From assembly GCF_003352065.1 (NCBI RefSeq), contig NZ_CP025803.1, positions 1,240,001 through 1,304,000 on the forward strand: DNA of 64,000 bases. The letters run 5' to 3'. The notes under the pieces are model-generated. The model was not told where the DNA came from. It did no database searches and saw nothing but the letters and a program-made list of their open reading frames with translations. The translations under genes were made by a program, and so were the position numbers. Positions 1 through 64,000 of the stretch are shown one piece after another (the stretch's first letter is position 1; every line of letters starts with the position of its first letter). Source of the DNA: Sulfitobacter sp. SK011. GTDB taxonomy: Bacteria; Pseudomonadota; Alphaproteobacteria; Rhodobacterales; Rhodobacteraceae.

Positions 1-22
1 TATAAATACCGCGGCACTGCCC

Positions 23-2437
23 TTACGTTCCGCGGCGCTTGGCCCGTAAGGTGGGATCAGCCTGCGTCGGGTCCTCGGGCCAGGGGTGCCGGGGATAGCG
101 CCCGCGCATGTCTTTGCGCACATCTGCATAAGAGCTGGCCCAGAAGCCCGGCAAATCCGTTGTCACCTGAACCGGGCGTTGGGCGGGCGACAACAATGTC
201 ATCTGCAAAGGCTTGCCTGCGATCATCGGATGTTGCGTGACGCCAAACACTTCTTGCAGGCGCAAAGCGATCTGTGGCTGGGCACCGGAATAATCAATCG
301 GGACGTTGCGCCCCAATGGCGTCTCAAAATGCGCTGGTGCTGCGCGGTCCAGCGCTTGTGTCTGATCCCAATCCAACCGCGCCTTGAGCGCGGGCAGAAC
401 ATCAAAACGTTTCCAATCGGCGCTGGAGCGTACACCATTCAGGTGTGGCAGCAGCCATGTTTCCAGTGTTTCCATCAGATGCGCTTGCGAAAAATCGGGA
501 AAGCCATCACCCATCAACCGGACCCGCGACAGGAAACGCTCCGCTGCCACACTCGGCATCAGGCCAAGTTGGCGCACGCCATCCAGCATCGCGATTGCCA
601 CCTTGTCTGCTGGCGATTGCGCCCAAATGCGGTCGTCCAGAACAAGCGCACCCAACCGTTCTTGTTGCCGCGTCAGTACCCGGCTTTCGCGGCGCGACCA
701 TGCACAGACATCGTGCCACGTGATCTGGGCTCCAAAGATCTCGCGCAGTTCTGCCTCTGATATCCGTGCGGCTTGCCTGATCCGTGCCTCTGTTGGATCG
801 CCGTCCAAATCGGTTGCCACGATCAGCCGTTCACCCGCCATTGGATCATGGTCCGGCATCACGGCACCCTTGCCACCCGACAGGATAAACCGAGGCGCAT
901 CGCCATTGCGGCGCAACCCGATCCGGTCAGGATACGCCAGCGCGGCCAGCATTCCGATGCCATCAGGCCCGGTCCCTTGCTGCCCGCGTGCAAGGCGCTT
1001 CGCCTCTTGCCGGATGCGGGTAAGGGTGGGGGCATGAGCCTCAGCAGATGATTTCTTGCCGGTTACCGCGTCCATCCGAAGTGCCAGATCGACCGATGCC
1101 CCGCGCAGCGGATCACGTTCTGCTAAAAGTGCTGCCAACATCGGCGCGGTTTTGCCCCCGCGTGCCACCATATGCGCCAGCCGGGGATGCAGCGGCAGCC
1201 GTGCCAAGGCACGCCCGTGTTCGGTAATGCGCCCTTCAGCATCCAGCGCCTCGAGCATCTGCAAAACTGCTTGCGCTTCGCCCAAGCGGCCCTCATGCGG
1301 AGGCGTGACAAAAGCCAGATCAGCGGCCTGCGCGCCCCATAATGCCAGTTCCAGTGCGAATCCGGTCAGGTCACCCACTTCAATTTCCGCGGGCGGATAG
1401 GCGGCAAGTGCGCCTTCTTCGCCCTTGCTCCACAATTTGTAAGCGACCCCTGCGGTCATCCGCCCCGCGCGGCCCGCCCTCTGGGTTGCTTCGGCCCGCG
1501 TTACCCGTTCTGTCACCAGCCGCGACATGCCCGAGGATGCATCAAACCGCGCGCGGCGCGCCAGTCCACCGTCCACAACAATCGTGATGCCTTCGATGGT
1601 GAGCGAGGTTTCGGCAATAGAGGTTGCCAGCACAATCTTGCGGCCCTTTTTGGCCGGGGCAATGGCCGCACGCTGGGCCTTGAAATCCATCGCGCCAAAA
1701 AGCGGTGCCAGAGTACAATCTGCCGGCAGATGGCCCCGCAAAATACTTTCCACCCGCCTGATTTCGCCCTCGCCCGGCAGGAACACCAACGCGGAACCTT
1801 TCGCTTCTGACAGCGCCTTGAGCACCAGATCAGCAACCGCCTGATCAAAGCGCTGCTTGCCTGTCGGACGGTCCAGCCAGTGCTGCGCAACCGGATAACT
1901 GCGGCCTTGTGAGGTGACAACTGGCGCGTCCATCAATGTGGCCACGGGCGCTGCGTCCAATGTCGCCGACATTGCCACCAACATCAGGTCATCGCGCAAC
2001 GCGCCCGCCACCTCAAGACACAAGGCCAGCCCCAGATCCGCGTTCAACGAGCGTTCGTGAAATTCGTCAAAGATCACCGCTCCGATGCCGGGCAGATCCG
2101 GGTCTTGTTGCAACATTCGGGTCAAGATGCCTTCGGTCACCACTTCAATCCGCGTGTCTCTGCTGATCGCCGAGGCACCACGCACCCGGTATCCGACTGT
2201 TTTTCCCACGTCCTCGCCCAAGGTTGCCGCCATGCGTTCCGCCGCTGCGCGCGCAGCAAGGCGGCGTGGCTCAAGCATGATGATCTTTTGCGTTGTAAGA
2301 CCAGCATCCAGCATCGCCAGCGGAACCCGTGTTGTCTTGCCTGCACCGGGCGGGGCCTGCAACACCACGCGACCGCAGCTTGCGAGCGCCGCAATCACCT
2401 CGGGCAGCACAGCATCAATGGGAAGGGTGAACGACAT
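23..2437 (-). CDS. hrpB: ATP-dependent RNA helicase HrpB
   Basis: DEAH-box helicase of the HrpB family (804 aa, usual length about 800-840). Visible motifs: Walker A APPGAGKTT near residues 28-36, the DEFH box near 124, SATLD, the ETSLTIEGI segment and the QRAGRAGR motif VI, followed by the long HrpB-specific C-terminal half. The family is thought to unwind RNA, but its cellular substrate in alphaproteobacteria is not settled. I took the ATG giving MSFTLPID as the start; a TTG 42 bases upstream would only add a non-conserved stretch. The gene diverges from meaB across about 80 bases that must hold both promoters. Confidence 0.93.
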   Translation of the reverse strand: MSFTLPIDAVLPEVIAALASCGRVVLQAPPGAGKTTRVPLAMLDAGLTTQKIIMLEPRRLAARAAAERMAATLGEDVGKTVGYRVRGASAISRDTRIEVVTEGILTRMLQQDPDLPGIGAVIFDEFHERSLNADLGLALCLEVAGALRDDLMLVAMSATLDAAPVATLMDAPVVTSQGRSYPVAQHWLDRPTGKQRFDQAVADLVLKALSEAKGSALVFLPGEGEIRRVESILRGHLPADCTLAPLFGAMDFKAQRAAIAPAKKGRKIVLATSIAETSLTIEGITIVVDGGLARRARFDASSGMSRLVTERVTRAEATQRAGRAGRMTAGVAYKLWSKGEEGALAAYPPAEIEVGDLTGFALELALWGAQAADLAFVTPPHEGRLGEAQAVLQMLEALDAEGRITEHGRALARLPLHPRLAHMVARGGKTAPMLAALLAERDPLRGASVDLALRMDAVTGKKSSAEAHAPTLTRIRQEAKRLARGQQGTGPDGIGMLAALAYPDRIGLRRNGDAPRFILSGGKGAVMPDHDPMAGERLIVATDLDGDPTEARIRQAARISEAELREIFGAQITWHDVCAWSRRESRVLTRQQERLGALVLDDRIWAQSPADKVAIAMLDGVRQLGLMPSVAAERFLSRVRLMGDGFPDFSQAHLMETLETWLLPHLNGVRSSADWKRFDVLPALKARLDWDQTQALDRAAPAHFETPLGRNVPIDYSGAQPQIALRLQEVFGVTQHPMIAGKPLQMTLLSPAQRPVQVTTDLPGFWASSYADVRKDMRGRYPRHPWPEDPTQADPTLRAKRRGT

Positions 2438-2518
2438 GAGGTCTTTATCTGGCAAAGACCGGGGCGCGCCAAGGGGCAAGGGATGGACATTTCAAGGCGA
2501 CCCCGCAAAAGATGCATC

Positions 2519-3490
2519 ATGGATATGGATGACCTTGCAAAACGTGTGGTGGCGGGCGAACGGCGCGCATTGGCGCAGGCGATCACGCTGGTTGAATCGG
2601 GCCGCGCGGATCACCGCGACAGCGCCGCGCGACTGTTGGCAGCCTTGCCGCAAGACAGGCAAGCCCTGCGCATCGGGCTTTCCGGCACACCCGGTGTGGG
2701 CAAATCCACATTCATCGAAAGCTTCGGGATGATGCTTACCGGTCAGGGAAAGCGGGTTGCGGTACTTGCTGTTGATCCGTCTTCATCGCGCTCGGGGGGC
2801 TCTATCCTTGGCGACAAAACCCGCATGGATTTGCTCAGTCGGGACCCCAAAGCCTTTATCAGGCCCTCGCCCAGCCAGACCCATCTGGGCGGTGTGGCGC
2901 GCCGCACCCGCGAGGCGGTGCGGCTTTGTGAGGCGGCGGGATATGACGTGGTGTTGATTGAGACAGTGGGCGTTGGCCAATCCGAAACGGTTGTGGCCGA
3001 GATGTCGGATGTTTTCCTGCTGCTCCTTGCCCCGGCGGGGGGCGATGAATTGCAGGGTGTCAAACGCGGGATCATGGAAATGGCCGATGTGATTGTCGTC
3101 AACAAGGCTGATGGCGATCTCAAAGCGGCCGCCAGCCGCACCTGTGCGGATTATGCAGGCGCACTGCGGTTGCTGCGCAAAAGGGAACAGGACCCAGCAG
3201 GATTTCCCAAGGCACTGATGGTGTCGGCCCTGCAGGAACAGGGGCTTGATGAAACATGGGAAGCCCTGCTTGAGCTTGTCAATTGGCGGCGCGAAAATGG
3301 ATATTGGGACCAAACACGGGCGACGCAGGCGCGGTACTGGTTCCTTGAAGATGTGAAACAACGCCTGCTGGCGCAGTTGGAAACAACCCAGGCACGCAAG
3401 GCATTGCGGGACTTAAGCGATCAGGTCGCAGAGGGCACGGTTGACCCCGCGGTCGCCGCTCAGACATTCGTGGAAAAGCTGGGTCATTAG
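2519..3490 (+). CDS. meaB: Methylmalonyl-CoA mutase-associated GTPase MeaB (ArgK family)
   Basis: G3E-family P-loop GTPase of 323 aa that in characterised relatives gates cofactor loading and protects adenosylcobalamin-dependent methylmalonyl-CoA mutase. The P-loop GTPGVGKS lies at residues 56-63, followed by the ETVGVGQSE switch region and an NKADGD base-recognition motif. The start giving MDMDDLAKRV fits the family N-terminus; an in-frame ATG at 2483 is possible and would add 12 residues. The mutase itself is not in this window. It converges with xerC, and only about 45 bases separate the two stop codons, with no clear terminator. Confidence 0.92.
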   Translation: MDMDDLAKRVVAGERRALAQAITLVESGRADHRDSAARLLAALPQDRQALRIGLSGTPGVGKSTFIESFGMMLTGQGKRVAVLAVDPSSSRSGGSILGDKTRMDLLSRDPKAFIRPSPSQTHLGGVARRTREAVRLCEAAGYDVVLIETVGVGQSETVVAEMSDVFLLLLAPAGGDELQGVKRGIMEMADVIVVNKADGDLKAAASRTCADYAGALRLLRKREQDPAGFPKALMVSALQEQGLDETWEALLELVNWRRENGYWDQTRATQARYWFLEDVKQRLLAQLETTQARKALRDLSDQVAEGTVDPAVAAQTFVEKLGH

Positions 3491-3535
3491 CGCCGCCGGG
3501 TAGAATTCTTCAAAAGAACCGATGCGGTGCGGTAA

Positions 3536-4489
3536 TCAACCCGCCGCCTTTGGATGGGCCCGGTTGTACACCTCCATCAGCCGCGCTGTATCAACGGCAG
3601 TATAGGCTTGTGTCGTGGACAAAGAGGCATGGCCCAAAAGCTCTTGAATTGCCCGCAAATCACCGCCCGCATCCAGCAGATGGGTCGCAAAGCTGTGGCG
3701 CATGGCGTGTGGCGTTGCAGTGGCGGGCAGGCCAAGCTGCATCCGCGCATTCGCCATCACCTGCGCAATGGCGCGCGCCCCAAGCGCGCCGCCGCGAATG
3801 GCACGAAACAGCGGTTCGCGTGATTCGTGCGGATGAGGGCATTCGCGCAGATAGGCGTCAATCGCGGTCCGCGCGGCAGGCAGAACCGGCACCACACGTT
3901 CCTTGCCGCCCTTGCCAACAATGCGCAAAACCTCTGGCAGCGGTGCATCAGCACCTTTAAGCCCCAGCGCCTCTGAAATACGCAACCCGCAGCCCCACAG
4001 GAGGGTCAGCACCGCCACATCGCGTGCAGCCACCCAAGGTCTGTCTGTTTGTATCTCGACACAGTCGATCAGCGCTTTGGCGGCATCAATCGCCAAGGGG
4101 CGAGGCAGCTTTTTCTGAAATTTTGGCGACCGGGTGGACAGCACCGCGGTCGGTTCAAACCCTTCGCGTTCTGCCAGCCAGCGATAGAATGCCTTTACCG
4201 CAGACAGTTTGCGGGCCATCGACCGGGGCCCGACATCGCTGCTGCGCGTGCACGCCATCCAGCTGCGCATGTCCGAAATGGTGATCCGCGCCAGCGCACC
4301 CAACCCTTGGCTGTCGCCCTTGTGGACCGTCATGAACGCCAGAAAATCCGCCACGTCGCCTTGATACGCGGTGAGCGTGTTGTCCGCCGACCCCTTGATG
4401 GCGCGCTGTTGTTCAAGCCATGTTTGCAGCGCATCGCGTGCGGCGGGGCTGATCAGCCCGGTGTCAGCAGAATGTTGCGCGCGGTTCAA
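3536..4489 (-). CDS. xerC: Tyrosine recombinase XerC
   Basis: Site-specific tyrosine recombinase (317 aa) for resolution of chromosome dimers at dif, acting with XerD. The SAM-like N-terminal core-binding domain covers roughly residues 15-110. All catalytic residues are visible: R170, K196, H261 and R264 (HAMRH), H287 (LLGH) and the nucleophile Y296. The only plausible start is a TTG that overlaps the DUF484 stop codon (TTGA), so translation is probably coupled to the upstream gene. Linkage of xerC to a DUF484 gene is common in proteobacteria. Confidence 0.95.
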   Translation of the reverse strand: MNRAQHSADTGLISPAARDALQTWLEQQRAIKGSADNTLTAYQGDVADFLAFMTVHKGDSQGLGALARITISDMRSWMACTRSSDVGPRSMARKLSAVKAFYRWLAEREGFEPTAVLSTRSPKFQKKLPRPLAIDAAKALIDCVEIQTDRPWVAARDVAVLTLLWGCGLRISEALGLKGADAPLPEVLRIVGKGGKERVVPVLPAARTAIDAYLRECPHPHESREPLFRAIRGGALGARAIAQVMANARMQLGLPATATPHAMRHSFATHLLDAGGDLRAIQELLGHASLSTTQAYTAVDTARLMEVYNRAHPKAAG

Positions 4490-5193
4490 GACAACCAGCG
4501 GCGCATCGCGCGCTCAAATACCCCGGTGAAAAAGGTCAGCAGGTCGGTTCCCTGCTGGGGCCCGAACATATGCGGATCCTCGGCACCCATCACCAAAAGG
4601 CCGGGCAGGCGGCCCGCCCCAAAATCCAGTTTCAGACACGCCTCGGACCGGATCCATTCCGCCTTGCCGCCGTAGATGTGTTCGTCAGCACCCTGCACGC
4701 CACGCAATGTCACTTGCCGGGGCGCGCCGCCGCGTCCCTGGGTCAGGTATTCGTCAATAAATCCGGGTTCAGCGACGCTGAGAACATCACCAAGACGCTG
4801 CACGGCGGGATCGCTGTCGTTCTGAACAGATTCCAAGACCAGCTTGACCGCGTCAACGCGCAGGATTTCGGCCACCTCACCACCCAGATCGCGCAGAAAG
4901 GCTTCAAATTCGACCGGGTCCAGCATCCGCAGGATGGCGCGGTGTATCTGGTTGGTGCCTGCAAGGTTTTCGTAAGCCGCCGCAATCACGCTGCGGTGGG
5001 TGTCTTCCAGCCGGTCCAGACGTGTTTCCAGACGTTCCATCGCAATGCCGCGCAGATCGACGATGTTGCCACCCATCGATCTTTCATTGGCCGCAATCAA
5101 CGCCTGCATGACGTCGGTATCGTCCAGTATCACATCGGGTTTCGAAATGATCGCCTCGCGCAGGGCGTCATCAATCTTGGGGCTGCTGCTCAT
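4486..5193 (-). CDS. DUF484 family protein
   Basis: Protein of 235 aa of the DUF484 family, thought to carry a GAF-like fold in its C-terminal half. The N-terminal part contains PDVILDDTDVM and a helical, probably coiled-coil stretch (around residues 45-75), and the C-terminal half ends in FFTGVFERAMRRWL. The start at MSSSPKID has an AGAG-type ribosome site. It overlaps xerC by 4 bases. The function of the family is not established; its conserved linkage to xerC suggests a role around chromosome maintenance, but that is inference only. Confidence 0.88.
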   Translation of the reverse strand: MSSSPKIDDALREAIISKPDVILDDTDVMQALIAANERSMGGNIVDLRGIAMERLETRLDRLEDTHRSVIAAAYENLAGTNQIHRAILRMLDPVEFEAFLRDLGGEVAEILRVDAVKLVLESVQNDSDPAVQRLGDVLSVAEPGFIDEYLTQGRGGAPRQVTLRGVQGADEHIYGGKAEWIRSEACLKLDFGAGRLPGLLVMGAEDPHMFGPQQGTDLLTFFTGVFERAMRRWLS

Positions 5194-5353
5194 GTACGTC
5201 TCTTGATTATTTTGGGTGGTATAGCATGAGGTTTTGAATAAATCTGCCCCCTTGTTGCGAACTCGGAATGCAGGGCGGATCGTGTTGCCAAACCGCTTCA
5301 TGCGCAGCGCCAGATGGAAAGACCCTTCCAGGTGACGCCGCACTGAATGCCTG

Positions 5354-5375
5354 AAAGATGGGCGCGTGGCCCATC
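5354..5375 (-). terminator. Probable rho-independent terminator after fsa
   Basis: A 7-bp stem GATGGGC/GCCCATC with a 5-base loop, followed on the minus strand by a short T-rich run. It sits just downstream of the aldolase stop codon, so the DUF484-xerC pair probably has its own promoter between here and 5194. Confidence 0.5.
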
Positions 5376-5382
5376 CCTTACG

Positions 5383-6036
5383 TCAGACGATCTTGATGTT
5401 GCCCTTGGCGGCATCTTTCATGAACTGATCAAGCCCTTTGTCGGTCAATACATGGCTGGCCAGTTTCTTGATCACCTCTGGCGGGGCCGTCATCACGTCA
5501 GCCCCAATCAACGCGCAATCCTGCACATGGTTAACGCTGCGGATAGAGGCCGCCAAAATCTGCGTGTCAAAGCCATAGTTGTCATAGACGGTGCGGATGT
5601 CCTGAATAAGGTCCAGACCATCCAGATTGATGTCATCCAGACGCCCGATGAAGGGGGAAATGAATGTGGCCCCCGCCTTGGCCGCCAGCAATGCCTGATT
5701 GGCCGAGAAACACAAAGTGACGTTGACCATCTTGCCTTCGCCAGACAACACTTTGCAGGCTTTCAGGCCCGCCCATGTCAGCGGCACTTTGACGGCGATG
5801 TTGTCGGCGATTTTAGCCAGTTTGCGACCTTGGGTGATCATCTCATCGGCCTCAAGGGCGACAACTTCGGCGCTGACCGGGCCGTCGACCAGATCACAAA
5901 TCTCTTTGGTGACTTCCAGAATATCCCGGCCTGATTTCAGAATCAGCGATGGGTTGGTTGTGACCCCATCAACCATGCCCAAATCATTCAGCTCGGCGAT
6001 GGCGTCAATCTCGGCGGTATCTACGAAAAATTTCAT
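5383..6036 (-). CDS. fsa: Transaldolase / fructose-6-phosphate aldolase-type enzyme
   Basis: TIM-barrel class I aldolase of the small transaldolase/FSA family (217 aa). The N-terminus [10 protein letters not shown] and TTNPSLI are family signatures, and the Schiff-base lysine is K83 in IAVKVPLT. Members either transfer dihydroxyacetone groups in the pentose phosphate pathway or cleave fructose 6-phosphate; the sequence alone does not decide which, though proteobacterial chromosomal copies like this are usually annotated as transaldolase. The gene is divergent from priA and followed by a probable terminator. Confidence 0.92.
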
Positions 6037-6140
6037 GTCTTGTCCTTGCGCATGAGGAACGGAGCGTTGATGTTGGCTTTACCGCATGATCGGCCCTGCT
6101 GAAACCCTCAAATCCCGAAATTGTTCAATCGGAGCTTTTG

Positions 6141-8336
6141 GTGACGTCCCAAGAATTCTTTGACCACGGCACTTTGGTGTCCGTGCTGACGACGCAGCCT
6201 TTGGGACGTGCTTTGGACTATAAGGCGCCTGAAGGCGGCTGTCATTTGGGTGCCTTTGTTGAGGTGCCCCTGGGGCCGCGCAAGGTGCTTGGCGTTGTGT
6301 GGGGGCCGGGTAAGGGCGACTATGACATTGCCAAAATACGCTCTGTCATCAGAGTGCTGGACGCGGCACCGATGCGGGCGGAAATGCGTGAATTTTTGAT
6401 GCGTGCGGCGGCTTATACGCTCACACCGATGCCCGCCATGCTGCGGCTGGCCACCCGCGCGCCGGGTTTGGGCGATCCGCCGTCGATGCGCAAAGTATAT
6501 CGTCGCGGGGCGAATGAGCCGGAGCGGATGACAGACGCGCGGACCCGTGTGCTTGCGACATTGTCCGAATATGGCGATCTGTCATTCACGCTCAAAGAAC
6601 TCGCTGAAATGGCGGGGGTGACGCCTTCTGTTGTGAAAGGGCTGGTGGGTCAGGGGGCCGTGTTCGAAGAAGACAGCCCACGGGATGTGCCGTTCTTGCC
6701 GATGGACCCGGACCTGCCAAGCAAAGAACTGACGCAGGATCAGGCGGCGGGCGCACGCGCGCTGGCGGAAGGTGTGGCTGGGCAGGCATATGGCACCACA
6801 TTGCTGCGCGGCGTTACCGGTTCGGGCAAAACCGAAGTGTACCTCGAAGCCATCGCCGCCGCGTTGAGGGCCGGCCGTCAGGCCCTGGTATTGCTGCCCG
6901 AGATTGCCCTGACTGAACAGTTTTTCACCCGCGTTCAGGAACGATTTGGGGCCAAGCCTGCGGAATGGCATTCAGGGGCCACCATGACCGAACGCCGCCG
7001 CATCTGGCGGATGGTCGGACAAGGACAGGCACAATTGGTCATCGGCGCGCGGTCGGCCTTGTTCCTGCCATTTCAGAACCTTGGCCTGATTGTCGTCGAT
7101 GAAGAGCACGACACCTCGTACAAGCAGGAAGAGGGCGTTTTGTACAACGCCCGAGATATGGCCGTGCTGCGTGCGGCAATCTGCGGGGCGCAGGTGGTGT
7201 TGGCCTCGGCCACCCCATCGCTGGAAAGCTGGGCCAATGTAGAGGCGGGCAAATATCGGCGGCTGGAACTGACCTCAAGGTTCGGCCCGGCAGTCATGCC
7301 GACGATGGGCGCGATCGACATGCGTGCAGAGGCCTTGCCAAGCGACAAATGGGTGTCACCGACCTTGCAAAGCGAAGTCAGCAAGCGGCTGGAAAAGGGC
7401 GAACAGGCGATGCTGTTTATCAACCGCCGTGGCTATGCGCCGATCACGCTCTGCCGCGCCTGCGGCCATCAGATTGGCTGTGATCATTGCGATGCGCGGA
7501 TGGTGGAGCACCGGTTTTTGAAACGCCTCGTCTGTCACCAATGTGGCGAAAGCAAACCGATGCCAGAGGTATGCCCGTCGTGCGAAGCAGAGGGGCGGCT
7601 GGCCCCGGTGGGACCGGGAGTGGAACGTCTGGGCGAAGAGGCCGCAGCATTGTGGCCAGATGCCCGCATCGCCACCTTAAGTTCAGACATGTACGGATCC
7701 GCGCGCGCGCTCAAGGCCGAGATTGCAGCGATCAGTGACGGGGCCGCCGACATCATCATCGGGACCCAGCTTGTCGCCAAAGGGCATAATTTCCCAAATC
7801 TGACGCTTGTTGGTGTGATTGATGCCGATCTGGGCCTGATGGGGTCCGATCTGCGTGCAGCAGAGCGGACGTTTCAGCTGATGCGGCAGGTGGCGGGGCG
7901 GGCGGGCCGGGCAGAGGCACCGGGGACCGCCCTCATGCAGACTTATCAACCCGAGCATCCGGTGATCCGGGCAATTCTGGCGGGCGACGAAGAAGCGTTT
8001 TGGGCCGCAGAGGCCAAGGAACGGCAACAGGCCGGAGTGCCACCTTATGGTCGCATGGCCGGGATCATCCTGAGCGGGCCGGACATCGCACAGGTGTTTG
8101 ATGCGGGCAATCTGTTGGCGCGTCAGGACGGACCGTTGCGCGCGGTTGGCGCTCAGGTCTTTGGGCCTGCACCAGCCCCCATTGCAAGGGTCCGTGGTCG
8201 GCACCGGGTGCGCCTCTTGGTCAAGGCAGATAAATCCGCGCCCTTGCAGGAAGCGCTGGCACGCTGGGTGGCGCAGGTGCGCCTGAAGGGTGATTTGCGT
8301 CTGGCCGTCGATATAGATCCGCAGAGTTTTTACTAG
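6141..8336 (+). CDS. priA: Primosomal protein N' (replication restart helicase PriA)
   Basis: Superfamily 2 helicase of about 731 aa that reloads the replisome at collapsed forks. The N-terminal DNA-binding domain is followed by Walker A GVTGSGKT (about 225-232), the DEEH box (about 320), a zinc-binding insertion with eight cysteines (LCRACG, CDHC, CHQCG, CPSCE; about 440-485), and a C-terminal helicase domain with QVAGRAGR. The GTG at 6141 is preferred: it lies 6 bases after GGAG, whereas a TTG at 6138 would be too close. Confidence 0.96.
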   Translation: MTSQEFFDHGTLVSVLTTQPLGRALDYKAPEGGCHLGAFVEVPLGPRKVLGVVWGPGKGDYDIAKIRSVIRVLDAAPMRAEMREFLMRAAAYTLTPMPAMLRLATRAPGLGDPPSMRKVYRRGANEPERMTDARTRVLATLSEYGDLSFTLKELAEMAGVTPSVVKGLVGQGAVFEEDSPRDVPFLPMDPDLPSKELTQDQAAGARALAEGVAGQAYGTTLLRGVTGSGKTEVYLEAIAAALRAGRQALVLLPEIALTEQFFTRVQERFGAKPAEWHSGATMTERRRIWRMVGQGQAQLVIGARSALFLPFQNLGLIVVDEEHDTSYKQEEGVLYNARDMAVLRAAICGAQVVLASATPSLESWANVEAGKYRRLELTSRFGPAVMPTMGAIDMRAEALPSDKWVSPTLQSEVSKRLEKGEQAMLFINRRGYAPITLCRACGHQIGCDHCDARMVEHRFLKRLVCHQCGESKPMPEVCPSCEAEGRLAPVGPGVERLGEEAAALWPDARIATLSSDMYGSARALKAEIAAISDGAADIIIGTQLVAKGHNFPNLTLVGVIDADLGLMGSDLRAAERTFQLMRQVAGRAGRAEAPGTALMQTYQPEHPVIRAILAGDEEAFWAAEAKERQQAGVPPYGRMAGIILSGPDIAQVFDAGNLLARQDGPLRAVGAQVFGPAPAPIARVRGRHRVRLLVKADKSAPLQEALARWVAQVRLKGDLRLAVDIDPQSFY

Positions 8337-8346
8337 GGTGAGGCCA

Positions 8347-8398
8347 CTGGGGGTTTCACACCCCCAGACCCCCGTGCGGTATTTGCAAAAAGGGTGAA
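8347..8398. repeat. Hairpin plus dispersed CGGTATTTG motif after priA
   Basis: A perfect 8-bp stem CTGGGGGT/ACCCCCAG (8347-8367) is followed by CGGTATTTG, an A-run and GGGTGAA (8377-8398). Close copies of the second part form both arms of an inverted repeat at 29743-29769 and 29902-29928. There is no T-run directly after the stem, so this is not a standard terminator, although its place just after priA suggests a 3'-end role. Confidence 0.55.
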
Positions 8399-8453
8399 GG
8401 GGCGGGTGCATTTGCATCTCGCCATTGCGGCGTCTGGGGCGTATTGGGTTTTT

Positions 8454-9686
8454 ATGGCTCAGTTTATTACCCTCGAAGACGCGAAACGGCTGCCTTTTTG
8501 GCGTCGCCCCGTGGCATTGTTGTTCCTGATGGCACTGGCCATGCCGATTGCGTTCAACACATGGGCGGCGCTGCTGAATAATTTTGTCATTGAGGTCGCT
8601 GATTTTGATGGGGCCGATATTGGTCTGTTGCACACAGTGCGCGAAATCCCTGGTTTTCTGGCTGTCGGCGTGATTGCGATCATCATTTTCGTGCGCGAGC
8701 AGGTGCTGGGGCTGGTGGCGCTGATCTTGCTTGGCGTGGCGACGATGCTCACCGCCTGGTTTCCCACGATGGGCGGCATTCTGACGCTTACGATGCTCAG
8801 CTCGATCGGTTTTCACTATTACGAAACGGTCAATCAATCGCTGCAATTGCAATGGCTTAAGATCGAAGACGCGCCGCGGATGCTCGGGTGGTTGATGGCC
8901 GCAGGGTCATTTGCCACGCTGATCGCCTATCTGGCGATCATGACACTTTGGGAGACACTCAATCTCTCTTACAACATCGTTTATATGGTTGGTGGTGGCA
9001 TCACCGTGCTGATCGTGATTTTCGCGATTGTCGCCTATCCGCAGTTTGAGGCACCCACCCCGCAGATCAAAAAGATGGTCCTGCGCAAGCGCTACTGGCT
9101 TTATTACGCGCTGCAGTTCATGTCCGGTGCGCGGCGGCAGATCTTCATGGTGTTTGCCGGTTTCATGATGGTCGAACGCTTTGGGTTTGAAGTGCACGAA
9201 ATCACCACGCTTTATCTGATCAATCTGATTGCCAACATGATTTTTGCCCCGTTGATGGGCCGCGCCGTTGGTTTCTTTGGGGAGCGGCGCGCGCTGGGGT
9301 TTGAATATATCGGGCTGATACTGGTGTTTCTTTCTTATGGCGGCGTCTATTTCATGGGCTGGGGCGTGATCGTTGCGGCGGTGCTTTATGTGCTGGACCA
9401 TATGTTCTTTGCCCTCGCACTGGCGCTCAAGACCTACTTCCAAAAGATCGCGTCACCCGGTGATATCGCGCCCACAGCGGCAGTGGCCTTTACCATCAAC
9501 CATATTGCGGCTGTGTTTTTGCCGGTGCTGCTTGGGTTCTTGTGGCTGGTTTCACCTGCGGCGGTATTCTTTTTGGCGGCGGGCATGGCTTTTGTGTCTT
9601 TTTGCCTTGCAATGCTGATCCCGCGCCATCCTGCACCGGGGAACGAAACGATATTTGCAGGCAGGCTGCCGCAGGCCGCGGAGTAG
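8454..9686 (+). CDS. MFS transporter
   Basis: Polytopic membrane protein (about 410 aa, roughly 11-12 hydrophobic segments) with the overall pattern of a major facilitator superfamily permease, including paired hydrophobic halves around a cytoplasmic stretch near the middle (FEAPTPQIKK). No substrate can be read from the sequence. The start at MAQFITLEDA is chosen because upstream in-frame GTG codons lie inside the dispersed repeat motif; its ribosome site is weak. The stop is only 7 bases before the MATE exporter, so both are probably co-transcribed. Confidence 0.75.
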   Translation: MAQFITLEDAKRLPFWRRPVALLFLMALAMPIAFNTWAALLNNFVIEVADFDGADIGLLHTVREIPGFLAVGVIAIIIFVREQVLGLVALILLGVATMLTAWFPTMGGILTLTMLSSIGFHYYETVNQSLQLQWLKIEDAPRMLGWLMAAGSFATLIAYLAIMTLWETLNLSYNIVYMVGGGITVLIVIFAIVAYPQFEAPTPQIKKMVLRKRYWLYYALQFMSGARRQIFMVFAGFMMVERFGFEVHEITTLYLINLIANMIFAPLMGRAVGFFGERRALGFEYIGLILVFLSYGGVYFMGWGVIVAAVLYVLDHMFFALALALKTYFQKIASPGDIAPTAAVAFTINHIAAVFLPVLLGFLWLVSPAAVFFLAAGMAFVSFCLAMLIPRHPAPGNETIFAGRLPQAAE

Positions 9687-9693
9687 CACGCAG

Positions 9694-11085
9694 GTGGCGC
9701 AGGGGCGGTTCCTGACCGGGTCCACAATGGGCCACGTGATGCGGATGACAGCAACCGGCGCGATGGGCATTACCTTTGTTTTTCTGGTCGATGCGGCGGG
9801 GCTGTTGTGGATATCCCAATTGGGTGATCCGACATTGGTGGCCGCCATCGGCTTTGCCTTTGCGATCCAGTTTTTTTCGGTGTCCATCGCCGTTGGTTTC
9901 ATGATTGCCGCAACAGCGATGATCTCGCGCAGTATCGGCAGGGGCGCTGTGACGCTGGCTCGCCGGCAGGCGGGAGCTGCGACCGTGATTGCGGCGGGGG
10001 TCCAAACCTGCGTGGCACTGTTGGTCATCTTGGAACGCCACGATCTGGTTGCACTGGCTGGGGCCGAGGGCGAAACCGCACGGCTTGCGGCACGCTATCT
10101 GGCCATCACCATGCCTTCGCTCATCCTGATGGCTGTGGCGCTGACCTGCTCGGGGGCGCTGCGTGCTGAAGGGTTCGGTGCACAGGCGATGTATGTCACC
10201 CTTTTTTCCGGTGTGCTGTTGATGGTGCTCGACCCGATCCTGATTGTCTGGCTCGGGCTTGGGCTGGATGGCGCTGCGATCGGGCTTTTTGCCTTTCGTA
10301 TCTGTCTGGTTGCGCTTGCGATCTATTTTGCGGCGCTGCGCAATGACCTGATTGCATGGCCTGCCGTTGAGGATGTGCGCGCGTTTTTCAAACCCTATAT
10401 GGTGATCGCCCTGCCAGCGATTGCCACGCAAATGTCCACGCCGGTCGGGAATTATCTGCTGACCATCGTCATGGCCCCTTTTGGCGATGATGCAGTGGCG
10501 GCCTGGGCAGTGGTCGGGCGACTGACCGTTGTGGTCTTTGGCGGGGTTTTTGCCCTGTCGGGGGCCATTGGCGGTATTTTTGGCCAGAACTTTGGCGCGG
10601 GTCAGATGGCGCGGGTGCGCAGTACTTATCGCAATGCGCTGATCTTTTGCCTGATTTATACGCTGGTGGCGTGGCTTTTGCTGTACCTGGCAACGCCCTA
10701 TGTGATCTGGGCCTTTGCCTTGCAAGGTCAGGGGGCTGCGATTTTGACGGCATTTACCACGGTGGGTGTGGGCGCGTTCATCTTCATTGGCGCGCTCTTT
10801 GTCTCAAACGCGGCTTTTAACAGTCTGGGCAGGCCTGGCCGATCCACGCTGGTGAACTGGCTGAAAGACGGTGCGCTGTCCTGGCCACTGGCGTCTTGGC
10901 TCAGCCTTTATTCTGGCGCGATCGGGGTCATCTTTGGTCAGGCACTGGCCGGTGTGGTGATGGGCGTGGTCGCGGCGGTATGGGGCTGGGTCTTTGTTGC
11001 GCGGCTGCAGGCTGAGGACACGCCGCCCCTTGACCGCCCGTCCTTGCGCCCCTACCCGAACCCCGACAGATATCGGAGAAGATGA
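9694..11085 (+). CDS. MATE family efflux transporter
   Basis: Multidrug and toxin extrusion family protein (463 aa, about 12 membrane segments). The N-terminal FLTGSTMGHVMRMTATG and FVFLVDAAGL stretches resemble MATE exporters of the Roseobacter group. MATE proteins use a sodium or proton gradient to expel cationic compounds; the substrate here is unknown. The GTG start lies 10 bases after a GGAG that spans the stop of the preceding MFS gene. The stop overlaps the prmA start region, so exporter and methyltransferase are co-transcribed. Confidence 0.88.
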   Translation: MAQGRFLTGSTMGHVMRMTATGAMGITFVFLVDAAGLLWISQLGDPTLVAAIGFAFAIQFFSVSIAVGFMIAATAMISRSIGRGAVTLARRQAGAATVIAAGVQTCVALLVILERHDLVALAGAEGETARLAARYLAITMPSLILMAVALTCSGALRAEGFGAQAMYVTLFSGVLLMVLDPILIVWLGLGLDGAAIGLFAFRICLVALAIYFAALRNDLIAWPAVEDVRAFFKPYMVIALPAIATQMSTPVGNYLLTIVMAPFGDDAVAAWAVVGRLTVVVFGGVFALSGAIGGIFGQNFGAGQMARVRSTYRNALIFCLIYTLVAWLLLYLATPYVIWAFALQGQGAAILTAFTTVGVGAFIFIGALFVSNAAFNSLGRPGRSTLVNWLKDGALSWPLASWLSLYSGAIGVIFGQALAGVVMGVVAAVWGWVFVARLQAEDTPPLDRPSLRPYPNPDRYRRR

Positions 11086-11957
11086 TGCCAACGTTTACCG
11101 CACTGACCACCCTGATGGGCCGCGATCCCGCATATGCGCTGGGCGACGCGATGGAGGGCCTGACGCCAGAACCGACAGGGGTTGGTGTCTTTGAGGTCGA
11201 AGACGGCTCAGGCCTGTGGGAAGTGGGTGGTTATTTCGAAGCAGCCCCGGATGAGACCGCACTGATGGTCCTGGCGGTGGCAATGGGGGCCAAACCTTTT
11301 GTCGTTTCAGAAGTGCCTGAGACCGATTGGGTCGCTCATGTGCGCCGCGAGCTCGCTCCGGTCGAGGCCGGTCGGTTCTTTGTTTATGGCAGTCATGACG
11401 CTGACAAGGTCCCGCAAGACTGCGAACCTTTGCTGATTGAGGCGGCGATGGCGTTTGGGACCGGTCATCACGGCACGACTTTGGGGTGTCTGCGGGCGTT
11501 GGACCGCCTGGCGGATGACGGGTTTGAAGGACAAAACGTTGTCGATATCGGCTGTGGCACAGCCGTTCTGGCCATGGCCGCCGCCCGTATCTGGCCGCAA
11601 AACGTGCTGGCCAGCGATATAGATGAAGTTGCGGTTGAAGTTGCCGCGGCAAATGTGATGGCCAACGGTTTGGAGGGGCGTGTCAATTGCGTTGAGGCGG
11701 CTGGCTTTGACCACCCTGTTCTGGCCCAGGCAGCCCCCTTTGATCTGGTATTTGCCAATATCCTCAAAGGCCCTCTTGTCGCACTTGCCCCCGATATGGC
11801 GCAGGCCATGCAGCCCGGCGGCTATGCGATCCTGTCAGGAATCTTGAACGAACAGGCCGACGATGTGATCGACGTTTATGCACGATCTGGCATCAATCTT
11901 GTCCATAGGGATAGCATTGTCGATTGGACAACCCTGACCCTTCGCAAAATGACCTAA
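11085..11957 (+). CDS. prmA: Ribosomal protein L11 methyltransferase PrmA
   Basis: SAM-dependent methyltransferase (290 aa) that trimethylates ribosomal protein L11. An N-terminal substrate-recognition domain (to about residue 100) is followed by MAFGTGHHGTT and the SAM-binding motif VVDIGCGTAVLAMAA, then FANILKGPL, the family's (D/N)NI(L)-type catalytic loop. Of two consecutive ATGs, the second (11085) has the better spacing from GGAG; the first (11082) would add one Met and overlap the MATE stop by 4 bases. A weak CCCC/GGGG hairpin lies downstream. Confidence 0.93.
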   Translation: MPTFTALTTLMGRDPAYALGDAMEGLTPEPTGVGVFEVEDGSGLWEVGGYFEAAPDETALMVLAVAMGAKPFVVSEVPETDWVAHVRRELAPVEAGRFFVYGSHDADKVPQDCEPLLIEAAMAFGTGHHGTTLGCLRALDRLADDGFEGQNVVDIGCGTAVLAMAAARIWPQNVLASDIDEVAVEVAAANVMANGLEGRVNCVEAAGFDHPVLAQAAPFDLVFANILKGPLVALAPDMAQAMQPGGYAILSGILNEQADDVIDVYARSGINLVHRDSIVDWTTLTLRKMT

Positions 11958-12072
11958 ATTGACCCCCATTTAAGGGGAATTTGAGGCACTTGCCCAGAAA
12001 ATGCCACATTTCAGGCCTAACGTCTTTCGGAACTGATCCGGTGGGGGCCGTTGATCTGAGAAGGCTATTGCC

Positions 12073-12417
12073 ATGGCTGAGACACATGACCAATTTAACA
12101 AGCGCCTGAGCCTGCTTGGCCACAAACATGCGAAGATGACGCATGGGTTTTCTACCCAAGTGGGTCCAGACGGGCTGATCCAGGTCACGCCGAAAGCGAA
12201 ACGAAATTCATTTCCCTTCAGAGGGCTGTTCCTGCTTGTTTTCGGCTTCGTTGCATTCAAGGCATTTATGTTGGCATCCGTTGGTCCCGCAACCTATGAA
12301 GAACGGCTTTCCAAGCTTGAGAACGGTTCAGTGGTTGAGGCCGCCGGTGCCAAGTTTCTGGGTATTGACCCGCTCACGGCGATGATGGCGGATATTGTTG
12401 TACCGCTCTTGCGGTAA
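12073..12417 (+). CDS. Small membrane-anchored protein of unknown function
   Basis: Protein of 114 aa that I do not recognise. The N-terminal ~45 residues are polar and basic (KRLSLLGHKHAKM, then a TPKAKR segment). One transmembrane helix follows at about 50-70 (FLLVFGFVAFKAFM), then a C-terminal domain of about 40 residues with EERLSKLENG and a final hydrophobic stretch. GAAGG stands 8 bases before the ATG, so it is very likely translated. Topology suggests a short cytoplasmic N-terminus and a periplasmic C-terminus. It lies 115 bases after prmA and may share its transcript. Confidence 0.72.
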   Translation: MAETHDQFNKRLSLLGHKHAKMTHGFSTQVGPDGLIQVTPKAKRNSFPFRGLFLLVFGFVAFKAFMLASVGPATYEERLSKLENGSVVEAAGAKFLGIDPLTAMMADIVVPLLR

Positions 12418-12502
12418 GGGTTGGCATCATTGCCTGAAATGGGCATTTGACGTTTCGGACGACACCGGTCACTTCGCCCACGCACTCAGGGCATCATATA
12501 GC

Positions 12503-12535
12503 AAAAGCCACGCGCTGTTCTCACAGGCGTGGCTT
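12503..12535 (-). terminator. Terminator of the DUF1127 gene
   Basis: Perfect 9-bp stem AAGCCACGC/GCGTGGCTT enclosing a further CTGT/ACAG stem with a TCTC loop. On the minus strand the stem runs into TTTTGC. It can also stop plus-strand transcripts from the gene ending at 12417, but the T-run favours the minus strand. Confidence 0.75.
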
Positions 12536-12584
12536 ATTGCGTCGGAGTGACAAGGCGTGCGCTGATCAGCGCGCCCGTCGCCAT

Positions 12585-12803
12585 TTAGCGAATGAAGTCT
12601 GTCTGGGCGACAACATCGATGTCGCCGCGGATCAGGCCGATATCGTCCAGTTCGCGATCAGACAAGGCTGCCAATGCGTTACGTGTTACGCGTGCATCGT
12701 TCCAGGCAACAACATTGCCAAAAATATGCGCGATAAATGAAGAAATCCGAGAAACGGCCAATACTGAGCCATAAGCGGTGCGGGTGGTGTCGAAAGCTGC
12801 CAT
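12585..12803 (-). CDS. DUF1127 domain protein
   Basis: Small protein (72 aa) with the DUF1127 signature in its C-terminal half: NDARVTRNALAALSDREL followed by DDIGL. The first 30 residues (MAAFDTTRTAYG) are typical of Rhodobacterales members. I chose the ATG at 12803 because AAAGGA lies about 8 bases upstream; the ATG at 12812 directly abuts it. DUF1127 proteins in other alphaproteobacteria have been linked to RNA metabolism and phosphate or carbon balance; nothing more specific can be read here. It is a single-gene unit ending in a strong terminator. Confidence 0.88.
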   Translation of the reverse strand: MAAFDTTRTAYGSVLAVSRISSFIAHIFGNVVAWNDARVTRNALAALSDRELDDIGLIRGDIDVVAQTDFIR

Positions 12804-13136
12804 TTGAGCCATCCTTTATATCTGAATTGTTATGCCGGTTTGCCCGACTGTCTGAGGGGCAGATAGGCGGGTTATTTGAAGAGCACAATTGACAGAATTG
12901 CATGTGTGATCTGCACCCATTGCATAGGTCCGGAAGGTGGTTAACGCACCGTAAAGTAAGGCAAAATTGTGTTTCTCCGAGTGTCGCTTTTGAACTTGAG
13001 AAAGGCGATTTCAACCGCTTTGGCGCAAAAGCGACCCGTCAGAGGTCGCAATCACGCGCTGATGGGAAAAGCGTGGCCAATGTTCGCCTTTCGTGCTAGT
13101 GAAACAAAAAAGCAACAATTTGAGGCAACTGGACAT
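12804..13136. other. Intergenic region between DUF1127 gene and ruvC
   Basis: A 333-base non-coding stretch that must hold the divergent promoters of the DUF1127 gene (minus) and the ruv operon (plus). A TTGACA hexamer is visible near 12890 and a TTAA-N7-TAAA sequence at 12941-12955. I see no RNA gene and no convincing further reading frame. Confidence 0.5.
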
Positions 13137-13643
13137 ATGGTACGGGTAATCGGCATTGATCCGGGGCTGCGCAATCTTGGTTGGGGCGTCATTGACGTGG
13201 CAGGCAGCAGAATTACGCATGTCGCAAATGGGGTTTGTGTGTCCGTTGGCGAGGATCTGGCGCAACGGCTGTTATCATTGCACGGGCAACTGACGCGGGT
13301 CTTTGCCACCTACCGCCCCGAAGCCGCCGCAGTTGAGCAGACCTTTGTGAACAAGGACGGTGCAGGCACTCTCAAACTGGGTCAGGCACGTGGTATTGCG
13401 ATGCTGGTGCCAGCCCAGGCCGGACTGACGGTAGGTGAATATGCGCCCAACACGGTCAAGAAAACTGTGGTGGGTGTCGGACATGCGGATAAGGGCCAGG
13501 TCGCGCATATGGTGCGCATGCAACTGCCCGGTATCGAGATTGCAGGCCCGGACGCAGCGGATGCGTTGGCCATCGCAATATGTCATGCGCACCACGGTGG
13601 GGCGAGCACCCTTGCCGCAGCCGTTGCAAAGGCCACTGCATGA
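13137..13643 (+). CDS. ruvC: Holliday junction resolvase RuvC
   Basis: Endonuclease of 168 aa that cuts Holliday junctions symmetrically as a dimer, together with RuvAB. The four acidic metal-binding residues are present at D8 (IGIDPG), E67 (VEQTF), D139 and D142 (GPDAADALA), matching D7, E66, D138 and D141 of the E. coli enzyme. The frame stays open upstream, but the ATG at 13137 gives the family N-terminus. The stop overlaps the ruvA start by 4 bases. Confidence 0.97.
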
Positions 13644-14302
13644 TTGGAAAAATTACAGGTCGCATCGAGTACCGCGCAGCGGATCATCTGCTGATTGACG
13701 TGCGAGGTATTGGGTATCTGGTCTATTGTTCCGAGCGCACATTGGCCGCTTTGCCGGGGGTGGGCGAAGTTGTCGCCCTTTATACCGATCTGGTGGTGCG
13801 CGAAGACCTTATGCAACTGTTCGGCTTTCAGACATTGGTTGAAAAGGAATGGCACCGCCTGCTGACCTCCGTTCAAGGGGTCGGGGCCAAGGCATCGCTG
13901 GCGATTCTAGGGGCTTTGGGGCCGGATGGGGTGAGCCGCGCCATTGCGTTGGGCGACTGGAATGCGGTCAAGGCGGCCAAAGGTGTGGGGCCGAAGATCG
14001 CACAACGCGTGGTATTGGATCTCAAGGACAAGGCACCGGGTGTCATGGCAATGAGCGGCACGCTGGCCCAGGCCCAAGGCGATGTGCCTGCACAGGTCAT
14101 TGAAACTCCCATTGCCCGCAAACCCGTAGCCTCGGCCCCCAATGCGTCTGCACAATCCGAGGCGCTTTCAGCCCTAAGCAACCTTGGCTATGGCCCCGGT
14201 GATGCCGCAGGCGCAGTGGCGCAGGCGGCAGGCGAGATACCGGATGCAGAGACGCCCGCGCTGATCCGCGCGGCGTTGAAACTATTGGCCCCAAAGGGCT
14301 AA
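13640..14302 (+). CDS. ruvA: Holliday junction branch migration protein RuvA
   Basis: Tetrameric junction-binding subunit (220 aa) that places RuvB rings on the arms. Domain I begins with [11 protein letters not shown]. Domain II carries helix-hairpin-helix motifs ([21 protein letters not shown] and [20 protein letters not shown]). A flexible Ala/Pro-rich linker (about 140-170) precedes domain III, the RuvB-contacting domain ([12 protein letters not shown]). Four-base ATGA overlap with ruvC indicates translational coupling. Confidence 0.96.
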
Positions 14303-14348
14303 GGTATATGCATCACCCCGATGGGCCTTTTCTTGTCTTGGATAACAC

Positions 14349-15368
14349 ATGAACGACAGCGACCCGACATTGCGGCCCGAACCGCTGCCCGAGGATTTTG
14401 ACCGCGCGTTGCGTCCGCAGTTGCTGGATGAATTTGTCGGTCAGGCCGAGGCGCGGTCGAACCTGCGGGTGTTTATCCAATCTGCCAAGCAACGTGGCGA
14501 GGCGATGGACCACACCTTGTTTCACGGTCCGCCCGGTTTGGGCAAGACAACGCTGGCACAGATCATGGCGCGCGAGCTGGGTGTCGGGTTTCGCATGACC
14601 TCCGGACCGGTGTTGGCCAAGGCCGGCGATCTGGCGGCGATCCTGACCAATCTCGAACCCCGCGATGTGCTGTTTATTGACGAAATACACCGGCTCAACC
14701 CGGCGGTTGAAGAGGTGCTTTACCCCGCGCTTGAGGATTTCGAGTTGGATCTGGTGATCGGCGAAGGCCCTGCGGCACGCACCGTGCGCATCGAATTGCA
14801 GCCCTTTACCCTTGTCGGTGCCACCACACGCATGGGGCTTTTGACCACGCCACTGCGCGACCGCTTTGGCATCCCGACGCGGTTGCAGTTTTATACCGAG
14901 GATGAGCTGTTCATCATCGTGGACCGCAATGCCCGCAAACTGGGTGCGCCGGCCGATGAGGGTGGCGCGCGCGAGATCGCCAAGCGGGCGCGAGGCACAC
15001 CCCGGATTGCGGGGCGGTTGCTGCGCCGTGTGGTGGATTTCGCGGTGGTTGAAGGCGATGGCACGGTGACGCGGGCACTGGCAGACATGGCGCTTACACG
15101 GTTGGGTGTTGATCATCTGGGTCTGGATGGGGCCGACCGGCGATATCTGCGGCTGATTGCCGAAAACTATCAAGGCGGTCCGGTGGGGATTGAAACGATG
15201 TCGGCTGCACTGTCAGAAAGCCGTGATGCGTTGGAAGAAGTGATTGAGCCGTTTTTGCTGCAACAGGGATTGATCCAACGCACCCCGCGCGGGCGGATGC
15301 TGGCGCGAAAAGCGTGGGTGCATCTGGGGATGACGCCGCCCAAACCGCAAAGTGATTTGTTTGGCTGA
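14349..15368 (+). CDS. ruvB: Holliday junction branch migration ATPase RuvB
   Basis: AAA+ motor of 339 aa that drives branch migration as hexameric rings. Visible: Walker [10 protein letters not shown] (60-68), Walker [10 protein letters not shown], sensor region GATTRMGLL, arginine-finger segment PLRDRFG, and the C-terminal winged-helix domain ([12 protein letters not shown]). It follows ruvA by 46 bases. The next gene starts 10 bases after the stop, so the ruv operon continues into the tol cluster. Confidence 0.97.
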
Positions 15369-15378
15369 GGGGGTGGGA

Positions 15379-16026
15379 TTGAGTATTTTGGGCGAAAAGA
15401 AACTGGAGGCTTGGCAGATCGAGGCGTTGTTCACCCGCGGCGACGGCAGCTTTGCCTTTGCGCGTTGGGGCAGGGCGATTTGCCCTGTGGTTTTTGGGGT
15501 TGAAGATGCGACATTGGCGGTGGTCAAGGGCGCGTTGGAAGCAATGGTCAGCCTTGCCGGGCATGAGATGGGCGAGATGGATGCCGAACTTGGCAGCAAT
15601 CTGATGATTTTCTTTTTTTCGGAGTGGTCCGAGTTGCTGGAAGTCAAAGGTATGGACCGGCTGGTGCCGGATTTGGCAGCTTTGGTGGCGCGGCTGGAAG
15701 CAGTGGATGCCAATCAGTACCGGATTTTCCGGTTCGATGCGGCGGGTGCAATCAAGGCGTGCTTTGTCTTCCTGCGGATGGATGAATATCTGAGTACGGT
15801 ACCTGCGCACACGCTTGCCCTGTCTCAAATCGTGCAGTCGATGCTGCTGTGGTCCGACACCGCTTTCCAAGACCGCTCACCCTTGGCCGCAAACGGCGAG
15901 ACAACCGTCTTGCGCCCCGACATCGCCGATGTTTTGCGTGCGGCCTATGATCCTGTTTTGCCGGCGATGGCACAGGATCCGTCACATGCGTTGCGGATTG
16001 CGGCGCGGGTGGGAAAACCGCAATGA
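15379..16026 (+). CDS. Conserved hypothetical protein between ruvB and ybgC
   Basis: Protein of about 215 aa that I cannot assign to a named family. It looks soluble and mainly alpha/beta, with no signal peptide or membrane helix. Recognisable stretches are AWQIEALFTRGDGS near the N-terminus, a hydrophobic LMIFFFSEWSELL core near residue 85, and an acidic MDRLVPDLAALVARLEAVD helix. The best start is the TTG at 15379, placed about 8 bases after GAGGGGG; a GTG at 15373 is too close. It overlaps ybgC by 4 bases (ATGA), so it is translated with the Tol-Pal genes. Confidence 0.78.
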   Translation: MSILGEKKLEAWQIEALFTRGDGSFAFARWGRAICPVVFGVEDATLAVVKGALEAMVSLAGHEMGEMDAELGSNLMIFFFSEWSELLEVKGMDRLVPDLAALVARLEAVDANQYRIFRFDAAGAIKACFVFLRMDEYLSTVPAHTLALSQIVQSMLLWSDTAFQDRSPLAANGETTVLRPDIADVLRAAYDPVLPAMAQDPSHALRIAARVGKPQ

Positions 16027-16409
16027 TCCATCGATTCTCATTGCGTGTCTATTACGAAGACACCGACATGGCGGGCATCGTCTATTACGCAAATTATCTG
16101 CGGTTCATTGAACGCGCGCGCAGCGACTGGGTGCGCGAGATGGGCATTGATCAACTTGCGATGAAAGCGGATGGGCTGGTGTTTGCGGTGCGACGGATCG
16201 AAGCGGATTATCTGGCCCCGGCACAGTTTGAGGATGTGTTGGAGGTGCGCACAACCATAGAGGCACTCACGCCCGCGCGTATGGTGATGGGTCAAGAGGT
16301 CTGGCGCGGTCAGACCTGCCTGTTTCGCGCCGTCGTCACAATTGTCTGCATCGGGGCGGGCGGAAAACCAGCGCGTTTGCCAGCGAAACTTCGCTCAATG
16401 ACCCTCTGA
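16023..16409 (+). CDS. ybgC: Tol-Pal-associated acyl-CoA thioesterase YbgC
   Basis: Hotdog-fold thioesterase (128 aa) with the YbgC signature YYEDTDMAGIVYYANYL near residues 10-28, whose first Asp is the catalytic one. Family members hydrolyse short- or long-chain acyl-CoA or acyl-ACP and are linked to phospholipid handling at the inner membrane. It is the usual first gene of the tol cluster. The stop is followed by a 129-base gap before tolQ, where an additional promoter is possible. Confidence 0.93.
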   Translation: MIHRFSLRVYYEDTDMAGIVYYANYLRFIERARSDWVREMGIDQLAMKADGLVFAVRRIEADYLAPAQFEDVLEVRTTIEALTPARMVMGQEVWRGQTCLFRAVVTIVCIGAGGKPARLPAKLRSMTL

Positions 16410-16538
16410 CAAGCGGCGCTTTGCCAAGACCCTAGCTTTCCCAATTGCGCTGGGTTAGTTTCGTGCCAAATGGAGCCTTGGAAAACCGAGGCCTGAGGCA
16501 GTAGGCCGCATCAGCGGTGGGTAAAAAGAGCAGGACAC

Positions 16539-17234
16539 ATGCAGACAGCATTATTAGCAGCCAACGTTGGGGGCAGCATTTCGGTATGGTCGATGTTTGC
16601 CGAGGCAACCGTGACCGTGAAATTGGTGATGATCGCACTGATCGTTGCGTCGTTTTGGTCGTGGTCGATCATCGTCCAGAAAATCATCCAATACCGCAAG
16701 GCCCGCGCCCAGGCAGAGCAGTTTGATCAGGCGTTCTGGTCAGGTGAGCCACTCGATGGGTTGTTTGACAGTGTTGGAGGGGACCCGGATGGATCGGCAG
16801 AGAAAATCTTTGCCTCCGGCATGACCGAATGGCGCCGCTCGCACCGCGATGACGGTGGTTTGATCCCCGGTGCGACCGCCCGCATCGACCGCAGCATGGA
16901 CGTGGCCATCGCAAAGGAAGCGGAGCGGCTGCAAAAAGGGTTGCCTGTGTTGGCGACCGTTGGCTCAACAGCCCCGTTTGTAGGTTTGTTCGGAACCGTT
17001 TTTGGCATCATGAATGCCTTTATCGAAATCGCAGAACAGCAAAATACCAATTTGGCCGTCGTTGCCCCCGGTATTGCAGAGGCGCTCTTGGCGACAGGCA
17101 TGGGCCTGATGGCGGCGATCCCGGCCGTGGTATTCTATAACAAACTGAGCGCCGACAGCGATCGTATCCTTGGTGGATATGAAGCCTTTTCAGACGAATT
17201 TGCCACCATCCTCAGCCGCCAGCTGGACAGCTAG
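16539..17234 (+). CDS. tolQ: Tol-Pal inner-membrane proton channel subunit TolQ
   Basis: MotA/TolQ/ExbB family protein (231 aa) with three membrane helices, at about 25-47, 140-165 and 180-200. The family core is seen in GLLATVGSTAPFVGLFGTV-like sequence (here LPVLATVGSTAPFVGLFGTV) and ALLATGMGLMAAIPAVVFYN. With TolR it forms the proton-driven motor that energises TolA during outer-membrane constriction at division. AGGA lies a few bases before the ATG. tolR starts 3 bases after the stop. Confidence 0.96.
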   Translation: MQTALLAANVGGSISVWSMFAEATVTVKLVMIALIVASFWSWSIIVQKIIQYRKARAQAEQFDQAFWSGEPLDGLFDSVGGDPDGSAEKIFASGMTEWRRSHRDDGGLIPGATARIDRSMDVAIAKEAERLQKGLPVLATVGSTAPFVGLFGTVFGIMNAFIEIAEQQNTNLAVVAPGIAEALLATGMGLMAAIPAVVFYNKLSADSDRILGGYEAFSDEFATILSRQLDS

Positions 17235-17237
17235 GTC

Positions 17238-17714
17238 ATGGGGGCAGGAGTTGTAAAAAAGCAAGGCGGCGGGCGCGGACGGCGGCGCGGGCGCAGCCAG
17301 CCGATGGCAGAGATCAATGTCACACCTTTTGTAGATGTGATGTTGGTGCTGTTGATCATCTTTATGGTCGCCGCACCCCTGTTGACTGTCGGTGTGCCTG
17401 TTGAGTTGCCCAAAACGGCTGCCGGTGCCTTGCCGTCAGAACAAGAAGAGCCGTTGACAGTGACAATCACAGCGGATGGCGGCGTGCAGATCCAGACCAC
17501 GGAAACACCGCGAAATGATCTTGTGAACAAGCTGCGGGCGATCGCGGCTGAACGGGCAAGCGACCGGGTGTTTCTGCGCGCCGACGGCAAAGTGCCCTAT
17601 AGCGCCGTGATGGAGATCATGGGCGCGCTGAATGCGGGTGGCTTTTCAAACATCGGTCTGGTCACAGACATCGGTGGTCCGGCGCTGGATGGCACCGACG
17701 CATCGGGTGGCTAG
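17238..17714 (+). CDS. tolR: Tol-Pal inner-membrane motor subunit TolR
   Basis: ExbD/TolR family protein (158 aa). After a basic N-terminus (GGGRGRRRGR) comes MAEINVTPFVDVMLVLLIIF, whose membrane Asp carries protons with TolQ. The periplasmic domain has the typical VELPKT and FLRADGKVPYSAVMEIM stretches. Very tight spacing to tolQ and tolA shows a single operon. Confidence 0.96.
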   Translation: MGAGVVKKQGGGRGRRRGRSQPMAEINVTPFVDVMLVLLIIFMVAAPLLTVGVPVELPKTAAGALPSEQEEPLTVTITADGGVQIQTTETPRNDLVNKLRAIAAERASDRVFLRADGKVPYSAVMEIMGALNAGGFSNIGLVTDIGGPALDGTDASGG

Positions 17715-17716
17715 GC

Positions 17717-18835
17717 GTGCATACCGGGCATTATATTTCTGGGGCGGGGCATCTGATTTTCATCGGCTGGCTGCTTTTTGGCAGCGTGTTCGACCCCGAT
17801 CCGCCGCCATTTGAGATGACGGAGGTGTCCGTGATCAGCGGTGCCGATTTTGATGCATTGGTCGCAGCCGGGCAATCGCCTGACACAGCGACTGACGTGG
17901 CGCAGCCAGCCGAGCCAGAGGTGTCAACGGATGTACCAGAGGTGCCCGCAACGCCGGATGCGGCCATTGAACAACCCGCCCCCATTCAGGCCGAAACACC
18001 GCCCCCCGACGATACACCACCCGAGGTGACGGAACTGGCGTTGCCGCCCGAAACTCAGGTCGACGATGCCCCGCCAGAGCTGGACCAGCCGGTGGGCGAT
18101 ATCGCCGTACTGGTGCCAGAGGTTGCCCCGGAAGCGGCACCGCGCCCGGTTGAACGGGTGGCACCAGACCCTGTGGCAGAACCTGATCCAGATGCAACGC
18201 CGGACCCGGTGGAGCAACAGGCGGTCGCACCGGACGCCGCCGGTGAAACCGTCGAGGAACCACAAGAGGCTCAGGCACCACCTGAGGCCACAACCGAGAT
18301 CGTGACCGAAGCCACCGCAGCCCCTGCTGCATCGCCGCGTCCGCCCGGCCAACGTCCTGCTGCACCGCAGCCGCAAGTAACCGAGACACCGACCTCCACA
18401 CCTGCAGAGCCGTCCACGTCAGCCGAAACCGACGCGGTGACTGCAGCACTGGAAGAAGCGCTCAGCGGTGCCGAAACACCGGCACCCGCGACACCCGCAG
18501 CCCCAAGCGGTCCGCCCTTGTCGGCAGCAGAGAAAGATTCGCTGCGTGTTGCGGTATCGGCCTGCTGGAATGTCGGCTCGCTGTCTTCGGCAGCGCTGCA
18601 GACAACGGTTGTTGTCAGCGTGAATATGAATCAAAACGGCACGCCCGTGATTGAAACAATCCGGCAGGTTGGTGCATCTGGTGGCTCTGACGCGGATGCA
18701 AAACGGGTGTTCGACTCTGCACGCCGTGCGATTATCCTTTGTGGGTCAAAGGGTTATAATCTGCCCAGCGATAAATTCAGCCAATGGCAAACCATAGAGA
18801 TGACCTTTGATCCCAAAAAGATGGGGAGCAGATGA
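17717..18835 (+). CDS. tolA: Tol-Pal energy-transducing protein TolA
   Basis: Protein of 372 aa starting with GTG two bases after tolR. A single N-terminal membrane helix (about residues 10-23, GHLIFIGWLLFG) is followed by a long periplasmic Pro/Ala/Glu/Thr-rich spacer (about 50-260) and a C-terminal TonB/TolA-like domain (about 265-372) that contains the pair of cysteines expected in TolA (SACWNVG and ILCGSKG). The spacer is rich in proline rather than the Ala/Lys helix of enterobacterial TolA, as is usual in Rhodobacterales. It spans the periplasm to contact Pal and TolB. Confidence 0.92.
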   Translation: MHTGHYISGAGHLIFIGWLLFGSVFDPDPPPFEMTEVSVISGADFDALVAAGQSPDTATDVAQPAEPEVSTDVPEVPATPDAAIEQPAPIQAETPPPDDTPPEVTELALPPETQVDDAPPELDQPVGDIAVLVPEVAPEAAPRPVERVAPDPVAEPDPDATPDPVEQQAVAPDAAGETVEEPQEAQAPPEATTEIVTEATAAPAASPRPPGQRPAAPQPQVTETPTSTPAEPSTSAETDAVTAALEEALSGAETPAPATPAAPSGPPLSAAEKDSLRVAVSACWNVGSLSSAALQTTVVVSVNMNQNGTPVIETIRQVGASGGSDADAKRVFDSARRAIILCGSKGYNLPSDKFSQWQTIEMTFDPKKMGSR

Positions 18836-18998
18836 GCCTTTGCACTCACAATTTTACCGCCCCTCTGGCGAAAATCGGCGCGGCATTGTGTCATATGATT
18901 GCCTGCTCGGGTGTCAAAGCCCATAAACTTCCCCTCGAAAAGCACGCCACTAGGCGCGACACTGCCATCATGTTTGGTCCTGAAAGGATTTGCCTCAG

Positions 18999-20324
18999 AT
19001 GAAATCACGTTTTCTCAGCATTTGTTTGGCATTGCTCAGCGCGATAGCCGTCCCCGCCACGGTTCTCGCGCAAGAACCGCTCAAGATCATCATTGATGAA
19101 GGGATCATCGAACCTTTGCCCTTCGCGGTGCCGACCTTTCAGCCTGAAAGCGCCGAGGCCGGACAGCTGGCCAGCGATCTTGCCCGTGTGGTCGCCGAAG
19201 ATCTGATTGGCACCGGGCTGTTCCGCGAAATCCCTGCAAGCGCATTTATCTCAACCGTCAGCGATTTTAATGCCAGCGTGCAATACGCCGATTGGAAGGC
19301 GATCAACGCGCAGGCTTTGGTCACCGGGGCCGTGAATGTTCAGGGCGGTTCGGTCAATGTGAAATTTCGCCTTTATGATGTGTTTTCAGGTGCTGAAATG
19401 GGCAACGGACTGCAGTTTTCCGGCACCACCGGCGGGTGGCGGCGGATGGCGCACAAGGTGGCCGATGAGGTGTATAGCCGGATCACCGGTGAAGGCGGCT
19501 ATTTCGACAGCCGCGTTGCCTATGTTTCTGAGACAGGCCCAAAGGATGACCGCAAGAAACGTCTGGCGATCATGGATTACGATGGCGCGAATGTGCAGTA
19601 CCTGACCGATTCAGGATCCATCGTTCTGGCACCGCGTTTTTCACCGAGCGGCGACAGGGTTCTTTATACAAGCTACGAAAGCGGATTTCCGCGCATCTAT
19701 GTGCTTGATATCGGCAGCGTCTCGCGCCGCGTTCTGGAAAGTTCAGAGGGCACAATGAGCTTTGCACCGCGATTTTCGCCCTCCGGACAGACGGTGGTTT
19801 TCTCGCTTACCCAAGGCGGTAATACTGACATCTACACCATGGACATTGCCAGCGGATCATCCGTGCGCCTGACCAACACCCCCGCGATTGAAACCGCACC
19901 CAGCTTTTCGCCAGATGGCCAACGCATTGTGTTTGAAAGCGACCGGTCCGGCACGCAGCAACTATATATCATGCCTGCAACTGGCGGCGAAGCCACGCGA
20001 ATTTCCTTTGGTGAAGGGCGTTATGGCACGCCTGTGTGGTCGCCGCGTGGCGATCTGGTGGCGTTCACGAAACAGAACAAAGGCCGTTTTCACATTGGTG
20101 TGATGCGGTTGGACGGTTCAGAAGAACGTCTGCTGACAGCATCGTTTCTGGACGAAGGCCCAACATGGGCACCCAACGGTCGTGTGGTGATGTTTGCCCG
20201 CGAAACCCAAGGCGCAGGCGGGTCATCAACGCTCTATTCAGTGGACATTTCAGGCCGTAACCTGAGACCTGTGCGCACGCCCGAAGGGGGGTCTGACCCA
20301 TCATGGTCACCCTTGCAAAAGTGA
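18999..20324 (+). CDS. tolB: Tol-Pal periplasmic protein TolB
   Basis: Exported protein of 441 aa with a Sec signal peptide (about 1-24, ending AVPATVLAQ). The N-terminal alpha/beta domain (to about 160) precedes a six-bladed beta-propeller whose repeats are visible as [35 protein letters not shown] and [10 protein letters not shown]. It switches between Pal and TolA binding. AAGGA lies about 10 bases before the ATG. The 163 bases upstream show no reading frame. Confidence 0.96.
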
Positions 20325-20417
20325 TCACCAAACATGCGCGGAATATTTCCAATGGGCGCGCGCCTGTGATAAACAACAGATCAATTGGCACAAAGCCATC
20401 ACACGAGAGGCAGTAGC

Positions 20418-20939
20418 ATGAAACGTTTCCTGACCAGCACCATCTTGATCGCAGCTTTGGCCGTTTCGGCCTGTACCAACCCCAATCGCTTTGGTGCGGA
20501 CGGGTCGGGCGGGGCAAACGCCAACGCAGGGATAAACGGCAGCGTTTTGCCGGGCAGTGCAAGCGACCCTTCCTCAACCGCTTATTTCCAGCAGGCCATC
20601 GGTGACCGGGTCCTGTTCGAGGTTGACCAGTCAAACCTGACCGCAGTTGGCCGCGCCACATTGGATGGCCAGGCTGGCTGGCTTTTGGCGAACACCGACT
20701 ATCAGGCGGTGATCGAAGGCCACGCGGACGAACAGGGCACGCGCGAATACAACCTTGCCTTGGGGGCACGCCGTGCCAATTCAGCGCAGGAATATCTGGT
20801 GTCCAAAGGTGTGCCAGCCTCCCGTTTGCGGGTTGTGAGCTATGGCAAGGAACGCCCGATTGAAATTTGTTCAGAAGAAGCCTGCTATGCCAAGAACCGC
20901 CGCGCGGTGACGGTTCTGGCCGGTGGACTGACCAGTTAA
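20418..20939 (+). CDS. pal: Peptidoglycan-associated lipoprotein Pal
   Basis: Outer-membrane lipoprotein of 173 aa. The signal peptide ends in a lipobox (AVSAC, Cys near residue 19). A Gly/Asn/Ala-rich linker leads into an OmpA-type peptidoglycan-binding domain (about 65-170), with VLFEVDQSNLT, VIEGHADEQGTREYN and ALGARRANSAQEYL carrying the conserved Asp and Arg that bind diaminopimelate. The ATG giving MKRFLTST is preceded by GAGAGG. It anchors the Tol complex to the cell wall. Confidence 0.96.
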   Translation: MKRFLTSTILIAALAVSACTNPNRFGADGSGGANANAGINGSVLPGSASDPSSTAYFQQAIGDRVLFEVDQSNLTAVGRATLDGQAGWLLANTDYQAVIEGHADEQGTREYNLALGARRANSAQEYLVSKGVPASRLRVVSYGKERPIEICSEEACYAKNRRAVTVLAGGLTS

Positions 20940-20952
20940 GGTATAATTGACT

Positions 20953-21780
20953 ATGATGAAACGCGTTATTCTGGCGATGGCTTTGGGGGTGCTGGTCAGC
21001 CCCGTTGCCTTGCATGCACAGGACTCACAAACCCTTGCGGATGTGCGTCAGGAACTGACGGTCCTGAATGTCGAAGTGCAAAAGCTCAAACGCGAGTTGT
21101 CAACCACCGGTGGCGTTTCGGTGGACACAGGCGGTGGGTCGGTGCTTGAGCGTGTGAACGCCATGGAAAGCGAATTGCAGCGCCTGACATCCAAGAGCGA
21201 AGAGCTGGAAAACCGCATCAACCGTATTGTCGCGGACGGCACAAGCCGCATTGGCGATCTGGAATTCCGTCTGGTTGAACTTGAAGGTGGCGATATTTCT
21301 ACCTTGGGTGAAACATCGACTTTGGGCGGCGCGGACCAGACCTCCAGCCAGGCCCCTTTGACGGCACCGGCAACGCCCACCGACACGGCATCTTTGGCAG
21401 TGGGTGAGGCAGCAGACTTTGAGCGGGCGCAGGCGGCGCTCGCCTCCGGTGACTTTCGCGGCGCCGCAGACCAGTTTGCGACCTTCAATCAAACCTATCC
21501 GGGTGGACCGCTAGCCGCCGAGGCCGATTTGCGCCGGGGCGAGGCACTCAACAGTCTTGGTGACCCCCGCGAAGCAGCGCGTGCATTTTTGGCCAGCTTC
21601 ACCGCAGATCCGGTTGGCCCTGTTGCACCTGCATCCTTGTTTGAACTGGGCCGCGCATTGGGCGTTTTGGGCCAGACTCAGGAGGCATGTGTGACATTGA
21701 GTGAGATCGCTGTGCGGTTCCCTGACAGTCCCGCAGTGGCGCAGGCTGAGGGGGAGCGTGCGAAGATGGGCTGCTCTTGA
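20953..21780 (+). CDS. cpoB: Cell division coordinator CpoB (YbgF)
   Basis: Periplasmic Tol-Pal partner (275 aa). A signal peptide (about 1-22, cleaved after LHAQ) is followed by a coiled coil (about 25-100) of heptad-like VLNVEVQKLKREL and LQRLTSKSEELENRI, then a low-complexity linker and C-terminal TPR repeats (about 150-275; FERAQAALASGDFRGAADQF). In E. coli CpoB links peptidoglycan synthesis to outer-membrane constriction. tilS starts 4 bases after its stop. Confidence 0.93.
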   Translation: MMKRVILAMALGVLVSPVALHAQDSQTLADVRQELTVLNVEVQKLKRELSTTGGVSVDTGGGSVLERVNAMESELQRLTSKSEELENRINRIVADGTSRIGDLEFRLVELEGGDISTLGETSTLGGADQTSSQAPLTAPATPTDTASLAVGEAADFERAQAALASGDFRGAADQFATFNQTYPGGPLAAEADLRRGEALNSLGDPREAARAFLASFTADPVGPVAPASLFELGRALGVLGQTQEACVTLSEIAVRFPDSPAVAQAEGERAKMGCS

Positions 21781-21784
21781 TCAC

Positions 21785-23041
21785 ATGCCAGCACGCTTAA
21801 CCCAACAGGTCGCTGAGGCGTTTTTGCCCACCCCCCCTGAGGTGTTAGGTGTCGCGGTGTCGGGTGGCGGCGATTCAATGGCATTGCTGCATCTGCTGCA
21901 TGGCCTTTGCACCCTGCACGGAACAAAATTGCGTGCGGTGACCGTAAATCATGGTCTGCGTGCTGAGGCAGCGTCGGAGGCCCGAATGGTACAGCAGTTT
22001 TGTGCAACCTTCGGCATTTTGCATGACACCCTGCTTTGGGATGCCTGGGACGGCACAGGAAATCTGCAGAGTGCAGCCCGCGATGCCCGTTTTGCGCTGA
22101 TGTCAGCGTGGGCAGCCGAACACGGGATCGGCACAATTGCATTGGGCCACACAGCGGATGATCAGGCTGAGACGTTTTTGATGCGTCTGGCCCGGCGTTC
22201 TGGTGTGAATGGGCTGGCGGGCATGTCGCCGCGGATTATTCGCGAAGGCGTGACATGGGTGCGCCCGCTGCTCAAGGCCAGCCGTGCGGAACTGCGCGGC
22301 TATCTGCAATCCCAAGATGTCCCTTGGACCGAAGACCCCAGCAACGACGATACCGCTTTCGAGCGCGTCAAGGCGCGCCAGATCCTAGAGGTGCTCGCCC
22401 CATTGGGGATTGATGCCCAAGGGCTGTCAGCGGTGGCCGAACATATGGCACAGGCCCGTACGGCCTTGGATTGGCAGACCTATCTGGCTGCACGTGACAT
22501 CGCCAAGGTGGACGCAGGCGCGATCGTCATTTGTGAGCGCAAGTTGCGCATTCTTCCGCATGACATTCAGCGCCGGTTGTTTGTGAGCGCTGTGAACTGG
22601 ATCAGCAACGAAACCTATCCGGCGCGTCACGCAGCGATAACATCGCTGATGCAGGCACTGCGTAAAGGTCAGGCTGCGACTTTGGAGGGATGTCATGCCC
22701 GCAGGGTCGGCGGCCAAATCTGGGTGTTTCGCGAACATAACGCCGTGAAAAACGTACAAACCCCCCCGGATGAGCTTTGGGACGCCCGCTGGCATTTGAC
22801 CACCGCTGACACATCCGACAAATGGCGGAACGTGACAGTGCGGGCGTTGGGCAAAGAGGGACTTGAACAATGCGTAGATTGGCGCGCTTCCGGGCGTCCC
22901 CATGCGGTTCTTTTGTCCACGCCAGCCGTCTGGCGAGGTGACGTTGTTGTCGCGGCCCCCCTTGCCGGATGGAGCCAGAAATGGCATGCGGACGTTATCG
23001 GCGGTGAAGAGACTTTCTTTGCCGCGCTTTTAACGCATTGA
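21785..23041 (+). CDS. tilS: tRNA(Ile)-lysidine synthetase TilS
   Basis: ATP-dependent enzyme (418 aa) that makes lysidine at C34 of the AUA-reading isoleucine tRNA. The PP-loop motif SGGGDS lies at residues 26-31, followed by AVTVNHGLRAEA and the GHTADDQAETFLMRL motif (around 119-133). The C-terminal third is poorly conserved, as usual. I chose the ATG at 21785; its ribosome site is weak, which fits translational coupling to cpoB. Confidence 0.93.
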   Translation: MPARLTQQVAEAFLPTPPEVLGVAVSGGGDSMALLHLLHGLCTLHGTKLRAVTVNHGLRAEAASEARMVQQFCATFGILHDTLLWDAWDGTGNLQSAARDARFALMSAWAAEHGIGTIALGHTADDQAETFLMRLARRSGVNGLAGMSPRIIREGVTWVRPLLKASRAELRGYLQSQDVPWTEDPSNDDTAFERVKARQILEVLAPLGIDAQGLSAVAEHMAQARTALDWQTYLAARDIAKVDAGAIVICERKLRILPHDIQRRLFVSAVNWISNETYPARHAAITSLMQALRKGQAATLEGCHARRVGGQIWVFREHNAVKNVQTPPDELWDARWHLTTADTSDKWRNVTVRALGKEGLEQCVDWRASGRPHAVLLSTPAVWRGDVVVAAPLAGWSQKWHADVIGGEETFFAALLTH

Positions 23042-23145
23042 ACATGCGCGCATCATCTCTATCTTAAAGGGGTGGCCGCGTCATAAAGATGTGTCCTCTG
23101 GGCCGCAGCACCCGCGCGCGCCTTGTTGATAATAGGAGAATTTCC

Positions 23146-25074
23146 TTGGGCAATGTTCGTAATCTCGCCTTCTGGGTTGTGTTGATGCTGCTGGTTCTGG
23201 CGTTGTTCAATTTGTTCAACGGCTCAGGCAACAATCTGCAAAGCACTGAGATCACCTATTCTGAATTTGTAAACTCGGTCAAAGGCGGTGATGTCCGGAA
23301 TGTGACACTGGACGGTGAACAGGTTCGTTTTCGCAAGGCCGACGGCGGTGATTATATCGTGATCAAGCCAGAAGACGCTGAAATCACCACACTGTTGATC
23401 GACAACAATGTTCCCATTCAGGCCAAACCGCAGGAACAATCTGGATTTTCCACGTTCCTGATGTCCTTGTTGCCTATTCTGTTGCTGATCGGTGTATGGA
23501 TTTATTTCATGAACCGGATGCAGGGCGGTGGCAAAGGTGGTGCCATGGGCTTTGGCAAATCCAAGGCCAAGATGCTGACCGAAAAGCATGGCCGCGTGAC
23601 GTTTGATGACGTTGCTGGCATTGATGAAGCCAAGGAAGAGCTTGAAGAGATCGTAGAGTTCCTGCGCAATCCGCAAAAATTCAGCCGTCTGGGCGGCAAA
23701 ATTCCCAAAGGCGCGCTGCTTGAGGGCCCTCCCGGTACAGGTAAAACGCTGCTTGCGCGGGCCATCGCGGGTGAGGCGGGCGTGCCGTTCTTCACCATTT
23801 CCGGTTCTGACTTCGTCGAGATGTTCGTAGGTGTTGGCGCAAGCCGTGTCCGCGATATGTTCGAGCAGGCCAAGAAAAACGCCCCTTGTATCGTTTTCAT
23901 TGACGAAATTGACGCAGTTGGTCGCCATCGTGGTGCTGGTTATGGCGGTGGCAACGACGAACGTGAACAGACATTGAACCAGTTGCTGGTTGAAATGGAC
24001 GGCTTTGAGGCGAATGAGGGCGTGATTATCATCGCAGCCACCAACCGTAAGGACGTTCTGGACCCGGCCCTGCTGCGTCCGGGTCGTTTCGACCGTCAGG
24101 TCAGTGTGGGCAATCCCGACATCAAAGGCCGCGAGAAAATTCTGCACGTGCATGCGCGCAAAACGCCGCTTGGGCCTGATGTTGATTTGCGCATCATTGC
24201 CCGTGGTACACCGGGTTTCTCGGGTGCTGATCTGGCCAACCTCGTGAACGAAGCAGCACTGACTGCGGCGCGCTTGGGGCGGCGGTTTGTGGCGATGATG
24301 GATTTCGAATCCGCCAAAGACAAAATCATGATGGGTGCCGAACGGCGTTCAATGGTCCTGACGCAGGACCAAAAGGAAAAGACCGCCTATCACGAAGCGG
24401 GCCATGCGATTGTGGGCATCTCTTTGCCCAAGTGCGACCCGGTCTACAAGGCAACGATCATTCCGCGTGGCGGTGCCTTGGGCATGGTCATGAGCCTGCC
24501 GGAAATGGACAAGCTGCAAATGTTCAAAGACGAGGCTGAGCAGCGCATTGCCATGACCATGGCGGGCAAAGCGGCCGAAATCCTGAAATATGGCCCCGAA
24601 TCCGTGTCGTCCGGCCCGGTAGGTGACATCATGCAAGCCAGCGCGCTCGCCCGGGCAATGGTGATGCGCTATGGCATGTCCGACAAGGTTGGCAACATTG
24701 ACTATCAAGAAGCGGCGGCTGGCTATCAGGCCAATGGCGGGGCCGGTGGGTTTTCTGTTTCTGCGGCCACGAAAGAGCTTATCGAGAGCGAAGTGAAACG
24801 CATCATCGACGAAGGTTATGATCTTGCTGCAAAAATCCTCAAGGAAAAGATCGAGGAATTTGAGCTTCTTGCGCAAGGTTTGCTTGAATATGAAACGCTG
24901 ACGGGCGACGAGATCAAGCGTGTGATCTCGGGTCTGCCGCCCACACCAGACCCCGACGTGGACGAAGGTCCATCCGACGAAGGCAGCGCACCAAGCGTGA
25001 CAACGATCCCCAAGGCCAAGGCCAAGAAATCACCGCCGTCTTCGGGGAAGTTGAAACCGGAGCCATCGACCTGA
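23146..25074 (+). CDS. ftsH: ATP-dependent zinc metalloprotease FtsH
   Basis: Membrane-bound AAA+ protease of 642 aa. Two membrane helices (about 6-25 and 103-122) flank a small periplasmic domain. The AAA module has Walker A GPPGTGKT (194-201), Walker B VFIDEID and the arginine-finger segment near RPGRFDRQ. The zinc site HEAGH is at 416-420. The start is a TTG (giving [10 protein letters not shown]) 7 bases after a strong AGGAG at 23134-23138; the codon choice may limit expression. A Pro/Lys-rich tail ends the protein. It degrades misfolded membrane proteins and regulatory targets. Confidence 0.96.
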
Positions 25075-25113
25075 TCCATCTGATCTGGTGATGGGAACAT
25101 CATAAGAAATCAT

Positions 25114-25145
25114 AAGGTCCGGCCTGTGCCGGGCCTTTTCTTTTG
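25114..25145 (+). terminator. Rho-independent terminator after ftsH
   Basis: Stem AAGGTCCGGC/GCCGGGCCTT (one G-U pair) with a CTGT loop, followed by TTTTCTTTT. It marks the end of the long ruv-tol-ftsH run. Confidence 0.85.
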
Positions 25146-25192
25146 CCTGGACAACGCGCACTTTGACCGGACAAGACTAAAAAGGATCACCC

Positions 25193-25774
25193 ATGGCAGA
25201 GCTTCGTCCAACCGACTTTATCGCAATCGTCACGTGGCTGGGCAGGGTACCAAAAAAGCGCACCAACATCCGGTCAGAACCTATTGAACAGGCATTCGTA
25301 AGCTATGCTGGAATCGAGGACGATTTTCACAGTGGTCTCACACGGGCCTCATGTGTGCGGGTCACCGCACAGCATCCCAAAGGCACCGAAATCCGCAACA
25401 CCCGACAGTTGTCCATCCTGTCGGTTGAGGAGCTGGATGCCATCGCGCGAGTGATTGGCATCGAGGCCATGGACCCGACCACATTGGGGGCGTCGATTAT
25501 CCTAAAAGGCATTCCCGATTTTACCTATGTGCCACCGGGATCGCGGCTTCAGACTGAAAGCGGAACGACGATCGTCATTGACGTCGAAAACGGCCCCTGC
25601 AATTTTCCCGCCCGCGAGATCGAAAAAGATATGCCCGGGCACGGTAAATCGTTCAAAACAGCCGCCCGTGGCAAACGCGGGGTGACCGCATGGGTCGAGC
25701 GCGAAGGCATGATCGCCATTGGTGACACTTTGCGCCTGCATGTTCCTGATCAACCTCAATGGCCCCATCTTTGA
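25193..25774 (+). CDS. MOSC domain protein
   Basis: Protein of 193 aa with a single MOSC (Moco sulfurase C-terminal) domain. The diagnostic stretch is GPCNFPAREIEKDMPG around residues 133-148, with the conserved cysteine, followed by GKRGVTAWVEREG. Stand-alone MOSC proteins are predicted to carry sulfur or bind molybdenum cofactor; no partner gene lies nearby. AAGGA stands 7 bases before the ATG, and the ftsH terminator isolates it from the upstream operon. Confidence 0.85.
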   Translation: MAELRPTDFIAIVTWLGRVPKKRTNIRSEPIEQAFVSYAGIEDDFHSGLTRASCVRVTAQHPKGTEIRNTRQLSILSVEELDAIARVIGIEAMDPTTLGASIILKGIPDFTYVPPGSRLQTESGTTIVIDVENGPCNFPAREIEKDMPGHGKSFKTAARGKRGVTAWVEREGMIAIGDTLRLHVPDQPQWPHL

Positions 25775-25783
25775 GGCCCCATG

Positions 25784-25834
25784 TTTCCAAAAAGAAACCC
25801 CGCTGCGGCGTCTCGCCGCATCACGGGGTGGAAA
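25784..25834 (+). other. Nested stem-loop between the MOSC gene and fhs
   Basis: Three coaxial stems can form: TTTCC/GGAAA outside, ACCCCG/CGGGGT in the middle, and TGCGGCG/CGCCGCA with a TCT loop inside. No T-run follows. It could be a 3' end for the MOSC transcript or a structured leader of fhs (start 25920). I cannot match it to a named riboswitch class. Confidence 0.5.
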
Positions 25835-25919
25835 TGTCGGAAATGCGCCCTCGCCAAGACAAGGGCACCTGTAAGAGGGGCACAGCAACACCGCCGACAT
25901 GGCAACAGGGGATTCTCAG

Positions 25920-27596
25920 ATGGCTTTCAAGACCGACATCCAAATCGCACGCGAAGCGAACAAGAAACCGATTCAGGAAATCGGCAAGAAACTGGGCATC
26001 GGCACAGATGACCTGCTGCCCTACGGCCACGACAAAGCAAAGGTCAGCCAGAAATTCATCAATTCGGTTCAGGACCGCAAAGACGGCAAACTGATCCTTG
26101 TGACCGCGATTAACCCGACGCCAGCGGGCGAAGGCAAGACCACAACAACTGTTGGGCTGGGCGACGGTCTGAACCGCATTGGCAAAAACGCCTGCGTGTG
26201 TATCCGTGAGGCATCGCTTGGTCCGAACTTTGGCATGAAGGGTGGTGCCGCAGGCGGTGGCTATGCCCAGATCGTGCCGATGGAAGAAATGAACCTGCAT
26301 TTCACCGGCGACTTCCACGCGATCACCTCTGCCCATTCTTTGTTGTCGGCGATGATCGACAACCACATCTATTGGGGCAATGAGCTTGAGATCGACACCC
26401 GCCGCGTTGTGTGGCGCCGTGTCGTCGACATGAACGATCGCGCATTGCGTCAGATCAACGTATCCCTTGGCGGTGTGGCGAATGGCTTCCCGCGTGAAGG
26501 CGGGTTTGACATAACCGTGGCATCCGAGGTCATGGCCATCCTCTGCCTCGCGAAGAACTTGACCGATCTGCAGGAACGTCTGGGCAATATGATTGTGGCC
26601 TATCGCCGCGACCGCACACCTGTATTTGCCCGCGACATCAAAGCGGACGGTGCAATGACCGTTCTGCTGAAGGACGCGATGCAGCCAAACATCGTCCAAA
26701 CCCTCGAAAACAATCCGGCATTTGTGCACGGCGGCCCGTTCGCGAACATCGCCCACGGCTGCAACTCAGTTATCGCAACAACAACGGCTTTGAAACTGGC
26801 AGATTACGTTGTGACCGAGGCTGGTTTTGGTGCTGACCTTGGTGCCGAGAAATTCATGAACATCAAATGTCGCAAAGCCGGCCTGTCACCCTCTGTTGTC
26901 GTGGTCGTGGCCACCGTGCGCGCGATGAAGATGAACGGCGGCGTTGCCAAGGCTGATCTGGGCACGGAGAATGTTGATGCGGTGAAAAAGGGCTGCGCCA
27001 ACCTTGGTCGTCACATCGAAAACATGAAATCCTTCGGGGTGCCGGTTGTCGTTGCAATCAACCACTTTGTCACCGATACCGACGTCGAGGTGCAGGCCGT
27101 CAAAGATTATGTGGCGTCGCAAGGCTCCGAGGCGATCCTGTCGCGTCACTGGGAGTTGGGTTCAGAAGGGTCTGCAGACCTTGCCACTCGCGTTGCCGAG
27201 ATTGCCGATGGCGAGTCCGCCAACTTCTCGCCCATCTACCCCGACGACATGCCGCTGATGCAAAAGATCGAAACCATCGCCAAGCGCATTTACCGCGCCG
27301 ACGAGGTGCTGGCCGACCAGAAGATTCGCAACCAGCTGAAAGAATGGGAAGCACAAGGCTATGGCAATCTGCCCGTCTGCATGGCCAAAACCCAGTACAG
27401 CTTTACCACCGATCCTGACCGCCGTGGCGCGCCAACCGGCTTCTCCGTCCCGGTACGCGAGGTGCGTCTGTCCGCAGGGGCCGGATTTGTTGTGGTGATC
27501 TGTGGTGAGATCATGACCATGCCGGGTCTGCCCCGGGCTCCCTCGGCCGAAACAATCAGGCTGAACGCTGACGGCGACGTTGAAGGGTTGTTCTGA
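25920..27596 (+). CDS. fhs: Formate--tetrahydrofolate ligase
   Basis: Enzyme of 558 aa that makes 10-formyl-THF from formate, ATP and THF. The ATP-binding loop [12 protein letters not shown] is near residues 66-77, followed by [18 protein letters not shown]. Length is standard. The ATG giving MAFKTDIQ follows AGGGGA; an in-frame start 21 bases upstream is less likely. With the downstream folD it forms a C1 module. In roseobacters this module is associated with oxidation of methyl and formaldehyde-level carbon from DMSP or methylated amines, which is inference for this strain. Confidence 0.97.
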
Positions 27597-27638
27597 TACT
27601 CAGATGGGGACAAACCTTCGTTAGAGGATAAGGGGTAG

Positions 27639-27657
27639 GGCGGGGTGTACCCCCGCC
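27639..27657. other. Hairpin between fhs and folD
   Basis: Perfect 7-bp stem GGCGGGG/CCCCGCC with a TGTAC loop, 24 bases before the folD start. No T-run, so it probably does not stop transcription fully; it may protect the fhs mRNA end or tune folD. Confidence 0.5.
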
Positions 27658-27680
27658 TTACGCATGAAAAGGGAAAGCAA

Positions 27681-28583
27681 ATGACAGCAACAGTGATCGA
27701 CGGCAAGGCCTTTGCAGCAAAAGTGCGGGGCAAGGTGGCCGACCATGTGACCCGCCTGAAAACCGACCATGGCATCACACCGGGTTTGGCTGTGGTTCTG
27801 GTGGGCGAAGACCCGGCATCGCAGGTCTATGTCCGTTCCAAAGGCAAGATGACCGTCGAAGTGGGCATGAAATCCGTTGAACACAAACTGGATGTTGAGA
27901 CGCCCGAGGCTGAATTGTTGGCGCTAATTGATCAGTTGAACAACGATCCCGATATCCACGGCATTCTGGTGCAATTGCCACTGCCCAAACACCTGGACGA
28001 AGATCTGGTGATCAATTCGATTTCGCCCGCCAAGGACGTGGATGGCTTCCATATCTCCAATGTGGGTTTGTTGGGGACAGGCCAGAAATCCATGGTGCCC
28101 TGCACACCGCTGGGCTGTTTGATGATGCTGCGCGACCATCACGGCTCACTGTCGGGAATGGATGCGGTGGTTATCGGGCGGTCAAATATCGTTGGCAAAC
28201 CGATGGCACAACTGCTGCTGGGTGACAGTTGTACGGTCACTATTGCGCATTCCCGAACCAAGGATTTGCCTGACGTTGTGCGCCGCGCCGACATCGTTGT
28301 GGCCGCCGTGGGCCGCCCTGAAATGGTGCCGGGGGATTGGATCAAAAAAGGTGCGACAGTGATTGACGTTGGCATCAACCGCCTTGACGCCCCTGAAAAG
28401 GGCGAAGGCAAGACCAAGCTGGTGGGGGACGTTGACTATGAAAGCTGCGCGGCTGTTGCAGGGGCAATCACACCTGTGCCGGGCGGCGTGGGGCCGATGA
28501 CCATCGCCTGCCTGCTGGCAAACACCGTTACTGCCTGTTGCCGCGCAAATGGGTTGGCAGAACCCGAAGGCCTGACCGCCTAG
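27681..28583 (+). CDS. folD: Bifunctional methylene-THF dehydrogenase / methenyl-THF cyclohydrolase FolD
   Basis: Protein of 300 aa that interconverts 5,10-methylene-, methenyl- and 10-formyl-THF with NADP. Signatures: [14 protein letters not shown] (substrate-site lysine region), [42 protein letters not shown] (Rossmann nucleotide site) and [20 protein letters not shown] lies shortly before the ATG. Its TAG stop is interleaved with that of the convergent thioesterase gene in the palindrome CTAG. Confidence 0.96.
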
Positions 28584-28999
28584 GCAGGGACAGGCACCAT
28601 GGTGCCCTGCAAGACAGCAATCAGATTGCGCACCCCGTCTTGTTCGGCGTGGACCTCTGCGCTGACCACACAAAGCCGCCTGCCGGGTTTGATCACCCGG
28701 CCCGTGGCAATCAGGATGTCCCCACGTGCAGGCGCAAGCAGGTTCACTTTGATCTCCGCGGTGACCACCTCCATGTCCAATGGAAGCATGGTCAAAGCTG
28801 CATAGCCGGCCGCAGAATCCCCGATGGAAAAGGTCAGCCCCGCATGACCAAACCCTTGTTGTTGCAACGCCAGCGGCAATATTGGTGCCGTGATGCAGAT
28901 ATGGCCCTCGCGCACGTCACTGAGTGTTGCACCAAAGGTGGACATCATACTTTGCGCGGCAAAGCTTGTGTGAATGCGGTCAATGGCAGGTTGGTCCAC
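28580..28999 (-). CDS. PaaI-type hotdog thioesterase
   Basis: Small hotdog-fold protein (139 aa) of the PaaI/acyl-CoA thioesterase group. [18 protein letters not shown] (about 52-69) carries the His-Ala-Gly and Asp expected at the active site, and [18 protein letters not shown] and [17 protein letters not shown] complete the fold. Substrate unknown; relatives hydrolyse aryl- or acyl-CoA thioesters. It starts 6 bases after pdeM, so the two are probably co-transcribed. Confidence 0.87.
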
Positions 29000-29005
29000 T
29001 TCAAG

Positions 29006-29668
29006 TTACCTCGGCATTGGAATGGCAATGGGGTTCTTGCCTGTCAGAATCGCACAGGCCTCTGGGCGCATCAGATCACAGAGTACATTCGAACGGCTGC
29101 GCAGCCCGCCGGTGTAGGTGCCATAAGCTGGCAGGATCACCCGATCGCTGTCAAACAGGAATGCAGGTCGCGAAATATTTCGACCTGAGGCGTGCAGCGA
29201 CGCTTTGGGGTGATAGTGGCCCGACACCTCCCCACTCGCGTCAATCTGGGCGATGTGACGAAAGGTCAGCGGGGCAATCGGCAATTCGGCCAGATGACTG
29301 CCGCCCAGATCGACAGGGCCGGGGTCATGGTTGCCCTCTATCCACACCCACCGACGCCCGGCCTGAAGCTTGGCAATCCAGAGCCGATCTTCATTGGGCA
29401 GGGCCAGTGCGGCACCCAGATCGTCAAAACTGTCACCCAGACAAATCACCACCTGCGCATTGCAGCGCGTCAGATCGGCGGCAAGCCGGGTCAGGGTATC
29501 GCGCGTGTCATATGGGGGCAGGGTACCACCGCCCCGTCTGGCAATCCGTTCTGACTTGCCCAGATGCAGATCGCTGACACAGAGCAGCCGCTGATCTGCC
29601 CACCAGAGCGCGCCACTGCCAAGTGCCGTCATCTGTGCACCAGCAAGAGTGAAATCGTATCCGTTCAT
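29006..29668 (-). CDS. pdeM: Ligase-associated DNA damage response phosphoesterase PdeM
   Basis: Calcineurin-like metallophosphoesterase (220 aa) of the PdeM family. Metal-binding motifs: D33 and H35 in SDLHLG, GDSFDDLG, GNHD and GHYHP. In many proteobacteria pdeM sits with genes for an ATP-dependent DNA ligase, an MBL-fold exonuclease and a DEXH helicase. Here only the helicase is near, and it is separated by 294 bases holding an inverted repeat. The ATG giving MNGYDFTL is preceded immediately by AAAGG, an unusually close ribosome site. Confidence 0.88.
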   Translation of the reverse strand: MNGYDFTLAGAQMTALGSGALWWADQRLLCVSDLHLGKSERIARRGGGTLPPYDTRDTLTRLAADLTRCNAQVVICLGDSFDDLGAALALPNEDRLWIAKLQAGRRWVWIEGNHDPGPVDLGGSHLAELPIAPLTFRHIAQIDASGEVSGHYHPKASLHASGRNISRPAFLFDSDRVILPAYGTYTGGLRSRSNVLCDLMRPEACAILTGKNPIAIPMPR

Positions 29669-29742
29669 CCTTTGTTCATGTTTGAATTGGTGCCGTTTGG
29701 CAAGCAGACAATCAGATTCCGTGCGTTTGGAACGGATGGCGT

Positions 29743-29928
29743 GCATCGGTATTTGAAAAAGGGTGAAATGGAAGACGCGCCAACATTTGGGTTCGTACCC
29801 ATGAAGACATGACGCGCCTTCACCCTTTACGGTCATCGGCTCCGCAGCCTGTACCGCACCTCATCTTGGCCTAAACGTCGTTAAAGAATGATGAACTCTT
29901 AATTTCACCCTTTTCCAAATACCGATGC
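29743..29928. repeat. 186-base element with 27-base inverted terminal arms
   Basis: The arms at 29743-29769 and 29902-29928 are reverse complements except for one mismatch; each contains GCATCGGTATTTG and GGGTGAAAT. The inner 132 bases hold no gene that I can recognise and include a small TGGGT/ACCCA hairpin near 29787. A related single copy lies after priA. No target-site duplication is obvious. It resembles a small palindromic mobile element or dispersed intergenic repeat. Confidence 0.6.
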
Positions 29929-29962
29929 GTTGGACCCAAATGAAAAGAGGACCGGCCCAAGG

Positions 29963-32416
29963 TCAAAATCCCATACGCCAACGCGGCTTGTTTGACGGGG
30001 CAGGGGTGATGCTGGCGAGGCCGGATTGCTCCATCAAACGCTCGGCCTCTTGCGCGAGCAACCGCTCTTCAGCCTCGCCTTTGACCGGGACGCGGCCCAT
30101 TTCCAAAAACAACGGGGCCGCCAAAGGTGAAACGCGTGGCAGGCGCAGATGATCAATCCGACCCGCGACACGGCCAATCATTTCTTCGATGCGGCCAAAA
30201 TCAACCAAACCGCGCAGGGCCTCTTCGCGGGTGATCTGCAGCATGAGGTGTTCAGGGTCATACCGGTAGAGCGTGTCATACAGAATGTCAGAGCTGAACG
30301 TTGCCTGCCGGCCCGATTTACGCGCTTGGGGCAGGTTTCGTTCAATCAGCCCGGCTATTGTCGCACTTGCGCGAAAGGTGCGTTTCATCACCGCGTTTCC
30401 GGCCAGCCAAGTGTCCAGCCCGTCCTGCAGCGCATCGAGATCAAACAGCGGGGCAGGGTCTTTTACCGCGTCCAGCCCCCAGATAAGCGTCGCATAATCG
30501 GTGGCCACAAAGCCAAGCGGGTGCAAGCCCAGCTCTTCCATCCGTTTGGTCAGCAACAGGCCGAGCGTTTGCATCCCGTTGCGTCCGGCAAATCCGTAAA
30601 CAACGGTTTGTTCACGGCCATCATGGGCGAAGCTTTCGACCAGCAATCTGCCGGGCTGTGGCAATTGGCTGACCTCGCGCTGCAGGTGCAGCCATTGGGC
30701 AGTGTGGGCTGGCAGATCAGGCCAGCTGCTTTGGGTAAACATCTGCTGAATACGTGCAGAGAGCTGCGTTGATGTGGCAAATTTCGTGCCCATGAATGTC
30801 GCTATTTTTGGCTTTTTCGCAGCATCCCGGCTGACCTCAACTGTCATTTCACGCAGGCCTTCGTATTTCACAATCTGGCCGCCGATCAAAAACGTATCGC
30901 CAGGTGTCAGCGATGCGGCAAAGCCTTCTTCAATTTCCCCTAAAGGTTTGCCACCACGATTGCGCCGCATCCGGACTTTGAGCGTGTCAGTGTCCTGAAT
31001 GGTGCCGATGTTCATGCGGATGCGCTGTGCACTGCGCGGATCGCGCAATTGCCAGCGTCCGTCGGGCCGTTGGATCAACCGCTGCCAACGGTCATAGGCG
31101 CGCAGCGCATAGCCGCCTGTCGCGCAAAATGCGAGGCAGTCGTCGAACGCGGCCCGCGTGAGATCGCTGTAGGCACCCGCAGAGGTGAATTCGGCATAAA
31201 GATCATCCGCATGGAACGGCCCGGCACAGGCGGCAATCAGAATATGCTGGCACAGCACATCGCGCGGGCCGGAGCCGCGCGGCTCGCCGTCCAGCTCGCC
31301 CGCCAGAACGGCCTCAAGTGCCGCAACGCATTCGACCACTTCAAACCGATTGGCAGGCACCAAAAGCGCCTTTGAGGGGGCATTATACTGGTGGTTGGCG
31401 CGGCCGATGCGCTGTACCAGACGTTTGACATTTTTAGGGGCACCAATCTGGATCACCAGATCGACATCCCCCCAATCAATGCCCAGATCAAGCGAGCCGG
31501 TACAAACGATGGCGCGCAATTCGCCCCTTACCATCGCGCCCTCAACGCGCGCACGTTGTTCGCGGTCAAGACTGCCGTGGTGGATGCCAATCGCCAGACC
31601 TTCGTCATTGGCAAGCCAGAGGTTATGAAAGAATATTTCCGCCTGCGCACGGGTGTTGTGAAAGATCAACGTGGTGTTGTGTTGTTTGATCTGTTCCAGC
31701 ACCGCCGGGATGGCATAGGCCGCGCCGCCACCGGACCACGGCGGTGCTTCTTCGGTGCGCAGCATCTGGATATCGGGTGCGGGGCCAGGATCGGCCAGCA
31801 GAATTTCACACGGGTCCGGATGTCGGGCCATCAGATGCGCGATGGCTGCTGGGTCATCCACAGTTGCTGACAGCCCCACACGTTTGAGATCGGGACAGAT
31901 CGTTTGCAGTCGCGCCAGCGCCAGCATCATCTGATCACCACGTTTGCTTTCGGCAAGGGCGTGGATTTCGTCAATCACCACCCGTTTCAGCCCTTTGAAC
32001 ATGCGCGGGGCGTCATCGTAGCTGACCAGCAGGGCAAGGCTTTCTGGTGTGGTTAAGAAAATATGGGGCGGGTCCGCACGTTGCCGTTTGCGCCTGCTTT
32101 GCGGCGTATCGCCGGTGCGTTCGTCGATTGTAATGGCTAAATTCATTTCCTGCACCGGCGTGGTCAGATTGCGTTTGATATCCGCAGCCAATGCCTTGAG
32201 CGGGGAGATATAAAGCGTGTGCATGCCCATATGTTCACGCTGAGCCAGATCAATAAGCGTGGGGAGGAAACCAGACAAGGTTTTGCCCCCGCCCGTCGGC
32301 GCAATGAGCAAAAGCGACGGTGCATCCGCGCGCTCCAGCATTGCCAGCTGATGGGGATGGATGGACCAGCCTTTCGAGGCGAACCAAGTCTGAAACAAAG
32401 CGGGGAGTTGCGTCAT
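29963..32416 (-). CDS. Ligase-associated DNA damage response DEXH-box helicase (Lhr type)
   Basis: Superfamily 2 helicase of 817 aa with Lhr-Core architecture. Walker A APTGGGKT (about 39-46), the DEIH box in VVIDEIHALAES, the SATVDDPAAI motif, and a helicase C domain with QRIGRANHQYN. The winged-helix and Lhr-specific domains follow in the C-terminal half. In the ligase-associated group this helicase is paired with PdeM, an ATP-dependent ligase and an MBL exonuclease; Lhr-Core proteins are 3'-5' translocases. Ligase and exonuclease genes are not in this window. Confidence 0.9.
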   Translation of the reverse strand: MTQLPALFQTWFASKGWSIHPHQLAMLERADAPSLLLIAPTGGGKTLSGFLPTLIDLAQREHMGMHTLYISPLKALAADIKRNLTTPVQEMNLAITIDERTGDTPQSRRKRQRADPPHIFLTTPESLALLVSYDDAPRMFKGLKRVVIDEIHALAESKRGDQMMLALARLQTICPDLKRVGLSATVDDPAAIAHLMARHPDPCEILLADPGPAPDIQMLRTEEAPPWSGGGAAYAIPAVLEQIKQHNTTLIFHNTRAQAEIFFHNLWLANDEGLAIGIHHGSLDREQRARVEGAMVRGELRAIVCTGSLDLGIDWGDVDLVIQIGAPKNVKRLVQRIGRANHQYNAPSKALLVPANRFEVVECVAALEAVLAGELDGEPRGSGPRDVLCQHILIAACAGPFHADDLYAEFTSAGAYSDLTRAAFDDCLAFCATGGYALRAYDRWQRLIQRPDGRWQLRDPRSAQRIRMNIGTIQDTDTLKVRMRRNRGGKPLGEIEEGFAASLTPGDTFLIGGQIVKYEGLREMTVEVSRDAAKKPKIATFMGTKFATSTQLSARIQQMFTQSSWPDLPAHTAQWLHLQREVSQLPQPGRLLVESFAHDGREQTVVYGFAGRNGMQTLGLLLTKRMEELGLHPLGFVATDYATLIWGLDAVKDPAPLFDLDALQDGLDTWLAGNAVMKRTFRASATIAGLIERNLPQARKSGRQATFSSDILYDTLYRYDPEHLMLQITREEALRGLVDFGRIEEMIGRVAGRIDHLRLPRVSPLAAPLFLEMGRVPVKGEAEERLLAQEAERLMEQSGLASITPAPSNKPRWRMGF

Positions 32417-32453
32417 CTGGGCAATTTAGAGCGCCCTGCGCCGGAAGGGAACG

Positions 32454-33761
32454 CTACTTAACGATCACTTCGTCCTTGACGAACATGTTGGCCCACGCCC
32501 GGTCGATGAGGTCAGGCGACATTCGATAGGGGATGCCTTCAAAATCGCAGATCGCGATCATCTGGTCGATCAGAAAGATCGGCTGATAGTTTGCATATAC
32601 ATTGTCGATTGTGGGGTATTTGACCTTGAGCAGATGCACCAAAGTCGCCTCATCCAGCCCCATGCCGCGTTTGCGTGCCACCATGGCAAAAATCTTGAGA
32701 AAGTTTTCCTGATTGGGGCCATCAATTTTAATCTTAAAGAAGATACGGCGCAGGGCGGCGGTATCAAAAATCTCATTCGGGTGGAAGTTGGTTGAAAAGA
32801 TCACCAGCGTGTCGAATGGCACCTCGAATTTTTCACCCGACTGCAGCGCCAGGATATCCTTGCTTTCTTCCAGTGGCACGATCCAGCGGTTGACGATGCT
32901 TTGCGGTGGTTCTTTTTGACGGCCAAGGTCATCCACAATGAAAATGCCGCCCGTTGATTTCAACTGTAATGGGGCCTGATAGGTGCGCGCCGTTGGGTTA
33001 TAGACCAGATCAAGCATATCAAGCGACAGTTCGCCACCGGTGATAACGGTTGGCCGCTCGCAGCAGACATAGCGTGCATCATAGCGGGTAACGCGGCGCA
33101 GGGATGTGGGGTCCTGGACCTCATCCTCGGCGGCGGAATGGACGATTGGGTCATAGACGGTGATCACCTGCGAGGCGTATTCGATCGCCCGTGGGACATA
33201 GACCCGGTCGCCCAAAGCATCACGGATCCCGTTGGAAATACTGGATTTACCGTTGCCCGGCGGGCCGTACATCAGAATTGAGCGCCCCGCAGATACCGCA
33301 GGCCCCAGATGGTCCAGAAGGCTGTCGGGCAGGACCAGATGGCCCATTGCACCGACCAGTTGCTCGCGGGTAATCTGCAGATTGCGCACCGACTGGCGTT
33401 TGACCTGTTCGCTGTAGACCCCCAGCGGCACCGGCATCGGACCGAAGTATTCTGACTGTGCCAAAGCATCCAGCGCGCGCGCCTTGCCGGCATCGGTCAG
33501 CTGATATCCCATTTCGTTGCCATTTTGGGCATTCAGGGTACCGGTTGCTTCCAACAGGCGCTGTTCGCGGGCCATATCGACCAATTCTTGTGTGACCTGA
33601 ATGGGAAGGCAAACCGCACGGGCCAGTTCACTTACCAAATCGACGTTTTTTCGAAAGATTGTTTTCAGCAGAATGTCCCGCATCATAACGATGGGCAGCC
33701 GCATATCTTCTAACCGCTTGGGGGGCGGCGGGGCCACTACGCTGGACGCTTGGACGTTCAT
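32454..33761 (-). CDS. Tad-linked winged-helix AAA+ ATPase, uncharacterised
   Basis: ATPase of 435 aa at the distal end of the Tad locus. The N-terminal part (about 15-135) looks helical with a winged-helix-like stretch (EMGYQLTDAGKARALDAL). The ATPase core has Walker A GPPGNGKS (166-173), Walker B FIVDDLG (274-280), sensor-1-like STN (323-325) and an Arg pair (338-339). The C-terminus carries a small helical domain. AGGAG lies 8 bases before the ATG. It is not a secretion ATPase of the CpaF or PilT type. Its role is unknown; a regulatory or remodelling part in pilus biogenesis is inference from position. Confidence 0.8.
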   Translation of the reverse strand: MNVQASSVVAPPPPKRLEDMRLPIVMMRDILLKTIFRKNVDLVSELARAVCLPIQVTQELVDMAREQRLLEATGTLNAQNGNEMGYQLTDAGKARALDALAQSEYFGPMPVPLGVYSEQVKRQSVRNLQITREQLVGAMGHLVLPDSLLDHLGPAVSAGRSILMYGPPGNGKSSISNGIRDALGDRVYVPRAIEYASQVITVYDPIVHSAAEDEVQDPTSLRRVTRYDARYVCCERPTVITGGELSLDMLDLVYNPTARTYQAPLQLKSTGGIFIVDDLGRQKEPPQSIVNRWIVPLEESKDILALQSGEKFEVPFDTLVIFSTNFHPNEIFDTAALRRIFFKIKIDGPNQENFLKIFAMVARKRGMGLDEATLVHLLKVKYPTIDNVYANYQPIFLIDQMIAICDFEGIPYRMSPDLIDRAWANMFVKDEVIVK

Positions 33762-33830
33762 GACAACACTCCTGACGAATGGGGGCAGGGAATGTGATAC
33801 CTGCACCAAAAGGGCTGAATATGGTGTGAA

Positions 33831-34325
33831 TCACGCACCATATTTTGCACCCAGAATAAGATACACGGCCAAAGTCGCGCCAAGGGCAAGACCCATGGGG
33901 AATTTTTTTGCTTGTGACCAGCTGGCCCAATCGGGGGCCAGTCTGCGCAATGGCGAATGTTTTGCCAGCCGGTGCGTTGCGACAGAGGCCAAGGTGACCG
34001 CCATAAAAAGCGCCATCAGCATTCGCAGATCGCCCAAAGCCACAAAAGGGGCACCTGCAGCCAGAAATTTGGAATCTCCGGCCCCCATCACGCCTGCGGC
34101 ATTCAATACAACACCAATGACCAACACAGTCACAAGGCCCAACAGACGCCAGAGATAGGTGTTGAACGGCAAGACAAACAGACCCACGACAACAAAGACC
34201 AAAGCCAAAACGACAACAGCCTGATTGGTGATGCGCATCTGTGCCATGTCGGTAAACATGACGTAAAAACAGATCGGCAAGACAAAGGGCAGAAACCACA
34301 GTGCAGATGTGGCGGTGATCGCCAT
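33831..34325 (-). CDS. cpaA: Prepilin peptidase (CpaA/TadV type)
   Basis: Short A24-family aspartic peptidase (164 aa) without the methylase domain, with several membrane helices. The two active-site aspartates are D26 (FTDMAQMRI) and D84 in GAGDSKFLAAG. It should cleave the Flp-type prepilins encoded at 44.1-44.9 kb. The start follows the upstream TPR gene by only 4 bases, so it belongs to the same operon. Confidence 0.9.
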   Translation of the reverse strand: MAITATSALWFLPFVLPICFYVMFTDMAQMRITNQAVVVLALVFVVVGLFVLPFNTYLWRLLGLVTVLVIGVVLNAAGVMGAGDSKFLAAGAPFVALGDLRMLMALFMAVTLASVATHRLAKHSPLRRLAPDWASWSQAKKFPMGLALGATLAVYLILGAKYGA

Positions 34326-34329
34326 CGCG

Positions 34330-35184
34330 CTAGCCGTTGTCTTCGAGCGCGCGCAAGGACCGTACGGCTGCTTCGAAGTGCTGTGGATGTGTATCAATTG
34401 CTTCGCGCAGCAGGCCTTTACCTGTTTCAACGTCGCCTTGCTTGATCGCAGAAAGGCCCATTGTGTGCAGCAAGAGCGCACGTTCTGTCTGATCCATCGG
34501 GATCACCGGCAATGAATAGTCGCGTTGCGCCGAGCGCGCGAGGACGAGATTGTTTTTGGCGGTAAACAAGCTGGTATCCTGACGCACGGCGTCCGAAAAC
34601 AGCCGCTCGGCATCTTTGTAGTCACCGCGCGTCAGTTTGGAATAGCCCCAATTGTTCATGACGGAACCGGGCGTCGTGGTCAGCCCGACCGCCGTTTCAT
34701 AGAAACTGTCGGCCTTCGTCCATTCCTTCTTACTGTCTGCGATCAGTGCAGCAAGGCGATACCGCTTAAATGTCTCGTGTGTTGGAGGGACACTGTTGAG
34801 AACTGTTTCGGCTTTTGCCCAATCACCGCTGCGGATCAGCGCATCGGCGTATTCGACGCTGTCATCGTTTGTGGCCTCTGGCATCTTTGTCACTTTGGAC
34901 CATTCAATGGCACCCTCGGTCACACGCTTTGCACGGATTAGGGAAAGCGCAAGACCGCGTTGATGGTCGATCCTTGTTGGGTCTTCCTTGATGGAACGCG
35001 AGAAATAACTGACTGCCTCGTTCGGGTCAGCCACTGTCAGCATCACATCTGAAAGATTTGTTGCGTCGACAACATTGACGTCCTTAAAGGCCCGTTCAAC
35101 GGTGGCGTTCGCGTCTTTTTCACCGCAGCCTGCAACAACGGCGACACCTGCAATGCAGGTTGCAATTAGAATAGGGTGGCGCAT
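34330..35184 (-). CDS. tadD: TPR lipoprotein, TadD-like
   Basis: Protein of 284 aa with a lipoprotein signal (lipobox VVAGC, Cys near residue 20) and multiple tetratricopeptide repeats across residues 55-250 (for example AVSYFSRSIKEDPTRIDHQRGLA, broken here into recognisable A/G/Y-L pattern units). TadD proteins are pilotins or assembly factors for the Tad secretin. AAGGAC precedes the ATG. It is the second of two TPR lipoprotein genes in a row. Confidence 0.85.
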   Translation of the reverse strand: MRHPILIATCIAGVAVVAGCGEKDANATVERAFKDVNVVDATNLSDVMLTVADPNEAVSYFSRSIKEDPTRIDHQRGLALSLIRAKRVTEGAIEWSKVTKMPEATNDDSVEYADALIRSGDWAKAETVLNSVPPTHETFKRYRLAALIADSKKEWTKADSFYETAVGLTTTPGSVMNNWGYSKLTRGDYKDAERLFSDAVRQDTSLFTAKNNLVLARSAQRDYSLPVIPMDQTERALLLHTMGLSAIKQGDVETGKGLLREAIDTHPQHFEAAVRSLRALEDNG

Positions 35185-35226
35185 TTTTGCGTCCTTTTTA
35201 CTGCTCTGCCTCGGGCTTGGTGTCGG

Positions 35227-35820
35227 TCATATGCCGGGACGGATCAAATAGTCACCCGCACCGCGCCGCACCAATTTATAATTATCATCGTCAAGATCAT
35301 TAATAACAGAATTTTCTGATTTTGCGAGCGCTAAGCGCAGATTGTCACGGATTGCGTCACTTTCGCCATTGTCCAGCGCATAGGCCTTGCGAAATATCTG
35401 TACCGCCTCGGGGGTTTTGCCCCTTTCGATCAGCACAACACCCAGATTATTCCAATCTTCAGGCTCGGTTTCGTTCTCTTTGACGGCGCGCCGCAACAGA
35501 TCTTCGGCTTGTCCCAGACGGCCCAGGCCAAGGTTCGCACTGCCCAGGCCTGACAGGATTTCGGCATCAACGCCTTGCGCAAGTGCAGCGCGGTTAAAGG
35601 ATTTGATCGCCAACTCATACTGTCCGGCCGCCATCAGGCGATGACCAACTTCTACACCGTCTTCGGCGTCTTTGCGTTGATTGACCCCGGGCGCATAGGG
35701 GTTTTCGGTTTTCTTCTGGAACAGCGGCGCAGAAAAGCCGCCCGGTGAACAGGCGGCCATTCCAAGAATTGTTATAAGTGCCATCGCGCAGGTTGCCCTG
35801 CGCCAGCGTCTTGATGTCAT
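35227..35820 (-). CDS. TPR lipoprotein, second TadD-like protein
   Basis: Protein of 197 aa with a lipoprotein signal (ILGMAAC, Cys near residue 24) and about three TPR units (QYELAIKSFNRAALAQGV; RLGQAEDLLRRAVKENET; KTPEAVQIFRKAYALDNG). Its ATG overlaps the tadC stop by one base (TAATG), supporting the long start. It probably acts in the periplasm with the other TPR lipoprotein during secretin assembly. Confidence 0.85.
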   Translation of the reverse strand: MTSRRWRRATCAMALITILGMAACSPGGFSAPLFQKKTENPYAPGVNQRKDAEDGVEVGHRLMAAGQYELAIKSFNRAALAQGVDAEILSGLGSANLGLGRLGQAEDLLRRAVKENETEPEDWNNLGVVLIERGKTPEAVQIFRKAYALDNGESDAIRDNLRLALAKSENSVINDLDDDNYKLVRRGAGDYLIRPGI

Positions 35821-36797
35821 TATTGGCCCGGTCCGCTTATCTTACCCAATTGTGTAATGCCGTGTACCGAAGGGCCAACCAGAATGATCAGCAATGGCGG
35901 TACCGTCAGCATCATTGTGGCAAGGGTCATCTTGGTTGGCAACTTGTTTGCGGCCTCTTCGGCGCGCATCACCCGTTTGTCGCGCATTTCAGCCGCATAA
36001 ACCCGAAGCGCGTCTGAGATTGACGTACCAAAAGCGGCCGATTGCACCAGAACGGTTACAAATGACGACACATCCTGCACGCCACAACGTTCGCCCATAT
36101 CGTTCAGCACGGTCACCTTGTCTTTACCGGCCTTCATTTCGTAAGCGACAACTTCGAACTCGTCAGCAAGGGCCTTGTACGACGCACGCAATTCACGCGC
36201 CACACGGACGATACATTGGTCCAACGACTGGCCGGCCTCAACGCAGACCAGCATCATATCAAGCGCATCGGGAAACCCGCGTTCGATTTCCTGTTTGCGC
36301 ATACCAACCCGGCGCGTCACCCAGTACTTGGGCAGGTAATACCCGATGCCACCGGGCCCCACGGTATACATCATCATCTTCTGGGTGCTCATGCCTTCGC
36401 CTCCGCCCAGAAAGTTGACATATACGATGCCTGCAAACATACCGAACAGGCCCAAAGCCATCTGGGCAAAGTAGAACATCCGCACTGCATCACGGGACTG
36501 ATACCCCGCCTGACGCAGCATCAACTGTTTCGCGCTCAGTTCGGCAACGTCCTCGGGTTCGAGAAATTTGGCAAACTTCTGTAGCTGTTGGTTCCCGTCA
36601 GCCTGCCGCAACTTTTTGGTCGGATCAGCGGATTTCGCTGCTGGGCTTGATGCCCGCTTGAGTTTGTTCAGCGGGTCTTCTGGTTGCTTCACAATCAGGA
36701 CAACAGTGATCGCAACAAGGACCAGACCCAGCACGCCGACGATAATGATCAATCCAATTGGGCCCAGGACCGCTTCGATCTGATTTAGGAATTCCAT
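35820..36797 (-). CDS. tadC: Tad pilus platform protein TadC
   Basis: T2SSF/GspF-domain membrane protein (325 aa). An N-terminal membrane helix (about 10-35) is followed by a cytoplasmic region with the F-domain sequence FPDALDMMLVCVEAGQSLDQ, and further helices near 110-160 and at the C-terminus (LATMMLTVPPLLIILVGPSV). With TadB it forms the inner-membrane platform that couples CpaF motion to pilin extrusion. Confidence 0.92.
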   Translation of the reverse strand: MEFLNQIEAVLGPIGLIIIVGVLGLVLVAITVVLIVKQPEDPLNKLKRASSPAAKSADPTKKLRQADGNQQLQKFAKFLEPEDVAELSAKQLMLRQAGYQSRDAVRMFYFAQMALGLFGMFAGIVYVNFLGGGEGMSTQKMMMYTVGPGGIGYYLPKYWVTRRVGMRKQEIERGFPDALDMMLVCVEAGQSLDQCIVRVARELRASYKALADEFEVVAYEMKAGKDKVTVLNDMGERCGVQDVSSFVTVLVQSAAFGTSISDALRVYAAEMRDKRVMRAEEAANKLPTKMTLATMMLTVPPLLIILVGPSVHGITQLGKISGPGQ

Positions 36798-36809
36798 CGC
36801 AAATGCTCC

Positions 36810-37772
36810 TTACACTTTGATGTCTGTGAGGACGCGCATCACCATCAGGTTTGCCGCGAGGAAGATGCCCACAATAAAGCAGGCCGGGATGAAGAAGGCG
36901 TGGTCGCGCACTTCATCATAGTAATTCGGGTCTAGAACGTTGATCACGATCAGCGCAACAATCGGGAAGGCGGAGAGAAACTTGCCTGACCATTTCGCCT
37001 CAGCGGTGATCGCTTTCACGCGGCGAAACAGGCGGAAACGGGCGCGGATCACCTTTGCCAGACCGGCGAGGATTTCGGCGAGGTTACCACCAGATTGCTG
37101 TTGGATCGTCACGGCAACGGCCAGGAACCGCAAATCCTGCATGTCCAGCCGCTCGGCCATGTCTTTCAGCGCTTCACCGACGTCGCGACCATAGGCGGCC
37201 TCATCCGAGATCACGCCGAATTCAGACGCCAGCGGATCCTGAATTTCCTTGGATACAATGGTAATGGCACTGGTGAACGGATGACCGACCCGCAAGGATC
37301 GCACCATCAGTTCGACTGCGTCAGGCAGTTGTTCTTCGATCATGCCCATGCGCTTGTTGGCTTTGGATGAAACCCAGAAATAAACACCACCCACGCCGAT
37401 GCCCACGGCAAGCAGGGCGCGAACAGGTGGTTCGGTTTCCGTGCCAACAGTCAGCGCCAAAAAGGCGAAAACAGCCACACCAGCCATGATCATCAAAAGC
37501 TGCTTGGGCGAAAACGCGATTGCGGCTCTTTGCGCCTTTTCCGAAAGCAGCGAATACAATGGAATTGACTTTGAATTCATGTGCTGCTGCATTTCCTTGC
37601 GCAGCTTTTCCAACACCTCTTCGCGGCGTGTGCCTTTTTCGAGCATTTCAAGGCGGCGGTTAACACGGCTGTTCAGGCTGATGGATTTACCAAAAGCCAC
37701 CAGATACAGACCTTCGACCAGCACCAGCACGCCAATGAAAATCAGGCCATAGATAATTGGTTCGGCACTCAT
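36810..37772 (-). CDS. tadB: Tad pilus platform protein TadB
   Basis: T2SSF-domain membrane protein (320 aa), the paralogous partner of TadC. The F-domain is marked by LPDAVELMVRSLRVGHPFTS and LAVAVTIQQQSGGNLAEIL, with membrane helices at about 5-25, 90-130, 265-285 and 295-315. Twelve bases separate it from tadC and it starts 12 bases after cpaF. Confidence 0.92.
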   Translation of the reverse strand: MSAEPIIYGLIFIGVLVLVEGLYLVAFGKSISLNSRVNRRLEMLEKGTRREEVLEKLRKEMQQHMNSKSIPLYSLLSEKAQRAAIAFSPKQLLMIMAGVAVFAFLALTVGTETEPPVRALLAVGIGVGGVYFWVSSKANKRMGMIEEQLPDAVELMVRSLRVGHPFTSAITIVSKEIQDPLASEFGVISDEAAYGRDVGEALKDMAERLDMQDLRFLAVAVTIQQQSGGNLAEILAGLAKVIRARFRLFRRVKAITAEAKWSGKFLSAFPIVALIVINVLDPNYYDEVRDHAFFIPACFIVGIFLAANLMVMRVLTDIKV

Positions 37773-37784
37773 GACTTGTTTTCC

Positions 37785-39215
<1,431 letters not shown>

Positions 39216-39238
39216 GTCTGCGCTCTTTCTATATGGGA

Positions 39239-40474
39239 TCAGGCCGCTTGAGCCTGATCACCTTTCAGGTCATGGATGGACGCCGCCAGTTTGGCGATCT
39301 CGCGTCGCAGTGGGCTTTTGGGGGCAGAATTGGCCAACGGCGTACCATGGTCGTTGGCCTGCGTGATCGGCTTGCCGCCGTCGGGCAACTGCACGTCAAT
39401 GGAAATGCTCAGCGATTCCGCCATACGTTTGACGCGACCCTTGCCACTCAGATCGGTGAATTTCGGCGCACGGTTCATCACATAGCGCAGCTTTTCGACT
39501 GGCAGCTCCTCAGATTGCAACGCACGCTTAAAGCGCAGCGTATTCTGTGCCGATCGCATATCCAGTTCCAACATCGCGAAATAGACATGCGCATTGCTCA
39601 GCACGGCTTCGGACCATTGCACCAAGGTCGAGGGCATGTCGACAATCACATAGTCAAACTGATTGCGCGCGATCGTCAGGATACGGTTCACATCCTCGGA
39701 TGTGATCAGATCAAGCGGCAACATGTCGGTCGGTGCGGTCAGCACCTGCAATTTATCGCCAAAGGTCAACAAAGCCTGGCCAAAGATTTCTTCGTCCATG
39801 GTTTCTGTGTCAGACAGCATGTCATAAACGACCTCGCGCCGCGGCAGGTCGAGAAATGTGGCGACAGCACCAAACTGCAAATCCAAATCCAGCAAACAAA
39901 CGGACGGGGATTCGTTTTTACCAACACAGGCCAGTTCCCACGCAAGATTGACGGCAAGCGTGGTTGAACCCGTGCCACCGGCCAATCCGTGCACCACTAT
40001 CAGTGCGCCATCTTTTGAGGCACCGGCCTTAAGCTGCGGAGCGTTGGCGGTGGGGGCAGGGGCCTCTTCTATCGCACGGACGCGGGCAATGGCCTGGGCC
40101 AATTCACCTTCTGGCAATGGGTAGGGGACAAATTCATCGGCACCTTGGCGCAACAGCGAATGCAAGGCGGCGGGTGTCACGTCTTCAGCGATTAAGATCA
40201 CTTTGATATTGCGGGATTTGGCTTGGGTGATGATCTCGGTCATCAGAACCAGATTGTCTTCATCTGTTTCATCTATCGCCAAGGCAACAAATTCCATGTT
40301 GTTCGCTTCTGGTTGCCCGAAAAATGCCAGTGCCTCAGCAAACCCTAAATCACCCCAGCTCTCACCAAGTGCATCTTCCATATCCTCGATCAATAGATCA
40401 AAGTTTTGCACATCGCGGCTGATGGTACAGGCCACGATGGGTGCTGTTTCTGGTTGTGGCATACTGCTGCTCAT
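39239..40474 (-). CDS. cpaE: Tad pilus localisation protein CpaE/TadZ
   Basis: Protein of 411 aa combining a receiver-like N-terminal domain (about 15-130) with a ParA/MinD-type ATPase domain. The nucleotide loop at about 164-172 reads GLAGGTGSTTLA, lacking the usual lysines of a deviant Walker A; such atypical loops are known in TadZ proteins. TadZ places the Tad machine at the cell pole. It is the first gene of the cytoplasmic Tad operon: a terminator and 286 bases of non-coding DNA lie upstream. Confidence 0.9.
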   Translation of the reverse strand: MSSSMPQPETAPIVACTISRDVQNFDLLIEDMEDALGESWGDLGFAEALAFFGQPEANNMEFVALAIDETDEDNLVLMTEIITQAKSRNIKVILIAEDVTPAALHSLLRQGADEFVPYPLPEGELAQAIARVRAIEEAPAPTANAPQLKAGASKDGALIVVHGLAGGTGSTTLAVNLAWELACVGKNESPSVCLLDLDLQFGAVATFLDLPRREVVYDMLSDTETMDEEIFGQALLTFGDKLQVLTAPTDMLPLDLITSEDVNRILTIARNQFDYVIVDMPSTLVQWSEAVLSNAHVYFAMLELDMRSAQNTLRFKRALQSEELPVEKLRYVMNRAPKFTDLSGKGRVKRMAESLSISIDVQLPDGGKPITQANDHGTPLANSAPKSPLRREIAKLAASIHDLKGDQAQAA

Positions 40475-40711
40475 GACCTAATCCTTTACTATCAAGGGTT
40501 TGGCAGAGCGATCCTTTGCGTCTTACGCGCAATTGAACTATCTCCGCGACCACCCATGCCCAGGCCATTGCCCAGACACATCTGTCCTATTGCTGGGAAT
40601 ATCACAGGCAACTTGGGCAGGATTGGGGCCAAAAAGGTCTGATTGTTGGGTATCTTGAAACGATCACGCTGAAAGCTGGTGATTGATCAGAGGTATTTCG
40701 CGACGCGAAAC

Positions 40712-40742
40712 GAAAAACGCCGCCCCCGAAAGAGGGCGGCGT
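40712..40742 (-). terminator. Rho-independent terminator after the OmpA-type gene
   Basis: Nine-bp stem ACGCCGCCC/GGGCGGCGT followed on the minus strand by TTTTT. It ends the cpaB-cpaC-ompA unit, so cpaE and later genes need their own promoter within 40475-40711. Confidence 0.85.
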
Positions 40743-40760
40743 CGCAAAATTTTGACCAAA

Positions 40761-41441
40761 TTATTCGGCGGCCAATTCGCCCACCGCGCTGCCGGTCAGC
40801 TGTGTCGGCGGTACAGCGCTGGCAATATAATCACGGTAAATGATCTGTGCATATTTGCCGTCCAGAACTGTTGGATGTCCTTTCACGAAACCGCTCACTT
40901 CGGTCACCGTACGCCTGTTGCGCCGTTCGCGACCTTGTGTAACGACCAATGGCTGCGTTTCACCAAACGAAACAACGGCTTCAAGGCGGCTGCGGCTGAT
41001 GCCCAATGTGGACAAATATCCAACAACGGCGTTTGCCCGTTTCAGGCCCAATACTTTGTTATATCTGTTCGATCCGACAGCGTCGGTGTGACCGAAGACA
41101 CGGAACCGGATTTCCGGAAACTGCCTGATCCACCCGGCTTGTTGACGCAACACGGCTTGTGCATTTCCGTCCAACTGTGCAGAATTAAAGGCAAATGTGA
41201 CGGTTGAGTTCACGTCTTCTGCAAAACGGTTTGCCAGATTAAAGGTATGTTGGCGTTCGCCAGTCATGACCAGACGGTTGTTCAGGGTTGCGTTGCCAAA
41301 GCTGCCAGTATCGGCGATTGCCCCTGCCTCTCGGTAGAACTGGGTGTAAACCGGGTCCGGGCTCGGTACGCAGCCCATCACTGTTGCGACCGCGGCTGTC
41401 AGACCGATAATGCTGAATTTGTTGGCCTTCACGCTTTTCAT
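40761..41441 (-). CDS. OmpA-family lipoprotein of the Tad locus
   Basis: Protein of 226 aa with a lipoprotein-like signal (TVMGC, Cys near residue 23) and a C-terminal OmpA domain (about 85-195): TVTFAFNSAQLDGNA, FRVFGHTDAVGSNRYN and GLKRANAVVGYL carry the peptidoglycan-binding Asp and Arg. It occupies the place where CpaD/TadG-type envelope proteins occur in other Tad loci and probably anchors the secretin to the cell wall. It starts 4 bases after cpaC. Confidence 0.87.
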   Translation of the reverse strand: MKSVKANKFSIIGLTAAVATVMGCVPSPDPVYTQFYREAGAIADTGSFGNATLNNRLVMTGERQHTFNLANRFAEDVNSTVTFAFNSAQLDGNAQAVLRQQAGWIRQFPEIRFRVFGHTDAVGSNRYNKVLGLKRANAVVGYLSTLGISRSRLEAVVSFGETQPLVVTQGRERRNRRTVTEVSGFVKGHPTVLDGKYAQIIYRDYIASAVPPTQLTGSAVGELAAE

Positions 41442-41445
41442 TGTT

Positions 41446-42870
41446 TTAGTCCAATACATAGCCATAAGACCCGCCAAAGTCCTGCTTGGCAACCTCACCA
41501 GCGGCACCTCTTTTGGGAGTGCGGGTGCCATCAGCTGTGCGGCCAAAGAGGAAGAGGTCTTTTTCAGTGGGTGGTTTGATCCGATCCGTTGGCAGGGCCA
41601 AAGCCTCACCCCGGGTCGGGGTTACCAGATGCGCGGTGACAATGATGACCAATTCGGTCTGGTTGCGCTGATAGTCCGCAGAACGGAACAGCGCACCCAG
41701 AATGGGCACGTCACCGATCCACGGCAGTTGGCTTGAGTTGTCGGTAAAGTCGTCCGTTAGCAATCCGGCAATCGCAAAGCTCTCTCCATCGCGCATTTCG
41801 ACCGTCGAAGAGGTCTCGCGCCGGGTAAAGGCCGCGATTTCGATACCATTGCCCAATGCCAGGCTGTTTGTCGGATCAATCGCCGACACTGCGGCCTTGA
41901 GTTCAAGGTTGATCAGGTCTTTGTCCACAACACGCGGGATAAAGGCCAGTTCAACGCCGAACGGCTTGAATTCAATGGTTATCCGTTCACCCGTCTGTGC
42001 AACCGGTACGGGGTATTCGCCACCTGCAAGGAACTTCGCCTCCTGGCCCGACAAGGCCACAAGGTTTGGCTCTGCGAGAAAGCGGACGACGCCTTTTTGT
42101 TCAAGTGCCTCAAGCAACAGCCCCACCTGAGTGGATCCTGCGTTAAAGCCAAACAGGACAGCACCTGCATTTTGGTTCGAGGTCGGAATGGACCCGCCCA
42201 ATGACCCAAGAACGCTGCTTGCCGTGTTGGTCGTGCCTGTCCCCGCGTTAAGGTCCGAGCCACCAATCGCCAGTGATGAACTCAAGGATTTGGAAACGTT
42301 ACGCTGCATTTCAGCAAAGCGAACCTTCAGCATTACTTGCTGAATTCCACCAACGCTCATGAGGTTGGACACCCGTTCAGGGGCGTAGCGTTCGGCCAGA
42401 TCAAGCGCGCGCTGCAGGCGCTGGGTGGAGGAAACGATGCCAGACAGCACAATACCGTCATTGGCTGTGCGAACTTCAATCCGCTCGCCGGGCAGGATCT
42501 GCCGCAGGCGTTCCTTGAATTCGGTGACGTCCGCTGCGACACGCACATTGACGTTGGTAATCAGTTGTCCGCTCGCATCCAGCAAGGTCAGAGTGGTTGT
42601 TCCGGGCGATTTGCCCAGCACATAGATGTTGCGATCCGACAAGGAAGAGATATCGGCAATGCCTGGGTTGGCGATGCTGAGTTCCGCGAAGGGAATGTCA
42701 CTTTCGACAACCACCGCGCGGTTCATCGGCACATGCAAGTCCGTGTTTGTACCCTTCTTAACCACACGCAATGTCTCGGCTGAAACCGAGGTTGGTGTCG
42801 TCAATGCCATAGGTACGGCGCTCAATGTCAGCCCTACGAGAGCTGCTTTTAGAAATCTATCGATTTTCAT
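41446..42870 (-). CDS. cpaC: Tad secretin CpaC/RcpA
   Basis: Outer-membrane secretin of 474 aa. A signal peptide (about 1-31) is followed by the pilus N-terminal domain (ETLRVVKKGTN... NIYVLGKSPGTTTL), a BON-like domain, and the secretin core (about 240-410; VRFLAEPNLVALSGQEAKFL and GGEYPVPVAQTG). A Gly/Ser/Thr-rich segment near 200-235 belongs to the gate region. It forms the channel for the Flp pilus. GGCAGG lies just before the ATG giving MKIDRFLK. Confidence 0.93.
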   Translation of the reverse strand: MKIDRFLKAALVGLTLSAVPMALTTPTSVSAETLRVVKKGTNTDLHVPMNRAVVVESDIPFAELSIANPGIADISSLSDRNIYVLGKSPGTTTLTLLDASGQLITNVNVRVAADVTEFKERLRQILPGERIEVRTANDGIVLSGIVSSTQRLQRALDLAERYAPERVSNLMSVGGIQQVMLKVRFAEMQRNVSKSLSSSLAIGGSDLNAGTGTTNTASSVLGSLGGSIPTSNQNAGAVLFGFNAGSTQVGLLLEALEQKGVVRFLAEPNLVALSGQEAKFLAGGEYPVPVAQTGERITIEFKPFGVELAFIPRVVDKDLINLELKAAVSAIDPTNSLALGNGIEIAAFTRRETSSTVEMRDGESFAIAGLLTDDFTDNSSQLPWIGDVPILGALFRSADYQRNQTELVIIVTAHLVTPTRGEALALPTDRIKPPTEKDLFLFGRTADGTRTPKRGAAGEVAKQDFGGSYGYVLD

Positions 42871-43017
42871 GTGACCTGCCTTTTTGATCACGCCTCAATG
42901 TAGGGTCTTGGTGCCCGTCGTTTGGAACACTCTGCGGCAGTTTCATTTTTATTGCAAGAATCAATGAGTTCAGGGGGAAAGCTTATGTGGATAAATGGCA
43001 ACATAATATGGAATGCA

Positions 43018-43044
43018 ATGACGCCGCACAATGTGCGGCGTCAT
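43018..43044. other. 27-base perfect palindrome between cpaB and cpaC
   Basis: Thirteen-base arms (ATGACGCCGCACA and its complement) flank a single A. It lies in the 205-base gap after cpaB and before cpaC. Neither side has a T-run, so it is not a typical terminator. It may be an RNA-processing hairpin or an operator. Confidence 0.7.
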
Positions 43045-43075
43045 GTTAACCATTTGATTTTTCTGGCGAGTTGGT

Positions 43076-43933
43076 TCAGTTCGTGCAGGGAATGGGCAGT
43101 TCCACAACCTCGGCCCCGCGGCGGGTCCGAATGGTGCAAACTTTCTCTTTTTCAATTTCTGCTTTGACTTCTCGGCTGGCGATGCCAAGCAAAGACCGCT
43201 GGTTGACCTCAATAGAAGAGGCAACTGTATCATCTCCCGCGCCGACCAATGCCAACGACAGATTGCCCGTTGATTGTGCCTGCGCCAAGGACGCAACTTG
43301 CTGGGGGCTGATCGCAACAGTCACCGTGCGGGCGATGGTGGTTTCATTCAGTTCGCCACCGGCACTTTGGTCGATGGCAATCAGTTGAACGTTAGCCTCG
43401 ATTAGTTTGGTGACATCACCTTTGTCGGGTGCGCCGGCGACATTCACGCGGCCTGTCCAATAGATGTCAACGCGGTCGCCAGGACGCAAAAAGCCCGAGA
43501 CGCCGCTGGATACATCGACCTTAATCGCAAAAGCACGTGTCCCTCGTGCCAGACGCGAGGTCAAACCTGTGTCCTCACCGGGTTCGGTAACTTTCAGTGC
43601 CAAGATCGCTTCGTCTTTTTCCATTTGCCGCAATACCACCCGCAATTCGTCGGTATTTTCGGGAAAGAGGGCGACCAAATCAACAAATGCCCCTTCCGGA
43701 ATTGCATTTTCCGGCCATGCAACTGCGCGGACATCCTCTTTGGTCAGCTTTTGACCATACTTAAGGGGGCCTTGTGCGACATAGACCGTTTTGGTGGGAA
43801 CAATCTCAGCCAGAGCTGCCTGTGCCTGGGCATTGGCAGCCTGATACTGAGCAATTCGATCCTTGGCCAAGTACACGGCACCACCGGCAAGCGCGATGCC
43901 TAGCAAAAGTACCAATCCAAAAACCATTCGCAT
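43076..43933 (-). CDS. cpaB: Tad pilus periplasmic protein CpaB/RcpC
   Basis: Protein of 285 aa with one N-terminal membrane helix (about 3-23, MVFGLVLLLGIALAGGAVY) and a SAF domain (about 48-110) of the beta-clip fold (KTVYVAQGPLKYGQKLTKED). The RcpC-like C-terminal part contains VSGFLRPGDRVDIYWTG. It connects to the secretin in the periplasm. The ATG at 43933 lies 5-6 bases after GAGGTG; the GTG at 43942 is part of that ribosome site. Confidence 0.9.
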   Translation of the reverse strand: MRMVFGLVLLLGIALAGGAVYLAKDRIAQYQAANAQAQAALAEIVPTKTVYVAQGPLKYGQKLTKEDVRAVAWPENAIPEGAFVDLVALFPENTDELRVVLRQMEKDEAILALKVTEPGEDTGLTSRLARGTRAFAIKVDVSSGVSGFLRPGDRVDIYWTGRVNVAGAPDKGDVTKLIEANVQLIAIDQSAGGELNETTIARTVTVAISPQQVASLAQAQSTGNLSLALVGAGDDTVASSIEVNQRSLLGIASREVKAEIEKEKVCTIRTRRGAEVVELPIPCTN

Positions 43934-44070
43934 TTCAGTCACCTCATCTAGATTTATTTACCGGAAAGTTTCCCGGACCTGCTGTGGGAAACAATGTCAG
44001 GCAATTATGGTTTTTGTTTGCCATTGGTCAGGCAAAAACACGATCAATGCTGCCAAAAGATGCAGGCCCA

Positions 44071-44101
44071 AAAGAAAAAGCCGGCCAAAGAATTAGCCGG
44101 C
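44071..44101 (-). terminator. Rho-independent terminator after the pilin genes
   Basis: Nine-pair stem (GCCGGCTAA with TTGGCCGGC, one G-U pair, as read on the minus strand) followed by TTTTTCTTT. It separates the highly expressed pilin genes from cpaB. Confidence 0.88.
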
Positions 44102-44124
44102 ATGTTCTTCAGATTTGGGTGCAA

Positions 44125-44307
44125 TTAAGGACCAACAGGGCGTGCTGCGAGATACGTGCTTATGCCAGAGCTTACGTTGCCGGAGCTGCCGTTAATTGAG
44201 ACGATAACAGCACCAGCTAAACCGACAACAGCGGCGGTCAGAACAACCCAGTCTACTGTTACAGCGCCGTCCTCGGAAGCGCGAAAGTTCTTCAGTTTGC
44301 TCCACAT
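44125..44307 (-). CDS. Flp-like pilin paralogue 1
   Basis: Small protein (60 aa) shaped like a Flp/Tad prepilin: short basic leader MWSKLKNFRASEDG, probable cleavage after Gly14, then AVTVDWVVLTAAVVGLAGA as the hydrophobic assembly helix. Canonical Flp pilins have Glu at +5 and Tyr at +6 of the mature part; this one has Asp and Trp. The C-terminal tail is rich in Ser and Gly. AAGGAA lies 8 bases before the ATG. It is the last of three tandem copies and the most divergent in its leader and tail. Confidence 0.8.
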   Translation of the reverse strand: MWSKLKNFRASEDGAVTVDWVVLTAAVVGLAGAVIVSINGSSGNVSSGISTYLAARPVGP

Positions 44308-44417
44308 GATGTGTTCCTTAAAAAGTGCAATGATAAAAAGGTAACAGTCTGCATGACTAAAGGGCAGCGCGCCGTATCCAGCGAACAGCCCCCATGGCAG
44401 TCGCTCAGGACTGAAGT

Positions 44418-44597
44418 TTAATTAGGATCCTGCGCTTCGATGTACGCAGCTGTGGCGGCAGTCAATGCAGTCGCGCCGTCCTCGATGGTTTGATAGGCAG
44501 CAACGGCCAGACCAACAACAGCAGCGGTAAGAACGACCCAATCGACTGTTACCGCCCCATCTTCGTCTTCACGAAAGTTTGCGATAAATTTTATCAT
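44418..44597 (-). CDS. Flp-like pilin paralogue 2
   Basis: Small protein (59 aa). The leader MIKFIANFREDEDG ends at a prepilin-type Gly, followed by AVTVDWVVLTAAVVGLAVAA. The core helix is almost identical to that of paralogue 3, while the tail (ALTAATAAYIEAQDPN) is distinct. Asp and Trp replace the usual +5 Glu and +6 Tyr. AAGGA precedes the ATG by 7-8 bases; an earlier in-frame start would include the ribosome site. A strong stem-loop lies in its leader region. Confidence 0.82.
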   Translation of the reverse strand: MIKFIANFREDEDGAVTVDWVVLTAAVVGLAVAAYQTIEDGATALTAATAAYIEAQDPN

Positions 44598-44631
44598 GGT
44601 GTGTCCTTTCATACTAAGAGCTGGTTCGAAG

Positions 44632-44693
44632 TTCTACCAAGCCGACCGGATGACACTGTCACTTTTGAGAAAGTGCCCGCCAGCTTGGTAGAA
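44632..44693 (-). promoter_or_regulatory. Structured leader before pilin paralogue 2
   Basis: An 11-base perfect inverted repeat (TTCTACCAAGC at 44632-44642, complement at 44683-44693) encloses a CACTTT/AAAGTG hairpin (44660-44675). Much of this block, including the CACTGTCACT and CTTGGTA strings, recurs before paralogue 3. It lies 35 bases before the start codon, in the likely 5' untranslated or intercistronic RNA. Confidence 0.6.
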
Positions 44694-44715
44694 TGACCTA
44701 GTTCAAGTATTGAAC

Positions 44716-44922
44716 TTAAGGAGCAACAGGTGCTGGCGCTGCGCCACCTGGTGTCCGGCCTTCGATGTATGTAGATGTAGTGCCGGTCAGTGCGACGGTA
44801 CCGGTCTGGATTGAGGTATAGGCAGCAACGGCCAAACCAACAACGGCAGCGGTCAGAACGACCCAGTCAACTGTTACAGCGCCGTCTTCGTCTTTGCGGA
44901 AGTTTGCAATAAATTTCATCAT
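44716..44922 (-). CDS. Flp-like pilin paralogue 3
   Basis: Small protein (68 aa). Leader MMKFIANFRKDEDG, probable cleavage after Gly, then AVTVDWVVLTAAVVGLAVAA and a longer tail ending in Pro/Ala-rich sequence (GRTPGGAAPAPVAP). Same Asp-Trp signature as the other two copies. GGAGG lies about 8 bases before the first of two ATGs, the strongest ribosome site of the three. It is the first pilin gene transcribed and probably the main pilin. Confidence 0.82.
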   Translation of the reverse strand: MMKFIANFRKDEDGAVTVDWVVLTAAVVGLAVAAYTSIQTGTVALTGTTSTYIEGRTPGGAAPAPVAP

Positions 44923-44957
44923 GGTATGTCCCTCCAAGGATCATTAGATTTGAGTAT

Positions 44958-45014
44958 TACCTCGCCGTCCGTTTGGCACTGTCACTCTCAATCAAGTGCC
45001 TGTCCGACTTGGTA
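44958..45014 (-). promoter_or_regulatory. Structured leader before pilin paralogue 3
   Basis: Block related to the one at 44632-44693: outer TACC/GGTA pairing (44958-44961 with 45011-45014) around a GGCACT/AGTGCC stem (44975-44980 with 44995-45000). The shared order of elements suggests that leader and pilin gene were duplicated together. Confidence 0.55.
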
Positions 45015-45048
45015 TGCAGCTATATAAACTTCTGATTGGGGCATGAAT

Positions 45049-45078
45049 TTGACAGTTAATGTGCCAATTGCATTTATA
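45049..45078 (+). promoter_or_regulatory. Candidate promoter of the lytic transglycosylase gene
   Basis: TTGACA (45049-45054), an 18-base spacer and TTTATA (45073-45078), inside an AT-rich tract about 205 bases before the start codon. It resembles a housekeeping-sigma promoter; the direction and use are inferred. Confidence 0.35.
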
Positions 45079-45285
45079 CGCAAAATACATAGCATTTCCA
45101 GTCTACCTTATTGTTTTTAAAAGAAAATAAAAATTAGAAAAGGTATGAATTATTCAAAATTGAACGGTTTTTCGGTCAAATAAGGCAAAACCGCCTTGTT
45201 CTAAGCCCTGATTTGCTGGTCTGAGAGGGTTTTTTGTGGGATATTCCCAACCATTCGAGCCGATAAAGCAAAAAAGCAGGCAGGC

Positions 45286-46095
45286 ATGTATCGTATTTTC
45301 GGAATTTCGCTTCTGGCGGGCACTTTGGCTGTGGCACCCTGCCTTGCCGAAGGTCCAGCGCCGTTTCCTGAATTCAGCGCCAAACGTATCAAACCACCCA
45401 AATCTGGCAGCAGCAATCGTATCAACATTCAGATTGACCCCGCAGCGCAGGTAAAAGCAGTCCCCGCCGCCGTTGCGCAACCATCCGGTGCGATAATGCC
45501 CAAAGCGCCGGGTCAGTACGACTGGTTCTGGGCCAAGGTATCGCCGGATGCTGCCGAATCCGGCCCTGGTCGTTTGCAGACCGCCATGTCCACGTTGGCC
45601 GGCGCAGCAGACAAAGTGAGTGCACCGCGCTTGCAGCAGATGCAGGACATTGCAAAAGTGAATGGCATCGACATTCTGCGCTCTACCATCGGGACGCAGG
45701 TGTCACCCGCATTGGTGCTGGCAGTCATTACAGTTGAATCGGCGGGCAGGCCGGATGCGATCAGCGGGGCCGGGGCGCAAGGGCTGATGCAGCTGATGCC
45801 GGATACAGCGTCGCGGTTTGGTGTCACTGATAGTTTGATGCCGACGCAGAATATTCTGGGTGGGGTGAAATACCTCAATTGGTTGATGGATGAGTTTGAC
45901 CGCGATCCGATCCTGGTGCTGGCTGGGTATAATGCAGGCGAGGGGTCGGTGCGCAAACACGCAGGCGTGCCGCCTTTTGCCGAGACCCGCGATTATGTGC
46001 CCAAGGTGTTGGCGGCGTTTCAGGTGGCAAAGGGCCTGTGCAAAACACCACCAGAGCTGATCACCGACGGGTGCGTCTTTGCTGCAATGAACTAG
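45286..46095 (+). CDS. Lytic transglycosylase (SLT domain)
   Basis: Exported protein (269 aa) with a signal peptide (about 1-21, ending PCLA). The SLT/goose-lysozyme-like catalytic domain covers about 130-250: the acid Glu is in AVITVESAGRPDA, followed by GAQGLMQLMPDTASRFGV and LVLAGYNAGEGSV. It cleaves peptidoglycan to 1,6-anhydro products. Transcribed away from the Tad pilins next door, it could open the wall for the Tad machine, but that is positional inference; a general wall-remodelling role is equally possible. Confidence 0.9.
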   Translation: MYRIFGISLLAGTLAVAPCLAEGPAPFPEFSAKRIKPPKSGSSNRINIQIDPAAQVKAVPAAVAQPSGAIMPKAPGQYDWFWAKVSPDAAESGPGRLQTAMSTLAGAADKVSAPRLQQMQDIAKVNGIDILRSTIGTQVSPALVLAVITVESAGRPDAISGAGAQGLMQLMPDTASRFGVTDSLMPTQNILGGVKYLNWLMDEFDRDPILVLAGYNAGEGSVRKHAGVPPFAETRDYVPKVLAAFQVAKGLCKTPPELITDGCVFAAMN

Positions 46096-46221
46096 GACGG
46101 ACGTTCACGTCCGACAAATGGCGGCTACCGTGTTTTTCAAACCCGCGTCTCCACCTCCTCACAAATCTGGATGAACCTATTATCGGGGCGGACGGCGCGA
46201 CCGCTTTGCGTTTGCAGCGGC

Positions 46222-46249
46222 AAGGAGGGCGCATCGCCCCCCTTTGTTG
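46222..46249 (+). terminator. Probable terminator between transglycosylase and CoA-transferase genes
   Basis: Stem AAGGAGGGCG/CGCCCCCCTT (one mismatch) with a CAT loop, followed by TTGTTGTT on the plus strand. The two genes converge here, so it may serve both strands. Confidence 0.55.
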
Positions 46250-46250
46250 T

Positions 46251-46874
46251 TCAGACGAGGGTTGCCTCAGTCGCGGCGCGCAATTCGTCTTCCGTAACGC
46301 CATCCGCACATTCGACAATCCGCAAACCACCTTCAACCACGTCCAGCACGCCCATATTGGTGATGATCCGGTCAACAACGGCCTTCCCCGTCAGCGGCAG
46401 GCTACATTCCTTCAGAACTTTGCTGTCACCATGTTTGTTGGTGTGATCCATCACCACAACCACACGGCCCACACCTGCGACCAGATCCATCGCGCCGCCC
46501 ATACCTTTGACCAGCTTGCCGGGGATCATCCAGTTTGCCAGATCGCCGTTTTCAGCGACCTCCATCGCGCCCAGGATCGCCATCGCTATCTTGCCGCCCC
46601 GGATCATGCCAAAGCTGGTGGCTGAATCGAAATACGCCGTGCGCGCCAATTCGGTGATCGTTTGTTTGCCCGCGTTGATCAGATCGGCGTCAATCTCATC
46701 CTCGGTTGGAAAGGGGCCCATGCCCAACATGCCGTTTTCCGATTGCAGCGTCACATCCATGCCATCAGGTATATAGTTCGACACCAGCGTCGGAATGCCG
46801 ATGCCAAGGTTCACATACCAGCCGTCTTGCAGTTCCTGTGCGGCGCGTGCCGCCATTTGATTGCGATCCCACAT
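46251..46874 (-). CDS. scoB: 3-oxoacid CoA-transferase subunit B
   Basis: Beta subunit (207 aa) of a family I CoA-transferase. The catalytic glutamate is E46 in [20 protein letters not shown] and the glycine-rich [17 protein letters not shown] stretch are typical. With the A subunit it would move CoA between succinyl-CoA and acetoacetate (or a similar 3-oxoacid), a step in ketone-body or polyhydroxybutyrate turnover. The substrate cannot be fixed from sequence. It lies one base after subunit A. Confidence 0.92.
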
Positions 46875-46875
46875 C

Positions 46876-47571
46876 TTATGCTGTCCTCACTGTACGCTGC
46901 TCAATCCGCTTTTCATGATCACCCTGAATGATCCGGTGCACATAGATGCCCGGCAGGTGGATCATGTCAGGGTCCAGCGACCCGCGCGGGACAATCTCTT
47001 CGACCTCGGCGATGCAGATTTTGCCGCACATCGCCGCCGGCGGGTTAAAGTTGCGCGCCGTTTTGCGGAACACCAGATTACCGGTGTCATCAGCGCGCCA
47101 CGCCTTTACGATCGACAGATCCGCAAAGATGCCTTCCTCAAGGATATATTCCTGACCGTTGAACATTTTGCTTTCTTTACCATCGGCAATCACCGTGCCC
47201 ACACCCGTTTTGGTGTAAAACCCCGGAATGCCACAGCCACCTGCACGCATGCGCTCGGCCAGCGTACCTTGGGGGTTGAACTCCAACTCCAACTCACCCG
47301 ACAGATACTGGCGCATAAACTCAGCATTCTCACCGACATACGAACTGATCATCTTTTTGACCTGTTTGGTTTGGAGCAAGATGCCGATCCCAAAATCATC
47401 AACACCCGCGTTGTTGGACGCAAACGTCAGGTTCTTGGTGCCTGCATCGCGGATCGCGGCCAGCAGCAATTCAGGAATGCCACACAGGCCAAAGCCACCT
47501 GCCGCGATCAACATGCCGTCTGACAAGACGCCATCCAACGCCTCCGCAGCTGATCCATAGACCTTTTTCAT
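46876..47571 (-). CDS. scoA: 3-oxoacid CoA-transferase subunit A
   Basis: Alpha subunit (231 aa). [21 protein letters not shown] near the N-terminus forms the CoA-binding loop with the GGFG motif; [28 protein letters not shown] and [13 protein letters not shown] are family stretches. GGGAG lies about 9 bases before the ATG giving MKKVYGSA. Expressed with subunit B. No thiolase or hydroxybutyrate dehydrogenase gene lies nearby to refine the pathway. Confidence 0.92.
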
Positions 47572-47618
47572 AGCGTAACGCTCCCCCTTGTCGGTGCCTG
47601 TCAATTGTTTGGGGAGTC

Positions 47619-47638
47619 TTGCCGCCGCAGCGCGGCAA
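47619..47638. other. Stem-loop between L,D-transpeptidase and CoA-transferase genes
   Basis: Perfect 7-bp stem TTGCCGC/GCGGCAA with a 6-base loop, 32 bases after the L,D-transpeptidase stop on the minus strand. No T-run follows, so termination is uncertain. Confidence 0.4.
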
Positions 47639-47669
47639 AGTCAATTGATCCGCGGGGACTTGCGTGCTG

Positions 47670-48239
47670 TCACAGGATGCGGACTTGGGTGCCAACGGGG
47701 CAAAGCGCAAATAGCTCTTCTATCTTTTCGTTGTAAAGACCAATGCACCCATCCGATGACCGCCGCCCGATCTTGCGGGTGTCATGGGTACCGTGGATGA
47801 TGTAATTGGGCCAATCGAGATACATCGCATGCGTGCCAAGCGGATTATCTGGGCCGGGTGGCATATACTTGTATTCAGGAAAGCGTTCCATCATTGACGC
47901 GGTTGGCGTCCAATCGGGACCAACTTTCTTTCGGGTAATTTTGGTGTAGCCGCGTTTCGTCAATTCTTCTGTGGCGGGCACAGATGTGGGATAGACGCGG
48001 TAATCAGTGCCATCCGCGTTCCAATAATGAAGCGCGCGTGATGTTGTATCGGCCACAATGGTCGCCTTGCCCAGATCGTCGAAATGATCCTGCCAGTGCT
48101 GGCTTATAAAGCTGGTGGCGTTGCGGCGCACACCATTCAGGTCAGTTGACTGCGCACGCACCAAGCTTGGTGCACAAAGCGCGACACTGGCCCCGATCAT
48201 CAGTCTACGCCGTGAAATATTCTGCTCTGCCATGTCCAT
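47670..48239 (-). CDS. L,D-transpeptidase (YkuD domain), exported
   Basis: Protein of 189 aa with a twin-arginine-like signal (ISRRRLMIGASVALCAPSLV, cleaved near residue 29) and a YkuD catalytic domain. The active-site region near the C-terminus reads IIHGTHDTRKIGRRSSDGCI, with the catalytic Cys in SDGC and the His in HGT. Such enzymes form 3-3 peptidoglycan crosslinks or attach proteins to the wall. A start 6 bases further in (MAEQNIS) is also possible. Confidence 0.9.
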   Translation of the reverse strand: MDMAEQNISRRRLMIGASVALCAPSLVRAQSTDLNGVRRNATSFISQHWQDHFDDLGKATIVADTTSRALHYWNADGTDYRVYPTSVPATEELTKRGYTKITRKKVGPDWTPTASMMERFPEYKYMPPGPDNPLGTHAMYLDWPNYIIHGTHDTRKIGRRSSDGCIGLYNEKIEELFALCPVGTQVRIL

Positions 48240-48340
48240 GCCTTTCGCATTGTTGATTGCGCATGGGTTTGGCAGGCGCGCATGGCACAGGCAAATCACA
48301 TATGCATGATGTTCGGTATGTGGTCGCGGCTATGGTCGGG

Positions 48341-50992
48341 TCATTCTTTTTCGGCTGCCACTTTTTTGGCGGCAGGTTTCTTTTTGGCGGCAGGTTTCTT
48401 TTTGGCCGCAGGTTTCTTTTTGGCCGCGGGTTTCTTTTTAGGCGCAGCTTTCTTTTTTGGTGCGGCTTTGCGCTTGGCCGGGGACTTGGCCAGCTTCTCC
48501 TCGATCAACTCGACCGCCCGTTCCATGGTCAAATCAGCAGGCTCAACCTCTTTGGGGATCGTCGCATTGACCTTTTCCCATTTCACATAAGGCCCGTATT
48601 TGCCCTCCATGATATTCACAGCCCCGCCCAAATCAGGGTGTTCGCCCATCTCGCGGATCGGTTTGGCGGCTTTGCCCCGTCCACCACGGCTTGCGACTTT
48701 TTCGGCAAGCAATTGGACAGCGCGGTTCATGCCAACGGTAAAGACCTCATCCAGGCTTTCCAGATTGGCGTTGGTGCCGCCGCGTTCCGATGTACTTTCC
48801 GCGTGTTTCAGATAAGGCCCATAGCGCCCGATGTTCGACCAGACCATGATCCCGTCCTCAGGATGCGGGCCAATTTCGCGGGGCAACGACAGCAGCATCA
48901 GCGCTCGCTCCAACTCAAGCTCTTCTGCAGGCCAGTCCTTGGGCACCGACTGTCGCTGGGGTTTCTTGTTTTCTTCTGTAACAGCGCCACGCTGCACGTA
49001 GGGTCCAAAACGTCCCTTGAACACACGGATCTCGTCGCCCCCATCCTTGCCCAGCAACTTGCCGTCCGGAGGGATAGCCGATGCTTCGGCTTCTGGGTCT
49101 GGCGGGCCAAAGGGGCGGGTATAGCGGCACTCAGGGTAATTGGAACAGCCGATGAACGCGCCACCGGAGCGGGCGGTGCGCATCGACAAGCGCCCCGCTT
49201 CGCAGTTTGGGCACAGCCGCGGGTCGCCGCCATCATCAAGCGGTGGAAACAGATGCGGTTCCAGAACCTCGTTGATCTTTTCCAGAACCTCGGTGATGCG
49301 CAGATCAGCGGTTTCGGCAATCGCGGCGGAAAAATCACGCCAGAACCGTTTGAGCACATCTTTATAGTCTGCATCCGCTGCGCTGACCTTATCAAGCTGA
49401 TCCTCAAGATCGGCGGTAAAGTCATACCCCACATATTTGCGGAAATAATTCTCAAGAAACGCCGTCACCAACCGGCCCTTGTCCTCAGGGATCAGGCGGT
49501 TGCCATCTTTGCGCACATATTCGCGGTCCTGGATTGTCGTGACAATGCTGGCGTAGGTCGAGGGGCGGCCAATGCCCAACTCTTCCATGCGCTTGACCAA
49601 TGTCGCCTCTGTGTACCGGGGCGGCGGCTGGGTGAAATGCTGCTCTGGCGTGACCGACCTTTTGTCCATCGCGTCGCCTTGGGTGATCTGTGGCAGGCGT
49701 TTGTCATCGTCATCGACAACCACATCATCGCGGCCTTCTTCATAAACGCGCAGAAAACCATCGAACAGCACCACCTGACCTGTGGCGCGCAGACCGACCT
49801 GTTCGTCTTTGCTGCCAATCTCGACGGTTGTGCGCTCCAAACGTGCGCTTTCCATCTGGCAGGCCAGCGTGCGTTTCCAGATCAGATCATAAAGCTTGGC
49901 CTGATCGCTCTCCAACTTCAGGCTGGGGGCGTCTTTGGTCATGTCGGTGGGGCGCACACATTCGTGGGCCTCTTGGGCATTCTTGGCTTTGTTCTTATAG
50001 ATGCGCGGCGCATCGGGCACATATTCTACGCCATAGCGGTCTTTGATCGCATCGCGCGCCATGGTCACGGCCTCTGGGGCCATGTCGATACCATCTGTCC
50101 GCATATAGGTAATGTGGCCGGCCTCATACAGCCGCTGGGCTGTGCTCATGGTTTGCCGCGCGCCCATGCCAAACTTGCGGCTGGCCTCTTGTTGCAGGGT
50201 CGAGGTCATGAAGGGGGCGGATGGATTGCGGCTGGCCGGCTTTGCCTCGACGCTTGTCACGGTTAGGGCGCGGCTGGTGATCGCTTGCACGGCCATTTCA
50301 GCCTGCGTGGCGTTGCCCAGATCAAAGCGGTCCAGCTTCTTACCTGCCAACGTTACCAGTCGGGCTTCAAATTCTTGCCCACGGGGGGTCGCCATCAGAG
50401 CTTTGACGCTCCAATACTCTCGGTTGCGGAACGCTTCGATTTCCATCTCGCGCTCTACGATGATGCGCAGCGTGACCGATTGCACCCGGCCTGCTGATTT
50501 CGCCCCGGGCAGTTTGCGCCACAAAACCGGGGACAGATTAAAGCCTACCAGATAGTCCAACGCACGGCGGGCCAGATAGGCTTCAACCAAAGGCATATCC
50601 ACCTGACGTGGATTTGCCATCGCATCTGTCACTGCTTTCTTGGTGATCTGGTTGAACACCACGCGACTGACGGGCGTGTCTTTCTTGATTGATTTGCGCT
50701 TGGTCAATGCTTCTTGCAAATGCCAGCTGATCGCCTCGCCCTCACGGTCGGGGTCGGTCGCGAGGATCAGTTCGTTGTCGTTTGCCAGGGCGTCAGCAAT
50801 CGCTTTGACATGTTTCTTGCTGTCGCTGGCGATTTCCCATTTCATGTCGAATTCGTTTTCGGTGTCGACCGATCCATCCTTGGGAGGCAGGTCGCGCACG
50901 TGGCCATAAGATGCCAGAACGGTGAAATTATCGCCCAGATACTTGTTGATCGTTTTGGCCTTGGCAGGGGATTCGACAACAACGACTGGCAT
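48341..50992 (-). CDS. topA: DNA topoisomerase I
   Basis: Type IA topoisomerase (883 aa) that relaxes negative supercoils. The Toprim domain starts at MPVVVVESPAKAKTINKYLG and has ATDPDREGEAISWHL; the catalytic tyrosine is in ITYMRTDGIDM. A C4 zinc finger (LCPNCEAGRLSM ... GCSNYPECRY) is followed by further topoisomerase C-terminal repeats (GRYGPYL, GKYGPYVKW). The last ~45 residues are a Lys/Ala/Pro repeat tail, which probably binds DNA non-specifically. It is upstream of the L,D-transpeptidase on the same strand. Confidence 0.96.
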   Translation of the reverse strand: MPVVVVESPAKAKTINKYLGDNFTVLASYGHVRDLPPKDGSVDTENEFDMKWEIASDSKKHVKAIADALANDNELILATDPDREGEAISWHLQEALTKRKSIKKDTPVSRVVFNQITKKAVTDAMANPRQVDMPLVEAYLARRALDYLVGFNLSPVLWRKLPGAKSAGRVQSVTLRIIVEREMEIEAFRNREYWSVKALMATPRGQEFEARLVTLAGKKLDRFDLGNATQAEMAVQAITSRALTVTSVEAKPASRNPSAPFMTSTLQQEASRKFGMGARQTMSTAQRLYEAGHITYMRTDGIDMAPEAVTMARDAIKDRYGVEYVPDAPRIYKNKAKNAQEAHECVRPTDMTKDAPSLKLESDQAKLYDLIWKRTLACQMESARLERTTVEIGSKDEQVGLRATGQVVLFDGFLRVYEEGRDDVVVDDDDKRLPQITQGDAMDKRSVTPEQHFTQPPPRYTEATLVKRMEELGIGRPSTYASIVTTIQDREYVRKDGNRLIPEDKGRLVTAFLENYFRKYVGYDFTADLEDQLDKVSAADADYKDVLKRFWRDFSAAIAETADLRITEVLEKINEVLEPHLFPPLDDGGDPRLCPNCEAGRLSMRTARSGGAFIGCSNYPECRYTRPFGPPDPEAEASAIPPDGKLLGKDGGDEIRVFKGRFGPYVQRGAVTEENKKPQRQSVPKDWPAEELELERALMLLSLPREIGPHPEDGIMVWSNIGRYGPYLKHAESTSERGGTNANLESLDEVFTVGMNRAVQLLAEKVASRGGRGKAAKPIREMGEHPDLGGAVNIMEGKYGPYVKWEKVNATIPKEVEPADLTMERAVELIEEKLAKSPAKRKAAPKKKAAPKKKPAAKKKPAAKKKPAAKKKPAAKKVAAEKE
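48362..48466 (-). repeat. 18-base tandem repeats encoding the TopA Lys/Ala tail
   Basis: Within topA, an 18-base unit encoding PAAKKK is repeated about four times, preceded by two AAPKKK-like units. Near-identical copies at DNA level suggest recent expansion by slippage. Confidence 0.85.
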
Positions 50993-51202
50993 AAAATAAA
51001 GCACCTTAAATCAAATTGGCGGGCGGTCTCTCGCGCTGTCACATGTGGGAGGTAAGGGGGGATTGTCAATGCAACTGCTGAGCAAAGTGCGGCAATGACA
51101 CCACCGGCACATGAGCAGTGCTCACTCAAAAGGAAGGTTTTGCCGGGGCGATGCACCCCGCAGACAGACCTTTCAATCAGTTACTGTAAACAGACTGCCC
51201 CA

Positions 51203-52354
51203 TCACACCACCCGCGCCAGCAAACCACCGGGACGGCGTGCAATTTGGCCGTCAAGCTCCAGATCCACAAGAACAGGGGCGACATCTGCGGGTGCGGCTT
51301 GCAGATCACGGATCAACTGGTCCTCTGCGACTGGCGATGGTCCCAGACGCGACAGGATTTGCAGATGAAGTGCGGCAGTTTCACGCAGGCTGCGTTTGGG
51401 TTTGTCCGGCTTGGCAGGGGTCAGTGGAAGTTCTGGCGTGGTCTGCTGGCCAGATATGGGTCCCAACGCCTCAATCACATCGGCTGCAGAACGAACCAGC
51501 GTCGCACCATCACGGATCAAGATATTGCACCCTGCTGCGCGCGCATCAAATGGGTGCCCCGGCACAGAAAGCACATCACGCCCCTGGTCCAAGGCATCAC
51601 GTGCCGTGATCAGGCTGCCGGATTTTGCGGCCGCCTCAACCACGATGGTCGCACGGCTGAGGCCTGAGATGATGCGATTGCGGCTGGGAAAATGTCGCGC
51701 CATGGGTTGCAGGCCCATTGGCTGCTCTGAAAGGCGCAGGCCAGATTTGGCGATGTTGAGCGCAAGTTCTGTATTTTCAGCCGGATACATGACATCAACG
51801 CCGCCTGCCTGCACCGCGATGGTGCCAGTTGTCATTGAGGCCAGATGGGTGGCCGCATCAATACCTCGCGCCAACCCAGACACCACGACATATCCGGCCG
51901 CGCCCAGATCACGGGCCAAAGCCTGTGCCATACGGGTCCCCAACGATGAAGCATTGCGGGCACCTACCATTGAAATCATCGGGCGCGCCAAAAGCGAGGT
52001 ATCGCCGATGCACCACAAAAATGGCGGGGCATCTGCAAGATCGTTCAAAAGGGATGGGTAGGGGTCCTGCCCCTGCAAAACCAATTGCGCACCGGCAGCG
52101 CGGGCGGCCTTAAGTTCAGCCCAGATCACACCCTCGGGACAAATCTGATATTCGGATACACCCGCGGCGCGCGCCACCTGAGGCAGCGCGGCCAGCGCGT
52201 TTTGCGCAGTGCCATGTTCAATCAGCAGACGTTTATACGTCGAAATGCCAACCCGGCGCGAGCGCAACAGACGGAGACGCGCAAACTGTTCATCTTCCTG
52301 GGTGGGTGGGATTGGGGGGTGAGTGGAAGAAGGATTTAGGTCCTTGTCAGTCAT
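51203..52354 (-). CDS. dprA: DNA processing protein DprA
   Basis: Protein of 383 aa that loads RecA on incoming single-stranded DNA during natural transformation. The Rossmann-like core has ISMVGARNASSLGTRMA, VVSGLARGIDAATH and GGVDVMYPAEN; a SAM-like N-terminal region (20-80) and a C-terminal winged helix (about 315-380) complete the common architecture. The gene is intact. In Rhodobacterales DprA is also used for gene transfer agent DNA. The 160 bases before its start hold its promoter. Confidence 0.94.
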   Translation of the reverse strand: MTDKDLNPSSTHPPIPPTQEDEQFARLRLLRSRRVGISTYKRLLIEHGTAQNALAALPQVARAAGVSEYQICPEGVIWAELKAARAAGAQLVLQGQDPYPSLLNDLADAPPFLWCIGDTSLLARPMISMVGARNASSLGTRMAQALARDLGAAGYVVVSGLARGIDAATHLASMTTGTIAVQAGGVDVMYPAENTELALNIAKSGLRLSEQPMGLQPMARHFPSRNRIISGLSRATIVVEAAAKSGSLITARDALDQGRDVLSVPGHPFDARAAGCNILIRDGATLVRSAADVIEALGPISGQQTTPELPLTPAKPDKPKRSLRETAALHLQILSRLGPSPVAEDQLIRDLQAAPADVAPVLVDLELDGQIARRPGGLLARVV

Positions 52355-52515
52355 CCCGCGTCTCCATCCGTTGCTGGAATCAGTATTAGAGCGAACTGGT
52401 TAACACAGGATGAATCGTTCCGGCTCGATTTCAGACAAATGCGGCAAGGCAGATGGACCAAGCGTCCACCATATATTTACCAGCCCGTTTCGTAGGCACC
52501 TAATCTACATGCGCG

Positions 52516-53937
52516 TTAAGCCGCTGCACCACCCACCGTCAGGCCGCCGATCATCAATGTTGGCTGACCCACCCCCACTGGCACCCATTGACCTTGTTTG
52601 CCGCAATTGCCCATGCCCGGATCAAGGGCCGGGTCATTCCCAATGGCGCGGATCTGTTTCAGCGCCGTGGCGCCATCCCCGATCAGCGTGGCCCCTTTTA
52701 CCGGCGCGCCGACCACCCCGTTTTCGACGCGGTACGCTTCGGTGCATGAAAAAACGAACTTGCCATTGGTAATGTCCACCTGGCCGCCGCCAAACCCCAC
52801 GGCATAGATACCGTCCTTAAGATCGGCCACGATGTCGCCCGGTGCCACGTCGCCGCCCAGCATATAGGTGTTCGTCATCCGAGGCATGGGGATATGCGCA
52901 TATGACTGTCGTCGCCCATTGCCCGTGGATTTGACCCCCATCAGCCGCGCATTCTGGCGGTCCTGCATATACCCGATGAGCACACCGTCTTCGATCAATA
53001 CATTCTTGGCGCTGGGCGTGCCTTCATCATCAACCGTGATCGAACCGCGCCGGTCGGGGATTGTGCCATCGTCCAGAACCGTCACGCCTTTTGCGGCGAT
53101 CTGTTGGCCCATCAATCCGGCAAAGGCTGAACTTCCCTTGCGGTTAAAGTCGCCTTCCAACCCGTGACCGATGGCTTCGTGCAGCAAGATACCGGGCCAG
53201 CCGGGGCCAAGCACAACGTCCATTACGCCTGCAGGGGCAGGCACGGCATCAAGGTTTACCACTGCTATTCTTAACGCTTCACGGGCCTTGGCCTGCCAAT
53301 CGTCAGCGCTCAGCAGCCCGTCAAGACCCACGCGCCCGCCACCACCTGCAGACCCGCTTTCGCGGCGGCCGTTGTGTTCAACGATGACCGACACGTTTAC
53401 ACGGGTCATGGGGCGAACATCACGCACGGAGGTGCCTTCGGGGCGCAATATCTCTACCTCTTGCAGGCTGGCGGCAATGGTTGCGCTGACCTGAATGACC
53501 CGTTTGTCCAGCCCACGGGCAAATGCGTCAATCTCACGCAGGGTTTCGATTTTGACCGGGAACGTCGCCCCTTCAATCGGGTCGGCGTCTGTATAAAGAC
53601 GTTTGTTTGTCCCCTCGGGCGCATCGGACCATGTGCCGCCGCCGGCACCCACTGCCAGACGGGCGGTTTCGGCGGCACGCTTTAGCGCACTCACCGAAAT
53701 GTCGGTCGAATGGGCATATCCCGCGACCTCAGAACGCACGGCGCGCAAGCCAAATCCCTCTGAGGCGTCATAACTGGCGGTTTTCAGGTGACCATCGTCG
53801 AACACCAATGCCTCGGACCGGCGGCGTTCCAAAAACAATTCCCCATCATCGGCCCCGGCAACGGCATCCCGCAGCACTTGAAGTGCGATTTCGCGATCTA
53901 CATTGGCCTCAAACGGCTTGAATGGGGTGTTGGTCAT
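52516..53937 (-). CDS. tldD: Metalloprotease TldD
   Basis: Zinc-dependent protease subunit (473 aa) that works with TldE/PmbA on modified peptides and CcdA-like proteins. The metal site HEAIGHGLEGD lies near residue 256, and the third ligand region follows in FSCTEAYRVENG. Length and N-terminus (MTNTPFKPFE) are standard. No tldE is present in the window. It diverges from coxB across 178 bases. Confidence 0.94.
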   Translation of the reverse strand: MTNTPFKPFEANVDREIALQVLRDAVAGADDGELFLERRRSEALVFDDGHLKTASYDASEGFGLRAVRSEVAGYAHSTDISVSALKRAAETARLAVGAGGGTWSDAPEGTNKRLYTDADPIEGATFPVKIETLREIDAFARGLDKRVIQVSATIAASLQEVEILRPEGTSVRDVRPMTRVNVSVIVEHNGRRESGSAGGGGRVGLDGLLSADDWQAKAREALRIAVVNLDAVPAPAGVMDVVLGPGWPGILLHEAIGHGLEGDFNRKGSSAFAGLMGQQIAAKGVTVLDDGTIPDRRGSITVDDEGTPSAKNVLIEDGVLIGYMQDRQNARLMGVKSTGNGRRQSYAHIPMPRMTNTYMLGGDVAPGDIVADLKDGIYAVGFGGGQVDITNGKFVFSCTEAYRVENGVVGAPVKGATLIGDGATALKQIRAIGNDPALDPGMGNCGKQGQWVPVGVGQPTLMIGGLTVGGAAA

Positions 53938-54115
53938 CGGGGTCTGTCCTCAATTCTCGCCACAAAAACACATTTCGCGTCTGTTTGACGCAATCGGGTG
54001 GCTTTATCTTGCACTCAGAATATGATTGTAAGCAGTAGGATTACAACGGCCGGGCTGCTCCGATAGGCTGGGCACATAAGATTCGCACTTAATGGTCACA
54101 AGATCAGGACGACAT

Positions 54116-55039
54116 ATGAAACATCTTCTCTCTCTTTCGGGTCTTTTGGCCAGCTTTGCAGCCTTGCCGGCATTTGCGCAGGAATCGCTTCGGATTGACG
54201 GCCTTGAGATCATCGGCAAACCCGTTGACGGCGAAATGGGTTTTCAACCTGGTGTGACCCGGCTGGCCACTGACATTCATGATCTGGACTATCTGATTCT
54301 GGTGATCATCACCCTGATCACTGTTTTCGTGACTGGTCTGATCCTCTGGGTCGCCGTCCGCTACAACAAAAAGCGCAATCCAACGCCTGCGTCGTTCACG
54401 CACAATACCCCGATCGAGATTGCGTGGACCATTTTGCCAATCGTTATTCTGGTGCTGATCGGTGCCTATTCCTTGCCAATCTTGTTCCGGCAGCAGGAAA
54501 TCCCGGTCGCTGACATCACCATCAAGGCGGTAGGCAATCAGTGGTATTGGTCCTACGAATATGTCGACGAAGAGTTTGGCTTTGACAGCTATATGATTGG
54601 TGCACCTGCCACATTGTCAGCCGAAGATGAACAAGCTGGTGCCGTGGCCAACGTTTTGAACCCCGCGATGGAAGCCAAGCTGGCCGCAGCGGGCTATGGC
54701 CGCGATGAATGGCTTCTTGCGACGGATACATCCGTCGTTGTGCCGATTGGCAAAACGATCGTTATGCAGGTCACCGGATCTGATGTGATCCACGCCTGGG
54801 CAATGCCGGCGTTTGGTGTAAAGCAAGATGCGGTGCCGGGTCGTTTGGCCGAACTGTGGTTCAGCGCTGACAAGGAAGGCGTCTATTTTGGCCAGTGTTC
54901 AGAGCTTTGTGGTCAGGCGCATGCCTATATGCCGATCACGGTCAAAGTGGTGTCAGAGGCCGCTTATGCCGAGTGGCTGGGCAAGGCCAAAGCGGAATAT
55001 GCTGGCATCGCGCAGCCAGTGACCGTTGCGTCAAACTAA
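54116..55039 (+). CDS. coxB: Cytochrome c oxidase subunit II
   Basis: Protein of 307 aa carrying the CuA electron-entry site of aa3-type oxidase. A signal peptide (about 1-21) and two membrane helices (about 60-82 and 100-122) precede the periplasmic cupredoxin domain. CuA ligands are visible in HAWAMPAFGVK and in GQCSELCGQAHAYM (two Cys, His, Met). Subunit I is not in this window, as is common in Rhodobacterales where coxA lies apart. Confidence 0.96.
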   Translation: MKHLLSLSGLLASFAALPAFAQESLRIDGLEIIGKPVDGEMGFQPGVTRLATDIHDLDYLILVIITLITVFVTGLILWVAVRYNKKRNPTPASFTHNTPIEIAWTILPIVILVLIGAYSLPILFRQQEIPVADITIKAVGNQWYWSYEYVDEEFGFDSYMIGAPATLSAEDEQAGAVANVLNPAMEAKLAAAGYGRDEWLLATDTSVVVPIGKTIVMQVTGSDVIHAWAMPAFGVKQDAVPGRLAELWFSADKEGVYFGQCSELCGQAHAYMPITVKVVSEAAYAEWLGKAKAEYAGIAQPVTVASN

Positions 55040-55050
55040 ACTGCCTGCGG

Positions 55051-55105
55051 GCTGGGCGGTGCGCCCAGCTTGCGACATGACAGGTAAAGTGGGCGCAGCG
55101 CCCAC
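55051..55105 (+). other. Two tandem hairpins between coxB and ctaB
   Basis: First hairpin: GCTGGGCG/CGCCCAGC (55051-55069, 3-base centre). Second: GTGGGCG/CGCCCAC (55089-55105, CAG loop), followed by CTTGTTTATAA. The pair could stabilise the coxB message or partly terminate before ctaB. Confidence 0.6.
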
Positions 55106-55129
55106 CTTGTTTATAAGGTAAAAGCCGCA

Positions 55130-56068
55130 ATGACGGACGTCACGAACACACCAGCATCAGAATACGAGGCGCAGCTGGGCGATTATTTCGCCCTGCTCAA
55201 GCCACGTGTGATGCAACTGGTTGTTTTCACCGCGCTGGTTGGCATGTTGGCTGCACCGGTCTCTGTGCATCCGGTCATTGGCTTTGCGTCGATCTTGTTT
55301 GTGGCCATCGGGGCAGGGGCGTCTGGTGCGCTGAACATGTGGTGGGACGCCGACATCGACGCGGTCATGCGCCGGACGCGGTCCCGTCCAATTCCGTCTG
55401 GCCGCGTACAACCGAGCGAAGCGCTGGCGCTGGGCGTGGCTTTGTCGGGCATGGCGGTAATGATGCTTGGGCTTGCAGCAAACCTGCTGGCGGCAGGGAT
55501 GTTGCTGTTCACGATCCTCTTTTATGCCGTTTTCTATACCATGTGGCTCAAACGTGCGACGCCGCAGAACATCGTGATTGGCGGTGCTGCTGGTGCGTTT
55601 CCCCCAGTGATTGGCTGGATCATTGCCACGGGCAGCTTTTCGATCGAAGCATGGCTGATGTTCGCGTTGATCTTTATGTGGACCCCGCCACACTTCTGGG
55701 CGCTGGCGCTGTTCATGCGGTCGGATTACGACGACGCCAACGTGCCGATGTTGACAGTGACGCATGGGCGTCCAACCACCAGGCGGCACATACTTATCTA
55801 TACGGCGCTGCTGGCGGTGCTGGCGATCGGGACGGCGTTCACCTCAATCGGCGGGCCGATCTATCTGGCCACAGCGGTCATCCTGAATGCGATGTTCCTG
55901 CTTGGGGCCTGGCGCATCTGGAACCGGGATGAAGATGATGCAGAGGGTGACAATTACGCCGTCGAACGCAAATTCTTCCGGCTGTCGCTGTTTTACCTTT
56001 TCCTGCATTTCGGCGCGATCCTGATTGAGGCCACGTTGCGCCCCTGGGGTCTGGGAGGCTGGTCATGA
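55130..56068 (+). CDS. ctaB: Protoheme IX farnesyltransferase (heme O synthase)
   Basis: UbiA-family membrane enzyme (312 aa) with about nine helices that attaches farnesyl to heme b, giving heme O for the oxidase. The polyprenyl-diphosphate motif NMWWDADIDAVMRRTRSRP is near residue 72, and the second Asp-rich loop includes MRSDYDDANVPML. Its stop overlaps the next start by 4 bases. Confidence 0.95.
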   Translation: MTDVTNTPASEYEAQLGDYFALLKPRVMQLVVFTALVGMLAAPVSVHPVIGFASILFVAIGAGASGALNMWWDADIDAVMRRTRSRPIPSGRVQPSEALALGVALSGMAVMMLGLAANLLAAGMLLFTILFYAVFYTMWLKRATPQNIVIGGAAGAFPPVIGWIIATGSFSIEAWLMFALIFMWTPPHFWALALFMRSDYDDANVPMLTVTHGRPTTRRHILIYTALLAVLAIGTAFTSIGGPIYLATAVILNAMFLLGAWRIWNRDEDDAEGDNYAVERKFFRLSLFYLFLHFGAILIEATLRPWGLGGWS

Positions 56069-56256
56069 ACATTCGAGCAGAACATGAAATTCACAGCCGG
56101 CGCAAAGGCCGCAATGTCGGGGTGGGCCTGATGTTGGGTGCTTTCGTCATTCTGGTAATGGTGCTGACCTTTGTCAAAATCACTCAGACTGATTTCACCA
56201 AGGCCGCAGGTGCTGCTGGTGCCGCGGCCGCAGCGCAAAAAGAGGCCAATAACTGA
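56065..56256 (+). CDS. Small membrane protein of the cox cluster
   Basis: Protein of 63 aa with a basic N-terminus (EIHSRRKGRN), one membrane helix (about 19-40, VGLMLGAFVILVMVLTFVKI) and an Ala-rich tail. Overlaps on both sides (4 bases with ctaB, 1 base with ctaG) show that it is translated within the operon. Such short proteins occur at this position in other Rhodobacterales cox operons and are usually annotated as oxidase assembly proteins; their function is not established. Confidence 0.8.
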   Translation: MNIRAEHEIHSRRKGRNVGVGLMLGAFVILVMVLTFVKITQTDFTKAAGAAGAAAAAQKEANN

Positions 56257-56831
56257 TGGCGCTTTCCGGTCCTCAGAAAACCGTGATGCAGACCGTATCG
56301 CTTGTTGTGTTGATGGGCGGTCTGGCATGGGCATCGGTGCCGTTTTACGACTGGTTCTGCCGGGTTACGGGATTTGGCGGTGTGCCGGGTCAGGTGGAAA
56401 CCGCATCAGAGGAAATTCTGGATCAGACTATAAAAGTCCGCTTTGATGGTTCGATCAATGCAGGTCTCGCCTGGGAATTCAAACCGGTCGTGCGTGAGAT
56501 GGAATTGCGTATCGGCGAAACCGGCCTTGCCTTTTATGAAGCCTATAACCCGACCAGCCGGCCCATTGCGGGCCAGGCCAGCTATAACGTGACGCCTTAC
56601 ACGGCTGGCGCTTTCTTCGAAAAGATCGACTGCTTTTGTTTCACCGAACAGGTGCTGGCACCGGGCGAACGCGTCCAGATGCCGGTTAGCTTTTACGTTG
56701 ATCCGGAAATTGTCAAAGACCGTGACGGGAAGTTTGTACATACCATCACACTGTCCTATACATTCTATCAAATTGACCTGCCCGAAGGCTATGCCGCCTT
56801 GGAGCAGGGAACAACAACAGACCTGAATTAA
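56256..56831 (+). CDS. ctaG: Cytochrome c oxidase copper assembly protein CtaG (Cox11)
   Basis: Cox11-family protein of 191 aa that delivers copper to the CuB site of subunit I. One N-terminal membrane helix (about 10-30) leads to a periplasmic immunoglobulin-like domain. The copper motif is [14 protein letters not shown] (CFCF, near residue 126). Its ATG overlaps the stop of the small membrane protein by one base. Confidence 0.95.
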
Positions 56832-56853
56832 CAAAGGTGAGGGACCCCGCATC

Positions 56854-57666
56854 ATGGCCCATGCAAAGAACCACGATTATCATATTCTAGCCCCATCCAG
56901 CTGGCCGCTGCTTGGTGGGCTTGGCGGCTTTGCCATGCTTGTTGGTGCCGTTTTGTGGATACACGGTATCACACCCTTCCTGTTTTTGGGCGGATTTGTT
57001 GCCGTTCTTTATGTGATGTTCGGATGGTGGCGCGAAATGGTGATCGAAAGCCACGTTGGCGATCACACCGGCGTCGTGCGCATCGGCCTGCGTTATGGTT
57101 TTATCCTGTTTATCATGTCCGAAGTGATGTTCTTTGTCGCTTGGTTCTGGACCTTCTTCAAACAAGCCATGTACCCGATGAACGAATACGTAGGCTCAGA
57201 ATATGTGCCGCCGGTATTCGATCCGGTGAACGCCTTTAACCTGCCGCTGATCAATACGTTGGTTCTGCTGTTGTCAGGCTGTGCCGTCACATGGGCGCAC
57301 CATGCCCTTGTGCATGAAAACAACCGCAAAGACCTGATTTCAGGTCTGGCCATTGCCATCGTGCTGGGCATCGCCTTTACCGCGTTGCAGGCCTATGAAT
57401 ACGGCGAATTGCTGTTGCACCATGACTGGAAGTTCGGCGAAGACGCGTTCTTTTCTGCGTTCTTTATGGCCACAGGTTTTCACGGCCTTCACGTGATCAT
57501 TGGTACGATCTTTCTGGGAGTGTGCCTGATCCGCGCGATGAAGGGGGATTTCACCCCGCAACAGCACGTTGGTTTTGAGACGGCAGCTTGGTACTGGCAC
57601 TTTGTTGACGTCGTATGGCTGTTCCTGTTCTTTGCCGTCTATGTCTTTGGTGTGCCTGCCCAATAG
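56854..57666 (+). CDS. coxC: Cytochrome c oxidase subunit III
   Basis: Membrane protein of 270 aa with seven helices. Family stretches include [47 protein letters not shown] and [19 protein letters not shown]. It stabilises subunit I and proton uptake. A strong terminator follows, so expression of the downstream surf1 may be reduced relative to coxC. Confidence 0.96.
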
Positions 57667-57714
57667 CCCCATGATTTTGCAGGGTTGCAATCGCGCCCCT
57701 GCGGCGTAAAACCC

Positions 57715-57750
57715 AAATCGCGCGAAGCACCTGCCTCGCGCGATTTTTCT
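57715..57750 (+). terminator. Terminator between coxC and surf1
   Basis: Perfect 11-bp stem AAATCGCGCGA/TCGCGCGATTT with a 10-base loop, then TTCTT. The surf1 start codon is only 17 bases downstream, so surf1 can be reached only by read-through or from a promoter inside the hairpin region. Confidence 0.85.
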
Positions 57751-57766
57751 TGAGGTCAGAGCCTTT

Positions 57767-58441
57767 ATGAACCGCGCGCTGTTCTTTGTTGTGATTGGTC
57801 TGGGCGGGGCTGCCATTCTGGTAAGCCTTGGCATCTGGCAAATGCAGCGACTGGCCTGGAAGCAGGGCGTTATCTCTGGCATCAACGCACGGATCGTGGC
57901 CGCTCCGGTTGCCTTGCCGAATGATCCCAACCCTGATGCGGACGCCTATCTGCCGGTGACGGTCACTGGGACTTTTGATACACAGGTGTTGCGGGTTCTT
58001 GTTTCACAAAAGGATGTAGGGCCGGGATATCGGATCATTTCGGCGCTCAACACACCTGATATGAAAGTAATGGTGGATCGCGGGTTCCTGCCTGTTGAGG
58101 CAGGCAGACAAGCCTTTGTAAGTGGCCCTGTGACCCTCACGGGCAACCTGCAATGGCCCAACGAAACCGACAGTTTCACGCCTGCGCCAGACCGGGAAAA
58201 CAACATCTGGTTTGCCCGCGATGTGGAGGCGATGGCGGCTGAGCTTGGAACCAGTCCGATCCTGATCGTGGCGCGCGATGTGTCGTTCCAGGACGGTGAT
58301 ATCACACCGCTGCCCGTCGATACCGCCCGAATTCCGAATGACCACTTGCAATATGCAATCACGTGGTTTTCCCTCGCTGCGATCTGGCTTGCCATGTCCG
58401 CCTATTTCCTGCGCCGTCGCGCGCCAACCCCTGAAAGCTAA
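57767..58441 (+). CDS. SURF1 family oxidase assembly protein
   Basis: Surf1 homologue (224 aa) needed for insertion of heme a into oxidase. Two membrane helices flank a periplasmic loop: N-terminal (about 5-24, before LGIWQMQRLAWK) and C-terminal (about 190-212, ITWFSLAAIWLAMSAY). Conserved DRGFLPVEAGR-like sequence (VMVDRGFLP) is present. threonine synthase starts 3 bases after the stop. Confidence 0.92.
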   Translation: MNRALFFVVIGLGGAAILVSLGIWQMQRLAWKQGVISGINARIVAAPVALPNDPNPDADAYLPVTVTGTFDTQVLRVLVSQKDVGPGYRIISALNTPDMKVMVDRGFLPVEAGRQAFVSGPVTLTGNLQWPNETDSFTPAPDRENNIWFARDVEAMAAELGTSPILIVARDVSFQDGDITPLPVDTARIPNDHLQYAITWFSLAAIWLAMSAYFLRRRAPTPES

Positions 58442-58444
58442 CCC

Positions 58445-59833
58445 ATGCGCTATGTCTCTACCCGTGGCTCTGCCCCTGTCCTCACCTTCGAAGAGGCGAT
58501 GCTGACCGGGCTTGCGCGTGATGGCGGGCTATATGTACCCGAGACGATCCCGACATTGAGCAAGGATCAGATCGCAGCAATGGCCGGGCAATCCTACGAG
58601 GACGTGGCCTATACGGTGATGCGCCCGTTTATTGGCGATACCTTTACCGACGACGAATTTCGCAGGTTGATTTCCAATGCCTATGCGGGCTTTGGCCACA
58701 CCGCCCGCGCCCCATTGGTGCAACTTGCCCCCAATCATTTCCTGTTGGAGCTGTTCCACGGACCAACACTGGCGTTCAAAGATTTCGCGATGCAATTGAT
58801 TGGCCAGATGTTTCAAAAGGCGCTTGGTCGCAAAGGGGCCCGTGTGACCATCGTCGGGGCCACATCCGGCGATACCGGATCCGCTGCGATAGAAGCGTTC
58901 CGGGGATTGGATAATGTCGACGTCTTTATCCTTTACCCGCATGGCCGCGTCAGCGATGTGCAGCGCCGCCAGATGACCACACCGTCAGAACCGAACGTCC
59001 ATGCCCTTGCCGTGGATGGAGATTTTGATGATTGCCAGGCCCGTCTCAAGGATATGTTCAATGACTTTGAATTTCGCGACGGTGTAAAGCTCGCGGGGGT
59101 GAATTCGATCAACTGGGGCCGGGTGCTGGCTCAGGTGGTCTATTACTTTACCTCTGCCGTGTCGCTGGGTGCGCCCGGGCGCGAGGTCAGTTTCACCGTG
59201 CCAACAGGTAACTTTGGTGACATCTTTGCCGGTTATATCGCCAAGCGCATGGGCCTGCCGATTGCCGATCTGGTGATTGCCACCAACCAAAACGATATTC
59301 TGGACCGCTGCCTGAAAGGGCAGGGGTATCACAAGGGCGGCGTGCATCCGTCGATCAGTCCGTCCATGGACATTCAGGTATCGTCCAACTTTGAACGGGC
59401 ATTGTTTGATGCCTATGACCGCGATGGCAATGCGGTGGCGCAGTTGATGACGGAATTGGGCCAAGGCGGATTTGACGTATCGCAAGGGGCGATGCAGGCG
59501 TTGCAGGACATCTATCGCTCTGGCAGCGCGTCCGAGGCGGAAACCTCAGCAACCATCAAAGATATGATCAATTCGACAGGCGAGCTTTTGTGTCCGCATT
59601 CTGCGGTCGGCGTGAAAGTCGCCAATGAACAACGTGATGCAGCGACCCCGATGATCACACTTGCCACGGCGCACCCCGCCAAGTTCCCTGATGCGGTCGA
59701 GGCAGCCACTGGAACAAGACCGGGCCTGCCCCCGCGCATGGCGGACCTATTTGACCGCAAAGAACGGTTCACCCGCGTGGCCAACGATTTGGACGCGCTC
59801 AAGACCTACATCAAAGGGGCACTAAACGCATGA
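58445..59833 (+). CDS. thrC: Threonine synthase
   Basis: PLP enzyme (462 aa) that converts O-phosphohomoserine to threonine. The PLP lysine is in GPTLAFKDFAMQL (near residue 111), and GATSGDTGSAAIEAF binds the cofactor phosphate. MRYVSTRGSAPVLTFEEAML is the usual N-terminus of this class. Its stop overlaps the M16 peptidase start by 4 bases. The order surf1-thrC-peptidase is common in alphaproteobacteria. Confidence 0.95.
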   Translation: MRYVSTRGSAPVLTFEEAMLTGLARDGGLYVPETIPTLSKDQIAAMAGQSYEDVAYTVMRPFIGDTFTDDEFRRLISNAYAGFGHTARAPLVQLAPNHFLLELFHGPTLAFKDFAMQLIGQMFQKALGRKGARVTIVGATSGDTGSAAIEAFRGLDNVDVFILYPHGRVSDVQRRQMTTPSEPNVHALAVDGDFDDCQARLKDMFNDFEFRDGVKLAGVNSINWGRVLAQVVYYFTSAVSLGAPGREVSFTVPTGNFGDIFAGYIAKRMGLPIADLVIATNQNDILDRCLKGQGYHKGGVHPSISPSMDIQVSSNFERALFDAYDRDGNAVAQLMTELGQGGFDVSQGAMQALQDIYRSGSASEAETSATIKDMINSTGELLCPHSAVGVKVANEQRDAATPMITLATAHPAKFPDAVEAATGTRPGLPPRMADLFDRKERFTRVANDLDALKTYIKGALNA

Positions 59834-61092
59834 GCCTGAATCAGCACCGCCTGTCGAACGGCTTTCGCATCGTCACAGAACATATGCCGGGATTGGCTTC
59901 AGCCTCCATCGGGATATGGGTCACAGCGGGGGGACGTCACGAGACGCCGCAACAAAATGGCATCGCGCATTTCCTTGAGCATATGGCGTTCAAAGGCACC
60001 TCAAAACGCAGTTCCTTGCAAATTGCAGAGGCGATCGAGGATGTGGGTGGCTATATCAACGCCTATACAAGTCGCGAAGTGACGGCCTATTACGTGCGCG
60101 TCTTGGAAAACGACGTGGCGCTGGGGCTGGATGTGATTGCGGACATTCTGCGTGATCCCATCCTTGACCCAAGCGAAATCGAGGTTGAGCGCGGCGTGAT
60201 CTTGCAGGAAATCGGTCAGGCGCTGGACACCCCCGATGACGTGATATTCGACTGGCTGCAAGAAGAGGCATACCCGGATCAGCCGATGGGCCGCACCATT
60301 CTGGGTCTGTCCGAGCGTGTTTCGAATTTCAACCGCGAAGACCTGCGGTCGTTTATCGGCGATCACTATGGCCCCGAACAAATGATCCTGTCGGCGGCGG
60401 GTGCTGTGAACCATGATGAGATCGTGAAACTGGCCGAGGCGCTGTTTGGGGACATGACGCCCAAGCCGATGTTCCAGGTGGATGCAGCCCGTTTTCAGGG
60501 CGGCGAGACGCGCCACATCAAACCGTTGGAACAGGCCCATTTTGCGCTTGGCTTTGAATCGCCCGGCTACCGCGCTGACGATATTTATGTGGCTCAGATT
60601 TACGCCTCAGCGCTTGGCGGCGGCATGTCGTCGCGGCTGTTTCAGGAAATCCGCGAAAACCGCGGGCTCTGCTATACGATCTTTGCCTCTGCCGGCGCTT
60701 ATGCGGACACCGGGATGACCACAATCTACGCCGGGACCAGCGCTGAACAATTGCCGGAACTTGCGACCATCACCGTGGACGAGATGAAGCGCGCAGCATC
60801 CGATATGTCGCCCGCAGAAGTTGCGCGCGCGCGCGCTCAGATGAAAGCAGGGTTGCTGATGGGGCTGGAAAGCCCGTCAAACCGCGCTGAACGTCTGGCC
60901 CGGCTGATCCAGATTTGGGACCGTATCCCGCCATTGGAAGAAACCGTGGCTCAGATCGACGCTGTGACGACCGGGGATGTGCGTGATTTTGCTGAAACCA
61001 TGGCACTCGCGGCCCCGGCAGCGCTGGCGCTTTATGGTCCAGTGGAAGCGGCACCAACGCTTGCCGCCTTACAGGAGCGGCGCGCGGCCTGA
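59830..61092 (+). CDS. M16 family zinc peptidase (mitochondrial processing peptidase-like)
   Basis: Peptidase of 420 aa, the bacterial relative of the mitochondrial processing peptidase beta subunit. The inverted zinc motif HFLEH lies at about 47-51 in GIAHFLEHMAFKGT, with the distal Glu in EVERGVILQEI. The second, non-catalytic M16 domain follows (about 165-400, with the Gly-rich ASALGGGMSSRLFQEIRE loop). No signal peptide, so probably cytoplasmic. Substrates unknown. Confidence 0.93.
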   Translation: MSLNQHRLSNGFRIVTEHMPGLASASIGIWVTAGGRHETPQQNGIAHFLEHMAFKGTSKRSSLQIAEAIEDVGGYINAYTSREVTAYYVRVLENDVALGLDVIADILRDPILDPSEIEVERGVILQEIGQALDTPDDVIFDWLQEEAYPDQPMGRTILGLSERVSNFNREDLRSFIGDHYGPEQMILSAAGAVNHDEIVKLAEALFGDMTPKPMFQVDAARFQGGETRHIKPLEQAHFALGFESPGYRADDIYVAQIYASALGGGMSSRLFQEIRENRGLCYTIFASAGAYADTGMTTIYAGTSAEQLPELATITVDEMKRAASDMSPAEVARARAQMKAGLLMGLESPSNRAERLARLIQIWDRIPPLEETVAQIDAVTTGDVRDFAETMALAAPAALALYGPVEAAPTLAALQERRAA

Positions 61093-61676
61093 TGCTGTTG
61101 ATGAGGCGCAAAATCAAGATCGAAACTGAACGGCTGACACTGCGCACGCCGATCCATTCTGATTTTCGGGCCTGGACGGCATTGCGGGTCAAAAGCCAGA
61201 GCTATCTTGTTCCGTGGGAACCAACTTGGGCGGATGATCATCTGACCCGCAAGGCGTTCACCAACCGGGTCTATTGGGCATCGCGGTCGATCAGCAGTGG
61301 CACTGCGATGCCACTGTTTTTGATCCGCCGCGAGGATCAATCACTGATCGGTGCGATCACCCTCGACAACATCCGGCGCGGACCGTCACAATCGGCCACT
61401 CTGGGCTATTGGACCGGGGAACCATTTGCACGGCAAGGGTATATGCGCGAGGCGATCGACGCAGTTGTGCATCAGGCGTTCTCCCGGCTGGATCTCAGCC
61501 GGGTTGAGGCCGCCTGTTTGCCTGAAAACGCTGCTTCACGCGGATTGCTGGAAAAAGCCGGGTTCAAATACGAGGGCGTCGCGCAAAGCTATCTGCAGAT
61601 TGAGGGCCGCTGGCGGACCCATGTCCTTTACGCATCGTTGCGCAGCGATCGGCGGGGTAAGACGGAGGCAGGGTAG
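61092..61676 (+). CDS. GNAT acetyltransferase (RimJ-like)
   Basis: GNAT-fold N-acetyltransferase (194 aa) of the RimJ/ribosomal-protein-alanine acetyltransferase group. ETERLTLRTPIHSDFRAW opens the fold, GYWTGEPFARQGYMREAI holds the acetyl-CoA loop, and NAASRGLLEKAGFKYEG is the C-terminal signature. The target is not known. Its ATG overlaps the peptidase stop by one base. Downstream to 61937 I see no gene. Confidence 0.88.
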   Translation: MLLMRRKIKIETERLTLRTPIHSDFRAWTALRVKSQSYLVPWEPTWADDHLTRKAFTNRVYWASRSISSGTAMPLFLIRREDQSLIGAITLDNIRRGPSQSATLGYWTGEPFARQGYMREAIDAVVHQAFSRLDLSRVEAACLPENAASRGLLEKAGFKYEGVAQSYLQIEGRWRTHVLYASLRSDRRGKTEAG

Positions 61677-61937
61677 CGGAAAGCACCGTTCACTGTGCAG
61701 ACAAAGCGGTGTTTCGAGTTGATCCAAGATAGATCCGCGAACGCTGCAACAATGCCCATGTCGAGCAGAAATAATCATCGACAGGTGCCAACTGGAAGCT
61801 TGATCCAGCTCGACACCGTCGCCCGTGGCAGAGAGTTAACTTCGCTAAGTGGCACGCGCCCATCCGCTGTTGAACTCGCCTTCAAAGAGCTTGCCCTTAA
61901 TATAGCATCCGACGACCACACAGGCCGTTACTGCGTT

Positions 61938-62129
61938 CTAGTTGGTCAAGACGCCAACACCTGCACCAACAAGGGCACCTTCGACGCAGCGCCCGTCTGC
62001 AAGGACCTCTCCGGCGGCGCAGCCGATCGCACCGCCCACCGCAGCACGCTCCAAATCCGAATTTAATTCGTCACACGCAGAAAGACCCAAAGTGGAAACA
62101 ACTGTCGTGACAATGAAAAATCTATGCAT
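61938..62129 (-). CDS. Small glycine-zipper lipoprotein
   Basis: Protein of 63 aa with a lipoprotein signal: MHRFFIVTTVVSTLGLSAC, lipobox LSAC with Cys19. The mature part has a small-residue zipper (AAVGGAIGCAAGEVL ... GALVGAGVGVL) interrupted by a short ADGRC segment, giving two further Cys. AAGGAG lies 7 bases before the ATG. A perfect FNR/FnrL-type box stands 62 bases upstream, suggesting induction at low oxygen. Function unknown; glycine-zipper lipoproteins insert in or line the outer membrane. Confidence 0.8.
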   Translation of the reverse strand: MHRFFIVTTVVSTLGLSACDELNSDLERAAVGGAIGCAAGEVLADGRCVEGALVGAGVGVLTN

Positions 62130-62190
62130 GGAAGACTCCTTGGTTTCTGTTGCCTAAGTCGCAATATACAAACTCGCATGTTGCTGCACA

Positions 62191-62204
62191 TTGATTAGTA
62201 TCAA
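62191..62204. promoter_or_regulatory. FNR/FnrL-type binding box
   Basis: TTGAT-TAGT-ATCAA, a perfect match to the FNR/FnrL (and Dnr-type) consensus TTGAT-N4-ATCAA, and the only perfect one I found in the window. It is centred about 68 bases before the start codon of the small lipoprotein gene, a position compatible with activation. The SHMT-like gene ends on the other side, so the lipoprotein is the only apparent target. Confidence 0.7.
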
Positions 62205-62307
62205 TCATCGTATCGCGCGGTCAATTGGAGCGTCTCTCCTGCCCTGACAAGGTCACTGCCTCTGTCATGGTGGTCGTTGTTCTTACAGCCGTCCTTGCCC
62301 GATCGCA

Positions 62308-63621
62308 TCATCCCACAAAATGCAACCTTCCATACCGCCCGCGCAGGCTGCGCACCTCATCCGCCAAGCCCGTCGGGTCGTCTGACCGCAGCGCCCGCGC
62401 CACCAGCGCGGCGATTTCCGGCACATCCTTTACGCCCACACCCCAACGTACCAATTCCGGCGTCCCGATGCGCAGGCCGTTCATGTCCCCCGGCACCTCA
62501 TCTATCGGCAGGCCGATGCCACAGGCCAGGAATCCCGCTTTGCGCAGCTTTTTTGACGCCGCCTGACCGCCCCCAAACTCCGCAGCCTCAACCGCAAATT
62601 GGTGCGATGTGGTAAAACCCTGATCCTTGGCAAAAACCCGCAGTCCCGCCGCATCCAGTTCCCGCGCAAAAGCCTGCGACACCGCGATCATTTCAGCGGC
62701 ATATTCCGGGCCATAATCGATCCAGTCCAGCATTGTCAGCGCCAGAGCAGCCGATTTTGCCGCGTCAAAGTTCGCTGTCATGCCGGGAAAGGCGATGGCA
62801 TCAAGCCGTTCGGCCAATGCGGCATCGTTGCTGACAATCAGACCGCCTGCAGGCCCGCCAAGGCTTTTGTAAGTGCTCATTGTCATCATGTGCGCGCCTT
62901 CGGCCAGCGGGTTGCGCCACGCGCGCCCTGCGATGATCCCACATTGATGGGCCGCGTCAAAGAGCACCTTTGCCCCCACCTCATCTGCAATTTCACGCAC
63001 CTCGGCCACCGGGTGTTCAAAGAGGTTCAGCGAAGACCCAACCGTGATCAGGTTTGGTTTCACCTGATGCGCCAAAGCACGCAGCCTTTGAATGTCGAGT
63101 GTGTAGCCGTCCGCATTGATTGGCGCGGGCACAGTGTTGAGCCCGTATAGCCCCGCACATCCCGCCGCGTGATGCGTCACATGGCCGCCAATTGACGCAG
63201 GCGGTGCAATGATGGTGTCACCGGGTTTGCAGGTCGCCATAAACCCATAGAGATTGGCAATCGCCCCCGATGGCACCCGGATTTCGGCAAACTGCGCATC
63301 AAATACCTGCGCACAAAGCTCCGCCGCGATCACCTCGATCTCTTCGATCGCTTCCAGCCCCATTTCGTATTTATCGCCGGGGTATCCAAGTGACGGACGG
63401 GTGCCGATGCCAGACGCCAAGATCGCCTCGGCGCGCGGTGACATGACATTGGTTGCAGGATTGAGGTTAAAACACGCCCGTTCATGAATATCGCGGTTCT
63501 CTTTGGCCAATGCAGCAATGCGGTCGGCAATCTCAGCGCTGCTGGCAGCCGCCGTTTGCGTTGCAATGGTGGTCACCCGCGCATCGCAGGCCGCCGGTAC
63601 CCATTTTCTTGTCGCCAACAT
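62308..63621 (-). CDS. Divergent serine hydroxymethyltransferase-like PLP enzyme
   Basis: Fold-type I PLP enzyme (437 aa) related to SHMT. Family features: GYPGDKYE (near 79), IRVPSGAIANLYGF, the FDAAHQCGIIAG segment with D222 and H225, and the Schiff-base lysine K252 in STYKSLGGPAGG. Normal SHMT has THKTLRGPRGG there and a LIASEN stretch near the N-terminus; here the corresponding region reads NLNPATNVMSP. It may therefore act on another amino acid (for example as an aldolase or on alpha-methylserine), which is inference. GGGGAG precedes the ATG by about 10 bases. Confidence 0.82.
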   Translation of the reverse strand: MLATRKWVPAACDARVTTIATQTAAASSAEIADRIAALAKENRDIHERACFNLNPATNVMSPRAEAILASGIGTRPSLGYPGDKYEMGLEAIEEIEVIAAELCAQVFDAQFAEIRVPSGAIANLYGFMATCKPGDTIIAPPASIGGHVTHHAAGCAGLYGLNTVPAPINADGYTLDIQRLRALAHQVKPNLITVGSSLNLFEHPVAEVREIADEVGAKVLFDAAHQCGIIAGRAWRNPLAEGAHMMTMSTYKSLGGPAGGLIVSNDAALAERLDAIAFPGMTANFDAAKSAALALTMLDWIDYGPEYAAEMIAVSQAFARELDAAGLRVFAKDQGFTTSHQFAVEAAEFGGGQAASKKLRKAGFLACGIGLPIDEVPGDMNGLRIGTPELVRWGVGVKDVPEIAALVARALRSDDPTGLADEVRSLRGRYGRLHFVG

Positions 63622-63759
63622 TTTGATCACTCCCCTCATTTTTCATCAACATCGCGCGCTTTTGCGTCCCTTGGCAAACCAGATTTCCCCCCTGCGTGTA
63701 GAAATTTGGTCGCAATATGCCATTGATGCTCTAGGTTGAGGGCCAAAGGGGAGGATGCC

Positions 63760-64000
63760 ATGATTTTCCGTTTTTCTTTTTTGCTGATGCTCTGTTTGCC
63801 AACATTTGCTCTGGCACAGGACCGAACGCCAAGTCACTGTGTGGCTTTGGCCAATGCGGCACCCGGCTTGGAATATGTCACCCTTGCAACATTGCCTGAG
63901 GTGACGGCTGAAACGGTATATCTCCATTATATCGCCCATGCGTCGTTTTTGATCCGCAGCCACGGTGCCCTTAACATTGTCACAGACTACACAGGATTTA
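63760..64000 (+). CDS. MBL-fold metallohydrolase, 5' part only
   Basis: The first 80 codons of an exported protein, cut by the window edge. A signal peptide (about 1-20, FSFLLMLCLPTFALAQ) is followed by a short spacer and YIAHASFLIRSHGALNIVTD, which resembles the first strand pair of metallo-beta-lactamase-fold hydrolases (the zinc-binding HxHxDH motif would lie beyond the edge). AGGGGAGG precedes the ATG. It diverges from the SHMT-like gene. Assignment is tentative because the catalytic part is missing. Confidence 0.6.
   Translation, partial: MIFRFSFLLMLCLPTFALAQDRTPSHCVALANAAPGLEYVTLATLPEVTAETVYLHYIAHASFLIRSHGALNIVTDYTGF

Follow-up and report, generated by a model that had tools for sequence, protein, structure and literature searches.

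Can a Tad pilus be built on an Asp-Trp pair where known Tad pilins use Glu-Tyr? The question is raised by three small tandem genes of Sulfitobacter sp. SK011, which lie next to a Tad operon in the window, the whole 64,000-nucleotide stretch of DNA analyzed here. The Flp motif is defined as GXXXXEY, with Glu at +5 and Tyr at +6 of the mature pilin (PMC10934763). In the Caulobacter Tad pilus, solved in 2024 at 2.8 Å, Glu19 (+5) bonds with the backbone of Ala17 (+3) and with Tyr20 (+6) of neighboring pilins; the authors described the residues of this network as conserved across Tad pilins and required for assembly, not for processing, credited the Glu-Tyr hydrogen bonds with filament stability and proposed them to be universal (PMC11067988).

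Three prepilins and the adjacent Tad operon

The three tandem genes claimed by the sequence-only reading to encode Flp-like pilins are present on the minus strand, directly upstream of cpaB. Prepilins A (68 aa; 44716..44922) and B (59 aa; 44418..44597) are the distal copies of the array, and prepilin C (60 aa; 44125..44307) is the divergent, cpaB-proximal copy. Each ATG start is preceded by a Shine-Dalgarno-like GGAGG or AAGGA, and each product displays a basic leader, a cleavage site with Gly at −1 and a hydrophobic N-terminal helix. A shares 73% overall identity with B and 55% with C. All three contain EDG followed by AVTVDWVVLTAAVVGLA, and EDGAVTVDWVVLTAAVVGLA is the stretch without any difference among them. 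The cut predicted after Gly, which in A falls between MMKFIANFRKDEDG and AVTVDW, yields the N-terminus A-V-T-V-D-W with Asp at +5 and Trp at +6, in agreement with the claimed exchange of Glu-Tyr (EY) for Asp-Trp (DW).

In length (~60 aa), the cut after Gly(−1), the N-terminal helix and the position upstream of cpaB, these proteins resemble the Flp/Tad (type IVc) pilins of PF04964 (Flp_Fap), including Caulobacter PilA. However, the latter possess Ala, Glu and Tyr, whereas the window pilins possess Thr+3, Asp+5 and Trp+6, deviate from GXXXXEY and do not reach the Pfam gathering score of Flp_Fap. None of A, B and C gave a Pfam match above cut-off or an NCBIfam family match; as a result, genome annotations probably leave DW pilins without a name. 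Weak profile similarity, under the curated cut-offs, was detected to PF16982 Flp1_like (E = 0.005) and, along the N-terminal helix, to PF14029 DUF4244, a family of unknown function (E = 0.00075). Gram-positive Flp-like pilins also deviate at +6, but they and PF16982 belong to a different phylum and are defined by the absence of Tyr+6, with no fixed Asp-Trp reported (PMC3244431). Searching solved structures by sequence with the short pilin gave no match. Given that the defining Glu-Tyr motif is missing, the DW pilins are a distinct variant of Tad pilins and not plain Flp_Fap members. We nevertheless strongly infer from their sequences that A–C most probably function like Tad/Flp pilins.

The intergenic region between A and B contains an unusually stable RNA hairpin (44601..44715, minus strand) with a stem of ~15 bp and a z-score of −5.1. 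Similar letters are present upstream of A, suggesting that gene and leader were duplicated together; an Rfam search of the pilin intergenic regions returned no family. In the gap between pilin C and cpaB, a hairpin on the same strand (44080..44101) resembles an intrinsic terminator by consensus match only. A terminator between array and cpaB was rejected as a family rule, with a strict test, which missed the window's own hairpin, being positive in 16 of 129 loci and in none of the shuffles.

The assignment of the pilins to a neighboring Tad machine stands, as the Tad operon follows downstream on the same minus strand. It starts with CpaB/RcpC (43076..43942; PF16976) and the CpaC/RcpA secretin (41446..42891; PF00263), followed by an OmpA-domain lipoprotein-like protein (PF00691; 40761..41609 as the extent of the open reading frame, the true start of which is probably internal), CpaE/TadZ (39239..40474; AAA_31/ParA) and the motor ATPase CpaF/TadA (37785..39215; PF00437). 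Next are the platform proteins TadB (36810..37772), assigned by position and length and used as a homology query, and TadC (35820..36797; PF00482), a TadD-like TPR lipoprotein (35227..35820), a second TPR protein (34330..35184) and the prepilin peptidase CpaA/TadV (33831..34325; PF01478), which has 164 aa and a GAGD motif. Adjoining cpaA is a 451-aa protein without a Pfam family (32454–33809), which by eye looks like an AAA-type ATPase. The Tad/Flp (type IVc) core set of CpaF, TadB/TadC, secretin, CpaB, CpaE and prepilin peptidase is thus all found within 33831–43942.

The "full Tad machine" with a CpaA-type peptidase, as described earlier, holds for these machine genes and not for the pseudopilins. 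The window operon has no tadE, tadF or tadG, and a tadG/tadE/tadF-like trio is located ~120 kb away, near 1.404 Mb (L071/L072). The TadE/TadF-like pseudopilins of that locus (L071:1144-1683 and 572-1261) keep a Glu near the cut site, with the sequences G-AAILLEF, which has one extra residue, and G-VIAIEA. The suggestion that +5 matters for N-methylation fails, because CpaA has only a Peptidase_A24 domain, lacking the methyltransferase domain of type IVa-style peptidases, and the genome encodes no other A24 peptidase.

A fixed Thr-Asp-Trp set across the family

Rhodobacteraceae are an abundant family of bacteria often found on algae. DW profiles, which were built from DW sequences and therefore bias the census towards DW, matched 125 of 150 Rhodobacteraceae genomes, representing one genome per genus in nearly all cases. 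Flp_Fap matched 24 of the 150, ten of them above cut-off, and three of the 24 (G017, G054 and G131) are outside the DW list; thus, about 100 DW genomes have no recognizable canonical Flp. Class-wide, at E ≤ 1e-5, the DW profile was found in five of 337 genomes, all five Rhodobacteraceae, and in none of the 332 genomes of other Alphaproteobacteria. Within the class, canonical Flp is widespread (65 of 142 genomes). One of 236 plasmid records carries a CpaF match of >80% identity to the DW-locus CpaF, and this record is a 1.58-Mb replicon of Pseudorhodobacter turbinis. A tblastn search of plasmids with the pilin gave no match, which is not evidence of absence, because the low-complexity filter masks much of the 59-aa query. 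Asp-Trp pilins are a trait of the family Rhodobacteraceae.

The arrays follow a common plan. In 130 loci the array precedes cpaB on the same strand; the copy number is one, two, three, four and five in 7, 84, 30, 8 and 1 loci, respectively. Where an array has at least three copies, identity is ~98% among the distal copies but ~53% between these and the cpaB-proximal copy, and 33% over the tails. In the window, A and B form the distal pair, and C occupies the position of the divergent copy in the arrays of relatives. This plan supports major and minor subunits and is in line with the distinct subunits postulated by the sequence-only reading. Judged from the sequences, A–C are quite likely to be structural subunits, two of major type and one of a divergent minor type, of a Tad pilus specific to Rhodobacteraceae.

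In a CpaF tree, the proteins of 31 DW loci form one clade with a support of 100/99 and a long stem, and the window CpaF is a member of this clade. Separate from it are 16 CpaF proteins of EY loci from the same family, which fall into four places, and 27 CpaF proteins of other Alphaproteobacteria. The nearest relative of the window CpaF, at 92% identity, is from Sulfitobacter.

The residues around the cut site were counted in 179 pilins from 79 loci of named organisms. Trp+6 and Gly(−1) are present in 179 of 179 each, and +5 is Asp in 174 and Glu in five; one copy per locus had been picked by a pattern containing GAVTVDW, leaving ~99 unselected pilins, among which all five Glu+5 exceptions are found. 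The 299 distinct matches from the family-scan loci comprise 277 DW, seven DF, five EW, three DY, one EF, one EY and a few others, part of which reflect a shifted alignment. The Asp-Trp pair is hence not absolutely locked; Glu-Trp, Asp-Phe or Asp-Tyr occur in a few pilins. Thr occupies +3 in 405 of 427 Trp+6 sequences. For comparison, Flp pilins of other Alphaproteobacteria show Glu-Tyr in 36 of 36 and Ala+3 in 34 of 36, in a set of top-scoring Flp_Fap matches biased to typical members, from which one of the 37 extracted sequences (L372) was left out for a misplaced cut site. EY pilins of second loci in Rhodobacteraceae likewise retain Glu-Tyr.

In 341 genes preselected as DW, Asp is encoded by GAC in 287 and GAT in 54 cases and Trp by TGG in all 341, and the neighboring fixed Val, Thr, Ala and Leu use four to six synonymous codons. 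As the synonymous codons vary and the residues are fixed, conservation acts on the protein, not on the DNA, and is not due to chance. This codon pattern is purifying selection.

Three positions have changed together in the DW family, namely +3 from Ala to Thr, +5 from Glu to Asp and +6 from Tyr to Trp. A deviation at +5 or +6 as such is not new, since both Glu and Asp are allowed at +5 of type IV pilins and Tyr+6 is missing from Gram-positive Flp-like pilins (PMC3244431). The real departure from precedent is the fixed Trp+6 and Thr+3, not Asp+5 alone, and the literature searched contained no precedent for a fixed, family-wide Thr-Asp-Trp set. The same facts bear on the best surviving alternative, that these are ordinary Flp pilins in which +5 and +6 drifted once, as a neutral founder change in the family ancestor, with the core otherwise the same. 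One origin would be enough for the single motor clade, and the reported tolerance at +5 and +6 fits such drift; however, strong selection maintains the residues at sites with varying synonymous codons, +3 has switched as well, and the EY pilins that these genomes also encode stay EY. We consider neutral drift rather unlikely.

The filament core and a second, Glu-Tyr locus

The filament would probably form as follows. CpaA would cut the A–C prepilins after Gly, A and B would be polymerized to the shaft by CpaF, TadB and TadC, C serving as a minor subunit, and the filament would exit through CpaC. The hydrogen-bond network of Caulobacter type, from +5 to the +3 backbone and to +6 of neighbors, would most likely be kept in an altered form. 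The +5 side chain would be one carbon shorter, and its +6 partner larger and still a hydrogen-bond donor through the indole NH; Thr+3 could contribute its side-chain hydroxyl where the EY type uses the backbone. The Asp-Trp pair would then be a matched lock, which might also separate DW from EY subunits in cells making both. A fixed Asp-Trp alternative in nearly the whole family would constitute a large, testable exception to the Glu-Tyr filament rule, and, because some species encode both versions, the rule is directly testable.

The Sulfitobacter genome, a single contig of 4.19 Mb, is such a case. A Flp_Fap search of the whole genome had one match, a canonical EY Flp at 3.45 Mb (DESG, cut, AAIVEYGLALL), which adjoins a second cpaB. 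This locus (G000 3440000-3456000, L010) has its own TadG/TadE-type genes, cpaE, cpaF, tadB and tadC, and lacks a peptidase and a secretin of its own. Genome-wide, Peptidase_A24 and Secretin are represented by a single gene each, both at the window locus; accordingly, if both systems work, one peptidase and one secretin probably serve DW and EY alike.

This arrangement makes it highly improbable that Asp-Trp serves to match the pilin with the prepilin peptidase and not with the neighboring subunits. The cpaA gene does lie inside the DW locus, and +5 and +6 are near the cut site, but the single A24 peptidase coexists with an EY Flp and TadE/F-type pseudopilins in the same genome, and Glu and Tyr were reported to be dispensable for processing (PMC11067988). 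Pili containing a canonical Flp encoded elsewhere, and none of A–C, had been named in the sequence-only reading as evidence against its assignment; such an EY Flp gene does exist, but beside a separate motor set. That A–C are accessory or regulatory membrane proteins, with the pilin of the Tad machine encoded elsewhere, is therefore barely credible, since the one candidate, this EY Flp, has its own cpaB-cpaE-cpaF-tadB-tadC, and in about 100 of the DW genomes Flp_Fap finds nothing.

Elsewhere in the genome (L005:1450-1635; genome 339404-339520), an orphan gene encodes a 61-aa DW-like protein, YCDFRVDWIVLTASLVGLA, with Cys for Gly at −1. Owing to this Cys, the protein is probably unprocessed; it is either a copy in decay or a membrane protein that stays uncleaved.

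Long orphan prepilins with the same module

Several genera encode long orphan prepilins, new here, in which a DW-type N-terminal module precedes a C-terminal region of 80–500 residues. The genera are represented by G011, G085, G145, G036, G004, G001, G057, G075, G116 and G144, and the loci are L257, L259-L267, L269-L271, L280, L285, L286, L288, L291 and L292; some of the genes are off DW at +5/+6 (DL in L286, EF in L292 and DY in L291). By blastp, the C-termini fall into no fewer than three unrelated sets, besides tails of low complexity, and the L263 protein bears an HpiC1-like domain. The largest set, modeled from eight paralogues, reached a mean pLDDT of 76, compared to 32 for the single-sequence model. 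The model displays a confident beta-sandwich, with the N-terminal helix at low confidence. The best solved matches of the beta-sandwich are mainly carbohydrate-binding modules, with a porphyran-binding one first (E = 3.9e-5; TM-score by target 0.54). As beta-sandwich folds are common, we take possible sugar binding by this set only as a lead. The same domain is also present in very long repeat proteins of Rhodobacteraceae.

The long prepilins would join the DW pilus, either as minor subunits or at its tip, which suggests a possible way for pili to carry surface-binding domains. A related design is known from the Tad-type Kil pilus of Myxococcus, which has several interchangeable minor-pilin tip complexes encoded in separate gene clusters (PMC12075869). 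The Kil tips, however, consist of minor pilins in heterotrimers, whereas each long DW prepilin comes from an orphan gene, and it is the C-terminal domain that is swapped. Taken as a whole, Thr-Asp-Trp may be an assembly code, that is, a second self-consistent Tad core kept apart from EY in cells making both with one shared peptidase and secretin, and a portable tag that recruits diverse orphan prepilins, including those resembling carbohydrate-binding modules; we advance this broader reading tentatively, as possible rather than probable. In two genera, two long-prepilin clusters adjoin a gene for pyruvate carboxylase, a neighborhood that suggests long-standing positions.
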